Shown here: piece after piece, positions 1 through 37,782 of the stretch
Position numbering within the stretch: position 1 is the first letter of the stretch
How the letters are laid out: every line of letters starts with the position of its first letter
Origin: Gammaproteobacteria bacterium
GTDB lineage: Bacteria; Pseudomonadota; Gammaproteobacteria; SZUA-229
Assembly (NCBI GenBank): GCA_029881035.1
Contig: JAOUNI010000024.1
Location: forward strand, 1-37,782
DNA: 37,782 bases
Direction: 5' to 3'
Notes under the pieces: generated by a model
Database searches by the model: none
Told to the model about the DNA's origin: nothing
The model's input: the letters and a program-made list of their open reading frames with translations, nothing else
Position numbers and translations under genes: made by a program

Positions 1-1
1 A

Positions 2-652
2 GCGGCGACAAAATCACAGCACCCGGAAACGGGCGCTGATATCAAGGTGATGGGCGTAAGGCGACAGGATCATTTAGATTTAACTGTGGCCTGCGCTTAT
101 ATTGACCGGTACATCACGGACATCAACGATTATCAGGCAAAAAAATCACAGTTGGGTCGACTGGTTGAAACCGTTGCGGCTGAATATACCAGCATGGCTG
201 TGACCGTCGTGGTCAATGGTGCCGATGATATTGCAGCACAAAGCGTGTATCTTACCGTGACCGGCACGTCAGCTGAATCGGGTGATGACGGTGAAGTTGG
301 GCGCGGCAATCGAGTTAACGGCCTGATCTCTCCCTATCGGCCAATGAACATGGAAGCTGCCGCTGGCAAGAACCCAGTCAGTCACGTTGGTAAGCTGTAT
401 AACATTCTGGCGCAAATGATCGCCAGGGAAGTTGTCGGCCAGCTGGCAGGGGTCGAAGAATGCTATTGCTATCTGGTCAGCCAGATTGGTAGTCCTGTTG
501 ATCAGCCCAAAGTCATCGACCTGAAATTGCATTTGCAGGCAGGCCTGACTGTGGATAGCGTGCAGGCACAGGTTGAGGAAATTGTCAGGAAAAAACTGGC
601 GGCTATAAAGCACATTCAACAGGATGTGGTGTCGGGACTACTGGTCTATTAA
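2..652 (+). CDS. mat: S-adenosylmethionine synthetase, archaeal type (5' end outside window)
   Basis: The C-terminal 216 residues of an archaeal-type methionine adenosyltransferase (AdoMet_Synthase family), which makes S-adenosylmethionine from methionine and ATP in the cytoplasm. The frame is open to the window edge, reading through the internal GTG and ATG at 47-52, so the true start lies upstream. Family signatures visible are IKVMGVR near the left edge, GTSAESGDDGEVGRGNRVNG, and SPYRPMNMEAAAGKNPVSH followed by VGKLYN. The full family protein is about 400 residues, so roughly half is present. This family is distinct in sequence from bacterial MetK. The identification is firm; whether the genome also has metK cannot be seen. 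Confidence 0.9.
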   Translation, partial: AATKSQHPETGADIKVMGVRRQDHLDLTVACAYIDRYITDINDYQAKKSQLGRLVETVAAEYTSMAVTVVVNGADDIAAQSVYLTVTGTSAESGDDGEVGRGNRVNGLISPYRPMNMEAAAGKNPVSHVGKLYNILAQMIAREVVGQLAGVEECYCYLVSQIGSPVDQPKVIDLKLHLQAGLTVDSVQAQVEEIVRKKLAAIKHIQQDVVSGLLVY

Positions 653-699
653 CGTATTGCGGGGCTTGTGTTGGTTTGGCTACGCTAGCGCTGACTGTC

Positions 700-708
700 T
701 GGTATGAT
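700..708 (+). promoter_or_regulatory. Candidate extended -10 promoter
   Basis: TGG followed by TATGAT (703-708) gives the TGnTATAAT-like extended -10 form about 30 bases before the pentapeptide-repeat gene. No good -35 box is present at the usual distance, which extended -10 promoters can tolerate. The assignment rests on sequence resemblance only. Confidence 0.35.
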
Positions 709-737
709 ACGGATGTTTGATAGTGACAGAAAAAATT

Positions 738-1520
738 ATGATTTCTATGGTTTTAAAAAATAAATCCTTACGTAAAAAGCGTTTTTTCTACCTGAGTGCA
801 GCGCTTTTTTTTATACTCGTCAGCCATGCTCAAGCTAACTGTGAAGCAGAAGCAGCGCCCAGAGTGAACTGGGCGGGCTGTGATAAAAGTGGAATGGACT
901 TTAGTGGTAAAGATTTGGGGCATGCGATATTGAGCAATGCTAATTTGCGGAATACAAATTTTTCTGGTGCACGTCTATCGCACGCTGATTTTGAGTTGTC
1001 GAATATTAGCGGCGCGAAATTTGATAAAGCGCGTATGCAGGATAGTAGGCTGGTGAGTGTGACCGCGGAAAAGACTTCATTTAAAGCTGCGATTATGGAT
1101 GATGTCAGTTTTAGTCGTTCCGAAATGAGTCAGGCAAGTTTCGAGCAGGCACGACTTAATAGTGCAAACTTTTATGAAACAAAGCTAGTCGGTGCAAATT
1201 TCTCGGCAGCACAATTACCATCTTCCAGTTTTGTTCACGCATCACTTGAGGGTAGTGTTTTTGACGGTGCAAATTTATCACAGGTAATAATGACATCGGC
1301 ATTAATGGAGTCTGCTCGATTTACGAATGTTAATTTGACGAGCGCTGTTCTAGATAAGGCTGATTTAAAATTTGTTGATTTCACTGGGTCAGATTTGAGC
1401 AAGGCATCATTGCGTGAAGCGGTGATAGATGGCGCTCTCTTTAATAAAGCAAAACTCGGTAGAGCAATCTGGATAGATTTAAAGCGCTGTCGTGCCAGTT
1501 CGGTTGGCAGTTGTCAGTAA
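738..1520 (+). CDS. Secreted pentapeptide-repeat protein
   Basis: A protein of about 260 residues. The N-terminus has a basic stretch (KNKSLRKKR), a hydrophobic core and a likely signal peptidase I site after SHAQA, so export to the periplasm is inferred. The mature part is almost entirely pentapeptide repeats of the A(N/D)LxX kind, for example ANLRNTNFSGARLSHADF, which fold as a right-handed quadrilateral beta-helix. Cysteines occur at both ends (NCEAEA, WAGC, KRC, GSC) and could form disulfides. The frame extends upstream to a TTG at 717; I prefer the ATG at 738, or the one at 747, because they give a compact signal peptide. No clear Shine-Dalgarno site. The function is unknown; repeats alone do not predict one. 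Confidence 0.8.
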   Translation: MISMVLKNKSLRKKRFFYLSAALFFILVSHAQANCEAEAAPRVNWAGCDKSGMDFSGKDLGHAILSNANLRNTNFSGARLSHADFELSNISGAKFDKARMQDSRLVSVTAEKTSFKAAIMDDVSFSRSEMSQASFEQARLNSANFYETKLVGANFSAAQLPSSSFVHASLEGSVFDGANLSQVIMTSALMESARFTNVNLTSAVLDKADLKFVDFTGSDLSKASLREAVIDGALFNKAKLGRAIWIDLKRCRASSVGSCQ

Positions 1521-1566
1521 TCTCACTTTTAGTTATACAAATTTACATAAATATTGCAGGTCAAAA

Positions 1567-1962
1567 ATGAACGCACAAAGTTTTTTAGATTTAATGGCAT
1601 CAACCGCTAACGATTTAAACCTCGAAGAACACATGAAGTTGATTTCAAAAGATGTCAGTGTCTTTGGTGTGCCCGGTTTTGAAGTGATTGGTTACCAGGA
1701 CTGGTTTAATCAGTGCCAGTATGAATTTGAAAATAAACTACTAAAAAAAGTTTCTTATCAGGGTTTGAATGTACTCGCCGAAACTCCAGATCGCATCATG
1801 TTTAAATCGATTGAAACCGTTGAAGGTTCTGATGGTGCAACCAACAACAACGGCATCGAGTTTATTATTGAAAAGGAAGATGATGGCCAGTGGCGTGTTA
1901 GCCAGGAAAGAATTCTGCCTGAAGATGAACTGGAAAATGACCGTAGGCGCGGTGCGCTCTAG
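1567..1962 (+). CDS. Small NTF2-like/SnoaL-like protein
   Basis: A 131-residue soluble protein with no signal peptide. The pattern of an N-terminal helix (MNAQSFLDLMASTANDLN), a region ending FGVPGFEVIGYQDWFNQ, and strands such as IMFKSIETVEG and GIEFIIEKEDDGQWRVSQE resembles small NTF2/SnoaL-fold proteins that bind or turn over small ligands. This is a fold guess, not a recognised family. The ATG at 1567 is preferred over an upstream in-frame start at 1492 because GCAGG lies 6-10 bases before it and the earlier start would overlap the preceding gene. The C-terminus is highly charged (DELENDRRR). Confidence 0.7.
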   Translation: MNAQSFLDLMASTANDLNLEEHMKLISKDVSVFGVPGFEVIGYQDWFNQCQYEFENKLLKKVSYQGLNVLAETPDRIMFKSIETVEGSDGATNNNGIEFIIEKEDDGQWRVSQERILPEDELENDRRRGAL

Positions 1963-2034
1963 TCTTGTATTATTTAGTCATTGCGTGTTTATTTAAGTTT
2001 TGCTACGCTCTGTCGCAGTTTTTTCTTAGATAAA

Positions 2035-2062
2035 ATTGTAAATAATAAGCATTTCTTATAAT
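2035..2062 (+). promoter_or_regulatory. Candidate sigma70 promoter for the radical SAM gene
   Basis: TATAAT at 2057-2062 is a perfect -10 box. ATTGTA (2035-2040) or TTGTAA (2036-2041) could be the -35 box, with a 15-16 base spacer, slightly shorter than ideal. The position, 24 bases before the ATG at 2086, leaves a short leader. The region is very AT-rich, so chance matches are likely. Confidence 0.4.
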
Positions 2063-2085
2063 AAATGACTAAATGAGACTAAAAA

Positions 2086-3735
2086 ATGTCGGCAAAAAGG
2101 GGTAGTGACTGTTTTAACAAGAATTCGCGGCTTACAAAAAGACCAGAATTAAACTCATCCAACGATAGTTCTTTAACACCGCTGGCTAGTGAAGATATTA
2201 AGACTAAGCTGGCAAAATTACTAAAAATACAGAATGACTTCTTCCCATGCTTTGACTGGACATTCCCGCCGCCACTATTGAGCAAGCAACAACCTGCTTA
2301 TAGCAGTAAAGAATTATTTTCTAATCCTTCAGTTGTTCCCGGTCGTTACTCTATCTACCTGCATAGTCCATTCTGTAAGTCTTTATGCAGTTTTTGTTAT
2401 TATGCAATTATTCCTGGTAAAGGCATTGATTTAGCCGAAAAGTATACTGATTATCTAGTCAAAGAAATGTCATTGTATGCTGAGCACTTTAAGGGCCAAA
2501 TTTGCGAGTCAATTTATTTTGGCGGTGGTACGCCCACATTTCTTGATGATCATCTTCTGGAAAAAATATTTACCGGCCTTAACGAAAATTTCAATATTTG
2601 CGATGATGCTGAAATTACTGTGGAGGCAGCACCCGGCACCTTGCCCAGGGAGAAATGTATTCTTCTAAAATCACTGGGTGTGAACAGGCTCAGTTATGGT
2701 GTGCAAACACTTGATGAAGAACTTCTTTCCAATATGAACAGGGAATATTCAGTCACGCAGGCAGTTCAGGAACTTAAGGATGCGATAGATGTTATTGGTA
2801 ACGTTAATGTTGATACCATGTATGGTTTTGATGGTGAATCTGAAAATACTTTAATTGAAACATTGGAAAAATTTCATCAGCTTGGTGTACCCAGTTTGTC
2901 TATATATGCGTTGGATAAGCAAAGAAGTGAAAAAATGGTACTATTCGAGCCGCCCAGGGATGATGCCTACCAATATAAAATAAAACAATTCGCCAGAGCT
3001 GAAAAATATCTTATGGCATTAGATTACAAACCTGTTTTGCAGAATATATTTATCAATCCAGATCGTTCTTCCTATCGTCATCAATTGCGCCGATGGGATA
3101 ATCTGCCATTGGTTGCGCTGGGGTTAAACTCACAGGGCTATGCACCACAAAAAGCTTATAACAATACCGCCAGCCTTAAATCGTATTATCAATTGATTGA
3201 TGAAGGTAAACTGCCAGTCGCGACGATGGATGAGTTGAATGCTGAGTTGGAGCTGTGCCGTGAGCTAACCAGTAAACTTAGATTTACTTATGTCAGTCTC
3301 GGTGAATTTAAATATAAATATAATGTTGATATTGCTGAGGTGTTCAAAGATCTGATTTCGGCTTTGGTCGATATGGAATACCTCGAATGTCATGGTGATA
3401 TATTGCGTATGACGGATAAGGCCTCTTATTACAACAATATAATACCTATGTTGTTTGCACCGGATCGTTTTAAGCAAGAGCTACTTGGCTTGCCTGAAGA
3501 ATATCTGGAAACTTTTCCTGTGCCACATATTATGACTCAACTGGGTCAGGCTCAATCTAAGCCATTTGGTTTGTCTGAATCCAGGCATATTGTAAATACT
3601 GATAGACGAACACAATCAAATAGAAGAAAAAGGAATGATTTGACTGATGTCACGGATCAGCGTTTAAGTTTTGGTCCGGGCAGGAGGAATTCAGATGGTG
3701 TTTGGAGCTGGTCATCCATTAATAGTTTTTCCTGA
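2086..3735 (+). CDS. HemN/HemW-like radical SAM protein with terminal extensions
   Basis: A 549-residue radical SAM protein related to the oxygen-independent coproporphyrinogen oxidase family. The iron-sulfur cluster motif CxxxCxxC is C97, C101, C104 within HSPFCKSLCSFCYY, and the SAM-binding glycine motif GGGTPTF follows near residue 146. A HemN C-terminal-like region lies around residues 360-450. Two parts are unusual: an N-terminal extension of about 85 residues before the core, and a polar Arg/Asp-rich C-terminal tail (DRRTQSNRRKR, GPGRRNSDG). The substrate is not predictable: it could be a tetrapyrrole enzyme such as heme-degrading HutW/ChuW-type proteins or something else. It stands alone, with AT-rich flanks on both sides. 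Confidence 0.8.
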   Translation: MSAKRGSDCFNKNSRLTKRPELNSSNDSSLTPLASEDIKTKLAKLLKIQNDFFPCFDWTFPPPLLSKQQPAYSSKELFSNPSVVPGRYSIYLHSPFCKSLCSFCYYAIIPGKGIDLAEKYTDYLVKEMSLYAEHFKGQICESIYFGGGTPTFLDDHLLEKIFTGLNENFNICDDAEITVEAAPGTLPREKCILLKSLGVNRLSYGVQTLDEELLSNMNREYSVTQAVQELKDAIDVIGNVNVDTMYGFDGESENTLIETLEKFHQLGVPSLSIYALDKQRSEKMVLFEPPRDDAYQYKIKQFARAEKYLMALDYKPVLQNIFINPDRSSYRHQLRRWDNLPLVALGLNSQGYAPQKAYNNTASLKSYYQLIDEGKLPVATMDELNAELELCRELTSKLRFTYVSLGEFKYKYNVDIAEVFKDLISALVDMEYLECHGDILRMTDKASYYNNIIPMLFAPDRFKQELLGLPEEYLETFPVPHIMTQLGQAQSKPFGLSESRHIVNTDRRTQSNRRKRNDLTDVTDQRLSFGPGRRNSDGVWSWSSINSFS

Positions 3736-3768
3736 TTATTTTTCGCTGAAATCAGCATGGTCGTTGAG

Positions 3769-3800
3769 CAGGCGCGGGTATGATTTTTTGCCCATGCCTG
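3769..3800 (+). terminator. Weak hairpin after the radical SAM gene
   Basis: CAGGC, two bases, GGG pairs with CCC, two bases, GCCTG around a 12-base loop. It sits 33 bases after the stop codon, but the T-run lies in the loop and not after the stem, so it is at best an atypical terminator. Confidence 0.25.
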
Positions 3801-3941
3801 TAAATTTATAAAATGCTTACAGCGTGATCTTCAACATATCATTACCGCCCCTGTTTTATTCTCAATTAAATAGATGAAAAGGTTAATACCTTATTTTTTA
3901 CATGGCATCAATTAAATAATCGCCGTTATATAAACAAATCG

Positions 3942-3985
3942 CTAGTATTATTACAATATTAGACTATACTAATAATCTAGTATTA
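3942..3985. repeat. CTAGTATTA direct repeats with an inverted copy: possible operator
   Basis: CTAGTATTA occurs at 3942-3950 and again at 3977-3985, 35 bases apart, and ATACTA at 3966-3971 forms an inverted repeat with TAGTAT at 3978-3983 across six bases. TATACT at 3965-3970 could be a -10 box inside the array. The layout, directly before a small gene with a strong Shine-Dalgarno site, suggests a regulator-binding region. This is inferred from symmetry alone. Confidence 0.4.
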
Positions 3986-4003
3986 ACCCAGTAAAGGAGA
4001 GTC

Positions 4004-4090
4004 ATGATGATTATTGACGCCTTGACTTATGTGCTTTTAGCTGCAGCGTTGGCGACGACCTTAGTCATCATCCATTTTGCTAAAGAGTGA
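4004..4090 (+). CDS. Small single-helix membrane protein (28 aa)
   Basis: An ORF of 28 residues that begins MMIIDALTYVLLAAALA and ends in IIHFAKE. It has one hydrophobic segment of about 20 residues followed by a short charged end, as in small inner-membrane subunits and regulators such as CydX or KdpF, though I do not recognise the family. A near-perfect Shine-Dalgarno sequence, AAAGGAGAG (3993-4001), sits just before the ATG pair at 4004 and 4007; spacing favours 4007 (5-8 bases) slightly. Few chance ORFs have both such a ribosome site and a clean membrane segment. The ORF is followed at once by a second possible mini-ORF in another frame. Confidence 0.6.
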   Translation: MMIIDALTYVLLAAALATTLVIIHFAKE

Positions 4091-4107
4091 ATCTATAAGT
4101 CACTTAA

Positions 4108-4229
4108 ATGGGAAAAAAACCGTAGTAACCTACCAGATATCCATGAAACGGCAGTTTGCAACAGGCAAGCTGCCGGATTTAGAAAAAATTCCAGAAGAAT
4201 ATAAATTGTCAGTAGAAAACGATTATTAG
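4108..4229 (+). CDS. Possible mini-ORF interrupted at a seven-A run
   Basis: From ATG 4108 the zero frame reads MGKKP then stops. A -1 shift on the A AAA AAA heptamer (4113-4119) would continue as KKTVVTYQISMKRQFATGKL and on to PDLEKIPEEYKLSVENDY, ending at TAG 4227-4229, a protein-like 40-residue sequence. The downstream frame is open from 4065 and also has its own ATG at 4143 (28 residues). The heptamer is in the correct phase for -1 slippage, but a one-base sequencing or natural deletion in the A run, or initiation at TTG 4077, would explain the data as well. No good ribosome site precedes 4108 or 4143. It might also be the broken tail of the preceding membrane protein. Confidence 0.35.
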
Positions 4230-4903
4230 TTAATCATTTTCAGCCAGGATTATTTTGGAATAGCTGTTCACCAGCTCAATAAACCGATCCCTGTCGATGA
4301 GTTCGGCACCCATCGATTCCATGTGTCCAGTATAAACCTGTGAGTCGATGAGTTTCGGCCTGATGGTATTGCATAAATATTCCAGTGCGACTTTTGAAGC
4401 ATCGGTTTTTTTGCTGAACATAGATTCACCAAAAAACATCTCGCCGATTTTTATGCCATAAAGGCCACCCACCAGCTTGCCATCGCGCCAGCATTCGATC
4501 GAATGCGCATAACCGAGTTCATGTAGTCGGCAATAGGCATTGAGCATGTTGTTATTGATCCAGGTGCCGGCCTCTGCTTTTCTGGGCGCGGCGCAAGCCT
4601 GCATGACTTCACGAAAGGCGGTATCGGTTCTGACTTCATAGATTTTTTTGTTGAGTGTTTTTTTCAGGCTGCGCGAAATTTTTAATTTTTCCGGGAATAA
4701 CACGCAACGCGGGTTCGGTGACCACCAGAGAATAGGGTAGTCATCGCTGTACCATGGGAAGATGCCCTGACGGTAGGCCTGCAAGATGGTTTCGGGCTTG
4801 AGGTTGCCGCCGACGGCGAGCAGGCCATCGGGTTCAGTGAGCGCGAGCCTCGCATCCGGGAACGGGCCACTGAAGTTCTCGGCTAAATAAAATGGTTTTT
4901 CGT

Positions 4904-4907
<4 letters not shown>
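4230..4907 (-). CDS. aat: Leucyl/phenylalanyl-tRNA--protein transferase
   Basis: Aat transfers Leu or Phe from tRNA to proteins with N-terminal Lys or Arg, marking them for ClpS/ClpAP degradation by the N-degron pathway; cytoplasmic. At 225 residues it is full length (about 230 is usual). Family motifs are clear: FPDARLALTEPDGLLAVGG, YRQGIFPWYSDDYPILWWSP, NPRCVLFPEKLKISRSL, GGLYGIKIGEMFFGESMFS and SKVALEYL. The start codon overlaps the stop of the upstream GNAT gene as ATGA, so it is the last gene of a trxB-GNAT-aat transcript. The ate (bpt) gene that often accompanies aat is not adjacent. Its stop abuts the end of the mini-ORF on the other strand. Confidence 0.97.
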
Positions 4908-7002
<2,095 letters not shown>

Positions 7003-7170
7003 CTATTTGTGGGCGCTATATTAGCAAATCTTAAAACGTATGCGCACAGTATATTCGTAAGGGTATAGATGCATTTGCGATTGGGTTGATTTAGGTGGTT
7101 TTCTCCGGTCTGATTTCCAATAGACTAAAGCCATGTCAATTGGTTCTTAATCATAGTGAGGACGACAAAC

Positions 7171-8247
7171 ATGTGCGCGATGACCATTGGAATACCCAAA
7201 GAAACGATGCGAGGCGAGGGCCGTGTGGCTCTGGTGCCGGCCGATTGCAGAACGCTGGTGGCAGCGGGCTGCCATGTTTGCATCGAGCAGGGCGCGGGCG
7301 TGAACAGCGGTTATGTGGATGCTGCTTACAGTGCGGTGGGTGTCGAGGTGCTGGCATCAGCCGAAGCGCTGTACAAGGCGGCGCAGCTGGTGGTAAAAGT
7401 GAAACAGCCATTGCCGCATGATCTGCAATTTCTCAGAAGTGATCATACCGTGTTCAGTTATCTGCATCTGGCGCCGGATAGACCGCTGGTTGAGGTGCTG
7501 TGCAAACTGGGTTTGACCGCCATTCCGTTTGAGGTGGTCGCCAACGTCGAGGGCGGACACCCATTATTAGCTCCCATGAGCGCGGTTGCCGGCCGGCTAT
7601 CGATTATTCGTGGTGCGCGCCTGCTGTTTGGCACCTCGGGTGGTCGTGGTGTCCTGCTCGGCGGGGTCGATGGTGCCGAGCGCGGGCGGGTGGTGGTGAT
7701 TGGTGCAGGCGTGGCTGGCAGCCATGCGGTGAGTACAGCGGTGGGACTGGAAGCGGAGGTGCACGTATTTGATCTGGCTGAGCAGAGGTTGACGCAGTTG
7801 AAGAATCAGTATCCCACGCTGATTACGCACTTATCCCGACCGGAACAATTAGCCAGCATCTGCGAGCAGGCTGACCTGGTGGTGGGGGCGGTGATGGTGC
7901 CGGGACGCCGCGCACCGGTGGTGTTGACCCATGACATGATCGACGGCATGCCGGATGGCAGCGTGATTATCGATATCGCCATTGATCAGGGTGGCTGCGT
8001 CGAGGGTATCAAAGTCACGGATGCTGAAGAGCTTGCCTATGTCTCGCAGGGCGTGATTCACTCGGCAGTGCCGAATATGCCGGGTGCCGTGCCGCGCACG
8101 GCGGCCCAGTCGCTGTCGGCAGCAGTAGCACCTTACGTGCAAAGGTTGGCGCTCGAAGGTTTGGCGGGCGATAGCGCCTTGCAGAAAGCGGTAGCTATTT
8201 CAGGCGGACGGGTGGTTGATCCTGTTTTGGCTGAGGAGATACGCTAG
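7171..8247 (+). CDS. ald: Alanine dehydrogenase
   Basis: Ald converts L-alanine, NAD+ and water to pyruvate, ammonium and NADH, and can run in reverse. The family N-terminus MTIGIPKE is present. Counting from that Met, the substrate-site Lys is K75 (VVKVK) and the catalytic His is H96 (YLHLA), matching the known enzyme numbering. The NAD-binding motif VIGAGVAGSHAV and the VPGRRAPVV loop follow. The ATG at 7171 is chosen because GAGGA lies eight bases before it; it adds MCA to the family start, and a GTG at 7156 is also in frame but has no ribosome site. 358 residues, somewhat short of the typical 370. Visibly richer in GC than the genes to its left. Confidence 0.95.
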   Translation: MCAMTIGIPKETMRGEGRVALVPADCRTLVAAGCHVCIEQGAGVNSGYVDAAYSAVGVEVLASAEALYKAAQLVVKVKQPLPHDLQFLRSDHTVFSYLHLAPDRPLVEVLCKLGLTAIPFEVVANVEGGHPLLAPMSAVAGRLSIIRGARLLFGTSGGRGVLLGGVDGAERGRVVVIGAGVAGSHAVSTAVGLEAEVHVFDLAEQRLTQLKNQYPTLITHLSRPEQLASICEQADLVVGAVMVPGRRAPVVLTHDMIDGMPDGSVIIDIAIDQGGCVEGIKVTDAEELAYVSQGVIHSAVPNMPGAVPRTAAQSLSAAVAPYVQRLALEGLAGDSALQKAVAISGGRVVDPVLAEEIR

Positions 8248-8267
8248 TCAAATTTGGCAGTAATGAC

Positions 8268-8295
8268 CTGACGCAGCAATAAAACTGGGTATAAT
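8268..8295 (+). promoter_or_regulatory. Candidate sigma70 promoter for ftsK
   Basis: CTGACG (8268-8273, four of six matches to TTGACA), a 16-base spacer and a perfect TATAAT (8290-8295). The leader to the ftsK start would be about 50 bases and includes a small GGGG/CCCC hairpin at 8309-8322. It starts about 20 bases after the ald stop codon. Confidence 0.5.
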
Positions 8296-8353
8296 GGGCC
8301 AATTTTCGGGGCAACATCCCCATTTTGTTCTCCACTAAATCGGGAAGATTGGA

Positions 8354-10681
8354 TTGGCTCAGGCACGCCGCACAAAAACGACAACAACAGGTATCGAACT
8401 GACTTCGCATATTCAGCATGGTCTGCGTGAAGGCGCCATGCTGGTGCTGGCTGCGATCGCTTTATTTCTGCTGACGGCCTTTGTTACCTATCATGTCGAG
8501 GATCCGGGCTGGTCGCATACCGGCATGCGCGAGGATGTTCACAATGCAGCTGGTGTTGTCGGTGCCTGGTTCGCTGATGTTCTGTTCAGTCTGTTCGGTT
8601 ATCTGTCTTATTTGCTGCCGGTGATCATCGCCTACAGCGGATGGCTGGTGCTGCGCGGCGGCCGTGAACAGAAGGAAGTCGATTTTCACGTGCTGGCGAT
8701 ACGCTGGGCAGGTTTTTTCGTGACGTTGGGCGCAGGTTGCGCGCTCGCCAGCATCCATTTCGCTGTCCCTGAAACGACCTTACCGCTGGATGGTGGCGGC
8801 ATTCTCGGCCGCTGGCTGGGCGATGGTATGGCTGACGTGCTGGGCCTGTTGGGCTCGACCCTGATTTTACTAGCCGTGTTGCTGGCAGGAAGTACGCTGT
8901 TCAGTGGCATCTCGTGGTTTACCGTGATCGATTTCATTGGCGCCACAGGGCTGGCCATTTTTGTGTTTGTTCGCGAGAAAGTAAATGCGCTGCTTGAACG
9001 TATTCAGGAACGAAAAGCCGGCGAGGTGGCCAAGCAGCACCGGCATGAAGGTCTGGAAGCGGATAAAAAGAAAACCGCGGAACGTGAAGCTAGCGGCACC
9101 AGCAAAGTGCGCATCGAACCGACGGTTAAAAAGGTTGAGATTTCTGAGCGCATGGATCGCGAAAAACAAATTGCCCTGTTCGACGGCCCGGTCGATTCCG
9201 AGCTGCCCGGTCTGCGCTTGCTCGACCCACCCCGGCAGCATGAGCAGAGCTATTCGACCGAAGCGCTGGAAGCGCTATCGCGCCTGGTCGAAATCAAACT
9301 GGCTGATTTTAATATCGAAGTGCAGGTGGTGGCGGTACATCCCGGTCCGGTCATTACCCGTTTTGAAATGGAACTGGCACCGGGCGTCAAAGCCAGCAAG
9401 ATTACCGCTTTATCGAAAGATCTGGCGCGTTCCCTGTCGGTGGTGAGCGTGCTGGTGGTGGAAGTGATTCCCGGCAAATCACTGGTCGGTCTGGAAATTC
9501 CAAACGAAAACAAAGAGATTGTTTCGCTGAGTGAAATCCTCATGTCGAAGGAATTCGACAAGTCGCATTCACCGCTGACGGTGGGGCTGGGCAAGGATAT
9601 CGGCGGTCATCCGGTGGTGGCCGATCTGGCCAAAATGCCTCACTTGCTGGTGGCTGGTACCACCGGTGCAGGTAAGTCGGTGTGCCTGAATGCCTTGCTG
9701 ATGAGCTTGTTGTACAAGAGCAAACCCATCGATGTGCGCATGATCCTGATCGACCCCAAAATGCTGGAGTTGAATGTCTATGACGGCATTCCACATTTGC
9801 TGGCACCGGTGGTGGTCGATATGAAAGAAGCCGCCAATGCTTTGCGCTGGTGCGTCGGTGAAATGGAAAATCGTTATGCGCTGATGTCATCACTGGGCGT
9901 GAGAAATATCATCGGCTATAACAAGAAAGTGAAAGAGGCGATTGATGCGGGCAAGCCCATCGATGACCCGTTATTCGACCCTGATCATGCCGCACCTGGC
10001 GCACAACCGGTGAAATTGCAGCCATTGCCTTATATCGTGATTGTGGTCGATGAGTTTGCCGATCTGTTTATGGTGGTCGGTAAAAAAATTGAGGAGCTGA
10101 TCGCGCGTATTACCCAGAAAGCACGTGCTTCGGGTATTCACCTGATTCTGGCAACGCAGCGGCCATCGGTCGATGTGATTACCGGTTTGATCAAGGCGAA
10201 TATCCCGACCCGTATTGCTTTTCAGGTGTCTTCACGCGTGGATTCACGCACCATTCTCGATCAAATGGGGGCCGAGCAATTGCTGGGCCATGGCGATATG
10301 CTGTATCTCGAAGGCGGTAAGAGCATACCCACGCGTATCCACGGCGCCTTCGTCGATGACCATGAAGTGCACAATGTGGTGAATCACCTTAAACAGCAGG
10401 GTGAAGCTGAGTATATCGAGGAAATTCTGCAGGAAAATCAGGGCGTGCTGCCGAGCGAGGTTCGCGCTTCGGATGAAGAGGTGGACGCGCTCTATGATGA
10501 AGCGGTACGGATCGTGACTGAAACACGCAAGGCTTCGATCTCCTACGTGCAGCGTCGTTTGAAGATAGGTTATAACCGCGCCGCGCGCATGATCGAAGAA
10601 ATGGAAGCCAGCGGTGTGGTTAGTGAAACCCAGTCGAATGGCTCGCGTGAAGTGCTGGCGCCGCCACCGCCTGAACTTTAA
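8354..10681 (+). CDS. ftsK: DNA translocase FtsK
   Basis: FtsK is a septal membrane motor that pumps chromosome ends and activates XerCD at dif. At the N-terminus are about four membrane segments (for example [16 protein letters not shown] and [18 protein letters not shown]) followed by a charged linker of only about 80 residues. The RecA-like motor has Walker [10 protein letters not shown] (K441) and Walker [12 protein letters not shown] (D566), with [13 protein letters not shown] after it. The last 65 residues are the gamma winged helix that reads KOPS sites ([18 protein letters not shown]). 775 residues, compared with 1329 in E. coli: the long Pro/Gln linker is missing, as in many other bacteria. 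The start is a TTG with GGGAAG upstream; the next Met lies inside the first membrane helix. Confidence 0.96.
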
Positions 10682-10733
10682 GCCGAATATTTCCTCAAAG
10701 TTTTACATTTCTATGAGCTATCCAGGTTTATCT

Positions 10734-11363
10734 ATGTTGTCATCCCGGTTGTTAAAGTTAATGGTTTTATTCCTGCTCACTTTGCCGGCAACGGTGCTGG
10801 CGGGAGAAGGCGAGCGCCTGCTCGATCGTTTCCTGAAAGAGTCGAAAACCATGTCGGCGAATTTTGTACAGACGTTGCGCGCCGATGATAATGAAGTTTT
10901 GCAGGAATCGAAGGGACACTTTTATTTGAGCCGGCCGGGTAAGTTTCGTTGGAATTATACGACGCCTTATGTGCAGGAAATTGTCTCTGACGGGGAGCAG
11001 GTCTGGATTTACGATGTCGACCTCAAGCAGGTGATGGTGCAGACACAGTCGGCATCCACCAATAAGACGCCGATGGCTTTGATGGAAGGCAAGCTGCAAC
11101 TGGAAGAGGCTTACGATATCAGTGAGCTGGACCATCGCGATGGGGTTTATCGATTGAAGCTTTCCAGTAAATCAAAAGATGTCGACTTTGCCGAGCTGAT
11201 TGTGGGCGTTGACCAGCAGGGTTTGCGCTTCATGCAGCTCAGGGACCAGTTTGAGCAGACCACGGATATCGTCTTTGGTGAGCTGGAGCTGAATAAAGAG
11301 CTGGCGGGCAAACTGTTCGAGTTTACGCCGCCGGAGGGTGTTGACGTTTACGGTGGCTCCTGA
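10734..11363 (+). CDS. lolA: Outer-membrane lipoprotein carrier protein LolA
   Basis: LolA takes lipoproteins released by LolCDE across the periplasm to LolB. A signal peptide (MLSSRLLKLMVLFLLTLPAT, cleavage expected after VLA at residue 23) is followed by the LolA fold, with the signatures ANFVQTL, SKGHFYLSRPGKFRWNY and VSDGEQVWIYDVDLKQV. 209 residues, about normal. I choose the ATG at 10734, preceded by CCAGG; another in-frame ATG at 10713 would only lengthen the signal peptide. It lies 52 bases after ftsK and its stop overlaps the rarA start as TGATG, so ftsK-lolA-rarA is probably one transcript. Confidence 0.95.
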   Translation: MLSSRLLKLMVLFLLTLPATVLAGEGERLLDRFLKESKTMSANFVQTLRADDNEVLQESKGHFYLSRPGKFRWNYTTPYVQEIVSDGEQVWIYDVDLKQVMVQTQSASTNKTPMALMEGKLQLEEAYDISELDHRDGVYRLKLSSKSKDVDFAELIVGVDQQGLRFMQLRDQFEQTTDIVFGELELNKELAGKLFEFTPPEGVDVYGGS

Positions 11364-12682
11364 TGGATGATGTTTTCACGCATCATCCTTACCGTCCTCT
11401 GGCTGATCGCATGCGTCCAACCAGTCTGGCTGGCTTTTTTGGACAGCAGCATGTATTGGGGGAAAAGGGCGCATTACGGCAGGCGATCGAAGCTGGCAGT
11501 CTGCACTCTATGGTGTTCTGGGGGCCGCCCGGCACCGGTAAAACCACTTTAGCCAAAATCATCGCGCATTGTTCCGATGCGGCGTTTATCAGTCTCTCTG
11601 CGGTGTTATCCGGTGTTAAGGATATCCGTGCTGCCATCGAGCAGGCACGGCAGCATCAGGCTGAAGGCCGGCTGACGATCCTGTTTGTTGATGAGGTGCA
11701 TCGTTTCAACAAGTCGCAGCAGGATGCCTTTCTACCCCATATCGAAGATGGCACCATCTATTTCATCGGTGCGACTACAGAAAACCCATCCTTTGAATTG
11801 AATAACGCGCTGTTGTCGCGGGTTAAAACCTATGTTTTAAAAAGTCTGCCGGCAGATGAAATCAAACAGTTGCTGGTGCGTGCTCTGGAGCATGAAGCGG
11901 GTCTGGCGGATGAGAACCTCAGTCTCGAGGATGATGTGCTCGATGCGCTGGCGTTTCTCGCCGATGGTGATGCGCGCCGCGCGCTGAATTTTCTTGAAAT
12001 TGCCGCCGATCTGGCTGAACCGGATGATCACGGCCGGCGCTTGATTACCCGGTCGATCGTACAGGATGTCGGTGCGCAAAGCCTGCGCCGGTTTGATAAA
12101 GGCGGTGATGCTTTTTACGAGCAGATTTCTGCTCTACATAAGTCCGTGCGCGGTAGCAATCCGGATGCAGCCCTGTACTGGTTTGCACGCATGATGGATG
12201 GCGGCTGCGACCCCCTGTATGTGGCGCGGCGGGTGGTGCGCATGGCGTCGGAAGATATTGGTAATGCGGATCCACGCGGTCTGCAAATCGCGCTGGATGC
12301 CTGGCAAACCTATGAGCGTCTGGGTAGCCCCGAGGGTGAATTGACCATCGCCCAGGCGATTGTCTATCTGGCCAGTACCGCCAAGAGTAATGCGGTGTAT
12401 ATGGCGTGGCATGAGGCCATGGCGGATGCGCGCCAGTCGGGTAGCCTGGAAGTGCCCATGCATATTCGCAATGCACCTACCAATCTGATGAAGGATATGG
12501 GCTACGGTAAAAACTACCGGTACGCTCATAATGAGGAAGAGGCTTTTGCCGCTGGTGAAACGTATTTCCCCGAGGCCATGGGGGAGCGGGTTTACTATCA
12601 GCCGGTAGAAAGAGGGCTGGAGCTCAAAATCAAGGAAAAGCTGGATCGTTTGCGGGAGAAAAATAGTCTGTCAAATAAGTAG
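11363..12682 (+). CDS. rarA: Replication-associated recombination protein RarA
   Basis: RarA (MgsA) is an AAA+ ATPase related to clamp loaders and RuvB that acts on stalled replication forks. Walker A GPPGTGKTT is at residues 54-62, Walker B LFVDEVHRFNKSQQDAFLPH near 108, sensor 1 at GATTENPSFELN, and the arginine-finger region at NALLSRV. The C-terminal tetramerisation domain has VRGSNPDAALYWFARM and ASEDIGNADP. 439 residues, full length (447 in E. coli). It is the last gene of the ftsK group; serS, which often follows, is absent here. Confidence 0.96.
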   Translation: MDDVFTHHPYRPLADRMRPTSLAGFFGQQHVLGEKGALRQAIEAGSLHSMVFWGPPGTGKTTLAKIIAHCSDAAFISLSAVLSGVKDIRAAIEQARQHQAEGRLTILFVDEVHRFNKSQQDAFLPHIEDGTIYFIGATTENPSFELNNALLSRVKTYVLKSLPADEIKQLLVRALEHEAGLADENLSLEDDVLDALAFLADGDARRALNFLEIAADLAEPDDHGRRLITRSIVQDVGAQSLRRFDKGGDAFYEQISALHKSVRGSNPDAALYWFARMMDGGCDPLYVARRVVRMASEDIGNADPRGLQIALDAWQTYERLGSPEGELTIAQAIVYLASTAKSNAVYMAWHEAMADARQSGSLEVPMHIRNAPTNLMKDMGYGKNYRYAHNEEEAFAAGETYFPEAMGERVYYQPVERGLELKIKEKLDRLREKNSLSNK

Positions 12683-12698
12683 CTGTGTAATCACTGCT

Positions 12699-12739
12699 CA
12701 GATAAAAAAACAGAGGCTTAGCCTCTGTTTTTTTATCTG
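12699..12739. terminator. Perfect 19-bp hairpin: bidirectional terminator
   Basis: The arms 12699-12717 and 12721-12739 are exact reverse complements around a TTA loop. The core is CAGAGGC/GCCTCTG, flanked by a run of seven A on the left and seven T on the right, so a GC stem followed by U-tract is formed on both strands. It lies between the convergent rarA and the orphan cheY-like gene and can end both transcripts. Confidence 0.9.
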
Positions 12740-12754
12740 TTTCATAAGGTAGAG

Positions 12755-13126
12755 CTAAGGAGGTAGTATTTTATTAACGATATTCAGAACTCGATTAGGC
12801 TGGATGGGTTTGGTGATCCAGGCATCGGTTGATACTGTTTCACCTTCTTCCAGTCGTTCCTGTTCATTTTCTGTAGTGAGCATACAAATAGGGGTATAGG
12901 CATGGTCTTCAAGTTTTCTGATTTCCCAGATAAACTCGATACCATCCATATTGGGCATATTCAGGTCGGTAATAATCAGGTCAACTTGCTGTCCACTGTT
13001 AAGAATAGCCATACCTTCCACCCCGTCACTGGCAGTTAAAGTGTTGTAACCTGCTACTTTTAAAACGGTCTTCATCACAGCCAGAATAGATCTGGTGTCA
13101 TCAACAATTAAAATGGTCTTTGCCAT
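12755..13126 (-). CDS. Single-domain CheY-like response regulator (orphan)
   Basis: A 123-residue lone receiver domain. Acidic pair D9-D10, phosphoacceptor D54 (IITDLNMPNMDG), switch Thr T84/T85 (MLTTEN) and Lys K106 (ITKP) are all present, so it should accept phosphate. No output domain. AGAGGA on the minus strand, eight bases before the ATG, fixes the start. It points away from the che operon and is separated from it by 345 bases, so it is probably a second CheY or a phosphate sink for the same CheA; the partner kinase is inferred only from position. The sequence DxNMPNMDG is shared with the operon CheY at 13472. Confidence 0.93.
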   Translation of the reverse strand: MAKTILIVDDTRSILAVMKTVLKVAGYNTLTASDGVEGMAILNSGQQVDLIITDLNMPNMDGIEFIWEIRKLEDHAYTPICMLTTENEQERLEEGETVSTDAWITKPIQPNRVLNIVNKILPP

Positions 13127-13471
13127 GTAATTCCTCTATTAATAACCACTTGCATACGTATACCCGCGTAATTCTATAGCACTACTTGTATGCTTGCCAA
13201 TTTAAATTTGATTTTTGATATACATATCATAGTGCAGATTATGAGTTTAACCTTATTAGGTATGCGTATTATTTATCTATGTTTAAAATTTTCCACAGCT
13301 GTCATTCGAATTTTGTGAGTTGTGGTCTATTAGTAAATGAAGCCGTTTTTTAATAAATTCAAAAATAATGCTATCGTGTACCCGTAATTTCATGCGATAT
13401 TGTCGTATCTGACTATAATTGAATTCCAATGAATAATATTTCTAAAGTATATAACGAGGCAGAATAATATT
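13127..13471. other. Divergent regulatory region before the che operon
   Basis: 345 AT-rich bases between divergent cheY-like genes with no convincing ORF. It should hold both promoters. I see TATAAT at 13414-13419, 53 bases before cheY, without a matching -35 box, and an imperfect inverted repeat, ATACGTATACC (13154-13164) against GGTATGCGTAT (13259-13269), matching at 10 of 11 positions about 95 bases apart. No RNA gene is recognised. Confidence 0.5.
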
Positions 13472-13831
13472 ATGGCAAATATATTGTTGGTGGATGATTC
13501 AGCGTCCATGCGTGAAATGGTTTCGTTTACACTGAGAGGTGTAGGTCATCAGGTAAATGAAGCTGAAGACGGTGTAGAAGCGCTTGAATTTGCTAAAGGG
13601 GCTTCTGTCGATCTGGTTATAACTGACGTTAATATGCCTAATATGGACGGCATTACTTTGACGGCCGAGCTACGTAAGCTAGAGAGCTATAAATTTATCC
13701 CGATATTGATTTTGACAACGGAAACCGGCTCTGTAAGAAAGGAGCAGGGTAAGGTGGCAGGAGCCACTGGCTGGATAGAGAAGCCATTCGATCCGGATCA
13801 TTTGCTAGGCACAATAAATAGAGTGCTGTGA
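13472..13831 (+). CDS. cheY: Chemotaxis response regulator CheY
   Basis: A 119-residue lone receiver domain that carries the phosphate signal from CheA to the output machinery. Acidic pair D8-D9, phosphoacceptor D52 (VITDVNMPNMDG), switch T82/T83 (LTTET) and K104 (EKP) are intact. It begins the plus-strand che cluster with GAGG 13 bases before the ATG, and lies 35 bases before cheA. What it controls is not shown here: no flagellar gene is in the window. Confidence 0.95.
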   Translation: MANILLVDDSASMREMVSFTLRGVGHQVNEAEDGVEALEFAKGASVDLVITDVNMPNMDGITLTAELRKLESYKFIPILILTTETGSVRKEQGKVAGATGWIEKPFDPDHLLGTINRVL

Positions 13832-13866
13832 TCAGTTTTTAGTTTATCCAACATAAAAATAACTAG

Positions 13867-15888
13867 ATGAATTCAGATATCAATATAGACCTCTCTCAAT
13901 TTCATGATGTTTTCTTTGAAGAATGCTCGGAGGGAATGGAGGTCATGGAGTCAGGTTTGTTGAATCTGACCAGTGACTCAGATTCAGAGGTCATTAATAC
14001 TATATTCCGCGCTGCACACTCTATCAAGGGTGGTGGTGGTACATTTGGCTTTTCGGAAATTTCAAATTTTACGCATGGTATGGAAACTATACTGGATAAA
14101 ATGCGTAATGGAAATCTGGCTGTTACTCCAGAAGTTCGAGAGTTATTGTTGGAAGCGCTCGATTGTTTGCGGGATATGGTACAGCGTAGTAAGGATAAAG
14201 CTCCTATCGATCAGGACCTGGTTCGGGAAGTACATGAGAAGCTGGAGAAATTCGCCAGTGGCAGTGCTGTGGCTGTAGAGGAACCGCAAACAGAAAGAAA
14301 AAAGAAATCAGCTAGTGAATCTACAGGAAAGAGTGATGTAGCGACCTGGAATATTTCTTTCTATCCTCATGAGAATATTTTTTATACAGGTAATGATCCT
14401 TTTCGCTTGATTCGTGAGTTGCAATGTTTGGGCGATTTGACTGTTACTATTAATCATGAACGTTTACCCAAATTTTCTGAGATGGATGTGCAGAGTTGTT
14501 ATCTTGGTTGGGATATGGTGCTTAAAGGTGATGTGCCGCGAGATTTGATTGCCGAGATTTTTGAATGGGTAGAAGATGACTGTGATCTGGAGATTAGCCA
14601 GCAGAATGAAATTTTTGAGCAAAAAAAAGCGGAGGTTGTAGAAGCGCAGGTAAGAACAACGGATGTTGCGAAAACTGGGCGCCGTCGCACGGATAAGTCC
14701 GGGTTATCCGGTCAGGAGAGCACTTCAATTCGCGTTGATATTAACAAGGTTGATGGTCTAGTTAATCTTGTTGGTGAATTGGTAATCACGCAATCCATTT
14801 TGAGCAGGGTGTGTGATGATCTTGGTTTGGAAAATAATGAAAAGTTGAATGAATGCCTGGATCAATTGGAACGTAATACACGAGATCTACAGGAGCAAAC
14901 AATGGGGATACGTATGTTGCCCATTGATTTTGCATTCCAGCGTTTACCACGTATCGTACATGATTTGAGTCTTTCTTTAGGTAAAAAAGTAGAACTTAAA
15001 TTTTCTGGTGAAACCACCGAGCTGGATAAAACGGTATTAGAGAAAATTGGCGATCCACTGATGCATCTGGTGCGTAATGCGTTGGACCATGGAATTGAAT
15101 TACCTGATGTGCGCGTGGCAGCAGGTAAGACTGAGAAAGGCCTGATAACTATTAATGCCTATCATCAAGGCGGTAATATTATTATTGAAATTTCTGATGA
15201 TGGAGCAGGATTAAATCCAGAGAAAATAGTTAATAAAGCACGTGAAAAACGCTTAATTGAAGATAATGAAGAGTTAACTGAGGCACAAATATACAATTTA
15301 ATTTTCAGTCCCGGGTTCTCTACAGCAGTTACAGTTAGTGATGTTTCTGGTCGCGGAGTTGGCATGGATGTAGTGCGACGCAACATGACCGACCTGGGTG
15401 GAGTTGTTGAGGTGGCTTCTAAAGTTGGCAAAGGTAGCTCTTTTACTATAAGGCTGCCGTTGACCGTCGCTATTCTTGAAGGTCAGATGGTTAGAGTGGA
15501 TGACCAGATATTTATTATTCCATTACTATCTATCGTTGAGTCGCTTCAGGTTGCCGAAGAAAAAATTAATGCTATTGCTAATAAGTCTGAACTTTATCAT
15601 TATCGTGATGAATATATTTCAGTGATTCGTTTACGTGAGATGTTTAATCTTAAATCTGATGACGAGGAAGAAGATAAAGCAGGGTTGTTAGTTGTCGTTG
15701 ATATTGGTGGCCGACGCCTTGGTTTATATGTTGATGATGTGATTGGGCAGCAGCAGGTGGTAATTAAAAGTCTGGAGCAAAATTATCAGCAAGTCCATGG
15801 TATAGCAGGTGCAACTGTATTGGGTGATGGTGCCGTGGCGCTGATTATTGATGTTTTGGGATTGGCAAAAAATAATCTTGATAATTAA
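13867..15888 (+). CDS. cheA: Chemotaxis sensor histidine kinase CheA
   Basis: A 673-residue hybrid-free CheA. The P1 Hpt domain has the phosphorylated H51 in AAHSIKGGGGTFGF. Residues about 160-240 form a P2-like region that should bind CheY or CheB (WNISFYPHENIFYTGNDPF). P3 dimerisation is near 285-350 (DINKVDGLVNLVGELVIT), the P4 ATPase has an N box at NALDHGIELPD and a G box at SGRGVGMDVVRR (about 494), and P5 is a CheW-like domain at about 535-670 for receptor coupling. All catalytic parts are present. The upstream ribosome site is weak. It follows cheY by 35 bases. Confidence 0.97.
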   Translation: MNSDINIDLSQFHDVFFEECSEGMEVMESGLLNLTSDSDSEVINTIFRAAHSIKGGGGTFGFSEISNFTHGMETILDKMRNGNLAVTPEVRELLLEALDCLRDMVQRSKDKAPIDQDLVREVHEKLEKFASGSAVAVEEPQTERKKKSASESTGKSDVATWNISFYPHENIFYTGNDPFRLIRELQCLGDLTVTINHERLPKFSEMDVQSCYLGWDMVLKGDVPRDLIAEIFEWVEDDCDLEISQQNEIFEQKKAEVVEAQVRTTDVAKTGRRRTDKSGLSGQESTSIRVDINKVDGLVNLVGELVITQSILSRVCDDLGLENNEKLNECLDQLERNTRDLQEQTMGIRMLPIDFAFQRLPRIVHDLSLSLGKKVELKFSGETTELDKTVLEKIGDPLMHLVRNALDHGIELPDVRVAAGKTEKGLITINAYHQGGNIIIEISDDGAGLNPEKIVNKAREKRLIEDNEELTEAQIYNLIFSPGFSTAVTVSDVSGRGVGMDVVRRNMTDLGGVVEVASKVGKGSSFTIRLPLTVAILEGQMVRVDDQIFIIPLLSIVESLQVAEEKINAIANKSELYHYRDEYISVIRLREMFNLKSDDEEEDKAGLLVVVDIGGRRLGLYVDDVIGQQQVVIKSLEQNYQQVHGIAGATVLGDGAVALIIDVLGLAKNNLDN

Positions 15889-15933
15889 TCTATAGAATGG
15901 TTGATTTTGTTATTAGTGAGATAGAAGGTCAAG

Positions 15934-16698
15934 ATGCGAACTGTTGCTGTTATTAATCAGAAAGGTGGAGTAGGTAAAACCACAACTACTGCTAATCTCG
16001 CTCATGCATTTGCAATAAAAGGTTACTCTGTTACTGGTATTGATATGGACCCTCAGGGGCACCTGGCAGCACATTGGGGTTGTTATCGTCGAGATAGTCA
16101 TGGGGTTGATAAGGTGCTCTTGGGTGAGAAAATTATACCTCAAGTTGCAATTTCTGCACGTGACAGACTGCACCTGGTGCCGGCAGGTGAAGGGCTTAAA
16201 GAAATTGAGCGTGGAAATGGTGATGAACTTTTAGCAAATAGATTAAATGAAGCATTGTCACAGGTAGCTAATACTCAGGATTTCACTTTTATTGATTGCC
16301 CACCCGCTTCGGGGTTGTTAATTGATTATGTGCTGTCAGTGGCTGATGAAGTGATAATTCCTGTCGCGGCTGATTATTTGGCGTTGCGTGGCTTGTCCGA
16401 TATTATAGAAACAGTTAAGAAATTTGAAAAAAAATTTGAAAAAAAATTTACCTTTTGGGTTGTGGTTACTCGCTTTCATACTCGACGTAAATTATCGTGG
16501 GAAGTGAGAGATAAATTATTAGAGTATTTTCCTGATAATTTATTAGCAACTAGTATTAGAGAGTCATCAGTTTTGGCGGAATGCCCCGGTTTTGGTAAAA
16601 CAGCTTTTGAATATAAGGGCGCAAATTTTGGTGCATATGATTATGCGTCGTTGGCTAGAGATCTTTTGAACGGAGAATGCTATCGTGAGCAAAAGTAA
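15934..16698 (+). CDS. ParA/Soj-family ATPase of the chemotaxis cluster
   Basis: A 254-residue ParA/MinD-type ATPase. The deviant Walker A, KGGVGKTT, is at residues 10-17, with the signature lysine K10, and Walker A' and B correspond to VTGIDMDPQGHLAAHWG and FTFIDCPPASG. A ParA homologue inside a che operon recalls Vibrio ParC and Rhodobacter PpfA, which position chemosensory arrays at poles or midcell; that role is inferred. No parB is nearby, which argues against chromosome partitioning. Unusual: a 12-base in-frame tandem repeat at 16420-16449 encodes KFEKKFEKKF in a predicted surface helix. The stop overlaps the next gene by 14 bases. Confidence 0.9.
   Translation: MRTVAVINQKGGVGKTTTTANLAHAFAIKGYSVTGIDMDPQGHLAAHWGCYRRDSHGVDKVLLGEKIIPQVAISARDRLHLVPAGEGLKEIERGNGDELLANRLNEALSQVANTQDFTFIDCPPASGLLIDYVLSVADEVIIPVAADYLALRGLSDIIETVKKFEKKFEKKFTFWVVVTRFHTRRKLSWEVRDKLLEYFPDNLLATSIRESSVLAECPGFGKTAFEYKGANFGAYDYASLARDLLNGECYREQK
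16420..16449 (+). repeat. In-frame 12-base tandem repeat in the ParA gene
   Basis: AAATTTGAAAAA occurs at 16420-16431 and 16432-16443, followed by a half copy, AAATTT, at 16444-16449. Each copy adds KFEK. The copies meet in runs of eight A, so copy number could change by slippage without breaking the frame. Confidence 0.9.
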
Positions 16699-17194
16699 TG
16701 ATAAATCTCGAGTATTAGGAGATGATCCTCTGGCATGGTTGAATGCAGGAACAGGTGCAGATAAAAAGACAGATAAAAAGACAGATAAAAATGAGTCAAT
16801 GGTTAAAAATAAAAAGAATAAAAAACCCAAGTCTGAAAAGAAAATTAAAGTAGATAAAGTTGAAACAGAGAAACCTAAATCAGAACGGCCTAAAGATGAT
16901 GAAACTAAAGCTGATAAAAAAGAGAAAATAAATCGTCTCGAACTTGAGTCATCTTTAGTCATTAATAAAGCCAGTGAAGTATACGCGTCACTTGAAAAAC
17001 TTTCTGTAAATGGTGGCGCAGTTGAAATAGATGCATCTAAGGTTGAAGTTATAGATAGTGCAATATTGCAGTTACTTCTTGCATTTGTATTAAGCCTTAA
17101 AGAAAAGGGCATTAGCTTGTCATGGCATAAGCCATCAGAAGGGATGTTGAGTAAGGCCTCAATACTTGGTTTGACAGAACAGCTTGGGTTATAA
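16685..17194 (+). CDS. STAS-domain protein with a lysine-rich N-terminal tail
   Basis: 169 residues. The first 80 or so are highly charged and low-complexity (DKKTDKKTDK, KKNKKPKSEKK), probably disordered. The C-terminal 90 form a STAS domain, as in anti-sigma antagonists and MlaB (GGAVEIDASKVEVIDSAILQ then LLLAFVLSLKEKG). At the site where SpoIIAA carries its phosphorylated Ser in DSSGL, this protein has Ala (IDSAIL), closer to the DTAGL of MlaB, so Ser-switch control is doubtful. The start is a GTG with GGAG about ten bases upstream, overlapping the ParA stop. Its role in the che cluster is unknown; a scaffold or adaptor function is a guess. Confidence 0.85.
   Translation: MSKSNDKSRVLGDDPLAWLNAGTGADKKTDKKTDKNESMVKNKKNKKPKSEKKIKVDKVETEKPKSERPKDDETKADKKEKINRLELESSLVINKASEVYASLEKLSVNGGAVEIDASKVEVIDSAILQLLLAFVLSLKEKGISLSWHKPSEGMLSKASILGLTEQLGL
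16759..16791 (+). repeat. 12-base tandem repeat in the STAS gene
   Basis: AGATAAAAAGAC at 16759-16770 and 16771-16782 with a third partial copy at 16783-16791. It encodes the DKKT repeat of the charged tail. The unit is 12 bases, as in the repeat in the preceding gene, so the frame is preserved. Confidence 0.85.
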
Positions 17195-17197
17195 AAT

Positions 17198-18073
17198 ATG
17201 ACTTCGATTGCTGAAACTGTAAATGATGAGTCGACTTATAAGAAAGAATTTTTATTCACAGATAAGGATTTTTCTTATCTAAGTAATCTGGCCGGTGAAT
17301 TAGCAGGTATTAGCATGCCTTCAGGTAAGCGTGAGCTTATTTATGGTCGCCTGGTAAAGCGTTTGCGCGTTTTGAGGTTGAAAAATTTTAAAGAGTATTG
17401 CGACTATCTTGATCAGGATGGTAGTGAGGAACGGACACATTTTATTAATGCCATTACAACCAATGTCACATCATTTTTTCGTGAAAACCATCATTTTGAT
17501 TTTCTTGCTGAAACATTACTGCCTGAGTTGGTTAGAAAAAAAAGCACAGAATCTCGGCCGCGTTTGAGAATATGGTCTGCAGGATGTTCATCAGGCAAAG
17601 AGCCTTATTCCATTGCAATGGTTCTTAGGGAAAGTGTTCCTGATATTGATCGTTGGGATGCAAGAATACTGGCAACTGATTTAGATTCTAATATTCTGGA
17701 AGTTGCTAAAGCAGGTGTTTATCCTAAAGAGCATTTGAAAGAAGTGGCATTGGGCCAATACAGGCGCTGGTTCAAAATGGGTAAAGGTGTCAATGAAAAT
17801 TCGATTAAGGTAACGGATGATATTAAGCAGATGGTTACCTATAAAAAACTGAATTTGACTGAAAGTTGGCCGATGAAAGGGAAGTTCGATATCATATTTT
17901 GTCGAAATGTTACTATTTATTTTGATCGTGACACACGTATAAAACTGCTTGATCGCTTTGCTGATTATCTAAATGAGGGAGGTTGTTTGTTTGTAGGTCA
18001 TTCAGAAAGCCTATTTGGATTAACGCAACGATTTAATACAATTGGCCGTACAATTCACGGTAAAGTTAGATGA
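17198..18073 (+). CDS. cheR: Chemotaxis protein methyltransferase CheR
   Basis: CheR methylates glutamates on the receptor using S-adenosylmethionine. 291 residues: an N-terminal helical domain (residues 20-90, with NAITTNVTSFFRENHHFDFL) and a Rossmann methyltransferase domain with the SAM site RIWSAGCSSGKEPYSIAM and FDIIFCRNVTIYFDRDTR. A beta-subdomain is expected between strands and would bind the receptor C-terminal xWxxF tether; the receptor at 20640 carries one. It starts three bases after the STAS gene and overlaps cheD by four bases. Confidence 0.96.
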   Translation: MTSIAETVNDESTYKKEFLFTDKDFSYLSNLAGELAGISMPSGKRELIYGRLVKRLRVLRLKNFKEYCDYLDQDGSEERTHFINAITTNVTSFFRENHHFDFLAETLLPELVRKKSTESRPRLRIWSAGCSSGKEPYSIAMVLRESVPDIDRWDARILATDLDSNILEVAKAGVYPKEHLKEVALGQYRRWFKMGKGVNENSIKVTDDIKQMVTYKKLNLTESWPMKGKFDIIFCRNVTIYFDRDTRIKLLDRFADYLNEGGCLFVGHSESLFGLTQRFNTIGRTIHGKVR

Positions 18074-18735
18074 GTAAGCCAAGGTATAAACATAGTTCTG
18101 TGGATATGGCGAACGCACCTCCGATGCTTCAGGGATTCGAGCATATTAATCGTTATTGGGATACTAAACATGACATATTTGCCGCAAAAATTTTGCCGGG
18201 TGAATTTTATGTTTCTATGCATGGTGAGTTGATTACAACAGTCTTAGGCTCTTGTGTTTCAGCTTGTATTCGAGACAGAGTAACTGGTCTTGGTGGTATG
18301 AATCATTTTATGTTGCCTGATAGTCGCCAGCATACGCGTTCATCTGCCTGGGAAAATACCCCCGTTAGTGTTGAGACCCGTTATGGCAATGTTGCAATGG
18401 AGCGCTTAATCAATGTCATTCTTGCGGGAGGCGGAAAAAGACAAAATCTTGAAATAAAATTATTCGGTGGCGGCAAAGTGTTAAGTATTAATACTGATAT
18501 TGGCGGTAAAAACGTTGATTTCGTTAAACACTATTTGAGTACAGAAGGATTTGAGATTGAAGCTGAGGATACCAGAGGCGTCTGGCCACGCAAGATTCAG
18601 TATTTTCCTCTAACAGGACGAGTGCGAGTTAAACGACTTAATTCATTACATAACGATACGCTTAAAAGAAGAGAGCAAGAGTATCTTGAAACTCTTAAAG
18701 AGAAGAAAGTTGAAGGTAAAATTGACCTTTTTTAG
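18070..18735 (+). CDS. cheD: Chemoreceptor glutamine deamidase CheD
   Basis: CheD deamidates receptor glutamines to glutamates. 221 residues, longer than the usual 160-200. The catalytic pair is C62 (LGSCVSACIRD) and H79 (MNHFMLPD), with the Thr region at VETRYGNVAME and a GGGK loop (KLFGGGKVL). The start overlaps the cheR stop as ATGA. No cheC is present, the usual partner in Bacillus. The C-terminal extension is charged and ends in GKIDLF, very similar to the GGIELF end of the CheZ-like protein at 19894. Confidence 0.96.
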   Translation: MSKPRYKHSSVDMANAPPMLQGFEHINRYWDTKHDIFAAKILPGEFYVSMHGELITTVLGSCVSACIRDRVTGLGGMNHFMLPDSRQHTRSSAWENTPVSVETRYGNVAMERLINVILAGGGKRQNLEIKLFGGGKVLSINTDIGGKNVDFVKHYLSTEGFEIEAEDTRGVWPRKIQYFPLTGRVRVKRLNSLHNDTLKRREQEYLETLKEKKVEGKIDLF

Positions 18736-18769
18736 CCGATATAAAAGATAAAATTTTACGAAATATACT

Positions 18770-19846
18770 ATGAAAAAAATTAGCGTCCTTATTATTGATG
18801 ATTCAGCCGTTGTACGGAAAATCTTAAAAGAAATTCTGTCCTCAGATGATGAAATTGAGGTTGTCGGTACCGCAATAGATCCTTATATCGCCAGAGATAA
18901 AATAAAGCGGCTGCATCCGGATGTTTTAACGTTAGATATTGAAATGCCAAAAATGGATGGCATTAGTTTTCTCCGCAATGTTATGCGGTTACGGCCGATG
19001 CCTGTCGTGATGATTTCATCATTAACTCAACAGGGTGCGGATATAGCTCTAGAGGCGCTGAGTATTGGAGCGGTTGATTACATTAGTAAGCCGAAAATTG
19101 ATGTTGCACATGAACTGGGTGAATATGCAGAAGAAATTATCGCCAAGGTAAAAAGTGCGGCTAGTGCTAAGGTTCTTCCCTATGTTTCATCGACTCAGTC
19201 TGCACAGGTTAACTCGAGTGACTCGCTGGATGTGCTGCGCGCAGCCAGGCCTTACAGTAAATTAACCACAACAGAAAAAATTGTTGCCATTGGAGCCTCG
19301 ACGGGTGGTACTGAGGCGATCAAAGAAATATTAATGAATATGCGCCCAGACTCACCAGGGATAGTGATTTCTCAGCATATACCGCGGGCATTTAGTACAG
19401 CATTTGCCAAGCGCATGGATAGTCTTTCACCTATGGCTGTTTGTGAGGCACAAAATGGTCAGCATGTATTACCGGGACATGCTTATATTGCGCCGGGTGA
19501 TATGCATCTGATCCTGGTTCGTGATGGGGCTCGATATTATATTCAGCTAGATGATGGCGAACCCTGTAACAGGCATAAACCCTCAGTGGATGTAATGTTT
19601 CGTTCGGTTGAGGAAGCTGCGGGTGAGAATGCTATTGGCGTTCTGTTAACAGGTATGGGTGCTGATGGCGCCAAAGGTTTGAAAAAAATGCATGATTCTG
19701 GATCTAAAACGATTGCCCAGGACGAAAATAGTAGTGTGGTCTGGGGAATGCCAGGTGAAGCCGTAAAGCTGGAAGCTGCAGATTTTGTGCTACCCTTAAA
19801 CAAAATTGCTCAGAAAATTGAGTTACTAATTAGTGAAGCAAAATAA
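18770..19846 (+). CDS. cheB: Chemotaxis-specific protein-glutamate methylesterase CheB
   Basis: CheB removes receptor methyl groups and is activated by CheA phosphorylation. Residues 1-120 are the receiver domain with D10-D11, D56 (TLDIEMPKMDG) and SKPK. A linker precedes the methylesterase domain, where the catalytic triad is S177 (IGASTGG), H203 (ISQHIP) and D299 (GMGADGAKG). 358 residues, normal length. It lies 34 bases after cheD. Confidence 0.97.
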   Translation: MKKISVLIIDDSAVVRKILKEILSSDDEIEVVGTAIDPYIARDKIKRLHPDVLTLDIEMPKMDGISFLRNVMRLRPMPVVMISSLTQQGADIALEALSIGAVDYISKPKIDVAHELGEYAEEIIAKVKSAASAKVLPYVSSTQSAQVNSSDSLDVLRAARPYSKLTTTEKIVAIGASTGGTEAIKEILMNMRPDSPGIVISQHIPRAFSTAFAKRMDSLSPMAVCEAQNGQHVLPGHAYIAPGDMHLILVRDGARYYIQLDDGEPCNRHKPSVDVMFRSVEEAAGENAIGVLLTGMGADGAKGLKKMHDSGSKTIAQDENSSVVWGMPGEAVKLEAADFVLPLNKIAQKIELLISEAK

Positions 19847-19893
19847 CAGGGCTTGGGTTTGATGAGTGCAAACAAAATACAAAGAGGGTTAGT

Positions 19894-20448
19894 GTGAATA
19901 CAAAGCAAGATGGATCCTCTGAAATCCGGACATTGTTGTATGAGCTGGAAGAAGGATTGTATGGCCTGATAAAACGCGAGCACTATGAGATCCGAGATGA
20001 ATTATCGCAAATGGGTTCTGTGGTGAGTGATGCAATCAAGACCTTAGTCAAGAGTTTGAATAATTTGAGCGTACAGCTAAAAGAGCAAAATAAATTAATA
20101 GAAGATATTGCTCTGATGGGTGATGCCCTGGGTATAGAAAAGCAGCAGGAATATCGAGCATTGAGCAAAATGATAGATCAGGATATTTCTGCAGTAGTTC
20201 GTTCTTTTCAATTTGAAGATATCGTGCAGCAACTAGTTAGTCATTGTCGTACGAGATCAGATGGGCTTGAGCAGTTATTTGAGCGGTTAAATCAGGATGT
20301 TAGCAAGCTGAAAAATGCAACTCATGATGAGTCAGGGAAGATATTGTCAGCAATGCAGGTCGATGTGGCGAAAGTTCGTAAACAACTGGAAAAAGAAAAT
20401 CCGGTTAAACAGACCTCAATGGGAGCTGGTGGCATAGAGCTTTTTTAG
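19894..20448 (+). CDS. CheZ-like coiled-coil protein, candidate CheY-P phosphatase
   Basis: A 184-residue, almost wholly helical protein, shorter than E. coli CheZ (214). The motif SFQFEDIVQQ at 104-113 aligns with the CheZ active-site stretch DFQDLTGQ: the catalytic Asp and Gln (D143 and Q147 in E. coli) correspond to D109 and Q113 with the same DxxxQ spacing, next to a conserved Phe. The C-terminus ends in GGIELF, hydrophobic as is the CheY-binding tail of CheZ. The first half is a long amphipathic helix region. The start is GTG 19894, with GAGGG five bases upstream. It lies between cheB and mcp. A phosphatase role is inferred; overall similarity to CheZ is low. Confidence 0.6.
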   Translation: MNTKQDGSSEIRTLLYELEEGLYGLIKREHYEIRDELSQMGSVVSDAIKTLVKSLNNLSVQLKEQNKLIEDIALMGDALGIEKQQEYRALSKMIDQDISAVVRSFQFEDIVQQLVSHCRTRSDGLEQLFERLNQDVSKLKNATHDESGKILSAMQVDVAKVRKQLEKENPVKQTSMGAGGIELF

Positions 20449-20561
20449 GAAATAGATTTATTTAGTGCTTGAATTTAGAGGCGTAATTTGGTCTATGGAT
20501 TATAATTGAGAATTATTGGCAGTTATGAGTATGTAATGGCGCTACTTCGAATAATAAAAAT

Positions 20562-20588
20562 TAAATTTTGTGATCGCTTAGGCGTTAT
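20562..20588 (+). promoter_or_regulatory. Candidate sigma28 (FliA) promoter for mcp
   Basis: TAAATTTT (20562-20569), exactly 11 bases, then GGCGTTAT (20581-20588). Compared with TAAAGTTT-N11-GCCGATAA this matches 7 of 8 and 5 of 8 positions. It lies 51 bases before the mcp ATG in a 190-base gap with no other gene. Receptor genes are often FliA-dependent, which supports it. Confidence 0.4.
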
Positions 20589-20639
20589 TCTTTTTGGGGC
20601 TCATTCTGCTCCGGCATTGTGCAATCGAGAGGGGAAACT

Positions 20640-22754
20640 ATGAACCTGAAAAATACAAAAATGTCATCCAAGATTGCTGCGGCATTTTTAGTTTTGATTT
20701 CACTGGTGGTTATTAGTGGAGTGGCGGGCTATTACGGTGTAAGCCGCCTAAGTGAATCGTTAGAATATGTTACCGGGACTGTCTGGGATGCCGCAGATGG
20801 TGCTATGGAAGGTTCTATCAGTACACAAGCTCAAATGCTGGTTATTGATAAAGTTTTTTCTGGCTTTGCTGAATTCGACCGTGTTGCTGAAGATATCAAG
20901 GCGAATTCAGATAAGGCTCATAAAGCCCTATTGAGAATGAAAAATAGTGGCTTGTTGTCCGATGAAATTTCCAGGCAGGCTGTAGAGGCGGAGCAAGCAT
21001 ACAAAAAGGCGGCTGACGGTGTGCTTGAACACTTTAAAGTGTTTCATGCAATTGATAATCGCCTGGAAGACAATTTCTTTGAGTTTCAGATGTTGATGAC
21101 AGAAGCTGAGGAGATGGGAGATGGTATTTTTGAAAAAATAAGTAAGAGTCCAAATGACATGATCAGCTGGAACACTGGTCTGGATGATGCGTGGACGGCT
21201 GCAGATGGGGCTATGATGTCCCAGATTTACATGTTAAAAGCCATGTATTTCTACCGTCATATGTTAGGTTTTGTGGATCTTGAAGGTTCGAAGGCGGCCA
21301 TCATGGAAAGTAATGAAATTCTGGAAGAAGAGATACAAAGAGTCATTACAGATCGAACTTTTAGGAAAACCACTGTGACTAAGGGGCTGTACGAGGGACA
21401 AAGCTTTAGCAGTGCCTTAACACAGGCAATGACCATACATAAGACTGATTTTGATGAAAGTATCGAAGCATTTGAGTCTTATCATAACGCACGCATAGAA
21501 TATGAGAATGTTTCTATTTTAATGTTAGCGGTTCTCGGAGAGTCACAAGCACTGGGTAATAATGCGGTTGGATCAGAGATGGGAAATATCTCTTCAGTAA
21601 TTACTATTTCGAACAGTATGATGCTCGTGGTGGTTATTGTTGCTGTTATTACTGCAATGCTGATGGGGTTTTTTATTCTCCGCAGTGTTAAAAATCAACT
21701 GGGAGGAGATCCTTCTGAGTTAATGATAATTTCAGGTGAGCTAGCGAAAGGTCATCTTGATATGAAGCTGGATAAGGATGCTGTTGGGGTTTATGCATCG
21801 ATCCAACAGACTGTGCACAAATTGACGGAGATTATCAGTGGCATCAAATCCGGTGCAGGTGAAGTCAGTGTAGCTTCTGAGCAGGTTTCACAAGGTAATG
21901 CTAATCTGAGTCAACGTACGCAGGAGCAGGCATCAAGTCTTGAAGAAGTCGCTTCCAGTATGGAAGAGATGACCGGTACTGTGAATCAGAACTCCGAAAA
22001 TGCACAGCATGCTAATCAGTTAGCCATTGCTGCTCGTGAGCAGGCTGATTTGGGTGGTAAGGTTGTGGGTGAAGCAGTCACGGCCATGAGTGAGATTAAC
22101 GAATCCAGTAAACATATTGCTGACATTATTGGCGTCATTGATGAAATAGCTTTCCAGACTAATTTACTGGCTTTGAATGCAGCCGTTGAAGCGGCGCGTG
22201 CGGGTGAGCAGGGTCGTGGTTTTGCGGTGGTGGCCAGTGAAGTAAGAAATCTGGCTGGACGTAGTGCTACAGCAGCTAAAGAAATTAAAGGTTTGATCCA
22301 AAACAGTGTAACCAAGATAGAAAATGGTTCAAGACTGGTAAGTGAATCAGGTGGTGCTCTGTCAGAGATTGTCGACTCAGTGAAGAAAGTCAGTGATATT
22401 GTTGCTGAAATTGCTGCCGCCAGTAAGGAACAATCTGATGGTATTAACCAGGTCAATAAGGCTTTGTTACAAATGGATGATATGACACAGCAGAATGCAT
22501 CACTGGTTGAAGAGGCCGCCGCCGCTAGTGAGGCGATGGGAGCCCAGGCTCAGGAATTGGAAGCTCTGGTTTCTTTCTTTAAATTGAGTGAGAGTGATTA
22601 TGTGAAATTCAGTGACACTCATGATAATCAGCAAACCACACCAAAAACAATCGTACCAGAACTCTCTAAGTTGGAATCAAAAGAGCCTGTAAATAAGGTA
22701 AGCTTGTCTCATAAGAGCGACAAAAATGATGATGGCGAGTGGCAGGATTTTTAA
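20640..22754 (+). CDS. Methyl-accepting chemotaxis receptor with C-terminal CheR/CheB tether
   Basis: A 704-residue transmembrane receptor. TM1 is about 12-34, a large helical periplasmic domain runs from about 36 to 325, TM2 near 330-352 ([20 protein letters not shown]), followed by a HAMP domain with LGGDP and the signalling hairpin tip ([20 protein letters not shown]). The periplasmic domain repeats W-x-A-A-D-G-A-M at W49 and W185, suggesting two related helical modules as in HBM-type sensors. The last residues are GEWQDF, a xWxxF tether like NWETF of Tar. The ATG at 20640 follows GAGAGGGG at ideal spacing; an upstream GTG at 20619 is less likely. The ligand is unknown. It is the only receptor in the cluster. 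Confidence 0.95.
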
Positions 22755-22799
22755 TGTACGTGATGAAGTTCATTGATGACTAGTGAAAACGGTGGAATT

Positions 22800-23303
22800 A
22801 TGAGTACAGCAATAGATGCAAAAAACGCTTCTATAGAGATGGAAGCAGGAACTAACCAGTATTTGACATTTATGTTGGCTGATGAGGAATACGGAGTTGA
22901 TATCCTGCGAGTACAGGAAATACGTGGATGGGATAGTGCAACCGCCATTCCTAATGCGCCAGATTATGTATTGGGCGTGGTTAATCTTCGTGGTGTTGTC
23001 GTACCTATTTTTGATTTAAGAAAGCGGTTTAATATGAGCACGGCCGAATTTGATTCTGCGACAGTGGTTGTTGTGGTAAAAGTTAAGTACGCCAAAGGTG
23101 AACGTACCATTGGCATGGTAGTTGATGCGGTTTCAGATGTTTATAATATTAGCCCTGAAAAAATTAATTCCGCACCTGATGTTGGCGGCAGCGTCAGTAT
23201 GGAGTTCATTAAAGGCTTGGCCACTGTTAACAATGAGATGATTATTTTACTCGATGTTGATGAGTTAATTAATGTGGGTGTGCTCGAGGAAATGCATCAA
23301 TAG
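22800..23303 (+). CDS. cheW: Chemotaxis coupling protein CheW
   Basis: CheW links receptors to CheA. 167 residues, one CheW domain: QYLTFMLADEEYGVDILRVQ, EIRGWDSATAIPNAPDYVLG then VVNLRGVVVPIFDLRKRF, and DAVSDVYNISPEKI. The residue pattern is normal. I choose ATG 22800, preceded by GGTGGA; earlier in-frame starts at 22773 (TTG) and 22776 (ATG) would add eight or nine residues. 45 bases after mcp, probably the same transcript. Confidence 0.95.
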   Translation: MSTAIDAKNASIEMEAGTNQYLTFMLADEEYGVDILRVQEIRGWDSATAIPNAPDYVLGVVNLRGVVVPIFDLRKRFNMSTAEFDSATVVVVVKVKYAKGERTIGMVVDAVSDVYNISPEKINSAPDVGGSVSMEFIKGLATVNNEMIILLDVDELINVGVLEEMHQ

Positions 23304-23381
23304 TTATTTGTTAATGATGCATTTAATTAGAAATAATAAATAGGATTTTTCCCCTTGTATGAAATGTTTTATGAGTAGTCT

Positions 23382-24458
23382 ATGAGTATCCAGGGAGATA
23401 ATAAAAACGAGATTCTTGTTGTTGATGATTCAGCAACAATCATAGCTACTGCAAAAAAAATGTTGCAGGATGAGTTTATCGTTCATACAGCAAAAGACGG
23501 TGGTGAGGCATGGAATGTCATCAGTGAAAATGAAAATATAAAAGTCATTTTTTCTGATATGCAAATGCCGGTAATGAACGGTATGCAGTTACTGCTGAAA
23601 ATTCGTGAGTCAAATGATAAAAGAATATCTGATTTACCGGTGATTATGGTAACAGGTCAGTCTGACTCACCTGCTGGGAAACGTGCTGTTTTTGATATCG
23701 GTGCTACCGATTTTATTGGCAAGCCCTTTGACGCGATGGATTTGTTGAGTCGAGCTCGTTCTAATTCGAGCCCGCATAGAAGGGAAGCCGATAATTTAGA
23801 TCGTTCTCAGCAAGTTTTTGTAACACCTAGTGGTTTTCAGAATGTGGGCCGTGAGGCACTAGCGCGCTCGCTGGAAACAAAAGAAGAATTCTCGGTAGTT
23901 CATATTGAAATTTCTAATATTGATGAAATTAAGAATGAGATTGATAGTAAATCAGTAAGACAGATTATTGTTTCACTGGTTAAACGTATTAGTAGTGTAT
24001 TACGTGAAGGAGATGTAGCGACACGCATTGGTGAAAATAAATTTGCAATTTTATTATATGCGAACAGTCACAATACCAAACTAACAGTAGATCGATTGTG
24101 TGAATGCTTGAAGAAGCTTGTTTTTGAGCTTAATGGAAAGACGCTCAGGAAAGAGCTGATCTACGGTTATTCATCTGCAGATTGTTATGATAAAAAAACA
24201 AGTTTTGTAGATATATGCAAACAGGCTGACCTGGCGTTGAAAGATGCGGCAGGTATCAAGTTAGGTAACCGGATTGCAGGTTATAGTGAGCCGGGTAAGG
24301 CAGAAGCCAAAAACGTGGTAGATGAAGATGCGGATTTATGGCCAGATTTAACGCACGTTATCGATGGTGATTATCATCTAGTTGATGATAAACACGTCGC
24401 TGCCCTGGTCAGTAGCATGCAAAAATATCTCGATTACGTTAAAAAGAATAAAAAGTAG
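23382..24458 (+). CDS. Response regulator with a degenerate GGDEF domain
   Basis: A 358-residue protein. Residues 10-130 are a receiver domain with D15-D16, phosphoacceptor D59 (IFSDMQMPVMNG) and Lys in GKPF. Residues about 145-300 resemble a diguanylate cyclase GGDEF domain, but the signature is GENKF (G217-F221), so the metal and GTP-binding positions differ and cyclase activity is unlikely. The C-terminal 50 residues are an extra helical tail (VAALVSSMQKYLDYVKK). It may bind c-di-GMP or act as an adaptor. Last gene of the che cluster, 78 bases after cheW. Confidence 0.88.
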   Translation: MSIQGDNKNEILVVDDSATIIATAKKMLQDEFIVHTAKDGGEAWNVISENENIKVIFSDMQMPVMNGMQLLLKIRESNDKRISDLPVIMVTGQSDSPAGKRAVFDIGATDFIGKPFDAMDLLSRARSNSSPHRREADNLDRSQQVFVTPSGFQNVGREALARSLETKEEFSVVHIEISNIDEIKNEIDSKSVRQIIVSLVKRISSVLREGDVATRIGENKFAILLYANSHNTKLTVDRLCECLKKLVFELNGKTLRKELIYGYSSADCYDKKTSFVDICKQADLALKDAAGIKLGNRIAGYSEPGKAEAKNVVDEDADLWPDLTHVIDGDYHLVDDKHVAALVSSMQKYLDYVKKNKK

Positions 24459-24490
24459 AGACAGTATTAATAATTCCGTCTCTACTTTTT
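24450..24490. terminator. Bidirectional hairpin between che cluster and ettA
   Basis: A 13-base stem, 24450-24462 against 24478-24490 (AAAAAGTAGAGAC with GTCTCTACTTTTT), around a 15-base loop. It is A-rich on the left and T-rich on the right, so works on both strands, and it overlaps the stop codon of the receiver/GGDEF gene. It separates convergent transcripts. Confidence 0.85.
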
Positions 24491-24522
24491 AATCGATTTT
24501 AGTCGTCCATCTCGATATGACA

Positions 24523-26187
24523 CTAAGCCAGTTTTTTGAATTTAATACGGTGAGGATTATTTGCCTCATCGCCCAATCTTAATTTCCTGTCTGCTTCATA
24601 ATCTGAATAATTACCTTCAAACCAGACGGCTTTGCTGTCGCCCTCAAAAGCTAAAATATGGGTAGCAATACGATCGAGGAACCAGCGGTCATGCGAGATT
24701 ACGACTACACAACCGGGGAAGTCGAGAATGGCTTCTTCCAGCGCTCGCAGGGTTTCTACATCAAGGTCGTTGGTGGGTTCATCGAGCAGCAGCAGGTTGC
24801 CACCACTTTTGAGTAATTTGGCCAGATGTACACGGTTGCGTTCGCCACCGGATAAATCCTTGATGAACTTTTGCTGATCTTCACCTTTAAAGTTGAATCG
24901 GCTGACATAGCCACGCGAGGCCACGGTGTAATTACCGATAGTGATGGTGTCGAGACCGTCGGAGATTTCCTGCCAGACAGTTTTACTGCCGTCCAGGCTG
25001 TCTCGGGATTGATCGACATAACCAATCTTCACGGTTTCACCGACCTCAAAGGTGCCGCTATCCGGGGTTTCTTCGCCGGTGAGCATGCGGAACAGGGTGG
25101 TTTTACCTGCGCCGTTAGGGCCAATAATGCCGACAATGCCACCACGGGGTAGCCTGAAACTCAGATCTTCATAGAGTAATTTGTCGCCGTATTTTTTGCT
25201 GATGTGTTCGGCTTCAATGACTTTTTCGCCCAGGCGCTCGCCGGGCGGAATATACAGCGATTTGGTTTCACTGCGTTTCTGGTAATCGCTGGAAGAGAGC
25301 TCTTCAAAACGCTGCATACGCGCCTTGCTCTTTGCCTGACGTGCCTTGGGATTGGAATGTACCCATTCCAGCTCGGCCTTGATGGCTTTCTGGCGGCCGG
25401 CTTCCTTGTTTTCTTCGATAGCGAGGCGCTGATCTTTCTGTTCCAGCCAGGAAGAGTAATTGCCCTGCCACGGGATGCCGTGACCACGATCCAGTTCGAG
25501 AATCCAGCCGGCGACATTGTCGAGGAAATAGCGGTCATGGGTGACGGCAACGACCGTGCCCTGATAATCCTTGAGGAAACGCTCCAGCCAGGCGACGGAC
25601 TCAGCATCCAGATGGTTGGTGGGCTCGTCGAGAATGAGCATGTCGGGTGACGATAACAACAAGCGGCACAGAGCTACGCGGCGGCGTTCACCACCAGATA
25701 ACTTGCTGACATCGGCATCCCAGGGTGGCAGGCGTAGTGCATCGGCGGCGACTTCCATAATGCGATCAAGATTATGTGCATCGGCCGCCTGCAGAATGTT
25801 CTCCAGACGGGCCTGCTCCGTGGCGAGCGCGTCAAAATCGGCATCAGGTTCTGCATAAGCGGCATAAACGGCTTCGAGCTGTTCATGGGCATTTTTGATC
25901 ACACTCAGACCTTCTTCGACGTTACCGCGCACATCCTTGCTTTCATCCAGCTTGGGTTCCTGAGGTAAATAGCCGATACGAATATCTTTGGCTGGGCGTG
26001 CCTCACCAATGTAATCAGTATCAACGCCGGCCATGATACGCAACAGCGTTGACTTACCGGAACCGTTGTAGCCGAGCACACCGATTTTTGCACCGGGAAA
26101 GAAATTTAGACTGATGTCTTTGAGGATATGCTTTTTCGGCGGTACTACCTTGCCGACACCATTCATTGTATAGATGTATTGAGCCAT
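24523..26187 (-). CDS. ettA: Energy-dependent translational throttle protein EttA (ABC-F)
   Basis: EttA is a soluble ABC-F ATPase that binds the ribosomal E site and gates the first elongation steps according to ATP/ADP level. 554 residues, matching the family (555 in E. coli). N-terminus MAQYIYTMNGVGKVVPPKK is typical. Two ABC domains with Walker A at GYNGSGKST and GPNGAGKTT, signatures LSGGERRRVALCRLL and LSGGERNRVHLAKLL, Walker B LILDEPTNHLD and LLLDEPTNDLD. The arm and linker are present. Monocistronic, with its own promoter region shared divergently with glyA. Confidence 0.97.
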   Translation of the reverse strand: MAQYIYTMNGVGKVVPPKKHILKDISLNFFPGAKIGVLGYNGSGKSTLLRIMAGVDTDYIGEARPAKDIRIGYLPQEPKLDESKDVRGNVEEGLSVIKNAHEQLEAVYAAYAEPDADFDALATEQARLENILQAADAHNLDRIMEVAADALRLPPWDADVSKLSGGERRRVALCRLLLSSPDMLILDEPTNHLDAESVAWLERFLKDYQGTVVAVTHDRYFLDNVAGWILELDRGHGIPWQGNYSSWLEQKDQRLAIEENKEAGRQKAIKAELEWVHSNPKARQAKSKARMQRFEELSSSDYQKRSETKSLYIPPGERLGEKVIEAEHISKKYGDKLLYEDLSFRLPRGGIVGIIGPNGAGKTTLFRMLTGEETPDSGTFEVGETVKIGYVDQSRDSLDGSKTVWQEISDGLDTITIGNYTVASRGYVSRFNFKGEDQQKFIKDLSGGERNRVHLAKLLKSGGNLLLLDEPTNDLDVETLRALEEAILDFPGCVVVISHDRWFLDRIATHILAFEGDSKAVWFEGNYSDYEADRKLRLGDEANNPHRIKFKKLA

Positions 26188-26220
26188 ATTTCAGTTTGCC
26201 ACCTGGTTGATCATGGCCGA

Positions 26221-26226
26221 ATTATA
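26221..26226 (-). promoter_or_regulatory. Candidate -10 box for ettA
   Basis: ATTATA on the plus strand reads TATAAT on the minus strand, about 34 bases before the ettA start codon. The -35 position holds only a weak TTTAAT-like sequence at a 16-base spacer. Confidence 0.3.
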
Positions 26227-26292
26227 TCGGGAATACGTTGAGATTAAAGGCTGAATCTGTAATCAAAGCGCTAAATAGTCAGTGTTTGCTCA

Positions 26293-26319
26293 GGTTGGAT
26301 CGAAGGAACCTCGATAACC
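26293..26319 (+). other. Hairpin in the glyA leader
   Basis: GGTT and ATCGA pair with TCGAT and AACC, a nine-base stem with a two-G bulge and a seven-base loop, about 135 bases before glyA. It may be a regulatory leader element or chance. It does not resemble the glycine riboswitch core. Confidence 0.25.
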
Positions 26320-26455
26320 AATGGTAAATCACGGGCTTACGGGCGGTTTTTCATTAAAACACATGCAGTCAGAGCCGCTTTTTGTTAATATTGCCGGCCT
26401 TTCAACGGCGGTTTGATAAGTCGCTTATTCAGAATATAGTTAATCGGGAGTAATG

Positions 26456-27736
26456 ATGTTTTCCAAAGAAATGACCATTGAGGGCTATGATGCAGCCTTG
26501 TGGGCTGCCATGCAGCACGAAGTTCGACGCCAGGAAGAGCATATTGAGCTGATTGCATCCGAGAATTATGCTAGTCCCCGAGTTATGCAGGCCCAAGGTT
26601 CATTATTAACCAATAAATATGCTGAAGGTTATCCTGCACGTCGTTATTATGGTGGTTGTGAGAACGTCGATGTCGCTGAACAGCTGGCGATTGATCGCGT
26701 CAAGCAGATTTTTGGTGCTGAATACGCCAATGTACAACCTCATTCAGGTTCTCAGGCAAATGCTGCCGTTTATATGGCGCTGTGCCAGCCCGGTGACACC
26801 GTGCTGGGTATGTCTCTGGCTGATGGAGGTCATCTTACTCACGGTTCAAAAGTGAGTTTCTCTGGAAAGATTTACAATGCTGTTCAATATGGACTTAATG
26901 GCAAGACTGGCGAAGTTGATTATGATGAAATTCAACGTCTGGCTGATGAGCACAAACCTAAGATGATTGTTGCCGGTTTTTCCGCTTATTCACGCACCAT
27001 GGACTGGAATCGTTTCCGCCAGATCGCAGATTCTGTGGGTGCTTATTTATTTGTTGATATGGCACACGTTGCGGGTCTGGTTGCAGCAGGCTTATATCCG
27101 AATCCGGTTAGTGTGGCAGATGTAGTGACATCAACCACGCATAAAACCTTACGTGGACCTCGTGGTGGTATTATTCTGGCGGGCTCTAATTCTGTCATGA
27201 AGAATCAGGATATCGCCAAGAAATTGAACTCGGCAATCTTCCCAGGCACACAGGGCGGTCCTTTGATGCATGTGATTGCCGCCAAAGCCGTTGCCTTTCT
27301 GGAGGCACAGGAACCCGGTTTTATTGATTACCAAAAACAGGTCATTGCTAACGCAAAAGTCATGGCTGATATGGTTATCAAACGTGGTTATAAAGTTGTA
27401 TCCGGTGGTACTGATAATCACCTTTTTCTGTGGGATCTAACGACAAAAGGTTTGACCGGTAAAGATGTCGAAGCGGCTTTGGGCCGTGCGCACATTACCG
27501 TCAACAAAAATGCAGTGCCTAACGATCCACAGTCACCTTTTGTTACCAGTGGCATTCGTGTCGGTACACCGGCAATGACCACGCGTGGTTTTAACGAAGA
27601 AGATTCCAAAAATCTGGCTAGCTGGATGTGTGACATTATCGATAGCATGGACGGTGCTAAAGTTAATGAAAGAGTGATTCACGATGTGCTCGAAAAAGTA
27701 CGTGATATCTGTCAGCGCCTGCCAGTTTACGCATAA
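26456..27736 (+). CDS. glyA: Serine hydroxymethyltransferase
   Basis: GlyA is a PLP enzyme that interconverts serine and glycine with tetrahydrofolate and feeds one-carbon metabolism. 426 residues. Signatures: [68 protein letters not shown] and the PLP lysine K230 in [12 protein letters not shown]. Of two adjacent ATGs (26453, 26456) the second gives five bases from GGGAG and aligns with the E. coli start. It opens the glyA-nrdR-riboflavin group; nrdR follows after 27 bases. Confidence 0.97.
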
Positions 27737-27763
27737 GTTTTTTTAAAATAAACGAGCCATAAC

Positions 27764-28240
27764 ATGCACTGTCCTTTCTGTTCCGAACCTGATACACGCG
27801 TTATTGATTCACGCCTGTCTAATGACGGTGATCAGGTGCGCAGAAGGCGAGAGTGTGTCGGCTGCGGCGAACGCTTCACTACTTACGAAAGTGCAGAGCT
27901 CAATATGCCGCGCATTGTTAAAAGCGATGGCAGTCGTGTTCCCTACAACGACGATAAAATGCGTGCGGGTGTAATGCGGGCACTGGAAAAACGCCCGGTG
28001 AGTACCGAGCAAGTTGAAGATGCGCTGAACCGTGTTAAACATAAGTTGATGTCAGCGGGTGAACGAGAAGTTGTTAGTAGTAAATTGGGCAACTGGGTAA
28101 TGGAAGAATTACTGGCTATGGATCATGTTGCTTATATTCGTTTTGCTTCCGTGTATCTGGATTTCAGCGACATCAATGCATTTCGTGATGCGATTGAACG
28201 ACTGGATCAGCAAAAAAAGCCGCGCAAACAACGTAGTTAA
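27764..28240 (+). CDS. nrdR: Transcriptional repressor NrdR
   Basis: NrdR represses ribonucleotide reductase genes in response to ATP/dATP. 158 residues. The zinc ribbon has C3, C6, C31 and C34 ([30 protein letters not shown]), then the ATP-cone ([19 protein letters not shown], and [12 protein letters not shown]). No NrdR box was located in this window. Its stop directly abuts the GTG of ribD. Confidence 0.97.
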
Positions 28241-29362
28241 GTGTTTACTGATGTGAATTATCAGGATCATACATTTATGCAGCGAGCCTTGCGCTTAGCG
28301 CAGAAAGGCTTGTATAGCACCGATCCAAATCCAAGAGTGGGTTGTGTACTGGTAAAGAACGAAAATATTGTTGGTGAAGGCGGGCACCAGAAAGCAGGTG
28401 AACCGCATGCCGAAGTACTGGCGTTGAAGCAGGCCGGTGACAAGGCTAAAAATGCCACTGCTTATGTGACATTAGAGCCTTGCAGTCACACCGGTAAAAC
28501 ACCGCCCTGTGCCGATGCATTGATTCAGGCTGGTGTGAGTCGTGTAATTGTTGCCATGCAGGATCCGAATCCATTAGTTGCAGGTCAGGGTTTGAAACGA
28601 TTGCAGGATGCGGGCATAGAAGTTGAAAGTGGTTTGATGGAAGTACAGGCCAGCGCATTGAATCCGGGATTTATCAAACGCATGGAAACGGGTTTGCCTT
28701 ACGTGCGCATCAAAATGGCGATGAGTCTGGACGGACGCACGGCCATGGCTTCGGGAGAAAGCCAGTGGATTACTGGTGACGCAGCGAGACAGGATGTGCA
28801 GTTATTAAGAGCCAGAAGTTCGGCCATTTTAACAGGCATAGGCACGGTATTATCCGATGACCCGTCGATGAATGTTCGTGTGTCAGCCGAAGAATTAAAT
28901 GTGGATAAGATCAGGCAGCCAGTTCGAGTGGTACTGGACAGTGCTTTACGTTTTCCATTTAGTGCAAAGATTGCAAAAGTGGCTGGTGAAGTGCTGGTGA
29001 TGACAGCAGTAGATGTGACTGCCGCAAATAGTGATGTTGAAAATCGGGATTGTCAGTTTGTCCAGATTGCGGAAAAAGATGGTCATGTGGATTTAACTGC
29101 AGCCTTGAAATATCTGGCTGAAAAAGAAATTAATGAAGTGCATGTAGAAGCGGGCGCAATATTGAGTGGTGCTTTTTTGCAGCAACAACTGGTTGATGAA
29201 ATAGTGATTTATATGGCACCGCATATCATGGGTGATGAAGCAAAGGGTTTGTTCTCTCTGCCGGGGCTGTCGAAAATGAAAGATAGAATTTCGCTAAATA
29301 TTCAGGATGTGCGTATGTTGGGTAAAGACCTGCGTATCACCGCAAAGCCCGTATATTCATAA
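28241..29362 (+). CDS. ribD: Bifunctional riboflavin pathway deaminase/reductase RibD
   Basis: RibD deaminates 2,5-diamino-6-ribosylamino-pyrimidinone phosphate and then reduces the sugar. 373 residues. The N-terminal zinc deaminase has GEPHAEVLAL and TLEPCSHTGKTPPCADAL; the C-terminal reductase begins about 150 with RIKMAMSLDGRTAMASGESQ and WITG. The start is uncertain: GTG 28241 follows the nrdR stop with no spacing; a GTG at 28253 is also in frame, and ATG 28277 would cut into the deaminase. None has a good ribosome site, so translation may be coupled to nrdR. Confidence 0.95.
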   Translation: MFTDVNYQDHTFMQRALRLAQKGLYSTDPNPRVGCVLVKNENIVGEGGHQKAGEPHAEVLALKQAGDKAKNATAYVTLEPCSHTGKTPPCADALIQAGVSRVIVAMQDPNPLVAGQGLKRLQDAGIEVESGLMEVQASALNPGFIKRMETGLPYVRIKMAMSLDGRTAMASGESQWITGDAARQDVQLLRARSSAILTGIGTVLSDDPSMNVRVSAEELNVDKIRQPVRVVLDSALRFPFSAKIAKVAGEVLVMTAVDVTAANSDVENRDCQFVQIAEKDGHVDLTAALKYLAEKEINEVHVEAGAILSGAFLQQQLVDEIVIYMAPHIMGDEAKGLFSLPGLSKMKDRISLNIQDVRMLGKDLRITAKPVYS

Positions 29363-29388
29363 ATATTAATAGTAGGAGAGTAGATTAG

Positions 29389-29961
29389 ATGTCCACCATA
29401 GTTGTTGTTAAAAAAGCCAATCAGGTTTGCATTGCGGCGGACAGCTTAACCACTTTTGGTGATTTACGTCTGGGTTCAGCCTATGACGCGGATCACGATA
29501 AAATCATCCAGACTAAAAATGCCCATATCGGTATTGTTGGTAGCGCGGCACACCAGCTGGTGATGGAAAGTATTTTAGGTGACAAGAAAGTAAAAACGGA
29601 CTTTTCCTCGAAGCGGGCTATTTTTGAAACATTCCGTGAAATGCATCCGATTCTTAAAGAAAAATATTTTCTGAACGCAAAAGATGAAGAAGATGATCCC
29701 TACGAATCTACTCATATTGATGCGCTGATCGCTTCACCGCACGGTATTTTTGGGGTGCATGCTTTGCGTGAAATTTCTGCATATACCCGCTTCTGGTCTA
29801 TCGGGTCAGGCTCGGAATATGCCTTAGGTGCCATGTTTGCAGTTTATGATATTTATGAAACGGCAGAAGAAATTGCCGCTGCAGGAGTTAAGGCGGGTGC
29901 AGAATTTAATACCGCTTCAGGCCTGCCTATGAGTAGTTATGTGATTGAGCTCAATAAGTAA
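29389..29961 (+). CDS. HslV/proteasome-like Ntn-hydrolase family protein
   Basis: A 190-residue protein similar to the HslV protease subunit: STIVVVKKANQVCIAADS aligns with the mature HslV start TTIVSVRRNGKVVIGGDG. After Met removal the N-terminal nucleophile would be Ser1 where HslV has Thr1; D17 is kept and K37 matches HslV K33 after a four-residue insertion. The rest has an HslV-like GIVGSAAHQLV and ends in YVIELNK. No hslU partner is near. AGGAGAG upstream gives a good start. It sits between ribD (26 bases) and ribE (19 bases) in the same direction, probably one transcript. The target is unknown; it might be a peptidase or another Ntn-type amidohydrolase. Confidence 0.8.
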   Translation: MSTIVVVKKANQVCIAADSLTTFGDLRLGSAYDADHDKIIQTKNAHIGIVGSAAHQLVMESILGDKKVKTDFSSKRAIFETFREMHPILKEKYFLNAKDEEDDPYESTHIDALIASPHGIFGVHALREISAYTRFWSIGSGSEYALGAMFAVYDIYETAEEIAAAGVKAGAEFNTASGLPMSSYVIELNK

Positions 29962-29980
29962 TTGAAGGCATTTTAAAACC

Positions 29981-30634
29981 ATGTTTACCGGAATTATTGA
30001 AGCAGTTGGAAAAGTTCAGCGTATTGAACCCGTAGGTGGTGATATGCGCCTGACTGTTGAAGTTCAGTCACTGGATATGAGCGACGTTAAACTGGGTGAC
30101 AGTATTGCGGTCAACGGTGTCTGTTTGACTGCTGTTAAATATGATGAACGCTCATTTGTGGCAGATGTTTCCAATGAGTCAATATCACTGACTTCGCTTA
30201 AACATTTAAAAGCAGGTAGCCCGGTCAATCTTGAAAAGGCTTTATTACCAACAACACGACTGGGTGGTCATCTGGTCAGTGGTCATGTTGATGGCCTGGG
30301 TAAGGTTGTAAATATTGCTGATGATGGCCGCTCGATCAGATACACAATTCAGGTGCCTGCTGAGTTAAAACGATACATCGCAGTTAAAGGTTCAATCTGT
30401 ATCGATGGCACCAGTCTTACGGTTAATGCGGTCAATGATGACCACTTTGACATAAATATTGTGCCGCATACACAGGAAAGAACTATTATTCAAAATTATA
30501 AGCCAGGTACTGAAGTCAATCTGGAAGTTGATCTGATTGCGCGTTATCTGGAAAGTTTATTATTACATTCGTCAGATAAGAAAAAGGAAGGGCTTAGTCT
30601 GGATCTGTTATCAAAGGCGGGGTTCATCGGTTAG
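29981..30634 (+). CDS. ribE: Riboflavin synthase alpha chain
   Basis: Riboflavin synthase converts two molecules of 6,7-dimethyl-8-ribityllumazine to riboflavin and a pyrimidine. 217 residues, with two lumazine-binding repeats: MFTGIIEAVGKVQRIEPVGG and INGV-like NGVCLTAV in the first, GHLVSGHVDG and CIDGTSLTVN in the second. The start MFTGIIE is the family norm. Precedes ribBA by 21 bases. Confidence 0.96.
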   Translation: MFTGIIEAVGKVQRIEPVGGDMRLTVEVQSLDMSDVKLGDSIAVNGVCLTAVKYDERSFVADVSNESISLTSLKHLKAGSPVNLEKALLPTTRLGGHLVSGHVDGLGKVVNIADDGRSIRYTIQVPAELKRYIAVKGSICIDGTSLTVNAVNDDHFDINIVPHTQERTIIQNYKPGTEVNLEVDLIARYLESLLLHSSDKKKEGLSLDLLSKAGFIG

Positions 30635-30655
30635 CTAAGGCGCTGATAATTTATT

Positions 30656-31765
30656 ATGAAACTGAATACTACAGAAGAAATTATTGAAGATATTCGCCAG
30701 GGTAAAATGGTGATTATCATGGACGATGAAGATCGAGAAAACGAAGGCGATTTATTAATGGCGGCCAGTGCTGTAACGCCCGAAGCGATTAATTACATGG
30801 CGCGTTATGGTCGCGGCCTGATTTGCCTGACTTTAACTCAACAGCGTTGTAAGCAATTACGCTTGCCACTCATGGTTGGCGGTACTGATGTCATGCAAAG
30901 CACCAACTTCACCGTTTCTATCGAGGCGGCTGAAGGTGTAACTACCGGTATTTCTGCCGCAGATCGTGCGGTAACAGTTCTGGCTGCGGTCAATCCTGAC
31001 GCCAAACCAGAAGATATCGAACAACCGGGTCATATTTTTCCGCTGATGGCGCAACCGGGTGGCGTATTAAGCCGTGCAGGTCATACCGAAGCAGGTTGTG
31101 ATCTTGCGCGCTTAGCGGGTATGGATCCCAGTGCCGTGATAGTTGAGATTCTTAATGATGATGGCACCATGGCACGTCGCCCCGATCTTGAGAAATTTGC
31201 CCAGGAGCATGATTTAAAGATTGGTACGATTGAGGACTTGATTAGTTACCGTATCAAAAATGAAAAGACCATTGAAAGGGTGGCTGAAACTGACCTGCAA
31301 ACAGAACACGGCAAGTTCAGATTAATGGCGTTCCAGAATACGCTGGATGGCGGTACGCACTTTGCGTTGGTGAAAGGTGTTATTAATGGCGATGAGCCAA
31401 CGCTGGTACGTGTACATATGGTGAATACGCTGGTTGATGTTATGGGTTCTGTGCACACCAAAGGCTGGCCTCTGAATGATGCGATTAAACGCATCGCCGA
31501 TGCTGAACAGGGTGTGGTTGTGGTTCTTAGAAACCACGAAGAAGATAAAGCCATGTTGCAGTGGATGATGAGTCATCTTGCTGTTGATGATTCGAAGAAA
31601 AAAGCACGTACCGATATCCGTACTGATGGTGTTGGCGCGCAGATATTGATGGATGTTGGTGTGAAAAAAATGCGTTTGTTGAGCGCGCCAAAAGTGATAC
31701 ACGGTCTGGCCGGCTTTGGTCTTGAAGTGGTCGAATACGTCAGTGGCGATGAGCAGGCCGAATAG
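30656..31765 (+). CDS. ribBA: DHBP synthase with a degenerate GTP cyclohydrolase II domain (RibBX type)
   Basis: 369 residues. The N-terminal RibB domain (1-205) is intact and makes 3,4-dihydroxy-2-butanone 4-phosphate from ribulose 5-phosphate: DDEDRENEGDLLMAA, HIFPLMAQPGGVLSRAGHTE. The C-terminal domain has the size of GTP cyclohydrolase II but lacks the zinc-binding cysteines and the SxCxTGD motif; at that place it reads LVRVHMVNTLVDVMGSVHTK. It should not cyclise GTP, as described for RibBX hybrids. A separate ribA is required elsewhere in the genome; it is not in this window. Confidence 0.93.
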   Translation: MKLNTTEEIIEDIRQGKMVIIMDDEDRENEGDLLMAASAVTPEAINYMARYGRGLICLTLTQQRCKQLRLPLMVGGTDVMQSTNFTVSIEAAEGVTTGISAADRAVTVLAAVNPDAKPEDIEQPGHIFPLMAQPGGVLSRAGHTEAGCDLARLAGMDPSAVIVEILNDDGTMARRPDLEKFAQEHDLKIGTIEDLISYRIKNEKTIERVAETDLQTEHGKFRLMAFQNTLDGGTHFALVKGVINGDEPTLVRVHMVNTLVDVMGSVHTKGWPLNDAIKRIADAEQGVVVVLRNHEEDKAMLQWMMSHLAVDDSKKKARTDIRTDGVGAQILMDVGVKKMRLLSAPKVIHGLAGFGLEVVEYVSGDEQAE

Positions 31766-31814
31766 TTAGAGACAGCATAAAAATTTAAAGTGTAAATATT
31801 TAAGAGTAAAAATT

Positions 31815-32285
31815 ATGAGCGAAAATAATATAGAAGGTAATTTGCAGTACAGTAAAGGTCAGTTTGCAATTGTATGCGCACGTTTTAATGGTTTTATTGT
31901 TGAGAGCCTGTTAGCAGGTGCACTTGATACGTTAAAGCGTAGCGGTGTTGCTGCTAGTGATATTACTGTAGTTAAAGTGCCCGGTGCATTTGAATTACCC
32001 GTGACTGTTCAGAACCTCGCACAGAGTGGAAAATACAGTGCGATCATTGCATTAGGCGCTGTTATTCGCGGTGCGACCCCGCATTTTGATATTGTCGCTA
32101 ATGAATCTGCTAAAGGTTTATCTGCAGTTGCGCTTGATCATGGGTTACCAGTTATCAATGGTATTTTAACCACTGACTCTATCGAGCAAAGCATCGAACG
32201 TGCGGGTACTAAGGCGGGTAACAAAGGCTCAGAAGCAGCAGCTACTGCAATTGAAATGGTTAGCCTGTTTCAGAAGCTGGCTTAA
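31815..32285 (+). CDS. ribH: 6,7-dimethyl-8-ribityllumazine synthase
   Basis: Lumazine synthase condenses the RibB and RibD products. 156 residues: [49 protein letters not shown] with the catalytic His, and [20 protein letters not shown]. All active-site elements are intact. It forms large capsid-like or decameric assemblies in other bacteria. 49 bases after ribBA. Confidence 0.97.
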
Positions 32286-32355
32286 TGTTATTAAGCTGGA
32301 TTATTGATACTGACTTTTTAGTTACCCCATTTGTTTTTACAGGTTGAGCGATATC

Positions 32356-32793
32356 ATGTCACAAAATACAAGCCTTGCTAAAGCCCGGGGAAAGGCAAGG
32401 CGCTTTGCTATGCAGGCAATCTACCAGTGGCAAATGACCAGTGATGATGTCGTTGGTATTGAGAAACAGTTTACTGAAGATAATTTAACTTCTGATGCTG
32501 ATTTTGATTATTTCAAAGAATTATTTTTAGGTGTTGAAGAAAATATTGAAGTTATTGATCAAACTCTGGCCCAATATACCGGGCGTGTAATTGCTTCTGT
32601 TGACCCCGTTGAACGAGCCATATTGCGTCTGGCCTGCTATGAATTTATGAAACGACTGGATGTGCCATATCGTGTGGTGCTGAATGAAGCGGTTACTTTA
32701 ACCAAGAAATTTTGTGCAGCACAAAGCCATACTTTTGTGAATGCAGTTCTAGATAAAGTAGCACACGAACTTCGATCCACTGAAACATCATAA
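32356..32793 (+). CDS. nusB: Transcription antitermination protein NusB
   Basis: NusB joins NusE (S10) at boxA to prevent termination in rRNA operons. 145 residues, helical: RRFAMQAIYQWQMT, ERAILRLACYEFM, VPYRVVLNEAVTLTKKF and TFVNAVLDKVA. ATG 32356 is chosen over TTG 32344, which adds only four residues; the ribosome site is weak. It is 70 bases after ribH, the typical order ribH-nusB-thiL. Confidence 0.96.
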   Translation: MSQNTSLAKARGKARRFAMQAIYQWQMTSDDVVGIEKQFTEDNLTSDADFDYFKELFLGVEENIEVIDQTLAQYTGRVIASVDPVERAILRLACYEFMKRLDVPYRVVLNEAVTLTKKFCAAQSHTFVNAVLDKVAHELRSTETS

Positions 32794-32813
32794 TTAATTG
32801 TTAGAGTAGTGTC

Positions 32814-33797
32814 ATGACAGCTACTACAGAGTTCGGTCTTATTCAAAACTACTTTAGTTTTGATACTCAGCGTGATGATGTTGTACTCGGTATAGGTGAT
32901 GATTGTGCGTTACTCAAGTCACCGACAGCTAAACAATTAGCCGTCACTGTCGACACACTTGTTTGTGGTGTTCACTTTCCTGAAATAACTTCAGCAGAAG
33001 ATATTGCCTATAAATCACTGGCCGTTAGTCTGAGTGATCTGGCGGCCATGGGTGCCGAACCTGCATGGGCAACACTGGCGCTGACTTTGCCGGATGTAAA
33101 TGAGCCATGGCTGGAAAAATTTTCTCTGAGTTTTAAAGAAACGTTAAAAATGTACGGTTTACAACTCATTGGTGGCGATACCACACAAGGGCCTTTGTCT
33201 GTAACTGTTCAGCTAACAGGCTTTGTCGATGCAGATAAAGCCATGCGCCGTGATGCCGCCAGGCCGGGCGACAGGATTTACGTCACCGGCACTTTGGGTG
33301 GCGCGGCTCTGGGATTGAAGTTGCTGAATGTTGATGATTTGCCTGACCCCATGATTAAACAATCATGTTTGAGAAAATTAAATCGCCCAGTACCCAGAGT
33401 TGTGTTTGCACAAAAAGCAGTTGAATATTGTTGCTGTGCTATTGATATTTCAGATGGACTAATAGCTGACCTCGGGCATATTCTTGAAGCCAGTGCCTGT
33501 GGCGCTAAAATTTATTATGACCAACTGCCCGTTTCCACAGAGTTTGCAAAGTGTTCGGTCTATCTAAACGGTCTTGATTACACTCATCTGTTGCTTGCCG
33601 GCGGCGACGACTATGAGCTGTGTATGGTTGCTTCTGGTGAAAATGAACAGTCACTGTTTTCACTGGCAGAATCGATGGATGTATTGCTCACTCACATCGG
33701 TGAAGTCGATGCCTCTGGTAACTTAAGTGTGTTAAACAGCAATGGTGAATTGATTGAATTGAAGCATTCAGGTTACGAGCATTTCACCCATGAATGA
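32814..33797 (+). CDS. thiL: Thiamine-monophosphate kinase
   Basis: ThiL phosphorylates thiamine monophosphate to the active cofactor thiamine diphosphate. 327 residues, with VLGIGDDCALL, AVTVDTLVCGVHFPE, SLAVSLSDLAAMGAEPAWAT, IGGDTTQGPLSVTVQ and the C-terminal LAGGDDYELC. Overlaps pgpA by eight bases. Confidence 0.96.
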   Translation: MTATTEFGLIQNYFSFDTQRDDVVLGIGDDCALLKSPTAKQLAVTVDTLVCGVHFPEITSAEDIAYKSLAVSLSDLAAMGAEPAWATLALTLPDVNEPWLEKFSLSFKETLKMYGLQLIGGDTTQGPLSVTVQLTGFVDADKAMRRDAARPGDRIYVTGTLGGAALGLKLLNVDDLPDPMIKQSCLRKLNRPVPRVVFAQKAVEYCCCAIDISDGLIADLGHILEASACGAKIYYDQLPVSTEFAKCSVYLNGLDYTHLLLAGGDDYELCMVASGENEQSLFSLAESMDVLLTHIGEVDASGNLSVLNSNGELIELKHSGYEHFTHE

Positions 33798-34305
33798 AGC
33801 CGAACGCCAGCATGCTCAACAGGCAAAACAAATCCGGTATACCGAACTGAAAGATCCGGTGGTCTGTCTCGCTCTGGGCCTGGGCAGCGGTCTTTCGCCC
33901 AAAGCCCCCGGTACCGCGGGTACGGTGATGACTATCCCACTGTATTTGTTGATTCAAGATTTGCCATTAATGGTCTATGCTCTAATAACATTACTGATTA
34001 CGTTATCGGGTATCTGGATTTGTTCGTATTCAGCCAGAAAACTGGGCGTGCATGATCATCCAGCCATTGTAATTGATGAAGTGGCCGGTTTTTTGATTAC
34101 CATGTTTGCCGCACCGGCGGGTTGGCCGTGGTTATTAGCAGGTTTTGTACTGTTCAGATTCTTTGACGCACTCAAGCCCTGGCCGATTTCATGGCTGGAT
34201 AAAAATGTAAAAGGGGGCTTTGGCATAATGATCGACGATATAGCAGCAGGACTGGTATCGATGATTTTACTTCAGGCATACTGGTACGGGTTTGTACAAG
34301 CATGA
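33790..34305 (+). CDS. pgpA: Phosphatidylglycerophosphatase A
   Basis: PgpA dephosphorylates phosphatidylglycerophosphate in the inner membrane. 171 residues: LALGLGSGLSPKAPGTAGT, a cluster of hydrophobic segments (LPLMVYALITLLITLSGIWI), the acidic motif HPAIVIDEVAGFLITM and FRFFDALKPWPISWLDK. It overlaps thiL by eight bases and the protease gene by four. Confidence 0.96.
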   Translation: MNEAERQHAQQAKQIRYTELKDPVVCLALGLGSGLSPKAPGTAGTVMTIPLYLLIQDLPLMVYALITLLITLSGIWICSYSARKLGVHDHPAIVIDEVAGFLITMFAAPAGWPWLLAGFVLFRFFDALKPWPISWLDKNVKGGFGIMIDDIAAGLVSMILLQAYWYGFVQA

Positions 34306-34946
34306 AACATTTACTGTTGGTTATGATTGTGTTTTTCTTGATTAATGTAGAGAGTGTTTATGCGGGTCAGGACATTGTCGTGCAGGGCCTGTTTACCGGC
34401 AAGGCGGTGGTTCTAATCGATGGTCAGCGCCGGGTTATGGCTATCGGTGACACCAGTCCTGAGGGTGTGAAATTGATTGCTGTCGATAGTGATCAGGCAA
34501 CATTAGAGGTGGATGGTAAACGGCAAAGTTATGCCTTAGGCTCATCCGTCTCCCTGAGTTTTTCCAAAGCAGCAAGTGTCGAAGAAAAAGTGTTTGCCGA
34601 TGACCGAGGTATGTTTATGTCAGTTGGCAGCATTAATGGTCAGAGCGTGCGCTTTTTAGTCGATACAGGGGCGACCACCGTAGCGATGAATACGACCCAG
34701 GCTAAAAGTCTGGGGGTACGTTATGCGATTGAAGGTGAAGCTGCCACTGCCAGTACTGCGTCAGGTTTTGTGAAGGCTTATAGAGTACGTTTGAAGTCAG
34801 TATCTCTGGGTAAAATCAGGCGTCGTAACATAGAAGCGATGGTGATCGATGGTGAGCATCCGGGGCCTGTTTTGCTGGGGATGTCCTTTTTGGGTGATTT
34901 AAAGGTTGAGAAAGCAGGTAATACATTAACACTTAAATCACGTTAA
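34302..34946 (+). CDS. Periplasmic retropepsin-like aspartic protease (TIGR02281 type)
   Basis: 214 residues. A signal peptide (MKHLLLVMIVFFLINVESVYA, shorter form with cleavage after residue 21) is followed by a region with beta repeats (residues 25-90), then a single retropepsin domain: D121 in FLVDTGATTVAMN, plus GFVKAYRVRL and PVLLGMSFLGDLKV. The DTGAT motif is intact, so a dimeric aspartic protease is likely. The substrate is unknown. The start overlaps the pgpA stop as ATGA, so it is translationally coupled. Confidence 0.88.
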   Translation: MKHLLLVMIVFFLINVESVYAGQDIVVQGLFTGKAVVLIDGQRRVMAIGDTSPEGVKLIAVDSDQATLEVDGKRQSYALGSSVSLSFSKAASVEEKVFADDRGMFMSVGSINGQSVRFLVDTGATTVAMNTTQAKSLGVRYAIEGEAATASTASGFVKAYRVRLKSVSLGKIRRRNIEAMVIDGEHPGPVLLGMSFLGDLKVEKAGNTLTLKSR

Positions 34947-34980
34947 ATTCCTGATTAGTTAATAACGCATTGATTTTAAA

Positions 34981-34989
34981 TGGTATAAT
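34981..34989 (+). promoter_or_regulatory. Extended -10 promoter
   Basis: TGG then a perfect TATAAT at 34984-34989: the TGnTATAAT form. No strong -35 sequence. It would give the SCP2-like gene a leader of about 150 bases, which includes a 7-base inverted repeat (34997-35003 and 35020-35026). Confidence 0.45.
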
Positions 34990-35144
34990 CCACCGCTTTA
35001 TGGTTTTAATGAAAGCTGGCCATAAACTAGTAAATAATGTTTCTTTGTCTCGGAAGTGATTGAATCTTTTGACATAAAGAAGGTAATGTTGGAAACTTGA
35101 ACGCCAAAAGTTTGCTAATAATAGAGAACAAAGGATTTTAAAGA

Positions 35145-35543
35145 ATGTCAGAATTATTTTCCAAAGAATGGGCTCTGGCCTATGTGAATGCATGGAATGG
35201 AGACGGAGAGATCACTTCAACCTTGAGAAAGGTGGGTTTTAACTCTGTGGTTGCTTTTGGCCTGCATGAGGAAGATGAGCCACGTTTTGTCATGACCATT
35301 GTAGATGGTTTGATTGTATCCACTGATAAACAGTCAGAGGATGCGATTGATTGGGATATTCGTGCGACGCAAGAAGACTGGCTATCACTGATTGCCAAAC
35401 CTCCGGGTTTGATGAAACTGGGTATAGCTTATACTTCGCGTAAGATCCGATTCAAGAAAGGTGATTATGCCAGCATGGTTAAAGACCCAAGTCTGGCGGG
35501 GGCTTTTGTTAAATCTTTTGGATTGATGTCTACGATTCCATGA
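35145..35543 (+). CDS. SCP2-like sterol/lipid-binding family protein
   Basis: 132 residues, no signal peptide. The sequence MSELFSKEWALAYVNAWNGD, ATQEDWLSLIAKPPGLMKLG and KKGDYASMVKDPSLAGAFVK fits small bacterial SCP-2-like proteins, which hold hydrophobic ligands. The call is by family resemblance and I would not name a ligand. Monocistronic: preceded by a 200-base gap with a promoter and closed by the terminator at 35572. Ribosome site AAAGGA is about 13 bases before the ATG (35130-35135). Confidence 0.7.
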   Translation: MSELFSKEWALAYVNAWNGDGEITSTLRKVGFNSVVAFGLHEEDEPRFVMTIVDGLIVSTDKQSEDAIDWDIRATQEDWLSLIAKPPGLMKLGIAYTSRKIRFKKGDYASMVKDPSLAGAFVKSFGLMSTIP

Positions 35544-35571
35544 TTAATAAAAGGTACGGGTTTTTGTAGTT

Positions 35572-35599
35572 AAAAGGGCTGACGATCGTCGGCCTTTTT
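35572..35599 (+). terminator. Rho-independent terminator
   Basis: AAAAGGGCTGAC pairs with GTCGGCCTTTTT around a GATC loop, 12 pairs including two G-U, and ends in a T run. Placed 29 bases after the SCP2-like gene and about 40 bases before the radical SAM gene. Confidence 0.85.
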
Positions 35600-35636
35600 A
35601 TTACATCGAATAACGTTTACTTTGTTTTACGCATCA

Positions 35637-36593
35637 ATGAAAGACACACTCGAATTTTTAAAAAATACCGACTTTCCATCCATTAACCGCACAAGTCTGG
35701 AAACGTTGCAGGTTAATCTGGGTTATTTGTGTAACCAGCAATGCCTGCATTGTCATGTCGATGCCAGCCCAAGGCGAACCGAGCTGATGTCGGCTGAAAC
35801 CATCAACACCGTTATTCAGTTTATTAAACAACATCAGATCAAAACTCTGGATTTAACTGGCGGCGCACCGGAAATGAATCCAAATTATCGTCAACTGGTT
35901 TTAGCAGCACAGGCTCTAGATGTTCATATTATCAATCGCTGCAATCTAACTATTCTCGAAGAACAGGGGTACGAGTGGCTGGCTGATTTTCTGGCGGAAA
36001 ATAATGTTGAAGTGGTGGCTTCACTGCCGTGCTACCTGGAAGAGAACGTCAATGCACAACGAGGCAAAGGTGTTTTTGAAAAAAGTATCGCGGGCCTAAA
36101 GAAACTAAATGCAGCGGGTTATGGCAAGCAGGATAATTTAAAACTTAATCTGGTCTTTAATCCTCAGGGTGCCAGCCTGCCACCACCACAAAATGTACTG
36201 GAGCAGGACTATAAAAAAGTGCTGTTCGATAAATTTGACGTTGAATTTAATCACCTGTTTACCATCACCAATATGCCGATCAAACGTTTTGGCAGCACGT
36301 TGTTATCCAAAGGTACTTTTGATAATTACATGCAGCTGTTAAAAAATTCTTATGATGATGGAAATCTTGAAGGCTTAATGTGCCGTACTATGATCAGTGT
36401 CGACTGGCAGGGCGATGTTTATGATTGCGACTTCAACCAGATGCTGAATTTAAAATCGAATTTCAATCAGGGCAAAGTAAATCTTGTCGATCTCATGGCG
36501 TTTGATTTCACCCGGTCAAACGTCATCGTCATGGATCACTGTTATGGCTGTACCGCAGGGCAGGGATCATCCTGTGGTGGTGCGCTGTATTAA
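35637..36593 (+). CDS. Radical SAM protein of the ArsS / TIGR04167 family
   Basis: 318 residues. The radical SAM motif is C32, C36, C39 in YLCNQQCLHCHVDASP, with a GGAPEMNP glycine motif, and extra cysteines near the C-terminus in MDHCYGCTAGQGSSCGG that probably bind an auxiliary iron-sulfur cluster or metal. Family members include the arsenosugar enzyme ArsS and selenodomain-associated proteins. The start at 35637 (MKDTLEFLKN) is chosen over upstream TTG 35622 as no ribosome site supports either. The following two genes, families TIGR04283 and TIGR04282, are its usual partners. The arsenic link is inferred from the family, not shown here; no arsM or other ars gene is in view. Confidence 0.88.
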   Translation: MKDTLEFLKNTDFPSINRTSLETLQVNLGYLCNQQCLHCHVDASPRRTELMSAETINTVIQFIKQHQIKTLDLTGGAPEMNPNYRQLVLAAQALDVHIINRCNLTILEEQGYEWLADFLAENNVEVVASLPCYLEENVNAQRGKGVFEKSIAGLKKLNAAGYGKQDNLKLNLVFNPQGASLPPPQNVLEQDYKKVLFDKFDVEFNHLFTITNMPIKRFGSTLLSKGTFDNYMQLLKNSYDDGNLEGLMCRTMISVDWQGDVYDCDFNQMLNLKSNFNQGKVNLVDLMAFDFTRSNVIVMDHCYGCTAGQGSSCGGALY

Positions 36594-37268
36594 ATGAGAC
36601 TGTCGATCATTATACCGGTGCTCAATGAGTCTGAGACATTGGTGGTTTCATTAACGCGTTTGCAGCAGTATCGTCAACAGGGTCATGAAGTGATTGTCGT
36701 TGATGGTGGCAGTTGTGACAATAGTTTTGATTGTGCACTCGGCCTGGTCGATAAACTGTTAATGTCGAAACCGGGTAGGGCAACACAAATGAACATTGGT
36801 GCCGAACAGGCCGCGGGTGAGGTGCTGGTTTTTTTGCATGCAGATACTGAGCTGCCTGTTCTTTTTAATAACCTGATCACTGATGCACTAAACAAAAATC
36901 ATCAATGGGGTCGGTTTAACGTCAGCCTTTCAGGCCGGCATATTCTATTCAGAATAATTGAAACCATGATGAACTGGCGTTCGTGTCTAACCGGTGTCGC
37001 CACCGGAGATCAGGCGATATTTGTGCGACGTTCTGTGTTCCAGCAAGTGGCGGGCTACCCGGAAATAAAACTGATGGAAGATATCGAGCTGTGCAGGAAA
37101 TTGAAATTTTTTGGCAAGCCAGCATGCATAAAATCAAGAGTCATCACCTCAAGCCGTAAATGGGAAAAGAATGGAATTTTAAAGACGTTATGGCTCATGT
37201 GGCAGCTACGCCTGTTACATTTTTTTGGTGTCTCATCTGAAAAATTATTTTCCCGTTACTACCGATAA
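36594..37268 (+). CDS. Family 2 glycosyltransferase, TIGR04283 type
   Basis: 224 residues, GT-A fold. MRLSIIIPVLNESETL is the classic start, with VIVVDGGSCDNS and the metal-binding DxD-like HADTELP. Family TIGR04283 is named rSAM/selenodomain-associated transferase 2. The ATG follows the radical SAM stop with no gap (TAAATG). The sugar donor is unknown. Confidence 0.9.
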   Translation: MRLSIIIPVLNESETLVVSLTRLQQYRQQGHEVIVVDGGSCDNSFDCALGLVDKLLMSKPGRATQMNIGAEQAAGEVLVFLHADTELPVLFNNLITDALNKNHQWGRFNVSLSGRHILFRIIETMMNWRSCLTGVATGDQAIFVRRSVFQQVAGYPEIKLMEDIELCRKLKFFGKPACIKSRVITSSRKWEKNGILKTLWLMWQLRLLHFFGVSSEKLFSRYYR

Positions 37269-37782
37269 TGGCGTACAAATATTCCGACGCGGTGATACTT
37301 GTTTTTGCCAAAGCGCCCGTAGCCGGTGAGGTCAATACAAGGCTGATACCTGATATCGGCATTGAAACCGCCACCCAACTTCAGGCGGAGTTGATTCATT
37401 CAAGACTGGAAGCTCTCCAGATAAAAAATCTATGTGCCACCCAACTCTGGTGTGCGCCCGATCAACACCATGCGTTTTTTCAGAACTGTAAACGACAATA
37501 TGCTATCGAGCTGTTCACGCAACAGGGCGCTGATCTGGGCGAACGCATGTCATTAGCCATCAAACAAAGCCTGCAAACATTCAAACGCGTTGTATTAATC
37601 GGCACCGATGCACCGTCGTTGACTGTGGCTCAGATAGAAATTGCCATTAACAAACTCGAAGCTAACGACGTGGTCATTGCACCCGCTGAAGACGGTGGTT
37701 ATGTACTGATCGGCATGAGTCGACACTGTGAAGATGTTTTTCAGTCGGTGCCGTGGGGTAGCGATGCAGTGCTTGAAACTAC
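37268..37782 (+). CDS. TIGR04282-type transferase, 3' end outside window
   Basis: 171 codons to the window edge, no stop. Starts at ATG 37268, overlapping the previous stop by one base (TAATG). The sequence begins MAYKYSDAVILVFAKAPVAG, then NTRLIPDIG, GADLGERMSLAIKQ, VLIGTDAPSLT and PAEDGGYVLIGM, the pattern of the rSAM/selenodomain-associated transferase 1 family, related to nucleotidyltransferases such as cofC-like proteins. It is truncated only by the window. With the two preceding genes it makes one coupled operon. Confidence 0.88.
   Translation, partial: MAYKYSDAVILVFAKAPVAGEVNTRLIPDIGIETATQLQAELIHSRLEALQIKNLCATQLWCAPDQHHAFFQNCKRQYAIELFTQQGADLGERMSLAIKQSLQTFKRVVLIGTDAPSLTVAQIEIAINKLEANDVVIAPAEDGGYVLIGMSRHCEDVFQSVPWGSDAVLET

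Follow-up and report, generated by a model that had tools for sequence, protein, structure and literature searches.

The window, as we call the whole 37,782-nucleotide stretch of DNA analysed, carries on its forward strand a run of genes in the order cheY (13472–13831; its product, once phosphorylated, is the presumed substrate), cheA (13867–15888), a ParA/MinD-type ATPase gene (15934–16698), a gene for a STAS-domain protein of the anti-sigma-factor-antagonist type (16685–17194), cheR (17198–18073), cheD (18070–18735), cheB (18770–19846), the open reading frame P0001 (19894–20448), an MCP gene (20619–22754), cheW (22773–23303) and a gene for a response regulator with a GGDEF-family domain (23382–24458). 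The STAS protein has an N-terminal extension of ~75 residues that is Lys-rich and of low complexity. The MCP, of 711 amino acids, shows a weak match to a 4HB-type sensor and is closest to Vibrio Aer2 in its cytoplasmic part; its C-terminal end, GEWQDF, fits the CheR-tether pentapeptide pattern x-[HFYW]-x2-[HFYW] (PMC7184735). The response regulator is a candidate output and, since a degenerate GENKF replaces GGDEF, is probably not an active diguanylate cyclase.

Common in gammaproteobacteria, F7 arrays gave rise to the E. coli chemotaxis machine. Their stage-1 gene order comprises an anti-sigma-factor antagonist, cheY, cheA, two cheW and an aer2-like gene, then cheR, cheD and cheB, followed by an mcpA-like gene, an anti-sigma-factor antagonist and a serine phosphatase (PMC7184735). 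With cheY, cheA, cheW, an MCP, the cheR–cheD–cheB order and a STAS protein, the operon in the window fits the F7 type, a class assigned here by gene order and synteny, and P0001, directly 3' of cheB, occupies the mcpA-like slot. In this literature cheZ is confined to F6 systems, and F7 clusters are described without it (PMC7184735). The original prediction had pointed to a cluster with no other phosphatase. This is true and extends to the assembly (a MAG 98.4% complete), where nothing scored over the cut-off for PF04344 CheZ, PF04509 CheC or PF13690 CheX, so that no known CheY-P phosphatase family appears to be present. The CheC/CheX/FliY phosphatases, which would fill the same functional slot as P0001, are unrelated to it in fold and motif and are absent from the genome. 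FlhA and FliG also returned zero matches in this 98.4% complete assembly, and the chemosensory system is therefore probably non-flagellar.

P0001, with a GTG start, encodes a stand-alone CheZ-like protein of 184 amino acids, as judged from the open reading frame and its orthologs. The AlphaFold2 model of the monomer is entirely helical (pLDDT 83.9), in agreement with the original description of a helical 184-residue protein with FEDIVQQ at residues 107–113, where the Asp is D109 and the Gln Q113. An N-terminal helical arm (residues ~8–74; 19915–20115) is homologous to the arm preceding the MCP hairpin in McpA-like receptors, and is followed by a junction (residues ~75–84; 20116–20146) at which, in comparison with L113, L112 and other receptors, the PF00015 kinase-control hairpin of McpA-like receptors is absent. 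The catalytic-type motif S104-FQFEDIVQ-Q113 lies at 20203–20232, recognised by its conservation and its register with CheZ D143/Q147, and contains the codons of D109 (20218–20220) and Q113 (20230–20232). The C-terminal tail, NPVKQTSMGAGGIELF (residues 169–184; 20398–20445), carries the conserved pattern Q..M..G.[IV]ELF, ends in GGIELF, and is the proposed CheY-docking peptide; its residues 178–184 are predicted to be disordered (AlphaFold2 pLDDT <50). P0001 looks soluble. It has no transmembrane segment, its maximal 19-residue hydropathy being 0.69, whereas 102 of 108 long relatives exceed 1.6, and a profile search for the MCP signalling domain PF00015, present in L112 and L113, found none in P0001. 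No match to P0001 was found in NCBIfam or among plasmid records, and a PDB sequence search gave coiled-coil chance matches only. Foldseek with the model returned nothing under 1e-3, and VIA-align returned BAR domains and other helical bundles (Z ~9–11). CheZ was absent among the fold-search matches listed, in searches that are unspecific for helical proteins.

Orthologs of P0001 were found at 63–76% identity in six congeneric genomes, with one ortholog truncated by a contig edge, and, at 31–34%, in different genera of its GTDB family as well as in additional gammaproteobacterial MAGs. Their position directly 3' of cheB is constant, and dN/dS is 0.06–0.24 where calculable, with dS close to saturation; orthologs, constant slot and low dN/dS together indicate a real gene. 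The motif F[ED]D...Q is invariant in the orthologs down to 31% identity, and the longest fully conserved blocks among nine of them are QF[ED]DIVQQL and KENPVKQ......G..ELF. In a wider set of 127 relatives, Q106 and D109 are conserved in all, Q113 in 126 (the remaining one has Arg) and F107 in 94%, while the last residue is Phe in 127/127 and the preceding residue Leu in 88%. Where F107 varies (Y/S/G/V), the Asp is still kept, as is the Gln in all but one. These counts cover all matches of an earlier profile search with no motif filter, although some bias is left in them because the profile itself contained the motif; a set of sequences picked by motif was dropped as circular. In ~0.71 million residues of background open reading frames, a hand count gave about 3 instances of F[EQ]D...Q in proteins not belonging to the family, a rate of <0.001 per protein of P0001 length. 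The motif in P0001 is not a product of chance.

The remote matches of P0001 are MCP-like open reading frames of ~400 aa, several of them adjoining cheB or cheD, which resemble P0001 at both ends and not in the middle. With an N-arm profile built from stand-alone proteins, 66 relatives that bear an MCP domain came up at E<1e-3, the best at 1.7e-13. A C-terminal profile, whose training set included P0001 orthologs, scored P0001 at E 8.9e-32. Of 370 gammaproteobacterial genomes searched with a C-terminal profile, 101 carry the family. The slot 3' of cheB is common to P0001, its orthologs and many McpA-like loci. On a replicon of Vibrio sp. THAF191d, the stage-1 F7 order is followed after cheB by a 398-aa family member (ALQFTDIIVQ ... 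GEVELF), which indicates that the McpA-like receptor class includes these proteins. The McpA-like 24H receptors of F7 systems (a class in which PMC7184735 and PMC7534058 name VCA1088 and CttP/PA0180) have in common with P0001, in the members compared here, the cheB slot and, by homology, the N-terminal arm, the [SA]LQF[ED]D...Q segment and the ..GxIELF tail; unlike them, P0001 has neither the transmembrane segment nor any of the MCP signalling hairpin. On this sequence evidence P0001 descends from an McpA-like 24H chemoreceptor of the F7 system and is a truncated version of it. VCA1088 had no experimental reports (PMC7534058), and the conserved McpA-like receptor has been called puzzling, given that arrays assemble in its absence (PMC7184735). 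The open-access text searched reports no phosphatase role for McpA-like receptors.

P0001 is not the only stand-alone form. Others are found in the clade of the window, at L101 and L102 (after cheB) and at L103, L104 and L106. A second stand-alone type, with QFYDR.SQ and mostly ending in ELF, often lies between the STAS gene and cheR (L105, L109, L110, L230, L241 and L255). Described more broadly, this second family of ~170–220 aa has QF[YHA]D...Q and mostly an [IV][ED]LF end, lies as a rule immediately 5' of cheR within F7-type clusters, and takes in L232, L246 and L254, and also L119. In the last, a single cluster contains one protein of each kind, receptor and QFYD, so the family is not strictly one per cluster. 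On a tree of 114 columns in which many forks are unresolved, changes between receptor and stand-alone form number five, at least three of them forced by well-supported branches; as read from these sequences, stand-alone forms arose more than once. The motif is kept in nearly all of them and the tail in most, and this persistence of the tail without a receptor argues against a tether for receptor methylation.

The family also travels with cheD. Both the family and cheD of this type were found in 47 genomes, cheD only in 14, the family only in 2 and neither in 121 (Fisher p 1e-28 for hand-tallied sampled genomes, uncorrected for kinship). Among 49 cheD loci taken without bias, the family lay within 25 of the fetched stretches, and by hand inspection 19 of the other 24 genomes carry a member elsewhere; the pairing thus holds at the level of the genome and not always of the operon.

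CheZ is a long helical hairpin that dimerises to a four-helix bundle. Its D143 and Q147, on the second hairpin helix, act on CheY-P, the Gln orienting water for in-line attack, and a C-terminal peptide docks CheY. P0001 has the corresponding D...Q pair as D109/Q113 and, like CheZ (PF04344), places a Phe and then Asp and Gln four apart on a long helix, with a flexible linker leading to a short C-terminal segment ending in Phe. The published CheZ signature sets AXXFQ beside DXXXQ (PMC7750401). P0001 reads SFQFE-D, with Ser for Ala and with Glu in place of the most conserved Gln of CheZ, the one preceding the Asp; QFQD relatives carry A/S..FQ. P0001 further differs from CheZ in its F7 rather than F6 operon, in its kinship to receptors, and in its tail, NPVKQTSMGAGGIELF, whose GGIELF end takes the place of the C-terminal CheY-binding helix of the VDDLLxSLGF type.

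The CheZ link expected from a profile search did not appear as a direct match, P0001 being unmatched by PF04344 at E<=1 (the best sub-threshold match genome-wide was an MCP-like protein on contig C95, not P0001), and did appear through a bridging group, the ~400-aa MCP-like proteins with QFQD...Q that join P0001 to CheZ. First, with a profile made from gammaproteobacterial CheZs and searched against 3,790 open reading frames and reversed decoys, the family ranked first after CheZ (4.9e-7, 3.6e-5, 4.5e-4 ...), the best reversed decoy scoring 0.30. Asp and Gln fell in the CheZ catalytic columns in 29 of 29 family matches covering the site, which 0 reversed decoys covered. Second, a QFQD-type profile from 17 relatives with P0001 left out reached CheZ (best 3.7e-9) and P0001 (1.1e-9), retrieving at E<1e-3 27 CheZ sequences, 0 reversed CheZ and 0 unrelated proteins. 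P0001 alone is not detectably CheZ and is linked to it via intermediates, so the connection is transitive. This decoy-controlled bridging profile sets D109/Q113 on the CheZ Asp/Gln, which bears out the original idea that the active site resembles that of CheZ while the protein differs from canonical CheZ, and makes its catalytic reading of the pair plausible. The further suggestion of a CheZ subfamily does not stand, given the missing PF04344 match and CheY-binding helix, the Glu for Gln and the descent from an McpA-like 24H receptor. As far as sequence can tell, P0001 is not CheZ proper; it is what is left of an McpA-like receptor cut down to its CheZ-like module. An hhalign comparison of the family with CheZ (E 0.003) was discarded, as it beat 150 column shuffles and not the reversed alignment (25.4 vs 24.9). 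Searches of the open-access literature turned up no account of MCPs with CheZ-like sites.

We consider it probable that P0001 serves a non-flagellar F7-type system as its CheY-P phosphatase, derived from an McpA-like (24H) chemoreceptor and without its transmembrane segment and CheA/CheW-contacting hairpin; by analogy it would most likely combine CheZ chemistry with a different docking tail. With the loss of the transmembrane segment and the MCP hairpin, two helical arms and the tail were left, and the protein may dimerise to form a helical bundle. Its ..GxIELF tail at the C-terminus would dock CheY-P; a CheY partner is argued for by the survival of the tail in proteins that lack an MCP domain and by its misfit to the CheR-tether pattern. 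As in CheZ, Q113 would then enter the CheY active site and orient the attacking water, while D109 would contact the conserved CheY lysine, and the resulting dephosphorylation of CheY-P would terminate the signal.

Counting against this phosphatase reading are the intermediates in the CheZ link, the hhalign comparison that did no better than its reversed control, the uninformative fold search, the Glu for Gln, the pair of forms at L119 and the behaviour of an S. oneidensis McpA protein, which clusters with the F6 kinase CheA3 in the manner of a receptor (PMC9855816). Such an association with CheA3 (PMC9855816), the array-like architecture in which McpA-like receptors sit and the Glu in place of the conserved CheZ Gln would suit a P0001 that binds CheY-P without hydrolysis, as an adaptor, sink or positioning factor with the D/Q pair as binding site. 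We hold this unlikely, as exactly the two residues of CheZ are near-invariant and in register, and no other CheY-P phosphatase family was found in the genome. Rather less credible is a role in adaptation, in which tail and motif would serve docking of CheD, CheB or CheR and P0001 would regulate methylation or deamidation, not CheY-P. The CheC–CheD interplay of Bacillus offers a precedent, and the P0001 family is tightly coupled with cheD and cheB in genomes; however, the tail misfits x-[HFYW]-x2-[HFYW] where the neighbouring MCP fits it (EWQDF), P0001 offers no MCP domain as a methylation substrate, and its resemblance is to the CheZ catalytic helix. That P0001 is a functionless, decaying receptor remnant is very improbable: the transmembrane and MCP parts are indeed gone, but dN/dS is low, the gene is kept in seven congeners and other genera, and conservation peaks exactly at motif and tail. 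We give as little credence to a chance resemblance within a coiled coil since, although coiled-coil bias inflates scores and the reversed alignment was equal in hhalign, the low motif rate, the decoy-controlled profile searches, the register test and the invariance all speak against it.

If P0001 is a CheY-P phosphatase, the McpA-like receptors of other F7 systems are, by analogy, probably receptor-shaped phosphatases, which suggests that a widespread and puzzling chemoreceptor class switches the signal off and does not sense. More tentatively, the widespread short McpA-like/24H 'chemoreceptors' could be CheY-P phosphatases in receptor shape and supply the signal termination that F7 and related systems seem to lack, with CheZ sharing their ancestry and P0001 repeating the reduction from receptor to phosphatase; we regard this as possible rather than probable. 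Were the ancestry shared, phosphatase and chemoreceptor would be two ends of one lineage. P0001 also agrees with the published history of the F7 system, whose takeover of the cheY/cheZ output roughly coincides with the loss of the mcpA-like gene. It is in effect a natural deletion that has spared just the tail and the CheZ-like site, and makes the function of McpA-like receptors a question of two-residue mutagenesis on a small protein.

The host genome has a second chemosensory cluster on contig C95 of G000 (L140, 5061–14226), in which a 432-aa MCP-like protein (LQFQDRVSQ, C-terminus LLTFF) is followed by cheY, cheA, an MCP gene, cheW, cheR, cheD and cheB; this protein may be a VC1394-type 24H receptor of F9 systems. 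Contig C96 encodes another MCP-like receptor, with LQFQDRLSQ and VTMF. At the contig end of the window (47–1520) lies a truncated-looking archaeal-type methionine adenosyltransferase gene, adjoined by one for a pentapeptide-repeat protein.
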